Source of the DNA: Patellaria atrata CBS 101060
Taxonomy: Eukaryota; Ascomycota; Dothideomycetes; Patellariales; Patellariaceae
Reading direction: 5' to 3'
Length of the DNA stretch: 64,000 bases
Assembly: GCA_010093705.1 (NCBI GenBank)
Contig: MU006101.1
Coordinates: forward strand, 605,673-669,672
Shown here: one piece after another, positions 1 to 64,000 of the stretch
Numbering within the stretch: position 1 is the stretch's first letter
How the letters are laid out: each line of letters begins with the position of its first letter
Notes under the pieces: generated by a model
Databases searched by the model: none
The model's input: only the letters and a program-made list of their open reading frames with translations
Told to the model about the DNA's origin: nothing
Made by a program: the position numbers and the translations under genes

Positions 1-611
1 GCCGAGGTACAGTAATCGATAAGATAGCAATTAGAGGTTGGCCAGATCGACTGGCACTGAGGAGGACTTCCGGTTAGATGTTGCGATCAAAAAGTGAACT
101 CGCGTGGTATGTCAAGGCGGCAGAGCTCGATGTTTGCCGGGGGCAGGGGTATGAAAATACGCCGACTCTAGCTAATCTGGTTTGTTGTAGAAGAGTATCA
201 GAGCTTAGAGATCGACTTTGTTAAACCACGGAGGTGTTGATAGGGAAGCAGAGGATATGGGACGTTGTCGATGAATTGGATGAGGTCACAACCTGAAAAT
301 CCAGCCTTGAGTAGCGGGCGTTCATGCATATTTTGGCGTGCTTTTCATGAGGCCGGCTGTAACCTCCGGTTTACAACTACAGTACAACTCGTGAAGAGCG
401 TGTACAGATTTTGGCACAAGAGATCGTATAACATATAATAGATGTGTTTTAAGATCTTGGTATGGTTTTGTGTAATGCTAGAATAGATGCACCAGAATGA
501 ACATCTGTCACCGACTACCCCTGACAACACCATACCCAACACGCTCCCTAACGCTTACTACAACTAAGAGACCTTCTCCAGTAATGCGAAGACAATAGTC
601 GAAACACGGCA
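1..611. other. Intergenic, left edge of window
   Basis: No recognisable coding region, RNA gene or repeat was found. It includes the region downstream of MAP1, which is read leftwards. Confidence 0.5.
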
Positions 612-2015
612 CTAGGTACTCGCCGTGCCATTAGTGCTAATAACAGAGGATGTACCTTTGGTTTCGCTACTTTGTCCAGGCATTGGTACAGGACCCCCTG
701 GAGAATCTGGCAACCTCGCTGTCAAAATCTCAACACCATCTTCAGTGACCAGTAATGTGTGCTCTACTATCATGTCAGTATGGGATCTTGGATTATGGGT
801 TATGGGAACACCAACCGAACTGGGCGGACCTCAAACCATCTTGTGTTGTACTAGTCCAGTCGTCCGGCCACGTCTTATCCTTGTGTGTACCTAGATTGAT
901 CATTGGCTCTATTGTAAAGCACATTCCAGGCTTTGCTTGCCCCACAGCTTTGTTTTTGGCGTAATGAGGAACATTTGGTGCACAATGGAAGAGTTGGTTG
1001 ACGCCGTGACCGCAATACGTTCTGACCGCAGAACAATTTTTACTCTTGGCATATTTCTCTATTACATTGCCTGGATCACGGAAGAGCATGCCTGGTTTGA
1101 CGAGTTTAATGGACTCATTGAGACACTCCCTTGCTGTTTCGACAACTCGCACTGCGTCTGGGTCGTCCAATGCCTTCTGGCCGATGTAATATGTCTCGTT
1201 CAAATCACCGTGGAAACCGCCGTGATACAAAGTGACGTCAATGTTCAATATGTCACCATCCTGTAAGACCCTTTGGTCCGGAATTCCGTGACAAATGGTT
1301 TCATTTATAGACGTACAGACTGATTTAGGAAACCGGCAATAGTTTAACGGCGAAGGATATGACTAGGAAATAGTTAGCTCTCGACATGACTCCAGCAATG
1401 CAGAAACCCTCTCACATTTCTTTCAATACAAGCATTGTGCACTATCTCATCAATATAGTCCGTTGTAACTCCAGGTTTTGCCGCTCTCGCCGCAATGTCT
1501 AAAACCTCCCTTGCTAATCTGCACACTTTGCGCATAGCATCTTGACCCTTCTTGTCAAGTATGGTAATATTGTGTCTACCCACAAATTGTCTTTCGGAAC
1601 GAGGAATACCGTCTTTGGCGTAATCGGGAAGCTGGATATGCGACGGTACTTCTCTTCGCGGCGAAAGGGGGTATACAGGTCGTAGTGAACCCGCAAATAG
1701 GAAAGTCGGGAATGGATTGTAATGGCCGGTGTCTGGATCGGGTTTAGATATGACGTTTGGAGGTATGAAATTTCGAAAGATATTACTTTGAGACTTATGT
1801 AAAGATTTGTGTTCGCCCTTAACCTTCTGTCAGTTTGAGTGATCTTGAGGTAAAATGACTGGCTAACCATGTACCCAATTTCTCTTAAAGCAATCTTGTG
1901 AGCAGAAGAAGCTATCCTTACCCATCTTCTGGCACGTCGGGCATTGTAACGCACCCGCGTCCTTGTCGCAATCTGCTCCAAGACATTTCCGCTTTTGCGC
2001 AGATACGCCTGTCAT
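612..2015 (-). CDS. MAP1: Methionine aminopeptidase type 1, cytosolic
   Basis: This enzyme removes the initiator methionine from nascent proteins at the ribosome. Four exons fit in phase: 1875..2015, 1416..1826, 816..1362 and 612..763, giving about 416 residues, close to the roughly 390 of yeast Map1. Exon 1 encodes the N-terminal MYND-like and C2H2-like zinc finger (KCLGADC, LQCPTCQ, FFCSQDC) that docks type 1 enzymes on the ribosome. The peptidase fold follows, with the expected dinuclear metal ligands in order: Asp in [11 protein letters not shown], Asp in HGDLNETY, His in YCGHGVN, Glu in FTIEPMIN and Glu in the last exon ([10 protein letters not shown]). The last 35 or so residues are Ser/Thr/Pro/Gly-rich. 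The start was chosen because it opens directly on the zinc finger. It is divergent from BNA4, about 417 nt away. Splice sites are inferred from GT-AG signals and phase. Confidence 0.95.
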
Positions 2016-2432
2016 GGTGGCGGTAATAGAGGGGTTCGTGAGAATTGAAAATTGGAGTGTTGGAGGCAGGCGGTAGTGTTATGATCGAGTGATGTATGCG
2101 CAGAGTCTCGCTGAGGACTACTCAATGTCATGGAGTATGTAGAGCTTTTGGTTGCAAAACGGTAAAGAAGCTTAAGTACGGAAAGATGTTTCTCACAATG
2201 AAACTATGCTGTAGAGGTTCACCGATAAACTACTAGGATCTACCGACCGAGCAGACAGGCACACGAGGGGCAAGTTCGGCAAATCGTAACATTTCCAGGC
2301 TAGAATTGCCTCTCAAGCGGCCCGGACCTACCCGGGCACTAATTCTGAAGGTACCTCTTAGCGTGAATCAATGACTTATAATTCCGTGACTCTTTTTCTA
2401 CGGAGACATCTATTGAGATGTAGAGCAAGACA
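2016..2432. other. Divergent promoter region between MAP1 and BNA4
   Basis: This 417-nt stretch separates two divergently transcribed start codons. It presumably holds both promoters. No specific binding site could be assigned. Confidence 0.4.
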
Positions 2433-4042
2433 ATGGTAATTCCTGCACATATGGCGAGTAACAAAGGCCATAAAACTCTGATAGTAGGAGCGGGACCAGT
2501 CGGTGCTCTTGCCGCCATATATGCTGCACGACGGGGAGATAATGTAGAGATATATGAGTTGAGATCTGGTAAGCCCAGTCCTCCCATTCATGATACTCCA
2601 ATTTTGAAGAGGATACTGACACCCCTCCAGACCTGCGGGATCCTTCTACAACTCCGCTGAACTTTACGAAATCCATCAATCTCGCCCTATCAGAACGTGG
2701 TATCAATTCCATAAGGAAAGCGAATTCTCCAGGTCTTCTTGATTCTGTTCTTAATGAGACTGTTCCTATGTATGGACGCATGATACACGGTGAGATTAAT
2801 GGTAAACTCTATGAAAACGCCCAGTCATATGATATCCATGGCAGAGTACGTCCGCTACCAGCACCGAATTGTTAGATCTCAACAATTGTCTCATTCATGT
2901 AGTATATTAGAGCTGTTGATCGAGGTGGCTTGAACAAGCGTCTTCTTGATGAACTTGCTCACATGCCGAACGTCAAATTCTTCTTCAATCATAAACTCAC
3001 CGGTGCGGACTTTAAGCGTAGAGTTGCATGGTTTGAGAAACGAGATTCTTCATCTCAAAGCAATCCCCAAAGACGTAGTCCCGAGATTGAGGTATCATTT
3101 GACTTTATGATTGGTGCTGATGGAGCTCACTCAGCTGTCCGATTCCATCTGATGAAGTTCACCAGGATGGCATATCAACAAGAATATATAGACACGCTGT
3201 GGTGCGAGTTTACAATCCCCCCATCCGAAGATAACGAATATCGGATTTCACCCAATCACTTACATATATGGCCAGGGGGTTCGTTCATGTTCATCGCTAT
3301 CCCTAGTCTCGACAAGACCTTCACTTGCACCCTCTTTCTTGAAGCCGATAAATTTACCTGCCTGGACAAAGATCCTTCTCTAGTAGTCCAGTTTTTCCGA
3401 AGGCAATTCCCTGGCGTAGTCCCTGGTCTCATTTCCGAATCAGAGCTCAAGCAACAATATTCTCAAAATCCTCATCTACCCCTTATCTCCATCAAGTGTA
3501 CTCCGTATCATTATAGTTCCAGCGTAGTCATTGTCGGCGATGCCGCTCATGCTATGGTACCATTCTACGGGCAGGGAATGAACGCCGGCCTCGAAGATGT
3601 CCGTGTTCTCTACGATTTCCTTGATGCTCATCAAGACTTAACTGTCGATTCGGAAGTGGTCCAAGACTCCCAGGGTCGCGCGCTTGACGCATACTCAAGA
3701 CAACGCGCTCCTGACGCCGCTGCTATCAATGATCTAGCTCTCAAAAATTACAATGAGATGGCACACCACGTACAAAATCCGACCTATCTAATACGCAAGT
3801 GGGTTGAAGAACGTGCAGATAGGTACCTGCCAAGCTTGGGGTGGGCAACGCAGTATTCTCGCATCAGCTTCGGGAACGAGCGATATTCAGAGATCACTAA
3901 GGCTACCAGGAACCAGGGAATTGTTTTGATGAGCTTCGTAGGTTTGGTTATTGGCACGACAATGAGCTGGGGCGGCTGGTGGGCATGGAGATGGACCCGT
4001 ACCTCGCGTCCCACAAGAGTTCTTTCGAAGTGGTTTACGTAA
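2433..4042 (+). CDS. BNA4: Kynurenine 3-monooxygenase
   Basis: This FAD-dependent aromatic hydroxylase converts L-kynurenine to 3-hydroxykynurenine with NADPH and O2 in the de novo NAD pathway, on the mitochondrial outer membrane. Exons 2433..2568, 2631..2845 and 2903..4042 join in phase to about 496 residues. The Rossmann FAD motif GAGPVGA lies at residues 19-25. Family-typical segments follow: [55 protein letters not shown], and the second FAD motif [19 protein letters not shown] near residue 329. A hydrophobic segment near the C terminus ([19 protein letters not shown]) matches the membrane anchor known in this family. A second in-frame ATG six codons downstream (2451) could also be the start. 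The gene is divergent from MAP1. Confidence 0.95.
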
Positions 4043-4545
4043 TTTTCAAGCGACGAAAGCTGAAGAAACTGGGGGGGGTGTTAGGGTTCTCTAAATCAAT
4101 ATTAAACATTCAGACTAGAAGATTACCTTAGTCTTTCATTGAGCCCCTGAGCCTCGTCAGGGTTACCAGATGAGGTGCTAACTGTACAAGATTCAAACTT
4201 ATTATATAATGAAATTTTGAGATGAGATACTAGGAGCGATAGAATTATACAGTTCTATGTCTAATATAAAATGACTATTAAAAAAAAGCTATTCTTTTAT
4301 ATAATTACTCAATTAAGAATGCGATACCAGCCGGGCTCCCTAACTTACCGGAGCCACCTACCTAGTTCTAGCGACGTCACCGCCATCTCATCGACAACCC
4401 ACCGGGCCAAATCCCTCTCAATAATAACCAATTCCAAATCCGATCTTTCCTTCAACCCTTATAACGTAGATTCTTTTACTGAAATCTGAATTATAGTCTT
4501 GAATACCTCTTCCTGACCCGTACACGCCCCACAATTTTACCAATC
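4043..4545. other. Intergenic between BNA4 and DUF1769 gene
   Basis: Only an AT-rich spacer with a short G run just after BNA4. It presumably holds the BNA4 3' end and the promoter of the next gene. No other feature was seen. Confidence 0.4.
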
Positions 4546-5730
4546 ATGACCACTGCGGAGAAGTATATTCTCAAAGTAACTGCGGGGGATTCATACGAGA
4601 TATCGACCCAAAGCACCGTTCTCGTAAATACCTCTATACCTACCACCCTCACAACTCCGCACCTCTCTGTCCGGCTGCACGTACGCGTCGCCAACTACCG
4701 TGGACTTCCGCATTCCTCCCCAAACACCTCACCCTACTTCTCTCACCCGGCGCATCGCAGCGATCGCTACTCACTTCAATTCAGCTTCGTATTCAATGAG
4801 GACGTTAACGGTGATGATCTTGTTTTTGGAAACGATTTCGATCATCCGATAAGAGATCGATTGCCTTACGGAACACAAATGGCTTTCAATTTCGCGAAGA
4901 AGTGGGTAGATCCTGGACTTTACGGCGACTTCTATGCGGATGAGCCATATTTATATGGGCTGCTGTTGAGCTCGGTCAATGTGCTGAGGGTTGGGGGGTT
5001 AGAAGGGAAAGAGAAGACTAGAAGAGAGGGTAAAGAGAACACTGTGGAGACGGAGGAAGTAAAAGAGGATAGGGAGATATCGGATGAAGAGGAGGTCGGG
5101 ATATTAGAAGAAGGGGGCGAGAATGGGGGAGAAGAAGTGCGAGACATATTCGAGGTACCGAGAGCTGCAGCAAAGAGGATGGCACATTTTTTACAAGAAG
5201 AAAAGAGGAAAGAATTTATACTTGAAAAAGGGAGGCGGTATGAATGCGATTTCCACAACCCGTACTTGGATTTTAACGGTATGTTTTACTGCACTCATTT
5301 AATCAGCGTCGCCTCTCTCTATAATCCATCTTAAGTTCCTTTGCAGTAGAAAGGCATTTTTAACCAGTACGCTACAGACTTTTCCCTTAAACTACCCGTC
5401 ATAACAATCCCCATTATGGGTCACTGGGATGGACAGCCCCTACGGTGAGTGTTTCTTTTATTCATACACCCCTTTTCTGTCAGACAGAAGCATGAAAGGC
5501 AAACAATGAAGACACTTTTCCTATAGACATGCCTAACTAACCATAGCACCCACCACCTTAGATATGTGCTTAAAAATCGCCGAACGAATACCCTATACTT
5601 TGTTGTTAACTTTGGGTTAATACCCGTAGAGGAGGTGAAGGCACAGGAGAAACAACCTGGGTCAACTGACAAGCTACGAGAGGAGAAGGCCTCTGCGTCG
5701 ATAGGAGGAGATGACGATGAGTTGGATTGA
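4546..5730 (+). CDS. DUF1769 family protein (fungal UPF0590 type)
   Basis: A conserved fungal protein of unknown biochemical role. Exons 4546..5278, 5354..5444 and 5562..5730 join in phase to about 330 residues. The family signature is in exon 1: YSLQFSFVFNEDVNGDDLVFGND followed closely by HPIRDRLPYGTQMAFNFAKK and a DPGLYGDFYADEPYLYG segment. The C-terminal core runs through FSLKLPV, MGHWDGQPLRYVLKN and a VVNFGLIPVEEV segment. A long acidic insert (Glu/Lys-rich, about residues 155-200) interrupts the domain and is probably disordered. The exon 2 acceptor is not firm: phase requires an AAAG acceptor at 5353, although better-looking CAG and TAG sites lie just upstream. The protein ends in an acidic GGDDDELD tail. 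Confidence 0.85.
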
Positions 5731-6424
5731 AAATAGGTGAAGATGGAAGCGTTATTATTGCCAGCAGGGGAAAGTCATTTTGTAATAACATTGAGAATCC
5801 TTCCTGCGCTATGGGAACCAAAGGTTTTCGTGTTTCGAAGACAATTGCTTTCCTTTGAGCATAAAAGAGTTATTATCGGCTATCCAAAAGGTGAGTATCT
5901 TATCAATATCGTCTATCCCTGTTCCTGAACCCATCCCAGTTATATTCGGACGTTTTTAAAGTATGAAAAAGCATATGGTAAGGGAATACGGAGGTCTCCC
6001 AAATTATCTTCTTGATTTTATCTAGGCGTTCTTCTAAGTTAGTCTACTGTCTACTTCGCAACAGGTGCTGATCTAAATATATTGTAGAAATGCATATCAA
6101 CTATATAAATGCTCCGATAGAGTTGAACCCCATGCTGTTTCAACCAATACAATTGTATGCTGGTCAAGGGTATTCCGTGACCAGTTACTACCGACGATTA
6201 TGCTGCACCAAACGGCGTCCTATCAAAAAAGGAGAGATATTCTTACTGGATAACTCGAGAGTATCCTTCAAATAACGAATAGCTCGTCGCCTTTTTCGTC
6301 TCTTGCGCGAACTATATCCTGAGGAATCTTAATATCTATTCTTTCGGATAAATAGATTACAACCTCTGAGCTGTGAATTTGTTGCAGTCTCGGCCTTCTC
6401 ATAAATATTTCCACTCTAATCTCC
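5731..6424. other. Intergenic, short unsupported ORFs only
   Basis: Several ORFs of about 60 codons occur (such as 5737..5928 and 6090..6275) without recognisable domains, splice structure or homologous motifs. I treat them as chance. AT-rich. Confidence 0.35.
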
Positions 6425-7660
6425 GTGAGCGAGTCATTGAATATGGCATCACTTCTAGCACTATTCAAGGAATTACTCGACGAAATTTGTCTTTTGGTCG
6501 AAGGGGAAGACCTACAACGACTGCGAGCTGTTAATTACCGTTTACTCCAGGTATCGCAACGGATTCGCTTATTACAGGAGAAATTCAGCTGTTTTCAATC
6601 TGCCAAATGTCCTTCGCGGTGGCTTTGGCATAATCTCACTTGTAGCACATTTTCAAGCACTGCCGGGAAAAGTTTCGTGGACCACATTGCTTGGAGTAAC
6701 TACAATAATTCCCATACCGATCCTCGGTTTCACAACAGAAACCATCTCAGTAGCCCTTGCAAAAGTAAACTTGTTTTAAAAGGAAGGATGAATGTTATTG
6801 TCATGGTACTGGGCTACACATCCATCGTGACTCGACAGTTCAGGACTGGGATATCAACACCAATTCACCTATCCAAATTCCATCCGCACCTTGTGAGCCG
6901 AATGATCTGGCACGATTAGACGCTATTGTAGACTTATTGCCTTGGCTGGAGATGAACTTCAAGACAGATGAGCTCAAAACAGATCTTCAAAGATCTCATA
7001 ATGAAGCAATACTCGCCGTTCTAATACCATATCTTCCTAACCTACGTACCCTATCACTGCATCATTTTGGTACAATAAGTTTCAAATACCTGCGTTCTGC
7101 CGCTACGTATACTGTTATCCCAAAAGATTCGCTGTCTACTCAGAATCTCTTTCGAAACCTGTGCAATAGAGATTTTCAAAATAGTAAAATGTATTCTCAG
7201 GAGGATGGCATTTCACTCCAATTCCTTGCGACTTTTATGGCTCCCGAGCTTGAAAACAATCGAAGCAGATGTAGTTAGGAACGCATCAGACGAATATAGC
7301 CATGAAGGACATACATGTCATTCTAATGCATCAGATGTCCTATTCGAAAGTGTTGATTGCTCCATAAGAGCGTCAGGTCGCCTACCGGCATACATCCGGC
7401 CAATAGATAAGCTTCATGTTGGGTTTGACTCTTCTTTACCGTTGGTCGACGTGGACTGGTTTTCCGGTGTACTTTGGGGTTCGTCACAAAATTCACTCAC
7501 AACACTGGTATTAGATGGTTATGCCTACGCAGGCCCAACAATCCTGCTCCAGCGGTTTACTCACATGAAGGTGATAGCCATCAGTACAATCTTCTTAGAT
7601 CTCATCAACATAGATGCTCTTCCTGGCTACCTTCCAGCGTCAATGGAAAATTGGACCTAA
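6425..7660 (+). pseudogene. F-box-like protein remnant, probably broken
   Basis: The first readable segment (from the ATG at 6443) has an F-box-like start, LFKELLDEICLLVEGEDLQRLR, typical of fungal F-box proteins that recruit substrates to SCF ubiquitin ligases. Protein-like sequence then continues in different frames. A segment at about 6588-6780 reads in frame 3. A segment at about 6790-7278 reads in frame 1 and contains LIPYLPNLRTLSLHHFG, a leucine-rich F-box-companion pattern. The last segment at 7205-7660 reads in frame 2 (SLTTLVLDGYAY). I found no convincing GT-AG introns of workable length that join them, so at least three frame changes are implied. This looks like a decayed host gene. 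Many unrecognised short introns remain possible. Confidence 0.45.
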
Positions 7661-8894
7661 GATGAGGCCACTCCAAAAGTCTGAGTCCTATATGGGTTAT
7701 TCTGGGCGCTAAATCCCAATCGTTTCCGAGTCTGAAGAATCTCTATTAGGGGCGATCAATACATGACCCCGAGTTGAGAGACATACAACTTGCCTGCGAT
7801 CAGCTCGGTATGGGTTTCCAAGATTATTCGTCATATTTCTTTCCAGCCCTTGACTAGGAAGTCTTCGGAACTGTTGGCCATTATTAGTTTCATTTGATAT
7901 AGAGTTCTCTTTTGTTCTAGGGGCCAGAGTTCTGCGACGTTAGCACGGGATTATTAAAAAAATTTACAGTAGAATGGGACTAATGGTTACATAGAATTTT
8001 TCTTTGTCTCAATAATTGTCAAGCCTCTTTTTATTACGTGATTTACTCCCAGAACAGGTCGTATATTTGTTCGTATACCCATTATGCAGATATTGCAGAT
8101 GAGGCCCCATGTCATTCTGGACCATATCTATATATAGCTCTGTTAACAGTAGCGCTAATAATTATCTAAAGCTCATCTAGCTCCGTCTAAAAATAATGGC
8201 TTCCCGCAGTGACTGCATAGAAATATATGATTAGTCTACGGCCCCTTTAACGAGTTTTGGAATACCGATGACAGCCCTGGAAAGATATAATATCTATTGT
8301 AAATGCGTCGACACGGCGTTCACCGCAAAATGTGATGTCATGCAAGAAGATTACGCCATCTTGGGCGCGATGGTTGTGGTAGTATATTGTATGGCACATT
8401 TAGAATCTTGAATAGGCTATAAGTTTACCTTCGTTACTCAGTGGCAATGGATTTACACAGAGATCTCTTAACAAGAGATGAGCGATATGAAACCCTACAT
8501 ATAAATGTCCTATTAAAGGCGGGCGAATATTGGACTTCATTCGCAGTACTAAGCACGTGCTAGGGTAATATGTAGAACTAAAGGAAAGATGGAGGTCTGA
8601 AAAAGCTTTGGCTTGCCGAGAATCTAGCGCTACAAAATTTCATTCGCTCAGTTTTTCATCTTTTGTCTAAAGCCCGGACTCCGTGCAAACTTCTGCTCGG
8701 TATCAACTTTTAAGATGGATGTGGTGAGAGGTGTAGTGGGAGTGCTCCGGTGATGTAGATTCTACTCTCTTGATCCCAATCTATTTCTTACCATTCATGC
8801 TACTTCCCTTTTAATAAAGTTGTCCTTACTCGTTGCGCTAGGGGCAAACATCTTCTGTGATACGATCTTCCCTTAAGTCTTAGATTGCTACTTC
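7661..8894. other. Intergenic, 1.2 kb
   Basis: AT-rich spacer between the F-box remnant and the PABA synthase gene. No ORF of note, RNA gene or repeat was recognised. Confidence 0.4.
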
Positions 8895-11312
8895 ATGAAA
8901 CCTCACGATGGTATTACGAGCTCAACCTCGTCAGCAAGACATGTATTTCACGATAGATGTGCCAAAAGGAATCCCCGGGTTTTATATCTAGACGCCTATG
9001 ATTCTTTCTCTAATAACATCATAGCACTATTAACTACATCGCTCCAGGCGACTGTAGAATCGGTTCATATTGATGATCTAAGATACTTGCAAAATCAAGG
9101 GGCCTTCTACAGCCTTCTGGAAAAATTCGATGCGGTGGTAGCTGGACCTGGTCCTGGAAATCCCGCTAAGAAGAGCGATGTAGGCCTTGTTGAGCAACTA
9201 TGGAATCTCCCAGATGACCAATTGCTCCCGATCCTGGGGATATGTCTGGGATTTCAGTCTCTCGGTCTAGCGTATGGAGCTCAGGTAGAGCGTCTGAAAG
9301 AACCCCGGCATGGACTTGTAATGAACGTTACCCATAACCAGCGGTCTATCTTTAATAAGCTCGACAGATTTACGGCTACGCAGTATCATTCCCTATTCGT
9401 CAATATTGGGCATTTTCTTCAATCAGGGCGACACAGGTCTTTATCAGATAATCTCTGGAACCCCACGAGCAAATGTCCTTTACTACAACCATTAGCTTGG
9501 GATTTAGAAGATACTGAGAACGGACCGGTTCTTATGGCAATTAGACATATGGAGAAACCATTCTGGGGCGTTCAATATCATCCCGAATCCATTTGTACGG
9601 ACGAAGAAGGAGCTAAGGTCATTAAGAATTGGTGGTGCTTAGCAGACGAGTGGTTGCAAAGCCGTAAAGGGGTAGTTTTACGGGATTACAAAACCCTAAA
9701 AGTTCACGGTCTTAGTGTCTTAAGCCCTACGAAGTCAAGTATTCTATCCGAGGCCGTCAACTTGCATTCGTGCCATCCGACATTGAAGAAGGTATTATGG
9801 CAAAGTATGGACCTGGGCGCATTGAATGTTCCACGGATGTTTGAATTACTGCAAGCGGGTAGAAAACAAGCCATTCTCTTAAAATCGACCACGAATCCCC
9901 GAGTAGATGCTTCCGACCCTGGAACGGGTTCTCATAGCATCCTCGGCGTAACTGATCCGAACGGTGTAGCTCAAATTTGTTATTTTCAGAAAGAATCGAC
10001 CGTGAAGTTTCTCTCCGCGAACGGCCAAGTGACCTATAGCTCCAAGTGCGATGATATATGGTCATTCCTTCAGGGGTTTACGCAAAGGAGACGGGTTACG
10101 GGAGGACCGGAAAATTCTCCCTTTTGGGGAGGTCTTATGGGGTTCGTGACTTATGAAGCTGGGCTAGAAACAATCTCCGTCAAATCCTGTGCTATGGAAC
10201 ATCCATCGAGGAGAATTACACGCCGCCCAGATATATGCTTCGCTCTTGTTACACGGAGTGTGATTGTTGACCACCTCCGTTCGACCGTATTCGTTCAAAG
10301 CATCCGTAAGGATGACCAGGCATTCATCTCAGAAACCATAAATGCCCTGTGTACTGACGTCAAACCTCAGGGTTCCTCAATCCCTGACCCAGTATACTCT
10401 CCGCCTCCTATATCTTCGACGACGAGCCCCGTACGCGATACTTACTGTAATCAAGTTCGTCAATGCCAGTCATCTATACGTGCAGGCGATTCCTACGAAC
10501 TTTGCCTCACGGATCAGAGCACGGTCGTTCTTTCAGCCCCTACGGATTCCTGGTCATTATACCTACATCTCCAGAAAGTCAATCCAGCACCGTTCAGCGC
10601 ATATATCCGCCTTGGACGACTTGGTAGCGGAGTAACAATTCTAAGTAGTAGCCCTGAACGCTTCCTCCGATGGACCAGAGACGGAGATGCTCAATTTCGT
10701 CCTATCAAGGGGACAGTGAAGAAATCGAAAGACATGACACTGGAAAAAGCAACTGAGATCTTAAACTCCTCCAAAGAGAAAGCAGAGAACCTCATGATTG
10801 TCGATCTCATACGTCACGACCTTCACGGCATTGTAGGTGCAGGAAACACGTGGATGAAACAGCTCATGTCAGTCGAAGAGTACAAAACCGTCTACCAACT
10901 CGTCAGCGTCATCGAGGGACGGCTCAGGAACCGTATCCCAGCGGGCGAAGCGGAAGATAAAAGCGGCATCGAACTTCTCGCTGCTTCGCTGCCCCCGGGT
11001 TCGATGACCGGAGCGCCGAAGAAAAGGTCTTGCGAACTGCTGGCGGACATCGAGGGGAAGCCTCGTGGTATCTATTCAGGGGTAATCGGATACTTGGACT
11101 TCGGCGGTGGGGGTGATTTCGCCGTGGTCATACGCACGGCGTACAAGTGGGATGATGAGACCGGGCCGGTTCACGAGGGTAGTGAGGAAGTCGGCGAGCG
11201 CTGGCACGTGGGCGCTGGAGGGGCGATTACGGCGCAAAGTACCCCTGAGGGGGAGTGGGCAGAGATGTGGACGAAGAGAGAGAGCACGATGAGGATGTTT
11301 GAGACGGCGTAA
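8895..11312 (+). CDS. ABZ1: Para-aminobenzoate (aminodeoxychorismate) synthase, fused PabA-PabB
   Basis: A bifunctional cytosolic enzyme that uses glutamine and chorismate to make 4-amino-4-deoxychorismate for folate synthesis. A single intronless ORF of 805 residues. The N-terminal class I glutamine amidotransferase (about residues 28-255) has VAGPGPGNP, the nucleophile Cys117 in GICLGFQSLG, and His229/Glu231 in WGVQYHPES. The C-terminal chorismate-binding half (about 480-800) has AGDSYELCLTDQ, SSSPERFL, the PIKGT motif with the PabB-type Lys near 605, ENLMIVDLIRHDL, PGSMTGAPKKR, GIYSGVIGYLDFGG and VGAGGAITAQS. PIKGT and the fused layout favour PABA synthase over anthranilate synthase. Length matches fungal Abz1 enzymes. 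Confidence 0.96.
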   Translation: MKPHDGITSSTSSARHVFHDRCAKRNPRVLYLDAYDSFSNNIIALLTTSLQATVESVHIDDLRYLQNQGAFYSLLEKFDAVVAGPGPGNPAKKSDVGLVEQLWNLPDDQLLPILGICLGFQSLGLAYGAQVERLKEPRHGLVMNVTHNQRSIFNKLDRFTATQYHSLFVNIGHFLQSGRHRSLSDNLWNPTSKCPLLQPLAWDLEDTENGPVLMAIRHMEKPFWGVQYHPESICTDEEGAKVIKNWWCLADEWLQSRKGVVLRDYKTLKVHGLSVLSPTKSSILSEAVNLHSCHPTLKKVLWQSMDLGALNVPRMFELLQAGRKQAILLKSTTNPRVDASDPGTGSHSILGVTDPNGVAQICYFQKESTVKFLSANGQVTYSSKCDDIWSFLQGFTQRRRVTGGPENSPFWGGLMGFVTYEAGLETISVKSCAMEHPSRRITRRPDICFALVTRSVIVDHLRSTVFVQSIRKDDQAFISETINALCTDVKPQGSSIPDPVYSPPPISSTTSPVRDTYCNQVRQCQSSIRAGDSYELCLTDQSTVVLSAPTDSWSLYLHLQKVNPAPFSAYIRLGRLGSGVTILSSSPERFLRWTRDGDAQFRPIKGTVKKSKDMTLEKATEILNSSKEKAENLMIVDLIRHDLHGIVGAGNTWMKQLMSVEEYKTVYQLVSVIEGRLRNRIPAGEAEDKSGIELLAASLPPGSMTGAPKKRSCELLADIEGKPRGIYSGVIGYLDFGGGGDFAVVIRTAYKWDDETGPVHEGSEEVGERWHVGAGGAITAQSTPEGEWAEMWTKRESTMRMFETA

Positions 11313-12564
11313 TTGTGGTGTTATTCGTTTATGTACAGATTATTTCAACAGCAGCTCTTAGTCACGGAGGAGTTTGTTAAAATGTACAACAAAGTAAGGC
11401 GTTCAACACCTTAGGAGAATATACAGTGATTTTATCCGTGTATGACTGGTCCATCACGCAGAATAGCTCGTGAATCCCGTCTTGAAATGTTATACGAAGC
11501 TTCGTGTCACTACGCCAGTTGAACAACTACCTGGACCAACTTGTCTACGCTCACGGTCAACCCACGAGTAACTCAGATAACAAGGCACGTTACTCATTCG
11601 GCCATGTCGTGAACACCCCCAAACCTAGCTCGATGTAGTAATCCCTGTGGATTCTTCGTCGAACCTCTACCCAGCTTGCGAGGGGCAACGGCACCCGCCA
11701 CGCGTTCATACGACCGTGACTTTCCAGTCCGTGACAGAGATCTCTGATTTGCTTCTCCCCGGCTCTGGGAGCACGTGCAGCGCGTCTCGGCGCTTTACCG
11801 TAGATGGAGCGGTCCATTACGTGGGCAAACACACGTAACCCTTACGGTTTCGTATTGAAGAGACTTAGTGTGGAGCTCGTTGATAGATGGTAAATCACGG
11901 TTATTTGACGTGCTAATCCTAAGGTAAGAATATGGTGCTGAGTGCTTGGAAATGGGATATGTTCACTTCGATCTAGTTCCCCGTTCACATCTTATGATTA
12001 GGACTGTTGATCATCGAGCCCTGTACAAGCATGTTCGCTATGTAAGTTCATACCAAGGTCACTGATGTCGCGCTGATCATACATGACATTGAAACTCATG
12101 GGGAGTGAGGATCTCAACATTGAATTCATGTCCTTGTCTATAAGAAGGGTTAAGTCACTGTGCTATTGTTAGATAAACTGGATCTGCAGATGCACTGAAT
12201 ATATCGCTTGATTCTCAAAAGAGTGGCTCTATCTAGCTGTTATATACTGCAGGTGTGTATCAAAACGGACGGAACCGTATGAAATCTATGTCTTAGAAAA
12301 CAGCAAATATGGATACCAACAGTAAGCACTAAAAGATAGTACTGTATCAGATTAGTAACCCTGGTTACGGTCGCCGCCGGTAGGACCAATACTCTAACAG
12401 CTCTACTATCTAACAGCTATTCACTAACGCCTGACCTCCAGACATGCCCGCCGGAATCTCTAAACCCCGGATACATCATCACGCATCTAGGACAATCTTT
12501 ATAATCAATACCTTTTTGCCTTATCACAAATTCTCTATTCCGGTCTAGCGAAGCTACTTGCACC
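11313..12564. other. Intergenic, 1.25 kb
   Basis: Spacer between convergent genes. Overlapping ORFs of 60-80 codons near 11.6 kb lie on both strands and show no domain. No tRNA B box or repeat was found. Confidence 0.4.
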
Positions 12565-13254
12565 TCACTTCTCATCTAACCGCGCACTCTCCCTCCTCAC
12601 CATCCGACGTATAGCTTCATTGCTAAGCCCCAGAACTCTTGCCATGTGAAATGTAGATCGTAGCTGCTCGGAAAGTGCATTTTCTGCCGCGGCGTTCCTT
12701 ACATTCCCTGCAGCGGCCTGCTGGCCTTGATGAGCAAGAAGGGATGTAGCAGGTGTCGAATTTTGGGTAGAGGGTTGAAGGACGGGATTTGCGTTAGTGT
12801 TTTCCTTGCGGTTTGATTAGCGTTTCCTAGACGACGGTATTAGAGGAGTAAGGACTTACGAGTGCACCGCTCGTCCTGGGGTTTGGTAATCTTGTTCGTG
12901 GCTGCGGGATGCTAGGCCTTATTCTCAACTTCTTCAGTGGTTTAGGAGGTTCGTCATCATCGCTTCTGCTGCCAATACAGATTTCTTCTTCGTTTACTCG
13001 CTGGGTGTATTTCTGTTCGGACCTTGTACTCCCTGGTTGTGGTGATGATGGAGGCAGATGAACAACCACGTGAACTTCTCCCGTTTACGATGTTCATCCC
13101 AGATGTGCTTGCATCGATCTCTCATGTTGTTGAATGTCCCGTGTATAAGCATGTCCTGGACGCTGCAGTAATCACACATAATTTCGCGTTTGGAGAGGTA
13201 GAGTCCGCCTGTTAGCGGCCAGTGTTGGGTATGGCCCCTAACGTTGCAAGGCAT
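12565..13254 (-). CDS. Small zinc-finger-like protein, family A copy 1 (unknown function)
   Basis: Not a family I recognise. Exons 13067..13254, 12860..13022 and 12565..12804 join in phase to about 196 residues, using a good GTAAGT donor after exon 2. The N terminus opens MPCNVRGH, then CDYC and, 19 residues later, HIWDEH, giving C-x4-H plus C-x2-C-x19-H-x4-H, a likely zinc site. A basic, proline-rich middle follows (RSDDDEPPKPLKKLRIRP), then a Gln/Ala/Asn-rich linker and a helical C-terminal segment with TFHMARVLGLSNEAIRRM. The gene at 28153 has the same order and spacing, so I treat the two as paralogues. The first intron is only 44 nt, which makes that junction the least certain. A nuclear or chromatin role is possible but is inference. 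Confidence 0.6.
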
Positions 13255-13665
13255 ATCTCTTAATATCAATGAAAGAAATAGGAAGATGGGAGTGGGTATA
13301 ATCTAGAATTATTAAGGTGAGTATAGAAGGATGAATAGTAAGAAAGACTTTTTCTTGGATAAAATAGTCACGATAGAAGTGGAGAGTAAGAGGGCTAAAG
13401 AAAAGAAAAGGCGTGAGAATAGGAGTAAAGATAGAGCTTGTGAACCACCTGCATCTACTAGAGATGGTTGAGGTTTGGATAATAAACAAACTGAACTAGG
13501 GTCCGTTTACCATGTCAAGTTGCAGATAACAATAAGATACTGCTTACCTACAGTGAAATTATTTACCATTAATGGTAGTAGAAATTTTACTTGCTACTAC
13601 ATGGGGAAGTCTGATTAGATATCCCTTATTAATCACTACACGGAACTAATATTATACAACAAAGC
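13255..13665. other. Intergenic between zinc-finger-like gene and glucosidase I
   Basis: Pyrimidine/purine-biased spacer. It holds the upstream region of the zinc-finger-like gene and the 3' end of CWH41. Nothing else was recognised. Confidence 0.4.
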
Positions 13666-16520
13666 CTAAAGTTCATCCCTCACCCTCTTAGTCCCTTCTA
13701 AATTCGGCATCCTCATAATCTTCACTACCAAGCTCGTCCACCCTGTGAAATGCTGCGTCCGCTGACCCGCCCCTGTATCAGGATTATACTGCTCCCACGC
13801 GAATCCCGTCTCCTTCCAACTCTCAAACACCGTCTTGACCAGGTTAATCCTCAACTCCTGATACATCGTCATAGCCCGTCCCTTGTAGGGGTTACCCGTG
13901 CCTGAAGGCGCTTGAGCGATCTCAAGCAAACGGAGCACGATGAGGTAATTTATGTTGATCCAAACGGGGCCGCGCCAGTAGTTCTCGTCCGTGCCGTAGA
14001 GCGGGTCACGTAGGGAGAGTGAACGGATGCCGTGAGTGGACCAGAGTTCTTCGGGGTTGGCGATGAGGTCGAGCACTGCTTTCAATTTCTTCGAGTCGTT
14101 GTCTAGAAGGCCTGTGATAAAGGGGAAGAGGGAGATGTAGCCTTTGTGACATACATGTACGCTTTCTTCGTAATCATCGATGGTAGCATCACAATATGCT
14201 TGTTCCTTTTCACTCCAGTGTAGGTCGTCAATATTACGCTTGATTGCCTCGAGGTTCTTTGCAAATTCAGCGGCATCTTCATCCTCACCTATGGTAGTGG
14301 CAATGTCACGGAGAGATGAGGTCATCATGCCCATCCAGCTAATCAGGTCGACATGGAGCTCTCCTGGATGTGGAGGTTGCGCGCGGGGATAGTCATCGAG
14401 ACCAGATGTAAGAATGTGCCGTGGGGTACGTCCGCGCCATCGATACGCTTCCTTGGTTGAAAAGGCTTCACGGTCGTAGGCCTTAATCTCACCACGCTGT
14501 GTCTTCTTAAACCAAGCGTATTGGCGCTTAAGCAAGGGATATAACTCTTTTAGGTAGTTCAATCCCACCGCACCGTTTATAAGTCGGCCACTGTACTGAA
14601 CCCCTGGTATGACCTCCTGGTCGGTTGGAGTCGAAGCCTCTTGTCTAAGCTTTTCAATGAACGTAGTTAAGACCATAAAAAGCGTTGGCGGGTTGGCGTA
14701 ATGAGGATACTGGACTTGGAACTCAGGGGGCACTTTACTACGAGCTTCGGCGCCGAGTATTTGTTCACGAGCAATCCAGCCCTCATCATCCATAAGGTTA
14801 AACCAAGATTTGATAATGTCCAGCCTGGATTCTTAGCACAATGAAACAAATAGCTGCGATGGAAACGTACGTCAGATCGACATCCCAGTCGATAATGGGT
14901 AGAAGATGAAAGCCCTCATCCCACAAAAATCCTCTTGGAAAAAATGGTCTTGACGGGATACTCGTAAAAAGTTCCGATGGCCCTTCAAGCTGCTCAGCAT
15001 GTCGATTTCGAGCTTCTTCGGCGTCTTCCCAGAATCCTTCGTTCTCTTCTTCATACTCTTCGGCATAGGAGCGATCGACTCTAGCATCGCCGTGGAAATA
15101 ACCGATACCTCCTAGAAGGTTTGAGAAGAGCGACTTGGAGAATTCGAGATATCGATCATAGTTAAACGGTGCTACAGGCTTAAATACCCGGGAGAAACGA
15201 TCAGAGAAGGACTCTGTCATAATGTTAACGCGGTGTGTTACATCTTTAGCTAGTAGAACTATAAGTTTTCCGTGATGGATGCTGATGGTATTCACTTACA
15301 AGTAATAACTGGCTTTATAGTCGCCGAGTTCGAAGAGTAAAGAACGTCAAACTTAGGCCGTTAGCTCGTTGATGATAGGGAAGAGAGGTGCGAAAGTACT
15401 TCAAACTCTCCTTGAAATGTTTTTTGTACCATATGCACATTGCCCTGGGCGATATGATGGTCCATAGTGTATATCTGCTCGGGAGGAGGGGGGTTCTCTT
15501 TCCCGTATTTTGCCAAGTATGCATCAATAACCGTCTTTATATGGGCAAAAAGTAGTGCTTCACTCAAGTTCAGGAGTTAGTCTCTTTCATCAAATAGCCT
15601 TGCTCCATTCTCATGCCGTCCGCTCCCTGACAATGTGGGAAGGATCGAAGTGGTAATGGACTCACGTTTCGTTTGCCATAATCCTTCGTCTGGAATGGAG
15701 AAGCTATGCACAATAGCTCTATCTAGTGGCTTATCTGCGTAGCTTTGGTGCTGATGAAGTGGGTGTTCCCCCTTTCCCTTCGTCAACACGATATCAAACT
15801 CTCCTAGGCCCGCAACATCGCCCTCAATTTTCACGTCACCCTCAAACCCTAAATCATCATTATCGCCTTGCTCTTTGATCTCGATGGTACCCAGGCCTTC
15901 GCGCGCAACATAAAACACAAGCGTAGTTCTCAAATCGGAGGGGAAGTCCTCGCGAGGTTTGCCCTTAATACGTACGCCCCAGCTACCACCGTGTTCACCG
16001 CCAGGAAATTTGACAAAGGAGGTGGTAAGATCGAGACCATTTCCCGCATCGTGGATCGTTTGGTGGCCTCCAGTTCGGGCGTCATAGCTGTCCCAGCCGT
16101 AACCGGCCATATTTTCGTTCTGTTCGCATGTGTGGCGGAAGTCTACAGGGTTTATCAGCGACCGAATCCCATAAAAGCTCCATGACAACTTTGAGCCCAA
16201 ATTGCCTCTGAATTGAGAAACTGCTTGCGGCTTGAACTAGTAGTAGAGGAATACCCACTATGCTGCACCGTCTGATAGTCTTCAACACGAGACCACATCA
16301 ATCCCAGCAGTAAGCTCTTCGGTATCCGGGGTCTGAGGCCAAAGTATAGATTTGGTCTGTAGGGACCCCATAGTAAGCTTTGATTTGACGCCTTTTCAAA
16401 ACTTTCAATTGATTCGGTTTCGTCTGTAATTGCTCCAGATCTTGCTATGGTAGGGTTGAAGAGAGACAATAAGACGAGTGATACGGTAAGTGACGCTATA
16501 TGTATTTCCAGTGCTTTCAT
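13666..16520 (-). CDS. CWH41: Mannosyl-oligosaccharide glucosidase (glucosidase I, GH63)
   Basis: This enzyme trims the terminal alpha-1,2-glucose from Glc3Man9GlcNAc2 in the ER, the first step of N-glycan processing. Six exons fit in phase (16259..16520, 15666..16142, 15400..15557, 15300..15351, 14871..15249, 13666..14824), giving about 828 residues, normal for the family. The start ATG leads into a hydrophobic N terminus (LTVSLVLLSLFNPTIA), a signal peptide or anchor. Family landmarks are WGPYRPNLYFGLRPR, SLLLGLMWSRV, HTCEQNENMAGYGWDSYD, FSNLLGGIGYFHGD, FFPRGFLWDEGFHLLPI and the C-terminal DENYWRGPVWININYL and TGAGQRTQHFTGWTSLV. The last four residues are RDEL, an ER-retrieval-like tail. 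An in-frame TAA after RLFDERD lies inside an intron whose donor is GTGAGT at 15665. Confidence 0.95.
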
Positions 16521-17266
16521 TTTGTACGATTTATGTCTGAGGATGCAAGGGGAAAAAGCTCCAATTTGGAGGGTAGAGCTCCTTGTCCCAATGTTTGTGA
16601 TTCTGGAGCTTTGGTGGGGAAGCTCAAAGAACACGTTTTCCCGACAACCGACGCGGTCCGCAAGTCATTCTTCAGCAAACAATTAGATATCAGGTTCGTA
16701 TAAGGGTATGAGGCGATAATGTCAATTTTCTGATAGTATTGAATTGAATTGAATAGACATCACTTCAACTCGAGATCAGATGGCTCGCATGCTTATAATG
16801 TTCGAACAAGTGTATTCATAGAGGAAGTGATCTCTGAATAATACAAGTACCTAGAGATTCTCTAGGCTGAGGCTCTTTCGTCTCATCGTCTGTGAATACT
16901 ATACAAGAATGCTGTCCTGAGAACCTCTCTCAGCCGCCAGGGGGTTTTATTTGACCCTAGAGAAATCCCTCGTATATCTTAACTTTTCTACCAACTGTCT
17001 GTTATAAAGATTATAGCATGTGATATGCTTCTTGGGTACGTCCGATATTAGTTAAAAGCCCCTTGTTAAAGCTCGAGCTAAACAGATATCATAAGAAAAC
17101 TATGACAGAGCTATAATAGGTGCAAAGAGAAATACCAGATAGTGGATGAATTAGTGCATGTTGAAAGAGCAGCCTCATCAAATAAAGTCCCAAAATCAAC
17201 ACGTGCTTCACCGACTGCAAAAACATTAGCAAAACTTCTTATGCTTCACTTTCTATCGATTAATAC
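16521..17266. other. Intergenic, promoter side of CWH41
   Basis: Contains a short tandem GAATT repeat near 16740-16755 and AT-rich sequence. No gene or RNA was recognised. Confidence 0.4.
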
Positions 17267-18019
17267 TTACGAAGGACTAAGGGGGCGATTGAAACCTCCA
17301 ACGCGGTTCATGTACTGCCTGTACTCGGTCTTCTTCTCCTTTCTCACAGCGTAGTTTCGATCATTCCCTGGGACCTTAGTATTTTTGGTTGTTTTGAAGG
17401 TGGCAAATCCCATCATCTTCTTCATCCGTGTTTCCAGATCATCTTCGTCATCCGCTTCGCCGTCATCCTCCATCCTGGTGTCTCCGTTCATTGTGGCTAC
17501 TTTAGCCGGGGGTCGACTGCTGGGTTGCGAAGGAGCAACAATGGACTTTTGATGTGACAAAGCTCCATTCCGACGATCGCGTGGAAGTACTGTTGCCCGT
17601 GGACCTCGTGCTGGTGAACGAGCCCGAACATCTCGCCCATTCTCCCGTGCGGGAGATCTCGACCTGGATCTAGTACGCCTATCATCTGGATCGCCATTAG
17701 ATTTATTCTCCAGAGATCTGACTCTCCAAAAATTCATCCACTTACCGCGTCGTCCTTTATGCCTCTCCCGACTACCGCTCCGATCTCTCCTTCTGTCCCT
17801 ACTCCTATCTTTATCCTTTCCTTCCCGCCAATCGCGCGATCGTGACCTATGTCTCCCCCCATCTCTATTACGGTCTCGATGATGATCTCTATCTCGTCCA
17901 CCTCCTCTCCTATCGCCGCGACCGCTGCCTCGTGGTGGTGAGTCTCGGCGTCTCTCGCTCAGGTCGAATTTTGAAGTGGTGTCAGTATGACGGGCACGTT
18001 TAGATGGCGGCTCCGCCAT
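17267..18019 (-). CDS. U4/U6.U5 tri-snRNP 27 kDa-like protein (SNRNP27 domain)
   Basis: A nuclear splicing factor of the tri-snRNP. The C-terminal SNRNP27 (DUF1777) domain is clear: MMGFATFKTTKNTKVPGN, then RNYAVRKEKKTEYRQYMNRVGGFNRPLSPS. Upstream lies a long Arg/Ser/Asp/Gly-rich RS-type tract (about residues 20-130) and a KRAR nuclear-localisation-like motif at the start. I place a 60-nt intron at 17686..17745 (GTAAGT donor, CCAG acceptor), leaving about 230 residues. It is a multiple of three with no stop, so retention would add 20 residues. The start at MAEPPSKRARH fits the family. The frame stays open upstream to 18304, so a longer N terminus or in-frame leader cannot be excluded. Confidence 0.88.
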   Translation of the reverse strand: MAEPPSKRARHTDTTSKFDLSERRRDSPPRGSGRGDRRGGGRDRDHHRDRNRDGGRHRSRSRDWREGKDKDRSRDRRRDRSGSRERHKGRRGKWMNFWRVRSLENKSNGDPDDRRTRSRSRSPARENGRDVRARSPARGPRATVLPRDRRNGALSHQKSIVAPSQPSSRPPAKVATMNGDTRMEDDGEADDEDDLETRMKKMMGFATFKTTKNTKVPGNDRNYAVRKEKKTEYRQYMNRVGGFNRPLSPS

Positions 18020-18653
18020 CTCAGAATATAAAGGTCCAGGGTTTAAGGTATCCACAGGTTGTATACCAGGGCTAAGGGTTCGTACGCCGTATGGGTTAAC
18101 AGTAGTTTTGCACTTGAGGGAGCGGGTTTTGTCCTTGGACAACAGGGAGAAAGAGAGCTTAGTATTTGTTAGAGCTTTGGATGAGATAGCAACACTAGAT
18201 TTCTGCACGACGATAGAGTCCGGAAATATATGCGTTTCGGGGATGTTGCGAAGAACTGATGTCGTGGACGACTCTTCGCCCGTCCTGAACTTCAAGTGCT
18301 CCATGATTCGCTCTGTCCATAAGCGTGTAGTCTTGGCGTAATTCCGCCCCGCCCTGTGAACTCCGCTACGGAAAATCTTGGTTAAGTGTAATTTTTCGAA
18401 AAATCTACGCAGCTAGAAATTATATCGCTGTAAGGATCAGATGTAGTGTACTAGGTGGTGAAGGAAGTTGTGTGGAGAGAAAAAGAAAGGTCAGTCATGA
18501 GGGCGATTTCAAGGCACAAACGACGTGGAATGCTGTGAATGGCAAGCAAGACATTGTTCTTAGTTTGTCTTAGCTATTTTTTCGTTGCATTACCAGGAGT
18601 AGCTACTGATATCCGTCTAGAGAGTGAAGATCCTCTATGAGAAACCATATCTC
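18020..18653. other. Intergenic upstream of the SNRNP27 gene, with open leader frame
   Basis: On the minus strand the frame of the splicing factor stays open from 18304 to 18020 (about 95 codons, Ser/Thr/Lys-rich). I read it as 5' leader by chance open, but it could be coding. The rest is spacer to the ELP5 stop. Confidence 0.35.
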
Positions 18654-19763
18654 TCAGATTTCATCCTCCTCCTCATCGAAATCATCCTCTACACCCATAT
18701 CATACAGGATTCTACCCCCCTCTCCACCTTCACCTTTCTGAGCATCGAAATAAGGTAGTACAACTCCTTCTCTATCCCTTCTCTGCTTCTCCGTAAGCCC
18801 AAGGTCAAAAGTCGTATCCATCCCGTCCTGCCCACTACTCTCCTTCGTCTCGGACATCCGTGCGTAAAGGGGATGGTCTTCCAGTAAAATTACGCTTTCT
18901 TTAGGCCTAGTGGTGGATGACGCAGACTGTTTTACACTGTGGGGAAGGAAATACCATTCCTGCATTCCGCGCCCTGATTTACGTCGGAACTCTACCTCTA
19001 AAACCATCCCTCGGGAGTCATTGCTTCCTAAGCCAACAATAACACCTTCATTCTCTTCCGATAGACCGAATACTGGTTCAGCAACACTACGGTCTCGAGC
19101 AGCCTTTTCAGCTAGGAGGTGAGAGATAGAATGAACAGTGACAATGGTGGTGGATAGGTATTTGAGTAGAGTCAAAAGGGAAGGTGAATAAGGAGATTGG
19201 GATAAAGACGAAGGGGTATCCGCATGATAGATAGCCAGTAGTGATGTAGCTGGAGAGATGAAGGATGAAAGGTATAGAGGAAGATTAATGGATATATGAG
19301 AGGAAAGGTTTGTCAAGCTGTCAAAGATAATAAAATGCCCTTCAGATATCAGAACATAGTCTTAAATATTAGTATGATGGTCGTACTTGTAGTGTTATTA
19401 GGAGAGAAATGGTCCTGAATGTTCTTTTGCAGGGCTTCCGGATTCAATCTAGAGCCTTGAATGAAAACCTCAACTCCTAGAGGTTTCCGTAGAGTTTCGA
19501 ACGAAACAAAAATGACACGCAGTTTTGAAACCTAGTATCCCATCAGTGTAAGTTCTATCTTCGGGATGGTTCATTCAACAATCGCTTTTGGGGAGACTCC
19601 GCACCACTGCCCGTTTAATATACTCCCTTACGAGCGGCTTTCCCGACTGCTCCAAATTATCCACAATAAGTGTAAACGGCGATGCGTTTTCTTTGTTATT
19701 CAATAATTTAGAGATAAGGAGCAAATGATGGGTGCGGCGGTGCCGTAATGATCCTGTATTCAT
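18654..19763 (-). CDS. ELP5: Elongator complex protein 5
   Basis: Subunit of the Elp4-Elp5-Elp6 ring of Elongator, which modifies wobble uridines of tRNAs. Exons 19605..19763, 19387..19531 and 18654..19339 join in phase to about 329 residues. The N terminus HRRTHHLLLISKLLN and PFTLIVDNLEQSGKPLVREYIKRA matches the Elp5/Iki1 RecA-like fold, followed by VIFVSFETLRKPLGVEVF and a Walker-B-like FIIFDSLTNL strand at the start of exon 3. The C terminus has PYFDAQKGEGGEGGRILYDMG and ends in the acidic DDFDEEEDEI tail usual for fungal Elp5. The first donor is ambiguous by one codon (GCA|GTGGTG or GCAGTG|GTGCGG). The exon 3 acceptor at 19340 was chosen by phase. Confidence 0.9.
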
Positions 19764-21921
19764 CCTGAAAGATTGAGGTTCTGGTTTTGAGAAAGAGTTC
19801 GCGCTAAGCGAGACTTATACTTATGGGCAAGGGGAGCTGTTGTTTTGGCACCCTCTTTATTACAACACGTTCTTTCTACTTGCAGCTTATAAACAAATAA
19901 ACCGTAACTTTTTTCTATATTCCAGAGACCCGTGGCCTAGTGGTGGGAAACCCAACCACACTGATCAGGCCCAAACCAACCAGTCCAGAGGTCGAACCTT
20001 AGAGGAGGGGATAATGCCCTCAAGTAGAAGTACCACGCCGCTCGTCCAATGGATAGGAGCGGATGGGAAATGTTTTGTCCTTTTTTTTTTCCAGTTCTAG
20101 AGACCGTTTAGAAAGGGGTATTAATATAATGAAGGGGTGTCAAATAACAGCTCCCTATACTTATTGTTTTGACAACCCCTCGGATGTCGTTTTGACTATG
20201 TATTGGTATGATACTATGACCCCTTTAGCGTCTTCATACTTGATTAACTCTGAGCAAATCGAATATACGTCATCTTGCCATTGCAAAGAATGGCAGTAGA
20301 GCCTAGCTTCCATAGAGTATTAAGCTGTTATAGTACATTGAGAGGACTTGGAAGGGACAAATCTAAAAGCCTTCTTGAACCCCACAACTTCCCTCTGAAG
20401 CATCTAATTGAGACCGTGTAGGACACTATTTAATTTATTAGACTTGTTTGATTCCAAGCTCAGCTCCCACTTGCTGCTCATCTACATAGATATTCTTCGT
20501 TTACGTGTAGTCTTTTCATTTGTTAGTATAGGTAACCTTCACTCTGACGTATCTTATACTTCACATCTTGCCTTTTTAACCCATTGCATGGAACTAGACC
20601 TGCAATTCGCTGACTCCTCGCTATTCACACTATGTCTCATATCCCAGTGCTGCTCTTGCGCTGTGATAGCTTGCTTGCCATAACCTGGAACTTGAGAAAC
20701 CCGAAGTATCCGTTCCATGGTAGAGCATCTTGCTCTAATATCTCCGCATGTGAAATGCTCCTCATATCATTAATCTGGCTCTCTGGTGTAGAAGACGGGC
20801 ACGGACGGGAGTGTCACCACCAGAATGATCGTGCGGGAGCTCAAGAGCATCATTCATGGTGTATCGCCCTACCGTGCTCTATATTCTATTTCTGTCTTGT
20901 GTAAGTTGAACAAGTAGGTGTAAGTTTAGCGCCATTGAAAGGAGACCTGAAGTGTGACCTATGCAGGTCCATAGTGCCCTATTATGACCACTCTCTCACT
21001 ATCCAGCTCATAGACTTGAAGGCCAGTAATTCAGCAGGGGCACAGTCCAGCTGAATGCATACTTACTAGTTGTATTATATTGCATATTATCAGAATGCAT
21101 AGCTAATTATGCAGTCCAGTGGGGTAACCCCATTGCGGAGTGGGTTGCGGAGAAGAAACCGGCTGGTATAAGGTATGTTAATGCGCCATTCCATGTCTCC
21201 AGACAGAGCGAAAAGTATATAGAGGGGTCTGTCGAAGTTGTTCCACTGCTAGCTTTCCCGAAGGAATCCTGAGGCTGCGGATTATGATGCATGTTTGTTG
21301 GCTTTATTCGGAATCGGTTTGTCGGCTTGGTATGGATTGTGTGCTCGCAAATAGGCCGAAAAGAAGGAAATTCTGGTTAACCATAAGAAGAGGCTTTAAG
21401 AAGCAATAATTATAAAGTCAAAGAAGTAGAATGTGCTCCTGAGCTTCTATAACGGTGATTCCGAGGGAATAGAGAAAACTACTCGTAGTGCACAGATTTT
21501 CGAAGGGGGTAGCTGGTGATCGCCACACCCTGACATATCTTAGGTCGACTTAATTTTGAAAATACTCTTTTCCCAAAATCGCAACCATCACATCCACCAC
21601 CTTCCGCGCAGAGATCATACAGCCCACAATAACGACCATGCTTCCGTACTCAGCAAGTATGGCAAGAAGAGGCCTGAGCCAAAGAGTGTCCCGGATCCCA
21701 TCCCCGTTCCCTCTCCGGTTGCCCTCAACTGCCGATCTAGTGGAAAGCCGAATGGAAATTAGCAACCTCGCAGAAATCAGAGATCATAATAACATCGGAC
21801 AAAACCATTCACCATCTTTCCCTCCATTCATACCACCACCGCTCCCTGATGGATCTATAGCTTCCCCCCTTCAACTCACTCGCAATCCCCTCAACCACAC
21901 CCCACACCCGTCTATCCTTAG
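19764..21921. other. Gene-poor spacer, 2.1 kb
   Basis: No gene was recognised between ELP5 and the coiled-coil ORF. The one structured element is a possible tRNA-derived SINE at about 19931-20098, listed separately. A possible upstream exon for the next gene lies around 21638-21739. Other ORFs here are short and featureless. Confidence 0.4.
19931..20098 (+). mobile_element. Candidate tRNA-derived SINE
   Basis: The left end has TGGCCTAGTGG, which fits a Pol III A box. About 55 nt downstream AGGTCGAACCT resembles a B box with one base missing. The unit ends in a run of ten T (20081-20090), usable as a Pol III terminator. The 7-mer AGAGACC occurs just before (19924-19930) and just after (20099-20105), like a short target-site duplication. 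A copy elsewhere in the genome would be needed to prove it is a repeat. A decayed tRNA-like sequence is the alternative. Confidence 0.3.
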
Positions 21922-22464
21922 AATGAGATTTTAGACCCGTGGATGATCACTGGGAGGGAGGATGAGGACTTGACGAGCTTTTTCAAGCTTGAAAATGAGG
22001 TTATGAACAAGATCGGAGCGTTGCGCGAGGACTCCGAATCCCCGGCGGCAGCGAGATCCACGAACGCCACGGCCGAGAAGATCAAAGCTTTGGGAAAGAA
22101 AGCTGCCGAAACCTTAGCAGCGGTTCTATCCTCGACTGAGAGATACAAGGAACTACGGAAGGACGCCGAGGACCTATTGGACCAGGCAAGGAACATCAAG
22201 ACGATACGGGGAATCCTAAAGCAACGTGGAGACAGCACAACACTGTTTCGATACATGTTTGTAACATCGGAATGGGAAAAAGTAGACGAAAGCCAGAAAG
22301 CCCTGACGGATAAACTGGATTTCTTGCAGGGAGAAGATGGGCTCGTAGCGGGAATAGAAAGAGCGCGGAACAAGCATAGAACAGAATCAGAGAGGCTCCA
22401 AGAGGAAATACGCCTCCTCCAAGAGAGTCAGTCTGGGAATATCACTGGTGCTGATTGTTATTGA
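21922..22464 (+). CDS. Hypothetical coiled-coil protein (partial gene model)
   Basis: Unrecognised. The open frame begins after a TATCCTTAG acceptor at 21921 with NEILDPWMITGRED and continues for about 180 codons to a TGA at 22464. It is rich in Ala, Lys, Glu and Leu with heptad-like spacing (such as TAEKIKALGKKAAETLAAVL, and RARNKHRTESERLQEE near the end), suggesting one or two long helices. There is no signal peptide. An upstream exon ending at 21739 (frame starting ATG 21638, GTGGAA donor) would join in phase, but this is weak. Alternatively translation starts at ATG 21943. Proline-rich open sequence upstream may be leader. A genuine but uncharacterised gene is likely; the 5' end is not resolved. 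Confidence 0.4.
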   Translation, partial: NEILDPWMITGREDEDLTSFFKLENEVMNKIGALREDSESPAAARSTNATAEKIKALGKKAAETLAAVLSSTERYKELRKDAEDLLDQARNIKTIRGILKQRGDSTTLFRYMFVTSEWEKVDESQKALTDKLDFLQGEDGLVAGIERARNKHRTESERLQEEIRLLQESQSGNITGADCY

Positions 22465-23585
22465 AAGAAAGAGTAAATGGACGGTATGGGGAAATGAGTT
22501 TGTCTCCCAAACTTGCTGAGCTTGTGCTTGTAGCTAACTGTACCTCATACAAAACCCGAAAGTGTACCATCTGATTGTACGGAATATCGATCAGGGAAGG
22601 TCTCGAGCATGGCACCCAAGAGATTGTACTGCATGCCAGTGAAGGAAAACACTGTAAAAAAAAAAAACCACCTCGACGAAGAGCTCACACGTTTGCGACC
22701 GTGTCGAGGATCAGTAGCCTTAGGGTGAAACCAAGACGAGCTCAGTATACAATACCAGGAGTATCCGCAGAAGGAAAGTAAGAGTTGCTCAACGGAGGAG
22801 AAGAGCATAAACAGAGAGGGGATACTTATTCTGGTACTGGTTCGACAGCAAAAAGAACACATGCACGTAATCAAAACTATGGGAAAGGAGACTCGAAGCA
22901 GTAAAGAGAAGGAGGAAGAACTTCCTGGCCTTACAAAAAGGTATCTTACTTCTGAAGGAACTTTGGCCTATCAACACACCCGTTCCTCTGAGGGAGTCAC
23001 CGCCATGATGGACATTGTAAGAGAAAGACTTAAGGGGACCTTGTCAAGGGATTTAATCTCTAAGATGAGTTAGACTTACAACTTCTATTTAGTAGAAGAA
23101 GCTACTATTGAGAATCGGAAAGACTGCTTGTTGGTGCGGCTAGTATCCTACCGTGAAGCCTATGTTATAACAGCAATAACATTGGCTGGCGAGATGGATT
23201 TTAGACGAAATTAGCATTCCATCAGGGAGTCGTGGAGGTGTCATGACTTACCATTGGTCTTTTAATGCTTTTCCCTCCCCAACACATACGACAATACGAT
23301 ACCTTATAGCACTTGACGAGATCAATTTTGAGCCAAAATGACGTTTCCGCTATACGACAAAGAGAAATACATCACCATACAGGCGTATAATGCAAAAAGT
23401 AGTCGCTGGTATTCGGTCTCTTTTTACACAAGAGCTTTTCAAGAATACCCAGGAAATAAACGAGCTGATGAAAGCTTCAATACACCATTCCGGTGTTTAT
23501 CAATTCGCATCTCATCTTAAGACGCCGATGTGGTATCATATAGTCCGAACATGCACCAACTATGCTAGGCCAAGGTCCGATATCT
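22465..23585. other. Spacer between convergent genes, with short ORFs
   Basis: Contains a run of 12 A at about 22654 and ORFs of 60-70 codons (22575..22781, 22861..23073). The latter is hydrophilic and could be a stray exon, but nothing supports it. Includes the 3' flank of SEC22. Confidence 0.35.
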
Positions 23586-24498
23586 TCAAAGAAAACGCCA
23601 CCAAATGAATATAATCATGATGAATGCCAGACCTCCAATAGGGCCATACTAGTAGTATGTTAGTTTCACATTCTTCTTATAGCGTTCTGGTGAGTTATAC
23701 TCACCTGCTTTAGAAGCAATTCCCAATTGATTCTGACAGCTGCTCTCCTATATCTTTTGCTATCTTCCCTCAATCGGCCACTCATTTCTCCCATTCGTTC
23801 TAAGCCCTCTCCGCGATACAATAGATCCTCGATATTTTTAGTCATAACTTTCGTTACATCTTTCAATTCGTCATTGAGCTTGTCCAGGTTTTGCGTAGCT
23901 CGTGTATCCTGGTATGTCTTCTTCGTCCTCTGGATGAAGGTGTCGAATTCGACAAAGGCGAAGGGTCTGCATGTGGGAGAGAGGTATTGACTGGAAGAAT
24001 ACGTTGTTGTGAACTCGGTCGAGAGATCTTGGAGATAAGTGAAGGCCAGTTTCCGCGGGTAAGACCTATCGCAGATACAGAGAAAGACGAGTGTGTCGTT
24101 GATGAGGTAACTAGTCAGCGTCAGCGCAGAGTCAAAATGGGTTTAAGACCTAAATCTGCTTACTGAATCGTATGCTTGCCGCTCTCGATTGTCATTTGAG
24201 GCTCTGAATTGCGGTTGACACGACGCATGAGCTGCTTGACGTGGGTTTTGATCGTCGAAAGCTCCGACTCGGTCTGGAGAAGAGATTACCCTCAGTGGCA
24301 CAAAGGCATCGTATTGTGAAAATAATGGCCGTATAGGCACATGATGGGGACAAAACTCACTCCTTCGTCATCTACAGACGCAGCGAGTATCAAGCCTGGC
24401 GCAAAGCGTGCTGTCAGTAGCTGTAGGATAAATTGTGAGAGTTAGGAGGGGAAGAACAGCATACCGTCGAGACGGGCGATCTGCGTAGAGCGGATCAT
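23586..24498 (-). CDS. SEC22: R-SNARE Sec22 (ER-Golgi vesicle SNARE)
   Basis: A membrane-anchored longin SNARE acting in ER-to-Golgi and retrograde fusion. Five exons join exactly in phase (24465..24498, 24361..24395, 24164..24273, 23705..24110, 23586..23648) for 215 residues; yeast Sec22 has 214. The longin domain (about 1-120) starts MIRSTQIARLDG and includes TESELSTIKTHVKQLMRRVN, YLINDTLVFLCICDRSYPRK and FAFVEFDTFIQ. The SNARE motif (about 130-190) has LNDELKDVTKVMTKNIEDLL with the zero-layer Arg in YRGEGLERMGE. The last exon encodes only the C-terminal membrane anchor (YGPIGGLAFIMIIFIWW), which identifies the correct splice after LLLKQ. It is divergent from the UIM-motif gene. Confidence 0.95.
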
Positions 24499-25875
24499 CT
24501 TGCTCGCGCCTACAAAAGGACATGCGTTACCGCAAGGCCAAAGAATGAGACGAAAGCTCCTAGATCTTTGTTGCTTGTTGACAAGAAGGATGTGTCGTCC
24601 TGGGAAAAGACACGAGCCACCAAAGCTTGCCGACCCAGAGAGTCGGCTCAGGCCCATCATTATTGGTGCTTCAGCCGACGCTTGATCGGACGACCCCTGC
24701 AGGTCAAAACGACGTCGACGACTACGGAGGAGAGAAGAATTGCCAGAGTACAGTACATCTATTTGATCATTACCCATCGAAATGATATACTTCTATTGGA
24801 TGGTCAAATTGAAGCTTATACAGCACTCGGGGGGGCACGATGGGGATGCAACAAGTGCGTGCAGTTAAAAGAACCTTCACTCATTCAACGAGTGTCAAAA
24901 CATTCACTATCCAGCTCTAGCTCCCCCGGGGATATACTTCAGTTTGAGACCTTGACTCTGCTGGTAATCATCCGGGATACCGTTCTCAGAGACATCTATA
25001 CCCATAAGTAGGGTCTACAGAGCCTACCAATCCGTCCCAACCGGGTTCCATCAGCGTATCCAACCGTCACCGTACGAATAGACCAAGTACCCCTATACGG
25101 AAGTCCATAGCATCGATCGCAGAAATTCCCAGTTGAGAATAATCTTTTGGGATTCAGCGTAATTCGAGAGCAAAATTTCATACCGAATCCTCAAAAGCAT
25201 TTTGCTATCTCCAACCTTACCAACCACAGAACGCCTCATATCCACTAGCTAGACACATCCAGAACTATCCCAAGTCCACCGGATGATATTCATACTTTGA
25301 AGCCCGAGTTCAGAAGTTAGTATTGCTCCCTGGTGAGGAATACTGTGACCCGGAATCTCAACACTAAAACCGTCGAGATTCAAGCGGCTAAGTACACCTT
25401 CGAAAGATTGCACTATTGCATGGTTCCTTTTGCCTCACCCAAAGAGATGATGTATGAATAGAATGCTGGAAGCATACACAAAAAGATCCAGTCTTTTTAG
25501 TAACTGTTGTCTCTGTCTGTCTTTAGTATCCCCGGAGCTTGACTAGGCTTCCCTTACTAGCTGAAGCATTACCCTGCTGGAGAGTTCACTACCTTCACAT
25601 AATAGAGAGGTATCGTTCGGCGCATCTAACTGTACGAATAGCGTCTTCTTGTTGCTATCAACGTTGCGTACGTCTTATTGTTGTGGTAATTGCAGAAGGC
25701 ATACTTGTGAACGGTTTATCGAAAGGACCCTACCTATCAGGCAGCTCAGGCAGCTCATTCACTCTATTGTCACTGTACCCAAAAGACGTCATATCCGCCG
25801 ATGACTGCACTCGACGTTCCTGCCCAGCCTCGCGAATCACGCTAGTCGCACCAAAATTTGTTGTTGTTTTACAAA
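24499..25875. other. Divergent intergenic region, 1.4 kb
   Basis: Separates the starts of SEC22 and the UIM-motif gene. ORFs here look like shadows or chance. A stretch near 25295-25365 weakly resembles the 3' half of 5S rRNA (see rejected items). No confident feature. Confidence 0.4.
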
Positions 25876-27479
25876 ATGAAATCCGCTTCTTCATCACCTC
25901 TCTCTTCCCCACCTTCATCTCCATCACCACCATCACCAGAAACCCTCACAACTAGAAATATGGATCATACAGGATTCTCAATTTCTGAGATGGCAGCTGC
26001 CATCAAAGCCTCTCGTGAGGATGCCGAAAAGGTCGCCCACGAGAGGGCGTCAATGCCGCCGCCACTACCACCACCCTCATCCTCCCTGTGGCCCCGCGGG
26101 TCACAACCAACTGCGTATTCTGCTGAGGCATCCGCCTCAACCTCTGCTTTTGGCGGAGGGAGCAAGAGGTCGCGCTCTCCGGATCTTCAAGATCCGAACC
26201 CGGCGTGGAGCTGGGGTACCTCACCCCCCGGCCCTCGTCGGCGCAGGCGTCGTGTGAGGTCGCCCTCGCCTGAACATGGTGGTTTTAGACCATCCACTCG
26301 GGTTATGGCCAGCCCAATTTCAAAGCTGGGAAGGGCGAGCGTGCTTGTAAGTATCTCATACATTAGCTGTATAGTTGATCTCTAATGTTGCGCAAGGCGT
26401 TGCTAGATGAGAAGGATGCCTGGTACAGGCTTGACCAGACGCAGAAGCAGGAACTGATAGACGCGCTGATTGTAAGTTATCTATGTTTCAATCTTCCTAT
26501 GGAATATATCTCTAAGATACTTAGGGCGAATTGGGGCAAGATGAATCTTTTCACGTACTTCGCGATGTTTACTATGAGCATGTACGAGAAGGAGATAAAG
26601 ATGTCGGCGAAGACGTCTCTCCAGTCCCCGAGAGCGAACTATTAGCTACCATGACAGAGGAGGAGCAAGTCGAGTGGGCATTACAGATGTCCCTGAAACA
26701 GGATGAAGACCATCCTGTACCGAATCACGATGCACCGGCTCGTCCACGAGGCGATATCCTACGAAACCAGAATCCACTGTCTTCTCTCCTAGCCACTAAC
26801 GCAGCCTTGAGGAGCGATGCTTACCAGTACCAGGAAGATCTTCGCAACGGACGAGAGAGGCCAATATATTGTGCTGAAGCAGCTTCCGCCATGGAACAAA
26901 GGCGGAATGATACGTTAGAGCCGTTCAAGGAAGATTCTCTAGAAAGGTTCTGGGGTCAGAAGTTGCTTGGACCCTTTAATCAGGAGAGTCCCGAATCCGA
27001 ATGGAAAGGGATGATCAGGGAAGGATTTATCAATGTGGAAGACCATTTCGAGTACAAGAGAAGGTTTGGAGATATCACTGTTGAGAAGATGGTCAGGGTA
27101 AATATGTCCTTTCTCAAACGATTAAGCGCACACATTACTAAAATTGCTACAGGCAGAGGAAGTACGCGGAGACGGCTATATGATCTTCACCGTGCGCGAA
27201 AGCGGTCCCGAACTGGAACTCCATGGACCAAACCCTGTGATCTTGGGGGAGAATGAACCTATCACGGGCCCGTCTGCTCTAGAAGCCGCGATTTTAAAAG
27301 AAGACGGTCGAATCCTCGACCCCGAAGAGGGAGATCCCTGGAAAAGCATGCATAAATACAATTGCCGTGTTCTAGCACATCTATTTTGCAGTCTAGCTTC
27401 TATTAGGAGAAGGTATAGGAGGCACATGGCGAGTAAGCAGGAAAACATCGGAGAAGAAGGTGAATTTGGCCTTCATTAG
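25876..27479 (+). CDS. UIM-motif protein of unknown function
   Basis: I do not recognise the family. Exons 25876..26346, 26397..26471, 26525..27097 and 27153..27479 join in phase to 481 residues. The N terminus is Ser/Pro-rich. Residues 36-50 (ISEMAAAIKASREDA) and 227-242 (EEEQVEWALQMSLKQD) both fit the ubiquitin-interacting motif pattern (acidic, then A-[LI]-x-x-S), the second very well. Between them are a low-complexity SRSP and polyarginine tract (a possible nuclear signal) and a short helix KDAWYRLDQTQKQELIDAL. The region after the second UIM looks globular (SLERFWGQKLLGPFNQ, EYKRRFGDITVEKMVR, GDGYMIFTVRESGPELELHG). The C terminus is basic (SIRRRYRRHMASK). A role in recognising ubiquitinated substrates is inference from the UIMs only. 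An ATG six codons upstream (25858) is also in frame. Confidence 0.75.
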
Positions 27480-28152
27480 GTCTATATCATGTATTCGACA
27501 AGCTCCCAGATACGAAGAGAAGGAGGCATTCTTCGAAAGAACCTTATCATCGGATCGCAAGTTCCAAAATACTTTTCACCGAATGCACAAATACGTCACC
27601 ATCATATCGGCTTTGGATTGCTGGATCATTCGCCGGCCGGAATCTGACTAAGAAATGGAAAGAGCTATTTGTTGGAGGCTCTCCATATCAACATTCCAGC
27701 AGCCCTTTAATGGGTTAGAGACGACTACATTTCAATCATACCAGAGAGCGATAAAGATGAGTTCATATAGAGTATCGGGATGAGTTATATGCAAGAAATA
27801 GGAAAGGATAGCTCCTGATTGTTTTGTCATAAAAGTTTGTTTCCATCGAGGGTTTTCATTACTGAGAGTACATTCTACACCTCGATAATACCCCTTTCTT
27901 GCAGTTGGAGAGTTCTTTTTTCGAATTCATGTTTCAAACTTGATTGCGTAGTTTCTTTTCATGAAGTGTAAACTTCGAGATCCATAATGTGACTTTACAT
28001 AGCGTGGCTCTACAACAATTTTGGGTCTCTTGGACTCGATTTCAGATTGAATAGTCAACATATTCCCGTTCTCTCTTTCTTCAATTTTCGTAACTCCGCT
28101 TGACTCCCTCTATCGAGTGTTGGCTATCATTGTTTGTATCTCTTCGTTCAAC
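27480..28152. other. Intergenic, AT-rich
   Basis: T-rich spacer between the UIM gene and the second zinc-finger-like gene. An ORF of about 60 codons at 27460..27651 overlaps the UIM gene end and is not supported. Confidence 0.4.
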
Positions 28153-29306
28153 ATGGACAACTTAACTCTGGATTCTACCTTACAGGACAACCTTCTCATA
28201 TCAGGTCAAGGTGTCCACCTTTCCTTGCTTCTGCGTGGTCTTCCTCCTTACAGCATAATTATCAACATGCCATGCGACGAGATCGGACACAATCACCTAG
28301 GGCTCAAGCATGGTATACTTGTAGTCAGGTCTTGTGAAAAGTACTGTGGTTACTGTGATGGCGGTGAAAATGGGGATGAAGAGTTCCTCTCGCCGCAACA
28401 CCTGACTTACCATGTTCGTAAATGGCACATCAACAAAGAGGAAAAGCGTGATGTGGTAGTCGCTTCCATTACACCAAAATAGGCGAAGTAAGTAGTTCCA
28501 ACAGCATCATAAGATTCTTTCTCCCCTAACCCACATCGCATAGGCCCGTATCTTTTGGAAACGACCTACCACCTTATGAAGATTTCTTTGGTGAGCAATT
28601 TACTACGCCATCAAAGATAAAGTCTACATCCACCTCAATAACACAATCGGCACAAAGTACATCTGCAATGCAAGCTGGAGACAGTGGTGCTATCCCAACG
28701 CCCATACAACGCATCTTTTCTGCAAACACTTCCTTAAGTCACCCAGTTACCCCCGATGCAACCCTTGGTAAGACTGCGAGGCGGAATGAATTCTCTTTTT
28801 CAAACCCGTTTCAGCAGATGATATCGAGGCCGCAAAAAAGCCTTAGAAATGGAGACGGCAATTGTATGTCCGCTAATCGGCAACGCTCGTCTCCCATCAA
28901 TTTAGTGAGTGATGACGAAGAACACCGGGTACGCCAGGTGTTGGACCTCAGTCCAGATCCAACCCCGCGCCCTGAAACCCTCGAAGCAAATGTAAGTCCC
29001 TCGAACATCAGAGTTTGAGATCACTCTTTAACACTAAGTAGTAAGAAACCAGAACACCCCCTTACACCTCCCAGGTTGGCCATAAAACCTCCTATGAAGA
29101 GATTACCTAAAATACCTGCATCCGAACGCCGTCCATATAGGGGATATGCTCTTTAAGCTAGGGAAGAGATGGTGCAAAAGACTATTGGAGCGGCGTTCAA
29201 TACAGCTGAAGCAATGGGTATCGACAAGGATGAAGTGAAGAGCTTAAGTCTGGATGAGCTATTTATTTTCGATGCTGGACATGCGGATGTAATCCGCTTC
29301 AGATAA
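28153..29306 (+). pseudogene. Zinc-finger-like protein, family A copy 2, with in-frame stops
   Basis: Paralogue of the gene at 12565-13254. MPCDEIGH (ATG 28267) is followed by CGYC and, 18 residues later, HVRKWH, the same C-x4-H, C-x2-C, H-x4-H layout. A Ser/Thr/Pro-rich middle with INLVSDDEEH and a KPPMKRLPKIP stretch mirrors copy 1. The C-terminal segment GAAFNTAEAMGIDKDEVKSL matches TFHMARVLGLSNEAIRRM. Exons 28153..28487, 28544..28991 and from 29046 join in phase. However, a TAG at 28480-28482 sits seven bases before the canonical GTAAGT donor, and a TAA at 29154-29156 precedes the C-terminal segment. Both become CAG and CAA if T is read as C. After 29306 the frame is lost, though protein-like sequence follows to about 29420. 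A recently disabled host gene is the simplest reading. A shorter functional product is possible. Confidence 0.55.
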
Positions 29307-29730
29307 CTAAGACTGTAGCTGCTGCAGAAGAATACTTCCCAAAGGCCATCGGCAACTATGTTCCTCTCAATTGGAGCATACATGACGCTTTCTTTGATTG
29401 GTGTGTATCCTTTTTCTCTGGAGCTTTGTTTCTTTGTTGAAGGTAGAAGATTTGCGGCTGTGATGGACGTTGTCATGAAAATTCGTTCAAGAGGTGGTTT
29501 GGTATCGCCAAAAGTCTTTTTACGATAGTTATCTTAGTTACCATCATGCCGGGATGTAAGGGTCCTAGAATGGGTTCTTCTATGTGTATGGCCTTCTGAA
29601 CGATTTTTAACGCAGCATTCACTTATATATGATTTCACACGATTTTCCTCTAGCTGGCACAAAGTTCTGTGAACGAACAAAGAATCATTGTCCGTCTCGT
29701 GTCTATTTTGATCATACTTTCACACTTGAC
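29307..29730. other. Spacer downstream of zinc-finger-like gene
   Basis: The first about 110 nt read like protein in another frame (AAEEYFPKAIGNYVPLNW) and may be the shifted tail of the preceding gene. The remainder is AT-rich spacer. Confidence 0.3.
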
Positions 29731-30381
29731 ATGACGTCCCACGGGTAAACTTTCTTTTAGATTAAGTATCACGAGTTAAATTAATCTTGTTCTGCGTTTC
29801 TAAATATTCACCCCTGAATACCTACTTAAAATCCATTCTTGATATTTAAACCCATCGAGCCGGGAAAATATATAAGCTCGCCATCTATTGTAAGACCACC
29901 TACTACCTCAATCTAACTAGAACAATTGTCTCCCTATCCTCTTCCCAACAAACAACCATCGATACAATTCTACAGTGTCAAGCTCTCGAAGAGCGCATCC
30001 TCAGTAAGCCGTTTTCCGCCCCACTCTTCACTCCTCTGCCTCAATTCCGCATTCTCGCCCCTCAGCCTGATGCCTCACTCATCTCCCCTCTAAGAAACCT
30101 CCCAAGCTAACCGTACCACCCCCACAGAAACCGCTCCCTTCGTCTGGCGCTCAGAACCCTTGCACCTCCTTCAAAACCTCAACTTGCAAATCGAACATCA
30201 CGACGGTAAATACAGGGCACTCATCATCCGTGCTTATACGAGAGATCAGTTCATATGGACGAGGGTCATTAAGGCGGCGACGAAGCGGTTTGAGACTAGA
30301 TTGGAGGCTCTGGTCAATTTGTTGGAGTGGTTGGAGACGGGTTTTAATGTGGAAGGACAGGTGGCGGGGGATGTGGTTTAG
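29731..30381 (+). CDS. Small 'YRAL' domain protein, 116 residues (unknown function)
   Basis: Unrecognised. Exons 29731..29744, 29921..30003 and 30128..30381 join in phase to 116 residues. The first exon codes only MTSHG plus a split codon and is the weakest part. The second and third junctions (GTAAGC donor, CCACAG acceptor) are good. Residues about 49-108 form a predicted alpha-beta unit with LNLQIEHHDGKYRALII, then WTRVIKAATKRFE and RLEALVNLLEWLE. The same pattern occurs at residues about 184-250 of the large coiled-coil protein that starts at 32945, in the same orientation, so the two are probably paralogues. A TATA-like ATATATAA lies near 29870, but it falls inside the proposed first intron, so transcription might start there instead. 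No signal peptide or membrane segment. Confidence 0.55.
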
Positions 30382-30514
30382 GCGACAGGGAGTAAAGGGG
30401 CACTTGGGATTGAGGTGGTGCTTGAGGGGGTAGTGTGGGTTGCTTAAGAGGGTCTATAAGGGTTGGTTGTTGATTGAAAATGGTAGTTTGATAGGTTTTG
30501 ATGCTTGACAGTGT

Positions 30515-31016
30515 GGAGCAGGCTTCTTCAAGTCATACTTGCAGAGGAATCGGAAAGGATACTGAAGGGAAATGTTTTGGAGACTGGAGGTTTATCCAAA
30601 CCCCAAGACATCTGATTCTTCACTGCAAACATTATTCCAAGGAACGAAAAATCATGGAAAAGCAGCTAAAGTCAAGAATAACATTAGAAAAACTCTTTTG
30701 TACAGAGAAGGGGAAAGAAGTACTCTTCCAATACTTACATAGTACACAAATCTCAACAGCTAACTGGCTGCTACATAAAAGAGAAATCAATGAAGAAGAA
30801 CAAGAAACCCATTAAAAATGATAGCATACAGGGGAAAAACTAGATCGATGTATAATGCAGGGAATTGAAGAGCAAAGGATATAGTGGAGTTGGTTCAGTT
30901 TTTCTAATGCTTGGATTAGACTGCAAAGTTTGAACAACTGGGGAGCTTCAATCCCCAGACACTCTCACTAGACATATTATTGCCCTAGAATAGGGATTTA
31001 TGTAGATAGAAGAGTA
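30515..31016 (+). mobile_element. LINE 3' end (Tad1-like), plus strand
   Basis: Reads as the C-terminal tail of a non-LTR retrotransposon ORF2: a zinc-knuckle-like segment (EGKCFGDWRF, TPRHLILHCKHYSKERK) followed by LEKLFCTEKGKEVLFQYLHST and a stop at 30815. This tail follows the RNase H domain in Tad1-type elements. The 3' untranslated part runs to a GGGATTTATGTAGATAG stretch at about 30993 that also occurs, inverted, in the copy at 31270-32300. The element is a 5'-truncated fragment and runs into the N gap. Its true 3' end is not visible. Confidence 0.75.
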
Positions 31017-31116
31017 NNNNNNNNNNNNNNNNNNNNNNNNNNNNNNNNNNNNNNNNNNNNNNNNNNNNNNNNNNNNNNNNNNNNNNNNNNNNNNNNNNNN
31101 NNNNNNNNNNNNNNNN
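31017..31116. other. Assembly gap, exactly 100 N
   Basis: A run of exactly 100 N, the usual placeholder for a scaffold gap of unknown size. It sits between two inverted LINE ends, so collapsed repeat sequence is the likely cause. Real size and content are unknown. Confidence 0.98.
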
Positions 31117-31269
31117 AAAAAAGAACCCGACCGACCTTTCAACCCACTGTTTCTCTGACGAGGAATCCATGATCGAAATCCAAGCTCACAATTCCTACAT
31201 CATGGACACTTTCAAATTACTCTGTTCGAGATAGAATAAACAATGTAGGAAAGGAACTATCGGTGTCAT

Positions 31270-32300
31270 ATTTTTTTAATTCCATTGTATTGTATTATGT
31301 ACAATACTGCGCATGCAGCCTTCAAGCTAGGGCGCAACTCCCTATATACATAAATCCCTTTTCAGGATCCTTATATGCTTAGTGAAGTCTTCAGTAGTTT
31401 AATCCACTGATAATTTATATATAAAGGAAAGTCATTACGTTTAAACTACATACGAAGGAAATTGTTGGAAAAACGTCTTTATTCCTCTTTACCATCTCTT
31501 TTCTAATGCCAGTTCTATGCCATACATCTTGTTATCTTCTGTAGACTCTACACTTCTACTTTGTCAACATCTCCTGCGCGTATTTACTATCTGGCAGTAG
31601 AGATTTGAGTTCTTGTTATATACTTGAATAACACCTATTTGCCTAACTTTGTGCAAAAAAGCTTTGCCATTGTTAGCTTTGATCTTAGTTGCCTCCTCAT
31701 TTCCTTGCGCTCTTTAGAGTAGTGTATACACTGTAAAATAAGGTGTGTTGGTGGTTGGAGTGATTGACAGTTTCTGAAGCACTTCCCTTCTTCATCTTTC
31801 CCAATCACCTTAGAGTAAGACTTGAAGAATCCAATCCCCGTCTTAAGTTAAAAGTATGCTGCTTGAATCGTTTTCTGGACATTGGATCTAGATATACCGA
31901 GTGAGAAACGCACAAGATTTCTGCAAATGCTTGTATAATGTTTGCCTTGTTTCTTGCTATGGGCTTCCCAGCTTTGTTTCCAATTAGATAAGATCTTTTC
32001 CTTGCATTTTCGTTTAATATGACTGAGTAATGTGAATGAAGTGTCTATGGCTTACGGTCCAGTCCCTTTTTTGCCAGCTTGTCTGCTATGTCATTCCCAA
32101 AGATATCTTTATGGCCGGGAACCCAGCTGAAGGTAATTTTCGTTTCCCATTCATTGGTAAGAGTATTGCATAGGTCTGTTATCATTACACTTAATTCTTC
32201 TCATCCATCAAGGCTATTCTTTTGTAGTCTCTTAAGTGTTACCTTGCTATCCACAATTGGTGTCATATTAGAGTTAAATCCATCCACTTCTCCAAACTTG
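31270..32300 (-). mobile_element. LINE 3' portion (Tad1-like) with RNase H, minus strand
   Basis: On the minus strand the sequence codes an RNase H fragment (KITFSWVPGHKDIFGNDIAD, then LAKKG) at about 32060-32265. It is followed by the knuckle-like tail (EGKCFRNCQSLQPPTHLILQ, YSKERKEMRRQLRSKL) and a 3' untranslated part ending in a short A run (T run at 31271-31277 on the plus strand). The RNase H frame carries several in-frame stops (for example after KRLQKNSLDG and after LDRKP), so the copy is dead. It is homologous to the plus-strand fragment at 30515 and lies tail-to-tail with it. The 5' boundary is approximate. Endonuclease and reverse transcriptase domains were not seen. Confidence 0.75.
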
Positions 32301-32944
32301 CAGTTTCAGGCATCAGTCATATTTCATAACACCGAAGACTAACTTATACGACTATTTTAAGTGCCGTGTATGCCTTCGAGGACTTCAGCTTTGATTTTCC
32401 TTGCGTGCGAGCTTGAGAGATTAGTATATTGGCGTGGGCATAAAGAAGATGACCAGGGTGTTAGTGGAAGTGAAGAAGTAAACGATAGTGTAGAAGGTTC
32501 AGGGTGATAGCTAGGTATTAAGTCTACAGTGATGAGGCAGGGTCCCAGTCATTGCTATTGAGTGAGAATCGACATTGGGAGTTCTATATCTATACCAAAT
32601 TCTACCAAAGGATAAGCAAGCTGTGAGACCGATACTTTGCATATGATATAAGATCTTATTGGTAAAATTCCCCAATGAATACTTAAACTGTTATATGAGG
32701 TATATTACTGACCTTCACCCGTTGCCCCGGCAACCAGAAACCTTCACGAGTCACACTCTTACGTCATGGACTCCTAAGAGCTACACCAATACGGCATATG
32801 CCAGAATCTCGCAGTCACGAGATCTTTATCGCTGCCTACGCCAAGCCCGACTCAGAACAAAGGCACGCTCCGCCGCTTAATTTCTATCTTTCTACTTCTC
32901 CACCTCAACCTCAACCACCATTCTTAGAGGTTCTCACTACAACA
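32301..32944. other. Upstream region of coiled-coil gene
   Basis: Probably holds the remaining LINE 5' flank and the promoter of the next gene. The long frame of the downstream gene is open from ATG 32798, but the better start is at 32945, so 32798-32944 is taken as leader. Confidence 0.4.
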
Positions 32945-35305
32945 ATGACTCTCAACAAATCTTCCGCTCCGTCGTCGGCTATGGACGCTGCAGTCGCTCA
33001 GCTCAGGTCCGACAATCTTGGCGCAGGCGTGTGTAAGGATGCAGGCGATTCAGTCGCCGCCTGTTCCGGTTCCGGCTGGAACTCTTTGCGCTGCTCCGGC
33101 CTTTGGGACGGAGTTAACACTTATTACGACAAGATGGTTGTACCCAATCCAGATGAAGCACAAGGCGTTGCGCGCGCAGAGAACACTCAGATCTTTGGAG
33201 ATACGCTGTTCCCACCTGCGAAGGAGACGTTCGTCAACGGGGCAGAATTTGGTGACGTAAAAGGTAAATACAGCACTCGCCCCTCTGACATGAAAGCGCT
33301 GTGGGCCGAATGGGACGAAAAGCCTTGTGGCAGCAGTGCGCCCAAGGGAGACGGAATTAACACACCAGATACTGGTGTGAATCCAGATAGCAAAGCACCC
33401 AACGAAGAGGGAATCAACACAATTCATACCTACAAACAAGAGATTCTCGACATCGCTCGATTTCAACACGGAAACAATAGCTTCAACTACCCGAAATTGA
33501 ACGTCATCCTTGACGTCAACGAAGGTCATTATCGCGCTTTACTCGTGTTGACCGAAAATCAAATTAGACAGCTTTCTAAGAAGTTGAAGAGGGCTACGGG
33601 CAAAGAAGATAAGAGTACTGTTGTCACCGCCGGGGTTTGGGCTCCAAATAGGATTGCCGCACTGGCTGATTTGATGGAAAAGGTCGAAGGGACATTAGCT
33701 AAGAATCTACCGAAGCTAGTCGACATTGACAATCTGAAAGAGGGAGTAAACCCTAAGGTCAATCCAACTGCTTCTAAGGCCGTAGAAAATGATTTCGACA
33801 AGGCCCAAAAGCGAACAAAGGCCCTTCGTGAAGATTTTCAAGCGCAGAAAGTCTCTTTTAGTGCCGACACGGCATCCTCCTACCTACCTTTAACGGATAG
33901 TGACAGTCCATTGGAATCGAATGAAGAGAATAAATGGAATACTGAGTTCAAACGACCTCTTCCTCCACCTTGCCAGAAGTTACCTAAGGCAAAGGTATCC
34001 GAATCGAAGAATAGTTTCATGTTTCATCCCCTTGATACCGCATCACAGGCCTTTAAAACCCAAGAATATAGTTCAAAGGAGCCTCAGATGGACCCGTTCA
34101 TGTCATTCCTGCACGCAGTTAGACAAAGCCCCCTTGGACCGACTCATATACCTGCTTCGGACAATTTGCTATCGAAAGTTTATCAGAACGAGAACAGATC
34201 TCTGCTTGAAGAGCTTGTGCGCGCCAAATCAAGCTTGGCGACGGACAACCGCAATCCGAATGTAGACTTGGAGCTCGCAGAGCGTATGAACAAGACTCAT
34301 CTGAAAGAGCTCAGCATTCTTAGTTCTATCAAGAGAATGGAGGGTGGAAACCATGCAGACAAGACTCGTCAAAATAGGGCCATACATCTACGCGTTGAGT
34401 TGGAGAGTGTCGAGAAGACCCACCGTAGTGAAATTGATGAGGTCTTTAACAAACTGAAGACTGTTGAACAGCCTAAAGCACCCTTGCCCAAAGATAATCA
34501 GCTCCAGGGGGTAGTAGAGTTTGAAAAGAGCACGAAAACGCACGAAGATGTTAAGAATATGCAGAATTTGGAGGATGAGATGAAGCCTGTTCAGGATGTC
34601 GACGCACTCAATGAATTGAACTGGTCGAGGGAATGCCCACCCAAATCATCCAATGCTGAGGAGCTACAGAGGAAATTAGACCTAGAGAAGGACGCCAACA
34701 TGAAGTATCAAGCTGAAATTGCTGAGATGCGTACGAAGACAAACGCTACGCAAATCGCAAATACGAACTCCCGAAAGGAAATTCTAGAGCTACGTGAGGA
34801 TCTAGAGTTCACAAACAAGAGCAACTCGGAAATGATACTCGAAATAAGCAAACTGCGTAAAGAGTTGAAGATTGCAGAGGATTCTGGCAAGAGGCAACAA
34901 ACCGAGCTTGGTAAAGTGCGTGATGATTTGAAGATCGTGGAGTGTGGGATGCAACGGGACCAGGGGAATATCAAGGAACTCAAATCGAAGCTGAGGGACG
35001 AGCAGGATCGTCACGAGAACGAAAAATCAGCTAATCGGGAATTACGCACAAAGTTAGGCTCTGCGGAAAAAGCCAACAAGGAGCACCATTTGACCATCGG
35101 CAAGCTACGCGCAGAGTTAGATCTTGCTCAGACCTCTGGAGCGACCCTTAAGGTTCGTAACTGCATGCTACGCCATGACTTAAACTATGTAAAGGAGGAC
35201 AACAATCAGCTTCGGAGACAGGTTGAGCAGCTAGCCGAGAAGTTTGATCATGTAGAATGCGCGAATATAGACTTCGCATCCGATAGTCTAAAGCTATGCG
35301 AATAA
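32945..35305 (+). CDS. Large coiled-coil protein with N-terminal 'YRAL' domain (unknown function)
   Basis: Unrecognised. The ATG at 32945 (context CAACAATGA) is preferred over the upstream in-frame ATG at 32798, whose extension is low-complexity. The product is about 786 residues to the TAA at 35303. Residues about 184-250 (KLNVILDVNEGHYRALLVL, KLKRATGK, RIAALADLMEKVE) resemble the 116-residue protein encoded at 29731. From about residue 440 on, the protein is almost entirely coiled coil with repeated heptads rich in Glu, Lys, Leu and Asn (for example ELRKELKIAEDSGKR-type and TKLGSAEKANKEHHL-type units). No membrane segment or enzyme motif. The frame continues with the same coiled-coil character beyond the stop, so the TAA may be a recent nonsense change and the intact protein may be about 983 residues. 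Scaffold or tethering roles are guesses. Confidence 0.6.
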   Translation: MTLNKSSAPSSAMDAAVAQLRSDNLGAGVCKDAGDSVAACSGSGWNSLRCSGLWDGVNTYYDKMVVPNPDEAQGVARAENTQIFGDTLFPPAKETFVNGAEFGDVKGKYSTRPSDMKALWAEWDEKPCGSSAPKGDGINTPDTGVNPDSKAPNEEGINTIHTYKQEILDIARFQHGNNSFNYPKLNVILDVNEGHYRALLVLTENQIRQLSKKLKRATGKEDKSTVVTAGVWAPNRIAALADLMEKVEGTLAKNLPKLVDIDNLKEGVNPKVNPTASKAVENDFDKAQKRTKALREDFQAQKVSFSADTASSYLPLTDSDSPLESNEENKWNTEFKRPLPPPCQKLPKAKVSESKNSFMFHPLDTASQAFKTQEYSSKEPQMDPFMSFLHAVRQSPLGPTHIPASDNLLSKVYQNENRSLLEELVRAKSSLATDNRNPNVDLELAERMNKTHLKELSILSSIKRMEGGNHADKTRQNRAIHLRVELESVEKTHRSEIDEVFNKLKTVEQPKAPLPKDNQLQGVVEFEKSTKTHEDVKNMQNLEDEMKPVQDVDALNELNWSRECPPKSSNAEELQRKLDLEKDANMKYQAEIAEMRTKTNATQIANTNSRKEILELREDLEFTNKSNSEMILEISKLRKELKIAEDSGKRQQTELGKVRDDLKIVECGMQRDQGNIKELKSKLRDEQDRHENEKSANRELRTKLGSAEKANKEHHLTIGKLRAELDLAQTSGATLKVRNCMLRHDLNYVKEDNNQLRRQVEQLAEKFDHVECANIDFASDSLKLCE

Positions 35306-35896
35306 TTTGAGAAGTCAGAGCAAGCGAACAAGCAGTTATCCAACGAGAATGAAAAGTTCCGCGAGCGTTTGGAGCAGGCCAAAGAAGATGCGAATAAATT
35401 TCACCAAGATGAGCTTGAGGGGCTGCGCGAAAAGCTGTGGGAAGCAGAGTACATCAAGGACAACCACAAAGTTACTATAGGTGATCTATACGAAGACTTA
35501 AAGCTTTCAGGGGAGAAAGAGAAGTCTTACGCAACCGAGATCGAGAACTTGCGCAAGAAGTTAGCTGTCGCCGAACGTGCCAACGCAGCACACAACAAGA
35601 TCAACTATACACTTCCCCAGTCAAAGTTCCCGGGCTTTTCAAATGATACTTTCCAATCCAAGGACAACTGGCCTTTCGAGGATCACCACCCGAGATATAA
35701 ACAAACGGATAGACCGAAGAAGCCAGGGGCGCGTAAGATGTCTACTACGGCATGGACCTGGACGGATACACAGGGGAAGGATCAAGATTCCAAGGAGGAT
35801 GCATGCCTGGATTATGATTCGGACGATTGGGTTAAAGAAAGGTTTAACCATCAGCGGCCTGATTCCGAGACAGGACTGGGGCGAAGAACAGGTTAG
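35306..35896 (+). pseudogene. In-frame continuation of the coiled-coil gene beyond a TAA
   Basis: Directly after TAA 35303-35305 the same frame stays open for 196 codons to a TAG at 35894. It begins FEKSEQANKQLSNENEK and continues with the same heptad pattern (EDANKFHQDELEGLREKLWE), then an Asp/Lys/Trp-rich tail containing DYDSDDWVKERF. Composition and coiled-coil phase match the upstream part, so this was part of the protein. Whether it is still translated (readthrough), is lost, or the stop is a sequencing error cannot be told. Confidence 0.6.
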
Positions 35897-36476
35897 TCAT
35901 GGGCTATCTCGCCCCGATGTCGACTGGAATGCTCCAAAGTCTCTTCCTGAGGGTCATAGCTGGTCCGATCGCTGGTGAGCCGCAATGCTCAAGTCACTCC
36001 ATGCGTGGAGCGACATTCTCTGAGCTGAAAGAAAGCTCGATCACATATCTGTATCTGGTATCTAGGAAATGAAGGGAACATCATGCTCTTGCTTTACTCC
36101 TTGAAAACGTGTGGTCTGACCGTGACTGTGCCCAAAAGTCTTCCTTTGTAGCAAACATGATATCAAAGATTCAGTATTTGGTGAAATATTTGTGGAAACT
36201 GACCTATGACTTGCTTAGCATAGTGTTATCTATCTTTTCCACTTATAGATCTCAGGTCGTGGGATGGTATTGATAGGTTGAATCACGCGGATTGCGACCA
36301 CACTGGAACTATGATTGCCGCCCTTGAGGTGAGAACGTTTGACATCTCATCAAATCTCATCGAATTTTGTAATCTTGATATGTTACCATATGATACCATG
36401 GTACCAGCGTCTCGATAGATCCACTGCAGGGAACGCTGACTCTCCCTACCAATCCTACCTCATCCCACAAACGTCC
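35897..36476. other. Spacer between convergent genes
   Basis: Short protein-like stretch at the left edge (35897-35978) in another frame, otherwise AT-rich spacer. No feature assigned. Confidence 0.35.
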
Positions 36477-37924
36477 CTAAAACCCCTCCAGCGGATACTC
36501 CGTACTCTCGATCCTCTCCGGATATACCAAACCCCCCTGCCGTCTAACCTCATCCATAACCTCCATGATAACAACACTCTCCTCCCACCCCAAACCCTCA
36601 CTTTCCAATTTCCCATCCCTCAGACACCGTGCGCACTCGTCCGCCTCCCACATCATGCCATGGCCGCCCGGAATCGGCTTCTCCACGTCCACGGGGGACT
36701 CGCCGTGCCCGGGGAAGAAAACGAGACGGTACTTTGTGGGGCGGTAGGCGGGGCCGAAGACTTGAATCTCGCCGCGCGTGCCTTGAATGCGGATGGCGGG
36801 GCCAGCGGTGCCGCGTTTGTCGGGGTCGTGTGCTGGCTATATGACTCTGTCAGACTCAAGAATCTCAAAGTTGATTATATGTAGTAAAAAGGGGGACGGA
36901 GGGCTTACACGGAGGGCCGTGGTGGCGATACCGTGGGTCGGGGGATCGCTTGGGAAGGTGAATATCATCGAGGTCATTTCGTCGGCGCCGGTGACGGGGT
37001 ACTTGGTTATGGACGAGGCGACTGAAGGGAGTCTGCGGGAGCCGGCGGGTTGGAGGTGGTAGAGGAATTGGAAGACCCAGGTGATGCTATAGATACCGAC
37101 TGTACCACATCATATATCAGTACATAAGCCCAAATGAGGTATTTAGGACCTTTAGTTAGGGTAAGGTGGGATAACTCACGATCCAACAACGCGCCTCCTG
37201 CCAAATCCAAATTCACCATCCTGTTCTCCGGCTTGAAGGACTCAGCAATCTTCTCGCCCTCGCCGATACTGAGGTCTGCGAAGACGCGCTGCAACGTCCC
37301 GATCTTCCCCTGCTTCACCATCTCTCTCAGCTCGACGCTGATGGGGAAATACCTCGTCCACACCGCCTCCATTAGAAACAGTCGCCTCTTCTTCGCCTCC
37401 TCAACCAGCAGCTTCGCTTGCGCCGCGTTGACCGTAAACGCCTTCTCGCACAGCACATTCTTCCCCGCTTTCAGGCAGAGCATGGTGTTCTGGTAGTGGT
37501 GCGAGTGCGGTGTGGCGACGTAGATGATGTCGACGCTGGGGTCGGCGACGAGCTCGGCGTAGGAGCCGTACGCTGTGGCGCCGGAAGGGACATTGCATTC
37601 TTTGAGAAAGGCCTCCGCACGATCTTTGGAAGTGGAAGATGCAGCGGCGACCACGGTATGGCGGACGTCTAAGACATCGCGGGTGCTGGGGTCGACGAGG
37701 AGGTCTTTGGTGAAAGCTGGGGGATGTTAGACAGGATCGGGGACAAAAAAAAGGGGAGAGGGGGGGAAGGGGGGGGGGGGGGGGGGGGGGGGAAGTCGTG
37801 GCTACTTTTTGCTATGCCTCCGGTGGCTAGAGTATCGTTAGCTCTAAGCTTTTTCTTAGGACTAGTGATTGAGAAATATACCTAGAATACCCCAACGAAC
37901 GGTATAGGGCTTTGATTCAGCCAT
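36477..37924 (-). CDS. Gfo/Idh/MocA oxidoreductase (dihydrodiol dehydrogenase / D-xylose dehydrogenase-like)
   Basis: A NADP-dependent sugar or dihydrodiol dehydrogenase family protein, probably cytosolic. Exons 37882..37924, 37806..37826, 37180..37716, 36909..37099 and 36477..36836 join in phase to 383 residues. The N-terminal Rossmann fold starts YTVRWGILG, then ATGGIAKTFTKDLL across two introns. The family triad region is clear: VDIIYVATPHSHHYQN, then KAGKNVLCEKAFTVNAAQAK with the EK(A/P) motif, and LMEAVWTRYFP. The C-terminal sheet domain includes DLSIGEGEK, NRMVNLDLAGGALLD, GIYSITWVFQFLYH, and YPLEGF at the end. In this family such proteins are annotated as trans-1,2-dihydrobenzene-1,2-diol dehydrogenase or NADP-D-xylose dehydrogenase; the substrate cannot be told. 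Exon 2 is only 21 nt. Intron 2 contains a run of 24 G. Confidence 0.9.
37769..37792 (+). repeat. Homopolymer run of 24 G inside an intron
   Basis: A plus-strand run of 24 G lies in intron 2 (37717..37805) of the dehydrogenase gene, within a longer G/A-rich stretch from about 37752. On the transcript this is a C tract just upstream of the acceptor. Length may be unstable or mis-assembled. Confidence 0.9.
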
Positions 37925-38527
37925 GATGGTTGATGGATAGAGTATGGCGGTAGCACTTTATTATTCAAGGTGCCCGAGTTTAAGAAAGTTTTACAACAGT
38001 TTCGAGTATATACTCTAGCATTGGGCTGCCAAACAGGATATATAAATGAACGCATGGCTACTAACGAGGAGTAAATACTTCCCTCTCTTACTCAGTCTAA
38101 TGCGGGACATGAGTGAGGTGGGGTTAGAGTTTATCCCACTATACCTTGCACCGTGCCTAAAGTAGTAATATAACCGGGGTGTCACCATTACGTCTGCCCT
38201 TTTGGCACGTGTAAAAGTGACTAGTGTATATATTTAGTGTTAACTGAATAGTTCATTTGGTACAACCTTATCTCATGTATTTCAGGTAAATATCATCAGT
38301 AGTACATTACAGTACACTAAAGAATACTCAACGCCCCAGCCTTTCATAGATCTTATCCTGATACTTCACCTTAGTAACGAAGCATAATGTTATGAAGAAA
38401 ACATATCGTCCCAACCTGACTCTTTAGCTAGGGATATATATATCCAATTCCGAATAATAGCCGTATTTGGTGGAGATAGGGCGTGATGCCAACGGTATAC
38501 GGCCCGAATTTGCGTACAGTAGGCAAG
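37925..38527. other. Intergenic, dehydrogenase promoter and ANT1 3' side
   Basis: AT-rich spacer between two minus-strand genes. Nothing recognised. Confidence 0.4.
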
Positions 38528-39678
38528 CTATATTTTCTTAGCCGCGGCTGCTCTTCTAGCTTTGATGGTCATATTGTAAAGAGCGTCCTTGAAGGCGAAA
38601 AGAAACGCGGCTGTTATAACGCTCTGGGTGACCTTTGGTCCAATTCCTAGCAGGATTAGAATGATCCTCGACAAAGGGTCATTGGAAATACCATACCTCC
38701 ATATAAACCACTCCATCCCTCTTCTTTCAAAATCTTGTTGAAACTTGTAATCATGTTATCCTTGGGTCCTTCCTTCCCTGCTACATGCATTCTGCTCTTG
38801 ACCGTAATATACGGATAAGTAATACTTGTCGCCAACAGCTTTCCCAATGCTCCTAGATAGAATGAATCTGTTGGAGTAGTTCTTCGTCTCTTCTCTAGGA
38901 AGTTCTTCATCTGCTCAAACAGTGTATATTGCAGAATGGGGTTTATAACGAGCACTAACGCAGGGACTACACCGGCGAAAAGCCTTGAGAATCCCTCTTC
39001 TCGGATGATAGCCAGTAATGTCCCGATTGTTGAAGGTGATTTAGCAGGCGTCGAACCTGGCAAGACCGCCTCCTTAGAGTCCGACTTGCGCGCAGTCATC
39101 CGAGTATTGACCACCCAGATAGGATTCGTTATCAAAACCGTGGCGCTGCCTGCAATCGCGCCGGCCATCATGGACTCGACAGTGGTAAGTTTCTTTGAAG
39201 CGCGTCCAGCCTTGATGGCCGCTTTCTCGAGTGCGGATCTGGTCCATTCGTACCCTAGATAATCAACGGATTAGCTGTAATAGCCGTATATAGAGGTGTG
39301 AGTAGTACAGTAGTAGTATACGAAGTTTGTGACACTGATACCGAAGAGAGCTGACTCAAGGCCGGCGTACAGTCCGGTGAACCCCTCTCTTTGAACTATC
39401 CGGCGCGCCGCATCGAGAGTTGAGGATTGTGCACGCTTCGATTCGACTTGAGCTCGTGTAGAAAGAGTAATCAGAGGGTATCTGGAGATAATTGTCAGCG
39501 TTATCCTCTCGTCTGAGACATAATCACATGCAACCTACGTCAACGCCATGGACAACAGCCCTCCTCCTGCACCAGCAAGGGCATGTGCGACATTATCACT
39601 TTGTTGTGCGGCAGTATTATGTGGCACGGTAGTTGTTGATTGCGCGAGATTCTCCTGGATCTTCTTTGCTTCCGCCAT
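38528..39678 (-). CDS. ANT1: Peroxisomal adenine nucleotide carrier (mitochondrial carrier family)
   Basis: A six-helix carrier that exchanges ATP for AMP/ADP across the peroxisomal membrane, supporting fatty acid activation inside the organelle. Exons 39539..39678, 39309..39481, 38697..39254 and 38528..38646 join in phase to 329 residues. There are three repeats with degenerate carrier signatures: YPLITLSTR at the exon 1/2 junction, NPIWVVNTRM in the middle repeat and YPYITVKSRM in the last. The NPIWVVNTR form and the residues around TNFVYYYWYEWTRS and NPILQYTLFEQ are typical of the Ant1/PMP47/SLC25A17 group and not of mitochondrial ADP/ATP carriers, which carry RRRMMM. The first 25 residues are hydrophilic. 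A PEX39-like peroxisomal import factor gene lies 3.2 kb away. Confidence 0.9.
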
Positions 39679-40415
39679 GATGTGAAGCTTGGGTTGTGAT
39701 ACTGATGATGTAGGTCCAGGAGGGGTGTAGCAAAGCAGTAACAGGGGAGCGCAGCAGGATAAAGAGACGAAGGTTGTCGATGATGTAATGCTAAACGGGG
39801 GGCACGTTATCTGAAGGAGGTTATAGAAGTTTTATTTAAAATAAGAATAGGGATAATGAAGACGAGCTATATGGAGTTTATTAGATGAGCTCTGAGGTGG
39901 TGGTGCTTCCGCGGCCTCATTGTCCCGTAAACCTCGGCATAGTTTGATTGCCGCATTGGGTTAGGTGAAGAGTTAAAGCATCAGAAGCAGAGGGGTCATG
40001 GACTGACATGTGCTGCACAGTACAATTTTCCCCGATAGTTGAAACCTTTGTGTGGATTAGCGGAACTATACAAGCAATTATGATCGGTAGCATTCATCGA
40101 AAGGGTCCATACCGGCCCCTACCCAACTATATCACCAGAAGGAACAATACAAAGTAGAAGGACTTAGTAGTCCAATTCGGGATATCAAGCCTATACTATT
40201 ACACAACTCATGGCTACGCAAGAGGCATCACCTATCCGCCCGCCGCTCAGCACGCTTTTCCGAAGACCTTTCGCCGGAAAAATGTAAGACCAAAGCGTAC
40301 AAATACAAGCATGTCTTCCCGTCCAATGGTTGTGATAAATCATCACCATGGCACAAAGGAGATTTACCATCCGTAGACCTCATTGATTCCTGATTCATTT
40401 ATGCGTATCATCTCT
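39679..40415. other. Intergenic, ANT1 promoter and SCD6 3' side
   Basis: No ORF, RNA gene or repeat recognised in this 740-nt spacer. Confidence 0.4.
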
Positions 40416-42478
40416 TCACGCGTTTTCCATATTTTGGCCACCGCGACCTCTGGGTGCAAAGCCTCCTCGATGACCTCTAAACGGCCCACGCCCCCTGCCG
40501 AATCCGCGTCCCCTTCCGCGTCCACGGTGTCCGCCGTGGTAACTATCCACATTGCTTTGTCCAAAGGTCTCAAGATTTTTCTTCCGCTCTTCGGCCCTGA
40601 ACTCAGAGCCTCCCAGCTTAGCATCTTCCCTGTCTTTGAGTTCACTCGAGATGTTATCGAAGAACGAGGTAGACTTGTTGTAAGTAGCGGTTGAAGAGCC
40701 CGGGATGACAACATCCTCCTTAGAATCCCCGCCATTTATATAGCAGGTTTCTCCATTGAGGCCGTTAGCAGGTGTTTCAGTAACAGGAGAACCCGTAGCA
40801 ATCGCCTCCTTGACAAGATCTTGCTTGTTGAACTTCGCATTCGCGGACTGGAAATCGAAATCGGTTTCTGGGACCTCCACTTTAGCTGAATGATGGTCTC
40901 GTCCGCTACCACGACGACCTCCACGGCCACGGTGGTCGCCACGATGGTCACCACGATATCCCCCAGCTCCGTATCCACCTCTTGCTTGGCGAATTTGGTC
41001 ATTAGTGCGCATTTCATTCACCTTCTTTGTAAGATTATCGATTGCACCGTCGTTCGTTGTCACCTTCTGTGTTCCGGGAGCAGGTGGTAATTTCGCCATA
41101 GCGGCAGCAACAGCAGCAGTTGCTGCTTGAGTAGCATTCTGATACTGAACTGTAGGATTAACAGTCGCTTGAGTAGGTTGAGAACTACTTGCAGCGCCCG
41201 TCGCGGTTTTGGGCTTCATTATCATGCCCGAAAGAGGAACTGCAGGTACAACCCGTCCAGACTTAGGCCCTGTGGGCGCTGCATTCGCTGCATTTGAGGG
41301 TTGGTTCTGTGGGGAAGCCACGGGGGCTGGGGGAGCAAGAGCTACAGCAGGATCAGGCTTCGATTCCAGGGGAGGAGGAGGAGCCTGTGCTGATACTACG
41401 GGTGTTGGAGTTGAGGTCTTGCTAATTGGCTTTGTGTCTGTAGATTTCTTGGGCGCCTCCCCATCTGGCGTCTTCTTTTCATTATCCCCCTTCTCCTTGT
41501 TCGCAGTGGGACCAATTGGAATAGGCTTCGTATCGCGCTGGTTCTGTTGAACTGCGCCTTGTCCAGGAGGACCGATAGGGCCCTGATTACCCTGTGCTGA
41601 GAAAGGACCCGGAGGGTGTGGGAATCCTTGACCAGGGGGTGGGTACCAACCAGGAGGAGCACCATAGGGCATGCCGGGATAGGGAGGGAAAGGCCCAGGG
41701 CCTCCAGGAAAACCACCTGGTGGGCCAAAACGTTGACTGTGGAATGGAGGATACGGTGGTTGGAAAGGTGGAGGAGGGTATGGATGACCTTGAGGAGAAA
41801 ATTGTTGTGGGGGTGCCTGTCGATTCTGTTGCTGCGCTGAAGTAGATGTAGGCGGTGGGGGAGGTCGGGCGGCCTTTTGCAAATTTATAGTCAGCTATCG
41901 AAAGACTGTCGCGCGATGTAGTTGGGTACATAAATGAAAAGACTTAATCAGAAGGAAGGCAACGGAAATTTCCACATAGTTTTTGCGCCATCGGTATTGT
42001 TTTTACATCCAATATGTTTCATCATACAAGAATTAGGAGAGAGTAATGGTAATGAGCTTTGGAGTCTTACACCAAGAATCGCAGGGTCATTTGGCACAGG
42101 TGGCTGCGGCGGTTTATTCTCCTTTGGAGGTTCTTCGATTCTGAGATCTTTCACATCGCTTCCTCTGAAGACAATGTACTCATAAATGTTATCCGAAGCG
42201 GGAACCTCTTCGTCAGGTCGCCGACCTTCAGTACCGTGGGAGATGACATTTTCGAGCGCGACTGTGGATTTTTCTGAGTTGATCTCGTGAAGAGTCCCAA
42301 CATAACTGGAGATGGAAGTTAGTACTATTGGAGCTATTTATACTAAATTCTGGGTCATACCGTATATCGCTCTTTGAGATGAGCGATATGCGAGACCTGT
42401 TTGAAGCTCATTGTCAGCTTATTCGTCTCGTGCCTATTCGGAGTCGGTCGCAGTTACGGACCCTATGAACTCAGACAT
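40416..42478 (-). CDS. SCD6: Scd6/LSM14-family translational repressor (P-body protein)
   Basis: Cytoplasmic mRNP protein that binds eIF4G/eIF4E-type factors and the decapping machinery and represses translation. Exons 42462..42478, 42361..42396, 42071..42305 and 40416..41873 join in phase to about 581 residues. The N-terminal LSm14 domain (residues 1-96) has MSEFIGSRISLISKSDIRYV, then GTLHEINSEKSTVALENV and YEYIVFRGSDVKDL. A long Pro/Gln/Gly-rich disordered region follows. Then come the FDF motif (ETDFDFQSANAKFNK), the FFD box (YNKSTSFFDNISSEL), the TFG box (EERKKNLETFGQSNVD) and RGG repeats flanking them, all in family order. The first exon is 17 nt and the second 36 nt. The first donor is GTCCGT, unusual but required by phase. 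A CTGAC branch point precedes the last acceptor. Confidence 0.93.
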
Positions 42479-42877
42479 TGTGGCTGTAAGTCATGAGCTA
42501 TAAACGTAAGAAAGTGGATGCAGAAAAGTGAAGGGGAAAAGAAATAGAGTATAAGAAGCCGTGTTCAGAGGAATGACAATTGGTACGAAAGAGAACGTGA
42601 TGGAGGCTTGGAGTGGTCTTGTGGTGCCGCAAGTTGAAATGAAGTTGGGAGGAGCGCACGGTTCGGCTTGGCCAGACGTGATATGGAGGTTTGAGATTCG
42701 GAGCCTTATGAATCAACTTCCCTGATTCCATCACGCAGAACCCGCGCCAACTTAAATATCGTACACTCCCGCTTCTATAGAGTTGTGATACAAACCGTCC
42801 GGTCTCCATAAAGCACAATTCCATGTAGATTTGTGCAAACAAATTTAGAGCATCTGCGGCCCTGCATCTGAGTAAAC
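42479..42877. other. Divergent promoter of SCD6 and PEX39-like gene
   Basis: 399 nt between two divergent starts. No specific site assigned. Confidence 0.4.
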
Positions 42878-43510
42878 ATGGCCACCGAACCCCTCCCTGC
42901 AATGTCTCCTTCTGCGACGGTTTATGCCGAGGTGGATCAGTATCCGTGGGATACAGACGAAGATTTCCAAGGTGGATTGTCTGCGATACTAGGTTCTACA
43001 TCATCTCCAGAACAGGCAAATGAGCTTGCTCTTCGAGCTCGTTGTTTCTACTATTCCCGGTACGAACACTGATAGCATATTGGAAGAAGGTTATTGACTA
43101 ACAAGCCTAGGAAATTCGATACTCCAGTCGATTTTGATGCATATAAAGTTTACCGAGCCCAGCACTCCTCCGACGTCCTGTCGAAGGTCAATGGACCTGT
43201 GAACTCCCCGCCCCTGGCCAAACCCGCAGCTGATATCCCTGAGCCTCCCGTACTCTTGTCCGCGCATCAAACAACGTCAAATGCTCCTTCTGCCAACCCG
43301 CCAAGTAGCAATGATCCAGCCGCACCCTATCCCACCTCTTTTGCTCACATTGTGGACCTTATAACCACGGGTCGACCTATTCCCGGGATCAAGGAGATTG
43401 CTGACACCGTCCTCGAAGGTCAAGGAACTCAAAGCTCAAAGCCACTGAGGAAGAAACCATGGGAGAATACCGCCACTAGCGTTGATACCGCATCTCATAC
43501 TAAACCCTAA
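42878..43510 (+). CDS. PEX39: PEX39-like protein (C6orf226/YJR012C type), PTS2 import factor
   Basis: Exons 42878..43059 and 43111..43510 join in phase (donor CG|GTACGA, TGACTAAC branch point, CCTAG acceptor) to 193 residues. The conserved part is SFAHIVDLITTGRPIPGIKE, continuing IADTVLEGQG, then a basic stretch ending in RKKPWEN, with KPWE at residues 176-179. From memory, this IPGI...DTVL core plus a [RK]PWE motif defines the small family recently named Pex39, which works with Pex7 in importing PTS2 proteins into peroxisomes. The N-terminal half (YPWDTDEDFQGGLSAILGS, KFDTPVDFDAYKVY) is a fungal extension. No signal peptide or membrane segment. Assignment rests on motif recall, not on an alignment. 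Confidence 0.72.
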
Positions 43511-43840
43511 AGAATTATCACCTTAAATTTGAGCTGTTGACGCTGTGCAGTTGACCTTCGCTTGTACAGTGCTCACTAGGTTCGCCGACGAACCCATATC
43601 AACTGGCTGGTAACACCTTCCCGGAGCTTTTGATTCCAGATATGAACCTTATACTAAAAACGAGGCGATAGTATTGTAGGTTGTGGTGATAGTATTTTAT
43701 GGGAGCCACATGTTTCGGAGATAGGTTGTAAAGTGGTTACGTCCGAGCCTTGGTCCCGCACCTGAGTCCAAGTGAAGAGTTGTATCGGTTGGTATGAACT
43801 CCAATTGCTCCATTCGTCTGCAATCGGATTTGGAGGTCAC
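43511..43840. other. Spacer between convergent genes
   Basis: 330 nt downstream of the PEX39-like gene. Nothing recognised. Confidence 0.4.
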
Positions 43841-44366
43841 TTACGCTGTGGGGAGAACAGCAAGTTCTATTTCTTCAGTACTTCCATCACGCTCCTCCGC
43901 TTCCCCAAGACCGAAACTCAGGTCCAGGGACATCGTTCTCGTCTTCACCCTGGGTGGATCTTTACCCTCCCGCTCTCCGGCATATGTGGACAGTACTCGG
44001 TCTTCCCAATCATCTACGTCCACGGATTGCTCCTGTGTAGTTATCGCCTCATGTGGGTCGGAAGGACGAGGTTCCATGATCCGCTCTTCATTGCATCTCC
44101 TACCGCACTCACACACGTGAATTCCGCTACCATCAGGAAGACCAGCAGCAATCTCGTCCAGTGTTTGACTCCGGGGTAGTTTATCCCACGACGGCGGCCG
44201 GATGTAGGCCATGCGAACGCATGTGGGTGTATAAAGCATCGAACAAGACCTCGAAGTTATATTCGATCCCCAGTTCACCCTCTTGCAGGTTGCGGCTTCG
44301 GTAGGTGTGACGGAACGCGACGAACAGCAACCCATTGATCGAAATTGTTAGTGTATGATGTGGCAT
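43841..44366 (-). CDS. Hypothetical protein, frame uncertain
   Basis: Two overlapping minus-strand frames look partly coding. One starts at ATG 44366 (MPHHTLTISINGLLFVAFRH, then GIEYNFEVLFDALYTHM) and stops at 44181. The other runs from ATG 44335 to a stop at 43841. Its second half (from MAYIRPPSWDKL, ATG 44212) looks real: SQTLDEIAAGLPDG, CECGRRC, acidic DVDDWEDRVLSTYAGE. The second frame's first ATG gives MGCCSSRS, which fits an N-myristoylation plus palmitoylation signal. No GT-AG intron joining the two frames was found. Possibilities are one gene with a frame error, a gene starting at 44212, or a dually acylated protein from 44335. Function unknown. Confidence 0.35.
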
Positions 44367-44713
44367 GGGTGATAGATAATGTTTGGAGATATATATTTTT
44401 TCCGAGAATCTAAGATGTGTGATAGATATATATAGAACGTCCATTGTGATTTTAGCCGACTATCTTGAAAGTGGGACTAGTCAATATCGCGATTCTTGTT
44501 TCATAGTACGGTACCAGTATCTAGGTTAGCTCACCATCTCACTTGAAAAGTAACATTGGAAAATAATCATCAACGAATGTCATTATCATGAATCTAAGCT
44601 ACGAATGGCACCCAGTCAACTCCTCGCAGTGAAAACGCTTCAAAACGCGAAACACTAACCATACACCACCTACTCCTACCATAGTTCACTTCGTACCATC
44701 AAGCCCATCCATT
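44367..44713. other. Spacer
   Basis: AT-rich, includes the 3' side of the giant ATPase gene. Nothing recognised. Confidence 0.4.
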
Positions 44714-47700
44714 TCAATACTGTCCCGCCCTCGCCATTACCCTATTAAAGTACGCCTGCGCGAAATGCTCTGCGTAAAAACTATGCTTTGGCCCATGATC
44801 CTTGATCAGATTATGCGCCAACTCGTGACAAAAATTCATATACCAATATGCCAAGGCCTCTTGTCTCTTCTCCTTGCGCCCCATGGTCCCTTCGAATGCT
44901 TGCACATGCTGCGTGACGAAGTAATGAAAGTTGAAGAACAGGGCGCCGCCGCTGTTGAACGCGATGGTGGATCCGCGGTCGTTGTAGAATATGTGCAGCG
45001 TCTTTGTTGGTAAGTCGAAGAGCGAACCGATGTCGAGGAGGAGCTTGGAGAAGGTGTTGAGTGCGGATTGGTACGCGGCAATATGAGCGTCCTGGAGAGG
45101 CAGGAGGTGTAGGGCGAGGAAGACTTTGATGCCGGATTCGGTGGTGGTGACTTGTTGGATGTTTTGGCCCGCGGCGGAGTCGCAGTAGGTTCCCCGGGCT
45201 TCCTCGACTTGCTTCTTCCAGGGCTTGCTGTGATGGTCGGGAGAGTTGTAAGAGCGGCATGCTTGGATGGCGGTCTGGAGGTTTTCGTGGTGCGCGCTGT
45301 AATTGTCTACGACATTGACCGGCGACTCGGGCCGACGTTTGAGTTCCTGAGTTCCCTCTGAGATGTTTTCATGTGAGTCTAGCCCAAGTCGTTTGGAGAG
45401 TTTGCTGAAGATAGTAGAGCCGCGACGTTGGCGAGTATTTGGCATTGGTTCAGGGGAATCGGGTCCAAAACCGCCGGGCATATTTTCTATACCTGTTTTT
45501 CTATCTGATATCGGAGTATGCATAACTTGCTGAACGTCTCTCTCGGGCGTTGGGGGAGCAGAAATTTGGTGTTGTGCTCTCTCCATTTCAGCCTTCTCAG
45601 CCCGCACCTTCTCGGTCTCTCTTACGCGTTGTTGCTCCCGCTCAGCAAGACGATGTTCGTGTTCCTTCAAACGTAAAATACGATCGACATTATACCCCTT
45701 TCGTTGCAGACGTCGAAGATCTGAGGTGAGAATGGTCTCAAGAGCAAGTGTATCCCGCTGCTTCGGTCGCTTAATCAAGATGGGAGCAAGTTCCTTGCTA
45801 ATATCGTACCAATCATAATCCTTTGTGATAGATAGAGTCATAGAGTTCATCAGAGCAGAGGCTGACTTTTTGAAATGCGCATTGGTACCCTTAAGCACAT
45901 ACCTGATAAGAATTGACCGCACCATAGTGACATTCATGTTCTGAGCTAGCCAACGATGATCTCGTGCAATGGCCTCTCGCGGGAACTCGTATAAAAAGAG
46001 CCTTGTGCGCTCAATAATATGTTTCTGTAAACGTTGCGCCTCACTCTGATCATTCAGGGGCTGCCCCGTGTTATGTTGGAACAGGACTTGAGATGAAAGT
46101 GATGTCGCTCCAATATCTGCATAGAAGGCCTCCAGTTCGTCACTAGTAGGTGCAATGAAAAGGTGTTCCCGAAAAGGTCCATAGAGCTCTATGGAATCTT
46201 GGATAGTGATCTCTGAAGCGCGTTTTAGATACCACAATCTTGTATCATCCTCTTCATAGTCCGCAAATTGGTCATCTTCGACGTCAGCAGAATTGATCTT
46301 CGAAGATTTACCTTTCTCGATCTGGAATGCGAGAAGACAGGGGGCCTGCTTCATTCTCTTCCATAATTCTTTACCAGCTCTACCATCATTCTTTACTCCA
46401 CTCCCACCTTCAGCTAGCTTGAAAAGCAAGGTTTGATATTTGTCACGACCTAGCGTGCCTAATACTTGCTCTGGTTGTTGAGTAATGATTTGCATCAAGT
46501 CCTTCACACCAGGTTCCAACTTGGCTCCATGAGTGAGCAGAAAAGCATTCGCGTCTTTACCGAAGTCTACGAAATCCAGAATGTCGCCATACGTCGAGGA
46601 ACTACCCAGAAAGCACATGTTCGGAGAAATGTGTTTGTAAGCTCGATCAGAACTATCATTCTTCATAGTGACTGGCACGAAGAATGCGGTAGATATCCTC
46701 TCCTGTTGCTTTTGATCGATTTCGGGCAATCGAGTGGCCATGTAACTAAATGCAGCCGCAGCTTGGGAATGATCATGAAAGGGTTGCTCAACGAGGCGTG
46801 CAACTATACTAAGGATCGGGGGATCTTTAGGAACACCAAAAAGTGTTGCGTCATCCTGATATGCTTGAGCTAGAACAGCAAAGCTAAAGACGGAAGCTCT
46901 AGGGTTACTGCATAGTTCGCTCGGAGCTTTCAGAACGGTCCACGGCTCGGATTCTGAAGGCAGAAAGCGCCATGTCTTGATCACTGACAAATCCGTAGTA
47001 GCATAGTGGCTAGAATACCAGTGACTTCTCCAATATTGTATCACTTTTCGGTATCCGTCGATATCTTTTCTCTTGGCGCAGTTCTGAAGCATTTCCACAA
47101 GGACAGAAACTTTTGGATAAGGGAGGAGGCCCAGACGTGAGAGAAACTTACCCTCCACCGACGTGGATCGGTATGGAAGAGGCCATTGCAAAGTTCGGAC
47201 TCCGAGTTGGATATTATCTTCAGTTGGCTCGTAGAGTTGAGATACTTTGAATAACTGGCTGGATTCAGCCTCTCCTCGGGCTTGACAAAACGGAGTCTCT
47301 TTCAATCTGCCGATGTCCTTCGCTGGAATATCATCCTTTATAGTCACTAGATATTTGATAAGTTCAATATGACTCCACTTTACCGCTGGCTCTTTCCCGT
47401 CTGGCGCAGATTGCGCCATAAGCCTATCGAAGATCACAGAGACTTCTACCACCTTACGCACTCCAAGAGCACCTAAGAATTTATCTTTGACGGCAGGAAG
47501 AACAACAACGGGAAGGTCATCAAAGAGCTTTACTGAGGGGAAATATGAATCGCTTGGTTTATACAATCCCATCTTCGTAGGCATAACCGTCAGAGGGGAG
47601 AGAATTTCCACAACTGAGGCTTTGGAGGACTGGCTTAGGGATTCCCATTGTTTTGAAATGATTGCAAGCACGCGGCTAGCGAATTCGGGTGAACTAGTTA

Positions 47701-49966
47701 GCTCATTTGGTGAATATCCAGAAATGCGACTGCGCTCGGTCAATGACCTTAGCCAAGGTACGATTTGTAATTCTTCCCAGCCTAAGGAGAGCAATTCGGC
47801 TCTGGAGAGCCCTTTTGTAATTTTGAAGGGAATGACTTGCTCCGGGATTGGAAGGTTGGCCGGAATCTTAGCAATATTTATGAAGAACTTGATAGTACTG
47901 AGTACAATGACCTTGCTCGAAGTCGTGGTCGGGGTTGGCTGCGTATCTGTGGTTGCCTCATCCTCTTGGACTGATGCAACAGTAACATCGAATAGACTTT
48001 GTATAACTGTGATATCTAAATCCCCAGAAGAAATCTTCTTGACCGCCCACTTCAGTAATTCAATAAGCTCTTCCTCGGTTAGTGCTTTTCGGGAAAGACC
48101 CTTCTTAATATCCTCAATACTCATATCCGATATGAACCCATAATTATACAGTTTTCGTATGAAGTCCCCGGCACCGGAGGTCAAAGCCTCAGGAATTACA
48201 GGTACACCCTCTAAGAAGCTAAGCTTTTCTGTGACAACACGCACTTGCGTACTTGGAAGTATCCCATAGGAAGACAGGATATCCATGGAACAGCTGGTAT
48301 TGCTTTCCCAAAATGCTTCCTCGATGATCTCGCCTACTTTGGATGATGGAGTAGATTCGTGAGCGGTAAATTGGCGAAGTGTATGTACCGCACTGGGGCA
48401 AACTGCTTCTACTTTAGACTCAATCGTAGTTTGGCCATTTGGTGCCGAAGGCCTATCCAACGTTCTCTTAAAATCTATGAACGCTTCACTATAAGCGATG
48501 CGACAGGCAATTCCAGCAGCCCTAAGCATCTCCATATTCCAGGTCCTCACAAACCGTGCGTTCAAATCAATGCTCTCGCGCTCAACTGTTGGTATGACTG
48601 AAGGTGCTGAAATATGGCAGAGCATCCCGGTCGTTTGGCCAGTTGGAAAGCCAATAAAGATCTTTCCACTCTTAGTTGGTAAAATGGATGAGAATATCTC
48701 ACTAGCGTATTTGGAAGTTGTTCCAGACGCTGTTGACAACGACGCTGCGGTTTCATCATAGGGTGATGTTAGCACTTGTATCCTTGTACGCTTTGGAGGC
48801 GGTTTCTTCGTTGCGCGTTCAAGCTCATTAGCAAAACTCTCTGTGAAATTGGTTTGAATATTGACGGTATTGATACGCAAGAATACTGTCGAGCCAGAGT
48901 TCCCATGAAGATCTTCCATGATAGCCTTTTGCGTCGCTTCTGCTTCCTCTGCTGCCCTTTTAGCCGCATTATTAGCTTTCTTACCACCCACCGTCAAGCG
49001 GGAGAAGAATGTTCTCAGTGACGCAGTAGCATCTTCGATATTCGTGGCCGGCGCCTGATAAGGATTATTAATCATTGAATTCGAAGGTTTCGTATATGCT
49101 ACGGCGTTCATCCACTTCGCACTAATTTGAGTAACTTGTTGAGTTATCCCCGTGATCTTCATGGTACGTTCCTTGGTAATATGATTGATGTCTTTCCTAA
49201 GTTGGATATCAGAACTTGGTGCTGAAACCTTCGTTAGAGACAGTATCGTCCATTGGTCAATGATCAGCTCTATATGCTGTAAATTGACAAAGGTTAGACT
49301 CGTGCAAAGGAACTGCGATAATGAGAGCAAATCAGGCATTGGGGTCGTCGTATTTCTGTAGGGCAGGATAAAAGTCGTTTCTCTTTTAGCATGCTCTCTC
49401 GGTACCGTTCCGGCTTTGGTGAATAAGCTATTATCTTTCCAGTAAAATGCCATTGTTTTGTCACCCGAGACTACAAATGGTTCCTCGCAGTCAGCGAATA
49501 CGCTATAAAAGCCTACTCCAAAGGCGCCTATCTTCGTTTCGTCCGGGTTTCCTTCGGCGATGCGCTTCAACCGGGCCCAGTCGCTTCCGACAAAGACCTC
49601 ACCGTCATTGGAGACAATGGCTTGTTTTAAAGTATGGTGTTCCAATACGTGCTGAAGATGTGCTGAAGGGTTTGACCCTGATGGTGCAGGTACGGTGGTT
49701 GAAGGAAATGTCTCAATCTTGATAGATACTTTAGTAGCCGATGCGTCAGCAGCATTCTGAATGAGTTCTCTGTACGTAGTGTGATCCCCTGAGTATCGAG
49801 CTAAGACTTTATCAATCAATGCTCTGGTATTTGTAGTAACGGCTTCGTCCAGTCCGGAGTTTAGTGTCTGATCTCGCAGCCGAGCAAGATCAAGTGTACT
49901 TAATGCCATATTGTGTAGGTTCTCAAAGAAAGATAGTGTTGTGTGTTTAGTAGTGCTCGGTGGCAA
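44714..49966 (-). CDS. Giant sacsin-like GHKL ATPase protein (DUF3684 family) with C-terminal HExxH
   Basis: A single intronless ORF of 1750 residues. The N-terminal HSP90/sacsin-type ATP-binding (Bergerat) fold is evident. The N box ELIQNAADA lies at residues 67-75 with the catalytic-type Glu and Asn. The glycine-rich G motif IGAFGVGFYS lies at 146-155, and a VSNDGEVF strand sits between them. This matches the fungal DUF3684 group of very large proteins, presumed chaperone-like. The middle part (about 550-1350) is long and helical, without recognised domains. Around 1430-1500 is a charged coiled coil (LKEHEHRLAEREQQRVRETE). The C-terminal about 180 residues look globular and contain FCHELAHNLIKDHGPKHSFY, with HELAH at 1714-1718, a zinc-metallopeptidase HExxH motif followed by more histidines. 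Substrate and process are unknown. Confidence 0.85.
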   Translation of the reverse strand: MPPSTTKHTTLSFFENLHNMALSTLDLARLRDQTLNSGLDEAVTTNTRALIDKVLARYSGDHTTYRELIQNAADASATKVSIKIETFPSTTVPAPSGSNPSAHLQHVLEHHTLKQAIVSNDGEVFVGSDWARLKRIAEGNPDETKIGAFGVGFYSVFADCEEPFVVSGDKTMAFYWKDNSLFTKAGTVPREHAKRETTFILPYRNTTTPMPDLLSLSQFLCTSLTFVNLQHIELIIDQWTILSLTKVSAPSSDIQLRKDINHITKERTMKITGITQQVTQISAKWMNAVAYTKPSNSMINNPYQAPATNIEDATASLRTFFSRLTVGGKKANNAAKRAAEEAEATQKAIMEDLHGNSGSTVFLRINTVNIQTNFTESFANELERATKKPPPKRTRIQVLTSPYDETAASLSTASGTTSKYASEIFSSILPTKSGKIFIGFPTGQTTGMLCHISAPSVIPTVERESIDLNARFVRTWNMEMLRAAGIACRIAYSEAFIDFKRTLDRPSAPNGQTTIESKVEAVCPSAVHTLRQFTAHESTPSSKVGEIIEEAFWESNTSCSMDILSSYGILPSTQVRVVTEKLSFLEGVPVIPEALTSGAGDFIRKLYNYGFISDMSIEDIKKGLSRKALTEEELIELLKWAVKKISSGDLDITVIQSLFDVTVASVQEDEATTDTQPTPTTTSSKVIVLSTIKFFINIAKIPANLPIPEQVIPFKITKGLSRAELLSLGWEELQIVPWLRSLTERSRISGYSPNELTSSPEFASRVLAIISKQWESLSQSSKASVVEILSPLTVMPTKMGLYKPSDSYFPSVKLFDDLPVVVLPAVKDKFLGALGVRKVVEVSVIFDRLMAQSAPDGKEPAVKWSHIELIKYLVTIKDDIPAKDIGRLKETPFCQARGEAESSQLFKVSQLYEPTEDNIQLGVRTLQWPLPYRSTSVEGKFLSRLGLLPYPKVSVLVEMLQNCAKRKDIDGYRKVIQYWRSHWYSSHYATTDLSVIKTWRFLPSESEPWTVLKAPSELCSNPRASVFSFAVLAQAYQDDATLFGVPKDPPILSIVARLVEQPFHDHSQAAAAFSYMATRLPEIDQKQQERISTAFFVPVTMKNDSSDRAYKHISPNMCFLGSSSTYGDILDFVDFGKDANAFLLTHGAKLEPGVKDLMQIITQQPEQVLGTLGRDKYQTLLFKLAEGGSGVKNDGRAGKELWKRMKQAPCLLAFQIEKGKSSKINSADVEDDQFADYEEDDTRLWYLKRASEITIQDSIELYGPFREHLFIAPTSDELEAFYADIGATSLSSQVLFQHNTGQPLNDQSEAQRLQKHIIERTRLFLYEFPREAIARDHRWLAQNMNVTMVRSILIRYVLKGTNAHFKKSASALMNSMTLSITKDYDWYDISKELAPILIKRPKQRDTLALETILTSDLRRLQRKGYNVDRILRLKEHEHRLAEREQQRVRETEKVRAEKAEMERAQHQISAPPTPERDVQQVMHTPISDRKTGIENMPGGFGPDSPEPMPNTRQRRGSTIFSKLSKRLGLDSHENISEGTQELKRRPESPVNVVDNYSAHHENLQTAIQACRSYNSPDHHSKPWKKQVEEARGTYCDSAAGQNIQQVTTTESGIKVFLALHLLPLQDAHIAAYQSALNTFSKLLLDIGSLFDLPTKTLHIFYNDRGSTIAFNSGGALFFNFHYFVTQHVQAFEGTMGRKEKRQEALAYWYMNFCHELAHNLIKDHGPKHSFYAEHFAQAYFNRVMARAGQY

Positions 49967-50703
49967 TGGGCAAGGTTGGCAGTCAAGGCAACTATAAGTA
50001 GGATGTACTTTGCAAGTTGACTTTAAACTAAATAGAACACTTTACAGGAGAAAAGAGATCTACGATGCCTAGACTTAACGCCGAAAATGAATGATGGGAA
50101 ATGCTAAAGTGACTATCATCAAACTCCATGAACGTGTGTTTATATGTTGGAGAATTATTGACGTGAAGTTGAGGCTTTGTCGGTTACCGCATTGAAGGGG
50201 GCGCAATCCCTGTCCACTTTGTTGACGGTCTTGGCGCGCCACATCGCTTTCATAGGTGCCATCACTCACCGGTTCAGCTCTTAACATTTACAAGATGAAA
50301 AGTGTGAGGCTGTATTCCATACAAAGGGGTATGTACATTTGCTATATACTCCGCGGGAACTCTCTAATCTGAATTCTAAGATAGCTTTCCCGAATGATGT
50401 ACGATGTAGTATTTGTACGACCTGAAGTCCGTTGTACAGTCCGACATGGTACATACAAGCTCAGTCAGAGCCTATTTTTATACGCAAGTGTACAGTGACT
50501 CGAAGGTTTTACATCAAGGAGGAGTATCAAAGTACACAAGTGTTTGATGTTGCCCCAGATCTCTTTCACGGGCGGGTGTGAATTGGTTCCCTGAACATAC
50601 TCGTGATAATGTCATTCGTCAAAGGCAAAAAGGGATATATTGCGACAAAAGTTTCTCCATAAAGCTAATTCTTCATAAAATAGCTAACTATGTCCGTTGA
50701 AGA
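49967..50703. other. Intergenic, upstream of giant ATPase gene
   Basis: 740 nt. Holds the promoter of the ATPase gene and the 3' side of the LysM gene. No other feature. Confidence 0.4.
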
Positions 50704-51917
50704 TCAGACACCAACGCAATACTGATATCCAAGCCACAGATTTGTACAGTCCGGTAGAATTTCCGTGTTCCATTGCCGTAGCTGGGCTAGAGTCACACTG
50801 AACTGCGACTGTATGGTCGCGCAAGTATTTCCACTGGCTACGGTGTAGAACTTCTTGCAATTGGAAACCACGCCAGGAGCCGTGGGCGAAGGAGCCGCAG
50901 TTGAGGTAGTACTCGTTGGTTTCGCCGACGTGGATGTTGGCTTGGTCGTAGTGGTAGGTTTGGAAGTGGTTGAAGACTTAGAAGTAGGAGTAGGGGTAGG
51001 AGTAGGTTTGGATGTGGTTGTTGGCTTGACAACGACCCCATTATTGTTCCCAATCGTGTTTTCATTGCATCCTGACTTGGCGTTGACCCATCCTGTCAAC
51101 CTATTGGCAATGTCTGATGCGTAGCAATGCGTAGCAATACCCTTGCCTAAGTTCTTTGACGGATCGATACTTCCGGAGTTGTAAAGCCTCGCCGCCTTGT
51201 AAAACCTACTGATATCGGTAGCGCCAGATCGAGCAACGCACTGCCTCAATCCTTCACCAGACTTGGTTCCATTCGCACCGTCCATGAGCATTTGCAAGAT
51301 AGTAGCCGTCGGACACGGGTTCGTGACCTTGTTCTTGTCGTTGCAAGTCCCTACGCCATTATGGGATTGCATCAACCCAGGATTACGGACGCCATTGTTT
51401 GTTGTGGGAGCGCGAACACAGCCTTTGCTCTCTTGCATTATGACGGCAAGGACGAAACGGCGATCCATTCCAGCTGCCTTTGCCGCTGTCGTGATACTTT
51501 GGAAAATAGCAGTGATTTCAGCGTCGCTATTGTTGGGAAGGTTCCAGATATTCTTGCAAGAAGCTTTCATCAACGGTTTGTTGGCAGTAAACCTAAAACT
51601 TATTTCAGCACTGGATATTTAAACGATACAATGAGTAATCGTACATCTCCTCGTATGTTTTCCACCAAAGAGGGAGGTCAGGCCACCCATTGAGAATGTC
51701 ACCAGTACCGCCATAGACTTTGTATGTGTCTGTAGCGCGCTCTTCGAATGAATGGACGTGTAAGCTTTCATGATAGGCAGCATGACCATGACGTCTGGAG
51801 AGAGTTGCTCCCAAAGTGAATGAAGAAAAAGTGGCGGCAGCCACAATCTGTCCCTGGATCAGTCTTCAACTTTCCCTTCTCGTCACAGGAGAGTCTCACC
51901 AAAGGAGTATATAACAT
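50704..51917 (-). CDS. Secreted transglycosylase-like (lysozyme fold) protein with C-terminal LysM
   Basis: Exons 51900..51917, 51645..51847 and 50704..51592 join in phase to 369 residues. The six-codon first exon supplies the start of a signal peptide: MLYTPL joined to IVAAATFSSFTLGATLS. The mature N terminus is followed by a lysozyme-like SLT-type domain (about residues 90-245) with RRFVLAVIMQESKGCV, Glu128 being the likely catalytic acid, then PGLMQSHNGVGTC and ARLYNSGSID, and several cysteines. A Thr/Ser/Pro/Lys linker (about 258-315) leads to one LysM (CBM50) domain at the C terminus with FYTVASGNTCATIQSQF and LWLGYQYCVGV. LysM binds chitin or peptidoglycan fragments. The pairing with a muramidase-like fold suggests bacterial or fungal cell wall as target; activity is not shown. 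The internal ATG used by a simple ORF call would lose the signal. Confidence 0.85.
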
Positions 51918-53700
51918 GTTTATGTTTGATATGCGTTAAATTATAATAAAAGAGTGAATCGGTCGGTAAACGACGAAAGAACAGCAACAATACAAAGAAT
52001 GACTTGGTTAGGAGCGTGAAAGAGTGAACGCAACCTATACCTACCTACGATACAGAGGAAAAGATGCAAGCCTGGGGTTTGCGACCATTTTATCATCTTT
52101 TCATACGCGACAAGCCACGGGTAGTAGCGTAGGAGCTCAAGGCAGCATCGGACGCCATGGCGAAACCGAAATTGACAGTATCGTGAACAGGGGCCAATCC
52201 GCTGTGGAATTTGAGTCTTCGAGATCTAAAAAGTTGTTAGCGAACAGTCTTTACCCCTGAGAAGGCTGAATATTAACCGCAGGATTTCGCGTGATGTTGT
52301 ATGTATTAGGCTAGTTCCCGGCTCGGTAAGCCCCGTTGCTAGTTCTAGTCTAGAACTAAAGCGTTCCTTAAGCTGAATTTAAGCAGCTGTCTGCCTGTCT
52401 AACCAATCCTACATGGATCTCATTCCTGAAAATCCAGAATCGGGCGTATGGTTATAGACTCGATACTGATTGGATGAAAATACAGGAAGAATTGTTCTGT
52501 TGCAGAGTCGTCACCTTCAAATATTCCTTTTTGGGCCGTTCGGAGACCTCGGTTGAAGTTCTGGGCGCGAAGAGGGAAAATTGGAGCACGGAGCATATTT
52601 AGAGGTACGGAGTACTCCTATAGTTCTACATCAGTATGCGTAATAATCTAGATCTTGTTAGGCGTGACTCTTCAATTTTCAGAGTCAGCCTTGATATCGT
52701 ATAAAATAGTAGATACTATACTTCACTATACTTGACCCAGAGAACTAACAGATGCAACACTACCTTAGGTACTATACAAAGATGTGAGTTTTATTACGGG
52801 AATGACGGCTCGGTAAGCCGGGCTACTGTACCTTAGGGCTGTTGCCTTTCACTCGCGTGTCATACACCCTGATAGCTAGAGGAAAGGAAGGAAAATACGA
52901 AATTGCGTACCGGTAGTACTAAAGCACTAGTACTACACTCCTTGTTGGAAGAAGAGATGGATACTTAGTTAGGAAGGTACTTTGTAAATGACTGGTTTCG
53001 ACTTTTCGAGAGATACGTCCGAGAGAGCTCGTATTTCATGAAACAGCTTCTTGGGGAGAAGAGTGAGCACATCATACGCGCTGTGACTGACGGCACGAAG
53101 GCACACATGTAATATATCGTGCATCAGAAATAAGGTGAAGCTGATGATAAGTAACAGGAGTCTGGGGAGTATGCCATAGCCCTGTGTATGCGCGAGACGT
53201 CTCGGTTCTGAGACATCAAAATGAAGGGGCAACCGGGTGTGCACTCTATTTTCCCACGTCCATTTTCCGTAGGAGCTTCATTGACTCTTCGACCAAACGA
53301 GAGATGGGTTATCAGTAAAGCTTCGATATGCTCTGAGACGTTTTGAGGGAACCCGTCGTGCAAAAAGATGACCGATAATCCGGGGCAAAGGGCCTTGTGG
53401 AGTGGCTACTGTGGCTCAAGGGGCTGATGGTTGAGGCTTGGGGTCCGTTCACCGGATCAACAATATTGCGCTTCTTGCAGACCTCCAATATCATAATATA
53501 TGCGTTCAACAAGCAGCTCGCTCCTACGTCTTCTAAAAGCGGAGTTTTAATTCTCATTGCGAAAGCTCAAGTGATACTGTATGCTGATTCAAAGAGAATG
53601 AGGTCTCCTTTGATCAAATCACCTGGCTCTGGCATCGTTCTCGTAGAAACTTTCAAAATCCGATGAAACGAATAAATTTTGCAGGAGGATATCGAATATC
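51918..53700. other. Intergenic, 1.8 kb
   Basis: No gene recognised. A 14-nt sequence, CGGCTCGGTAAGCC, occurs at 52319-52332 and again at 52806-52819, both followed by G/C-rich sequence. Rest is AT-rich spacer and promoter of TRS120. Confidence 0.4.
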
Positions 53701-56700
53701 ATGGTGGTCGACTCATTCTCACCGATCGCACCGGCGCGCATAAAAGCGCTGCTGTTACCAGTAGGGAAAACTAAGCGTTCCAGGTTCTTAAGCTTTGTAA
53801 AACGATTACAGCAAGACTCTGTCGTCAGACTGGGAGATATCACTCCTGACCCGCGGCCAGATAGAAGTACGCTCATCTTATGAAAAGGCTCAACATTCGG
53901 AGATTAGTTCCAGGCTAATAGAGTTGAAATTCAGATATGTTTTCTCCATTAGCTTTCCCCAAAGGCTTACTTCTATATGATCTCTCAACTGCATTACCGT
54001 CAGCAGCGCAGCTTGCTCTATCTCCCTTTGAACTTTACAGAGAGCCCTTGTTGATTTTAGGGCTATCTGATGGTGTTGAATATCACCTCGATGAATATTC
54101 TGAGGTGGACAGCAGCGAGACATCACAAAACGATACCTCAAGCGGTGACTTCAAACATGATGACGCAGAGAAGGAGCTCCAAGGCGTTGTGGAAATGCTA
54201 CGAGAACACTATCCAAAAGCTTTAGTTCATCAGCTGCTGATATTTGATTCTGCATTGCCCGCAAATCCTTCATGGCTCCCTCACGGGTCAATCCAGATAC
54301 CTTCTATCGATCATTCGAAGACTACAACAATGAAGACGGTGATGTGTGATATATCTGCACTGTTTCTCGCGGAAATGACAACATTAGCAAAGTCATATGA
54401 AGCACTTACAATGATTCCGACACCCTCAAATCAACCTGGACAATTGGAGTCTTGGGGAAGTAATGGTTTCTCTTCGGATAGCCGTAGAAACTCTCAAACA
54501 ATCATCAATTCTTCGGCTTCAACGCCCACCACAGTTCAACACCATCATCGAATGTCTATGCCTGCCCACTTACTATCAGCAACTTCTTCTGGGAGCACTC
54601 CAGTATCTCCTTTTCCCTCCTCCCCAGCGACAACACCACGACCAAATACTCCCAACTTTCCCCCTGGGTCCGGTCATGCGACTCCAACCGACGCATCTAG
54701 GCCTAGTTCAACACATGCTAGACATCAGTCGGTTCTTTCGCCTGGGCCAACAAACAGTAATATTTCGATACAAGGATTTGGATCCAATAGCGGCAATGAC
54801 ATTGAACGTAGAATTAAAAATTCACGCATGGGAATTCTTATGGGTCTGTTTCATCTCATGGCAGGTAATTGGCCAACTGCATTACAACTTTTGTCAGAAC
54901 ACATCAGTGATGCTCGCCGTACTCTTGACCATGCGTGGATCGCGCAGTCTTTACATCTGATGCTTGTCTCTATGATTCTGTATACATCGGAGGGCTTATC
55001 GTTCGAGGTATGTTAATTGAGACACAATTGATGGATTTACTGATGTGTCAAATCAGATGCCCTCCGTACTCAATGCAATGCTTCCAAACGGAAGCAAAAT
55101 AACTCCCCAAAATGCATTTAATCGGCTATCGTCTATCCCTCAAATTGAGCTCCAACCAAATCCAGACACCGAAGCTGTCAACGCCCGGCTTCTGTTGAAT
55201 AATCTGGATGACTTGGTTTCGCAGGTATTAAGCTACTATCATCGCACCACCTCGTTACCCAAACAGATCGTCCACGAGTTTGCGCTACGCATGGGCAGAG
55301 CAATGTTCATTGTCTATAGCCAAAATGGGAGACTTAATAACGACATTTCTCGGAACCAGCTATATGGGACATTAGCGACTGCTAAATTATCCCGGCGTGA
55401 TATCAAATGTTCTTTTCAAACATGCAGAAAGATAGCTGCAATTGTGGAACAAGCATTCCCAACTGACGAAGATAAGTTCCTTGCCTCAGATCACAAGCTA
55501 CATCTATTCGGTGGCATTGCCGAAATTTTCGGGGATATTGGACAAACCAGACATCAAGCTCTTGCTCTCGAGGAACTTGTCACCACCTTGACCTCCGAGC
55601 TCATCAGAAGCAGGACCCAGCAAGCCGCTCATCTTGGAGTCCATCCAGCCACGAACATGTTTCTGAAGAATGCTGCTGATACCGTACGTGGTATTGATAC
55701 ACTTTTAGATATATATCGAAAGAATGTCAAAGGGAACCCGGCTCTACAGTCTCATGCAATCGAAAGATGCATCGACTTCTTCCAAGCATATGGTGATGTA
55801 CAGGGGGTCCAAAAGCTCTCGGCAGAGAAACTGGCAATGAAGATCAATATTCCGGCATACATGATAGATCAACAACGCGCATATGGAGCGCTGGTACGCA
55901 CTGAGGGTGTTGGTGCTGCATTGTCAGTAGATGCAGCCGGATTGTGGTGGGATAAGGATGCACTCCAGTCTATCACTATCTTAAAAACGACAAAGGACCT
56001 CGAGCTGAAGTTCGTCCCCGCAGCTAGCATCGCAACGCCGACGATCTCTGGTCCATTTTTGTATAACCCAAACCAGACTAGATCTGACAAACTAGCCGCG
56101 CCTGAAGTTTTCGTCGTCGATACCTATCGAAGCATACAGATTACCCTGCGAAATCTTCTCGATGTCGAAGTCCTTCTTGAGTCTCTGGAGCTTGTCATAG
56201 ATGGCGGGGAGTCCAAGGATTGGACTATTGTTCCTCAAACATACGTGAGCTTAAAGCCACGAAGCGATAACGGCATCATACTCTTCGGTATGCCGCACAC
56301 CGAGGGCGAGTTCACAATCACTGGTTGCCGACTGAAGGCCTCGGGATGCAAACAAAAGAACTTAATACCCAGAAACAGACGAGACTCATCCTCACGGGTC
56401 CAAGTCATCGGCCCACAACCACTCCTTAAACTCCCCGGAATCAAAGCAACCACACCCCTAGCTGTTGGACCCCTCTTGGCTGGCCAATCCAAGATCTTCA
56501 CGGTACCCCTTAAAAACCTCTCTCCACCCTCCAGCCGCATAACCTGCATCCGGATGATCAGCACTGACACCGCAACCACCGCTCTCGAAGTGACACTTAA
56601 ATCCACCACAGACGCTATAAGAGCATTCCAAACGGAGCTTCTCCTAGCTCAACCCGCATTTGTAATTAAGTCTATCCAAACCCCTTCGAAATCCTTCACT

Positions 56701-57486
56701 GATCCTACCGATATCGACATTGCACACTCCGAAGATTTGACCCTCGAGATACAAGCGCATGGTAAACCCAACTTATCCACCGCGTCTATCCAGCTAGACT
56801 ATGGTGCGGCTGCATCCTCAGAGGCCTTCTACACACGCACCCTCACCCTTCCCATCGCTCTCTCCGTAACCCCTTCGTTGTATTTACATTCTCACGCTAT
56901 CCACCCACTGGCCCCTTCAACCTTCCAGCACCTCCGCCGTCTCCCTACACCACTTACCCCCACAACGCTACCCTACCTCCCCATCCTCCCTCCTTCCTCG
57001 GCCCCCACACGCGCTTTCATTCTCACCCTCGCCCTCGCCAACGCCTCACCCAAGCCTCTCACCGCTGACCTCCTCTCCCGTCCGCTCCCCTACACTCCTC
57101 CCTCCTCAACCAACCCCCTAAAACACATCAGCCAAGTAACTATCCCCGCAAATGACGTTGCAAAGCTCTTTGTCGCCTTACCTGTTATGAAGGTCGATGA
57201 ATTGACGTTAGAGAAGCCGATCCCGAGTCGACGGGGCAGGCAGTTCGTCGTCAACGCGAGTCTGAGCGAAGAGCAGGTTAGGAGGGAGAGGGTTGGGTTT
57301 TGGTGCGGAGAGGGTCTCATCGGTGCCGTGAGGGTGGTGTTTACTGAGGGGGAGAAGTGGGAGGCTGGGGATGACTGGGAGGAGGTGGAGGGATTAGGGG
57401 ATGGAGATGCTAGAATTGGAGAAGTTAGTTTGAGCGGGTTATTAAGGCTGAGTGTGGAGGAGGTGGGCGTTGTAAGGGAAGCGTGA
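53701..57486 (+). CDS. TRS120: TRAPPII complex subunit Trs120 (TRAPPC9)
   Basis: Large subunit of the TRAPPII tethering complex, a Rab exchange factor at the late Golgi. Exons 53701..53866, 53935..55007 and 55057..57486 join in phase to 1222 residues. The N terminus ARIKALLLPVGKTKRSRFLS and the segment GDITPDPRPDRNMFSPLAFP (across the first intron) are typical. Further markers are FPKGLLLYDL, RMGILMGLFHLMAGNWPTAL, DHAWIAQSLH, LPKQIVHEFALRMGRAMFIVY and FGGIAEIFGDIG. The C-terminal half has the beta-sandwich repeats of Trs120 (ITLRNLLDVEVLLESLELVI, SLKPRSDNGIILFG). Residues about 220-310 form a Ser/Pro/Thr-rich insert. The 3' part (56.9-57.4 kb) shows marked C-rich then G-rich codon bias. Length is similar to other fungal homologues. 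Confidence 0.94.
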
Positions 57487-58155
57487 GAGGGTTTTCTGAT
57501 CTGCTATGTTTTCTTCAAGCTAGTTGAGTAAATGGGCTTGTGTTGTACTTAGTATGGACAAGTTATTGAGTCTCATTACTGATTATTTCTGCACTCCGGA
57601 TTGTCTCACGTCACTGTACGTGCAACTGCAAACTGAAATGGGGTTATTTGGATGTATGGATATGGTACCGTACTGGGAATACAGGACCCTGAACGAGCGG
57701 ATGCATTATACACAGCGGTGTATTGCGAAATCTCCAACAGTACTTCCTTCCAGCGGCCCTAAATTATACTCCCCTCTGCAGCAGATGACGTACTCTCCAG
57801 TTGAAGTTCGTATAAGATTTCAATGATCTGTATTCCAAACTCCTATCCGTACTGAAGCATTGGCATATGATATAACGGGAAAAGTAAGCTAGAACGGCCC
57901 GACAAAGAGGCGGTAAGATTTTCACAAGTATCACAACATCATATAGCGAATTGAGAAAGAGCTAATGTGAAAATCACAAACTTTTGTTCATTCACTATGG
58001 TAAATCCAGCTTGTAAATCCCTCGTACACCCATATATCCAATCCATGCACACCAATTTTATCCACCCAAAAAGCAAAATCAACAACACCCGGGGTATAGA
58101 ACGCCCACACAAGAACCTCCTCCGCGCCCACTGCGCCATACCAACCACCACTCCC
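57487..58155. other. Spacer between convergent TRS120 and TSC2
   Basis: 670 nt with ORFs of about 100 codons on both strands that overlap the end of the TSC2 gene and have no domain. No feature assigned. Confidence 0.4.
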
Positions 58156-61100
58156 TCACATTCCGGAGCCGCCGCTCCCAGTCCTCTCCATCTCCGCACC
58201 ACTCCGGCCCTCAACCCCAAACGTCGCTGTACTCGCGCGCTTGAACAGCGTGCTGGTATCCCTGGTGATGAGGGCGCCCGGGAACTCCCGCTGTACGAGC
58301 GGGCTGGTCGCCTCGCCCGTGCCAGGGGGCGTCAGTGTACTGACACCCCTCAACTCCGCCGGGGTATGCTTCTCCCGGAGCTTGTTGATCTCCCGGAGTC
58401 TCGTACGCCAGGACGAGACGTGCTCGCCCATGAACCGCTGGGTCCAGACGGTACAGAACACACTCGCGTTGAGCGCCAGGAGGCGTACGAACGCCGGGAG
58501 AGACTTCCCGGAGACGATCTTCGTCTCGAAGGCGGGGGAGATTTCGGGGAAGTCAGATTTGCTCAAAACTTGGACTTTGAAAAAACGTTGTTTGGCCCTG
58601 TCTGGGCTGGGTTGCAGCCGAGATTCCGCGAAGGTATTGAACGCTTCTGGCGTGATGACTATGTACACGAAGTTGAAGTCTGAGGGGAAGGTATCGAAGC
58701 GGAATGGACGGCCTGAGTCATTGAAGATGATATTGACGCTGTCGTTACCAGTGTGCTTCTTCTTGTTAATGCATTTTGCATCGTGCTCCAGGTTTGTTGG
58801 CATCAGGGTAGTAGCGTGAAAAACGATCTCAGAAACGCGGTCGCGCCAGCAGACAGCAAAGTCGCCGTCAGTGCCATATTCCCTATCGAGACCTTGTGTA
58901 TTGAACTGTGCACCCTTGAGTGGTATCATAGTTCCCAGCTTGGTAATAAAGTCAGTGTAATCGACAGATCCCATCACGTTGGCAAATATCTCTGCTTCCT
59001 CCGTTTGACCTTCTCCAATGTAAATTACACCAATCTTGTGACCGTCAAGAGGGGAGACACGGTCAAAGGCCTCGATCGCTCGACGGGTCATATCGTCGTC
59101 AGGAAGTGCAACTGGAGGGTCCAGGACTGGAGAAGGTAAAGCACAAATGGAAATAGGGGCGAAGAATGCTTGATATACATCATCTGGGAGTATACCAACA
59201 TAAGATGAGGTGTAATATGTCTCAGCGGTAAGTCCGGTGATTATTGGTTGTTGGTGACGCGGTGGTGTGTCCAGTTGAGGCCTTGCAACATAATAGCGGG
59301 TCCCTGAAGGTCGACGGATTGTGATTTGGCTTAGTCCGGTTCTGCCGGCTGTTTCAATGGTGATCAAGCTCGTTCCGTGAACCCAGGTCTTAGAGTTGAT
59401 TTCCCCATCAGCAGAAGTAGCGAATTTTGGATCGTAGATAGTTTCATCATGGTCGGAGTATGCCATTCTTTCCATCATATCCATAGTAACTCGTCCCTGC
59501 TCCTCAATGACTCGGGTGTTGTTCTTGTCTGTGCCAATAAGGTTTCTGTGGATAAAGGCAATGTGTCTCTGACGATCCTGCATTTTCGAAGCAATATACC
59601 AAAATGCTATAACATGGTATGCAAGAGCATACACGTATTGAGGAAGATCGTCGGATGGTTGCGTACTACCGGACTTGAAATCCTTGTCCTGTGAACCACT
59701 AAATTCCCGCGATGGACCACTATGCCGTGACGTTGGATGCCCAGTACGAGAGGGATTTGGATGACTTACCCTCCCCTTCTCGCGCGAATTGCGGACGTAG
59801 TCGAGATACCGGAAACAAATGCCGAAGACTGTTCGGAAATTATCTTCCCTACAGTTCTTAATAATTTCAGGGAGACGTGACACCCCTGCAAGGAATTCCA
59901 GAATGTGAATGGCGATGTTTGGTTGCGTGATAGACTGAGACATTTTCGTCAATATGCTTTCCATATGTCTGCTGGTCGAGAGTGGTAGTTCATGACAGCA
60001 CACTGCAAGAGCATGTATGCACCATTTGGTGGTTCTGTCCCACGATCCGATCCCAGACAAGAACGACCTGACTAGATCTTCAAGCTCGTTCCTTGTAAAG
60101 TGAGGATGATAGCTAATGATCATAGTTAGGATGTGAAACAAGCACACCACAACGTCGCCTTTCTTCAGCGACGTGTAGCTCGGAGGCTCATGGAAGGTGG
60201 TAGACCTAATCTGCTCGCACAAGACGCTTTTTAACAGCTTGACCTGCGGAATAGCACTAGCAAATAAGGATTGGTTTGTCAACTGAGCGCCTAAGTGTGC
60301 TAGAATGTAACTGTAGAGCTCCCAATGCGTACCTTTTTGCAAGATAGAGATGTTGAGTTCAAGCCATCGAGTGATCTCAAGGACGATCCTATCAGTAGGG
60401 AGGTCTTCAGTGTCTAGCTTAGAGGAGAACAGAACAGTGCTTGCGGTTTTTTGGGGTTCCTCAGGGAGAGCTCTGAAGCCACCATACATCCATACCGGTG
60501 ATGCAGGTCTTGTTGTTCGCTGTGGTCCACTTGTTACACGTGTAACCTGCTTCATGGTTGCAGTTGGACTACTGCTGTTTTTATAGTCTTGAGACTGCGA
60601 CCTCTCGTCTGTTCTGGATTGTCGACCTTGATCATCTTCCTCCTTAGATTCCCAAGATACCGCCGTATCCTGAGTACGACTGAGAACTGCAGCCATTCTT
60701 TGGCCCTCGGAAGACTCAGCAATGAACAAGGCGTGGTTTGTATCACTGCGTAAACGGAAAAGTAGCTTGAAAGCACTGACACGAGCATCAATCTCTGAGG
60801 TTTCCGAACCAGCAACGAATAGTAAACATTCGAACAAGATTTTCGCCCTGCGACCATCGCTGTTGATGGTACGAATAAACATGCGTACTAGAGCCCTTAC
60901 AACGACGTTGCATAAGGAGCCTGGATCTTCAGACCATGGTATAGTTGCGGTACTTGAGAAATTGACTTCCCGAGGGGTTGGTTGCTCCAGTGTCGCCTTC
61001 GGTGTTTTTATCAACCTTTTGAAATGCGCTATTGTAGCATTGAAGACATTATCAGATGACCACTGAACATTTTCTATGGCAAACTCAGTCAAGGTATTGA

Positions 61101-62976
61101 GAACTGCCACATCAGACTCATCACCAATCGTTTCGATAAGAATTACGGCATATGATGATACGTCAGCGGAGTGAGGAAAAGGTTCGATTGCATAATAAGC
61201 ATCCTGAAGATACTCTAAGAGCTTTAGGCGAAGTTCGGTCGGGCGCTTTCTATCTTGGAAGATACACTCGACCAGCTTGCGAGCGTCTCGTAGATAACCC
61301 TCATTAGATGGATAAAACCGACGCTCTTGATTGCAGTATTCAACGAGCCAATAGGCCGCATTGTGACTGATCTGGCGCCCAAAACGAAGGAACAGATTCA
61401 TCAACACTGCCTTCTTTAAAATGTCCATATCTGGCAATGAAGTGACGAGACTGTTGATAATTTCAGATAGACAAGCTGCATGATCGATATTCCCATTAGC
61501 GTCGCGTCTGTCGGTACTAGACTCAGTTGACTTATTGGAGAAACCAGAGAGGCTACCAATTCTGGCTGTTTCTTTAGGGGTTGTTTCGTGTATACCGTAC
61601 TGCGCCGCGAATTCGGCCAAAGTTCGAGTAAGATCTGTCCAATCATCTTCTGCTACTAGTAAATTTCTTAGCTTGTCAGTTTGTAGAATATCTAGGAGTA
61701 GGGAAATTATGTCTCCATCGATTTTCAAATCTTTGTACGAAGAAACGTGATTTAGACTCGGTAGCAGAAGATCCAGTCCCACTTTAGGGAAACCTTCAGC
61801 GCCATCTAATATTAGGAGTTTTCGAAGCGTGTAGAGAACTCCTCGGACGATGCTTCGATGTCTGGAATACTCTCCTTCGTATGTATTCTCAGTAAGTATT
61901 GAAAGAAGGGCAGACACTGCAGATTGTCCGACGTGAGAGGTGAAAAGATTCCGCAGGGCATTCCAGGTGTGCTCCTCAACTGCTTTCAATTGACGGTAGA
62001 TATCGCAAAGAACAGCCAAGCAGGATTTCAAAGATGTTGGTGGAACTTGAGTGTATGTTCCTAATGCGTCGAATATGGCGACGGCGTATCGGATATCACT
62101 TTCGACATTCGTGGTCCGACACACGTTGATGACATTCTCTAGAAGTTGCTCCACTTCTTCTTCCGGAAAGACCTTGGAGTTAAAACGCGTAACATCAATG
62201 ATGAACTGAAACAGCTGCTCTAGAAGGACATTTTCTTTGATTTCTACACCAGCTTTTGATTTTCCCCTTTCCTGCTTGCGCGCTAGGACGGTTGAACGTA
62301 CGGTTCGTTCTAACAAGTCCCTAAGAAATGGTGCGATCATTGGTTCGAATCCATCGACATTCCGACCACCGTTAGTTAGTTCAACTAAGATGGGAAAAAT
62401 CTGTTCGAATGATGGGTCGTTCTTCTTGCTTGAGATTACCTTGAAGAATACATTCCGTTCCATGGCACTAAGCGTTGGTACCTTTGCACAACTCTTCAAT
62501 AGGTCATAACCTGCGCGTGTAGCATCTTGATGTTCGGCATTATCAATAAGATCACTAGCTGAAGACCAGATGGTCAAGATATCGCTGACTGCATATTCCT
62601 CGACTATCTTGCAAAGATTCTGTGCTGCTGCCACCCTATCCTTTACATTAACGTAACCATGGCCACTTATTTGTTCCAGTAACTGGTTGAGTTCGTCAGG
62701 TCCTCCGAGCACATGACCAGGTGGTGCAGTGATACCTTGAGCAGACTCTCCGCCAACATCTCCTATGCCGCTACCCCTAGCTATTGTTTGAAGCACAGCA
62801 GTGCTGTCCCGCCGTGCAAATGCCGAACTGCCGGGAGTGATAATAGCGGAAGTAGACGGAGCTGCAGGAGGTGTTGCCTTAGCACGTCCGGTGAGAGCGC
62901 GAAAAGCATCAATTATGGTGGAGGACGATTGTCGCCTGTCAGGAGTCTTCGGCCCATCATCTTGACTAGGAGACAT
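58156..62976 (-). CDS. TSC2: Tuberin homologue, Rheb GTPase-activating protein
   Basis: GTPase-activating subunit of the TSC complex, which restrains TORC1 through Rheb. A single intronless ORF of 1606 residues. After a Ser/Thr/Pro-rich start (MSPSQDDGPKTPDRRQSS), residues about 100-750 are helical HEAT-like repeats of the tuberin N-terminal domain, for example AAQNLCKIVEEYAVSDILTI. The RapGAP domain occupies about 1275-1500: GHKIGVIYIGEGQTEEAEIF, then FITKLGTMIPLKG, GTDGDFAVCWRDRVSEIVFH, and the catalytic Asn-thumb helix HTGNDSVNIIFNDSG with Asn1411. Putative Ser/Thr-rich linkers around 820-880 and 1165-1190 (RHSGPSREFSGS) could be phosphorylation regions. A C-terminal Ser/Gly-rich tail follows. 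It is divergent from CSE1. Confidence 0.94.
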   Translation of the reverse strand: MSPSQDDGPKTPDRRQSSSTIIDAFRALTGRAKATPPAAPSTSAIITPGSSAFARRDSTAVLQTIARGSGIGDVGGESAQGITAPPGHVLGGPDELNQLLEQISGHGYVNVKDRVAAAQNLCKIVEEYAVSDILTIWSSASDLIDNAEHQDATRAGYDLLKSCAKVPTLSAMERNVFFKVISSKKNDPSFEQIFPILVELTNGGRNVDGFEPMIAPFLRDLLERTVRSTVLARKQERGKSKAGVEIKENVLLEQLFQFIIDVTRFNSKVFPEEEVEQLLENVINVCRTTNVESDIRYAVAIFDALGTYTQVPPTSLKSCLAVLCDIYRQLKAVEEHTWNALRNLFTSHVGQSAVSALLSILTENTYEGEYSRHRSIVRGVLYTLRKLLILDGAEGFPKVGLDLLLPSLNHVSSYKDLKIDGDIISLLLDILQTDKLRNLLVAEDDWTDLTRTLAEFAAQYGIHETTPKETARIGSLSGFSNKSTESSTDRRDANGNIDHAACLSEIINSLVTSLPDMDILKKAVLMNLFLRFGRQISHNAAYWLVEYCNQERRFYPSNEGYLRDARKLVECIFQDRKRPTELRLKLLEYLQDAYYAIEPFPHSADVSSYAVILIETIGDESDVAVLNTLTEFAIENVQWSSDNVFNATIAHFKRLIKTPKATLEQPTPREVNFSSTATIPWSEDPGSLCNVVVRALVRMFIRTINSDGRRAKILFECLLFVAGSETSEIDARVSAFKLLFRLRSDTNHALFIAESSEGQRMAAVLSRTQDTAVSWESKEEDDQGRQSRTDERSQSQDYKNSSSPTATMKQVTRVTSGPQRTTRPASPVWMYGGFRALPEEPQKTASTVLFSSKLDTEDLPTDRIVLEITRWLELNISILQKGTHWELYSYILAHLGAQLTNQSLFASAIPQVKLLKSVLCEQIRSTTFHEPPSYTSLKKGDVVVCLFHILTMIISYHPHFTRNELEDLVRSFLSGIGSWDRTTKWCIHALAVCCHELPLSTSRHMESILTKMSQSITQPNIAIHILEFLAGVSRLPEIIKNCREDNFRTVFGICFRYLDYVRNSREKGRVSHPNPSRTGHPTSRHSGPSREFSGSQDKDFKSGSTQPSDDLPQYVYALAYHVIAFWYIASKMQDRQRHIAFIHRNLIGTDKNNTRVIEEQGRVTMDMMERMAYSDHDETIYDPKFATSADGEINSKTWVHGTSLITIETAGRTGLSQITIRRPSGTRYYVARPQLDTPPRHQQPIITGLTAETYYTSSYVGILPDDVYQAFFAPISICALPSPVLDPPVALPDDDMTRRAIEAFDRVSPLDGHKIGVIYIGEGQTEEAEIFANVMGSVDYTDFITKLGTMIPLKGAQFNTQGLDREYGTDGDFAVCWRDRVSEIVFHATTLMPTNLEHDAKCINKKKHTGNDSVNIIFNDSGRPFRFDTFPSDFNFVYIVITPEAFNTFAESRLQPSPDRAKQRFFKVQVLSKSDFPEISPAFETKIVSGKSLPAFVRLLALNASVFCTVWTQRFMGEHVSSWRTRLREINKLREKHTPAELRGVSTLTPPGTGEATSPLVQREFPGALITRDTSTLFKRASTATFGVEGRSGAEMERTGSGGSGM

Positions 62977-63698
62977 ATGTTCCAGATTATCAGGCCGTAA
63001 CTCGAGAGGACTTTTTTGTCAGGTTTATTGTGTCAGGCTGATTTCGTGGAGGATTCGAATTGAGTAAACACCGGAAGGATCAAGTGGAGAACGATTGCAA
63101 CGGTCTACTCAACCGCAGCTCTTGTGAGGTGTTGGGCGTGTACGAAATCTACCCAAGGCATGAGATTCGACAGTAGCCTGAAGATAGGAGAGAGAGTTGT
63201 AAAAGATAAGGACAGGGCGAGAAAATTTCGAACAATTAAGTCAAGATATCTCGCCCTAGGTAGATTGTTAAACGTGGGCAAACGCGAGCGCGTAGCCAAG
63301 AAAAAGGAAGGTCATGTCCATGACTTCATTCATAAAGTGAAGTCAAACTATATATATTTTAAGTGAAGTTTTAGTGGTGTGAGGTGAAGAGCTGTGGTGA
63401 GCACGAGGGTTGCGGGATGATGCTGTTGCGGGATATGATCTTCAATTGCTCGAACTTGAAAAAGCTGGGGTAAATGTTACAAAACCTGGACAAGCCTTGG
63501 CCCTTGAGCCCTGCCCACCGGCCGATCCGTCCCACACCGATAACCATCTAGCAGCGCCAAACCTACAATGGCTAAAGTGGAACGTTATTACAGTATCAAA
63601 ACTTCAGGTACAGATACTTTACGATGCTGAACAAAATACCAAACCCGTCACTTACTCTTGTTTACCAATACAATCCTCAGCTTCTTCATTCTCCCAAC
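62977..63698. other. Divergent promoter region of TSC2 and CSE1
   Basis: 720 nt. ORFs of 60-110 codons are present but featureless. No specific site recognised. Confidence 0.4.
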
Positions 63699-64000
63699 AT
63701 GGCCGCAGACCTACCTGGTATTGCACGTCTTTTAGAAGCAAGTCTTGATCCTCGACACAATAAACAAGGTACGCCTCTAACATTTGCTGATTATTTTTCT
63801 GTACGACGCACTAAAGATAATCTATCCCGCGCGCAATGGTCTGCGCCGACTACCACCCGCGAAGGGAACACAGTCGGATACTGATTCTCCATGATAGGAT
63901 TTAGCTAACATCTTCTCATAGCCGAGGAAGCCATCAGTCGGGAAGAATCAAAACCCGGATTCTCTCTTACGTTATTGAACATCGTAGCATCAGATTCGTT
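63699..64000 (+). CDS. CSE1: Exportin Cse1 (importin-alpha re-exporter), 5' part only
   Basis: Truncated by the window edge. Exon 1 63699..63768 codes MAADLPGIARLLEASLDPRH and NKQ, and after a GTACGC donor and TCATAG acceptor exon 2 continues from 63922 with AEEAISREESKPGFSLTLLN and IVASDS. This matches the start of the Cse1/CAS importin-beta family (DLPxIARLLxASLDPxxRKQAE, then PGFxxxLLxIV), which returns importin-alpha to the cytoplasm with RanGTP. The junction completes a split Ala codon. Assignment rests on about 50 residues. Confidence 0.8.

Follow-up and report, generated by a model that had tools for sequence, protein, structure and literature searches.

A small, partly decayed family of proteins with a probable C2H2-type finger behind a conserved N-terminal extension

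Two genes in the window, a stretch of 64,000 nucleotides (G000:C13:605673-669672), belong to a small protein family together with two further genes found by searching the genome (28.3 Mb, 46 contigs). We refer to the window genes as A and B and to the other two as C and D. On balance we favor the reading that the four are paralogues carrying a C2H2-type finger, C-x2-C-x(12-19)-H-x4-H, behind a conserved N-terminal extension, and that they are probably nuclear regulators. The family is real, small and partly decayed, and it departs modestly from a well-known protein type. An earlier note on this DNA had described a two-copy family. The kinship of A and B stood, being recovered with a profile from which A had been left out, but the count did not, as the genome searches set a lower bound of at least four members once C and D are added.

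All four predicted proteins share M-P-C-x(4,5)-H, one invariant glutamate, C-x2-C and H-x4-H, with M1, P2, C3, H8, E24, C27, C30 and the two histidines invariant in 4/4 members. The MPCxxxGH, CxxC and H-x4-H elements previously described for A and B were indeed seen, as MPCNVRGH, CDYC and HIWDEH in A and as MPCDEIGH, CGYC and HVRKWH in B, and the first 30 residues of the two align without gaps. The acidic SDD[DE]E and the basic proline-rich middle were likewise found (SDDDE in A, SDDEE in B). All six of the ligands proposed from A and B are kept in C and D. Across the six frames of the window, MPC followed 15-35 residues on by C-x(2,4)-C occurs at A and B and nowhere else.

Kinship was assessed by shuffling and by profile comparison. 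The local scores of 97 for B-C and 63 for A-C were not reached by any of 2000 shuffles, and the same held for B-D and C-D (0/2000 each). The A-B score of 46 was reached by 4/2000 shuffles, and the likeness of A to D is at chance (400/2000). With Cys and His masked, A-C and B-C gave 20/2000 and 33/2000, respectively. The earlier expectation that A and B would align better than shuffled sequences thus held for the complete sequences, but the pair fell to chance with these residues masked (1640/2000). A and B could then be unrelated, their Cys/His spacing having arisen by chance in unrelated or non-coding ORFs; that a genome search with A exon 1 matched nothing but A itself at E ≤ 10, and that A-D is insignificant, would agree with this. 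We nevertheless consider such a coincidence very unlikely, given the A-C result with and without masking, the matches of B, C and D to one another, and the recovery of A by profiles that do not contain it. Against 1209 window segments, a B+C+D profile placed A second after B (itself in the profile) at 16.8 bits and E 3.9e-4, the third segment having E 2 and the best score in 20 shuffled sets being 11.1. A C+D profile found B at E 1.8e-9 and A at 9.9 bits (E 0.055; best of 20 shuffled sets, 10.4). The profile-profile check suggested in the earlier note also came out in favor of kinship: with A left out, hhalign of B+C+D against A gave probability 89 and a score of 33.0, reached by 0/200 shuffles (maximum 22.1) and 0/200 other window segments (maximum 17.6), in an alignment that covers residues 1-31 only. 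An hhalign value of 99.5% for A was discarded as circular, A being already inside that profile. On these sequence comparisons B, C and D are firmly assigned to one family, which A would join mainly via its first 30 residues.

C (G000:C28:110497+, 721 or 722 residues) and D (G000:C28:108403-, 323 residues) lie at one locus (L012, G000:C28:106000-115900), head to head and divergent, with starts 2.1 kb apart. A and B are also divergent, at a distance of 15 kb and with other genes in between. As a query against the whole genome, B returned C as the single other place (E 0.0046), C returned B (E 1.6e-4, 40% identity across 63 residues), and D returned B at E 0.011. A consensus query found C, B and A (E 7.6e-4) plus D as a fourth place (E 0.015), and a second consensus again recovered these four, with D, B and C ranking ahead of A (E 0.06). 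Scanning 81 loci, including those around genome C2H2 matches, for the pattern yielded nine distinct matches, namely the four members and five fingers lacking the MPC start. Two loci with weak matches to B exon 2 (L010 and L011) were dropped, as they have no MPC-finger pattern. Scanned once each with a single short peptide pattern, prokaryote genomes gave 32 pattern matches and viral contigs 14, with no confirmed relative in either. A search of literature text found no paper on the family, which may nonetheless have been described, sequence not being searchable in text.

Gene A lies on the minus strand (13254-12565), with its ATG at 13254 and two introns. Exon 1 (13089..13254, minus) encodes MPCNVRGHTQHWPLTGGLYLSKREIMCDYCSVQDMLIHGTFNNMRDRCKHIWDEH, comprising the MPC start, C3 and H8, CDYC and HIWDEH, and is backed by both its sequence and the family match. 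A predicted phase-1 intron of 56 nt (13033..13088, minus; GTAAAC...CAG) separates it from exon 2 (12860..13032, minus), delimited from the open frame, in which SDDDE and the basic proline-rich middle, SRSDDDEPPKPLKKLRIRPSIPQPRTRLPNP, are found. The second intron region (12719..12859, minus) has a GTAAGT donor at 12859 and in-frame canonical CAG acceptors ending at 12721 and 12718, and a further in-frame acceptor is the non-canonical AAG at 12805. The last exon (12565..12717, minus) contributes a C-terminal helix pair, STFHMARVLGLSNEAIRRMV, and the stop; this piece was modelled as two helices with a break at LGLSN and a mean pLDDT of 70.7. The predicted product has 164 or 163 residues with the CAG acceptors (12721 and 12718) versus 192 with the AAG (12805), and none of these splice models, built from sequence alone, contains an interrupting stop. 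Gene A could therefore specify a protein of 163-192 residues. In codon use, by a weak test, the modelled frame of exons 1 and 2 is not the best and is not clearly coding.

Gene B, on the plus strand, had been described as a gene at 28153-29306, an account that we revise in two respects. The start at 28153 was rejected in favor of the homologous ATG at 28267, which is most likely correct because the other members (A, C and D) all start at MPC, and the frame contains an in-frame TAG and a TAA. Exon 1 (28267..28482, plus) runs from MPC to the TAG and encodes 71 residues with C3, H8, H10, C23, CGYC and HVRKWH. The TAG (28480-28482) sits right before the good donor GTAAGT (28488) of a predicted 56-nt intron (28488..28543, plus; GTAAGT...CTAAC...TAG, with a CTAAC branch site, phase 2), beyond which the frame continues that preceding the TAG. 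Exon 2 (28544..28991, plus) is a low-complexity middle with SDDEE. The last exon frame (29046..29306, plus), with the C-terminal helix motif AAFNTAEAMGIDKDEV, is broken by the TAA at 29154-29156. For the donor at 28992 we found no canonical in-frame acceptor, the last-exon frame being reachable via AAG or GAG and never via TAG or CAG. Given the two stops and a last exon without a canonical acceptor, gene B is probably a pseudogene or the source of the 71-residue finger alone; the stops might conceivably be sequencing errors. Codon use, again a weak test, scored the modelled frame best in the B exons. A (12859-12805, minus) and B (28992-29045, plus) have a common phase-0 donor, GTAAGTCC, and in either gene a rare AAG acceptor is needed to place the C-terminal frame behind an intron of 54-55 nt, A having canonical acceptors further on as well. 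In each of B, C and D the first intron is in phase 2 and follows the finger; in A it is in phase 1.

The C-terminal helix pattern noted earlier for A and B is present in both (A-B, 3/2000 shuffles), but it is not diagnostic. A finger-less protein on another contig has it (L005, G000:C15:68327-68506; L005:322-1713, plus; a 464-codon frame with no Pfam match), and it is not clearly present in C or D. The C-terminal LFRLARSAGIPREEFERIV of that protein matches the C terminus of A (A-L005, 0/2000; genome E 0.08), whereas no MPC/finger pattern was found across its locus, and it was dropped as a family member. Among the remaining pairs, shuffles reached the score 18 (B-L005), 41 (C-L005), 303 (C-D), 628 (B-C), 872 (B-D), 1005 (A-C), 1266 (D-L005) and 1823 (A-D) times in 2000. 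The A C terminus also has a weak Pfam match to HTH_50 (E 0.059). The motif, a common helix-turn-helix shape, was accordingly rejected as a hallmark that would define the family.

As to the finger itself, the ligands C-x(2,4)-C...H-x(3,5)-H are present in 4/4 members, and the F/Y-x5-L-x2-H core is present in 3/4, with F in B and C and Y in D; A has the F but an R at the L position. The C finger is canonical, C-x2-C-x12-H-x4-H with its F and L core in place. Five Pfam C2H2 models match it below their cut-offs, among them zf-C2H2_4 as the best (E 1.8e-4) and zf-C2H2 (E 0.0042); the best score is 22.4 bits versus a cut-off of 27, and no Pfam C2H2 cut-off is passed. PF13894 matches 86 places in the genome, including the C finger. 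Against PDB, the four-member profile matched 15 sequences with E values from 0.055 to 6.8, each weak singly but together consistent: 12 were zinc-finger proteins or peptides, two were KCMF1, and one was a radical SAM protein. The earlier statement that no known family has this arrangement was therefore too strong, in view of the five models matching C and of PDB matches that are almost all C2H2. We infer C2H2 kinship for the family and do not claim formal Pfam membership; annotation pipelines would miss the family because each finger scores under the cut-off. Several observations weigh against the C2H2 reading. Besides the scores below curated cut-offs in C, exon 1 of A, B and D had no C2H2 match in Pfam at E ≤ 10. 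A deviates by its R at the classical L and its phase-1 first intron, it is tied to the family mainly by its first 30 residues, and its exons 1 and 2 are not clearly coding by codon use. The AF2 model of B exon 1 with A, made from the window sequences alone, was uninformative at pLDDT 35.1.

The single radical SAM chain among the PDB matches (E 0.24) bears on another interpretation, namely that C23, C27 and C30 of B, C and D form CxxxCxxC, the radical SAM iron-sulfur motif. B also weakly matches Radical_SAM (E 0.0094), and one family member matches viperin at E 0.029. We take these weak matches as chance, arising because B, C and D contain CxxxCxxC. All of them are far below the cut-offs (16.6 bits versus 29.5 for B), CxxxCxxC is lost in A, H-x4-H is invariant in 4/4 members, exon 1 spans some 70 residues, and Pfam matches nothing in the remainder of C or D, so that no barrel is seen; we regard the iron-sulfur interpretation as extremely improbable.

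In front of the finger, the extension reads M-P-C-x(4,5)-H-x(1,2)-H-x(0,1)-W-P, without W-P in B. H10 and C23 are common to B, C and D (in D numbering, H9/H11 and C27 correspond to H8/H10 and C23), and A has H11 and R23. For B, C and D, the residues C3, H8, H10 and C23 are thus a possible second set of four putative zinc ligands; in A a second site is less plausible. It is conceivable, though we think it rather unlikely, that the first ∼55 residues make up a compact two-zinc module, an extended C2H2 finger absent from Pfam, with A as a derived form whose first site is missing its fourth ligand. Should the extension truly hold a zinc ion of its own, the module would represent a small new design built on the DNA-binding fold that is commonest in eukaryotes, with the family supplying candidate regulators in a fungus; if it does not, these are ordinary, weakly conserved single C2H2-finger proteins.

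Under the favored C2H2 reading, the CxxC/HxxxxH set most likely holds one zinc ion, zinc binding by these residues being a likely prediction from the sequence. The extension would either pack on the finger or use C3, H8, H10 and C23 to hold another zinc ion, the latter in B, C and D. A nuclear location of the proteins is probable, as suggested by the basic stretches in A, B and D: in D, two K/R clusters flank an acidic stretch (KNPRKRK...PKRRKREK), and in A and B the stretches are proline rich. The single finger and the basic residues may then bind DNA or chromatin, for which we see about even odds, and the disordered middle and the C-terminal helices may contact partners. RNA and proteins are also known targets of single C2H2 fingers, and the finger here could instead be a protein- or RNA-binding module of adaptors that work via their C-terminal helices. 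One finger per protein, the long low-complexity middles and the two modelled helices of A would suit adaptors, but the basic stretches that A, B and D have beside their fingers suit a nuclear nucleic-acid binder; adaptors are accordingly possible but doubtful.

The intron-containing genes of the window, its Pfam matches to glycosyl hydrolase 63 and SNRNP27, and a snr52-like snoRNA would fit a filamentous fungus. The snoRNA, of the C/D class (snoZ13/snr52), lies at 41940-42034 (minus; 84.6 bits). At 50707-51618 (minus) is a protein with a LysM match above the cut-off and a Lysozyme-like/SLT match under it. A long coiled-coil-like ORF near B (32699-35896, plus), the second half of which matches Cep57_CLD_2 below the cut-off, has a single in-frame TAA (35303-35305) followed by 196 more residues in frame and is possibly another broken gene. 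A short ORF at 30501-30815 (plus) has no Pfam match; we take it to resemble the C-terminal end of a protein from a LINE-type retrotransposon.

With respect to known systems, BED fingers have an aromatic residue upstream of CxxC and a long CxxC-to-His spacing. The upstream W and the long spacing in the family resemble these features, and the finger might thus be transposon derived (BED-like) and the family domesticated or relic mobile DNA; the broken state of B and the LINE-like ORF near it would fit. However, zf-BED is absent from the Pfam matches of exon 1 of A, B, C and D at E ≤ 10, C has classical C2H2 spacing, and no transposase lies beside the members in the sequence read, so that we regard this origin as quite unlikely. 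The classical C2H2 finger (PF00096, PF13894) is closer: the family has its CxxC and H-x4-H, B, C and D have its F/Y-x5-L-x2-H core, and C has its exact spacing together with the sub-threshold matches. The family differs from it in spacing, since 12 residues separate the Cys pair from the His pair in C versus 17 in D, 18 in B and 19 in A; the stretch from CxxC to the aromatic core position is longer by 5 residues in D, by 6 in B and by 7 in A. It differs further in having a single finger, scores that are all under the Pfam cut-offs, and a conserved MPC...H extension in front.
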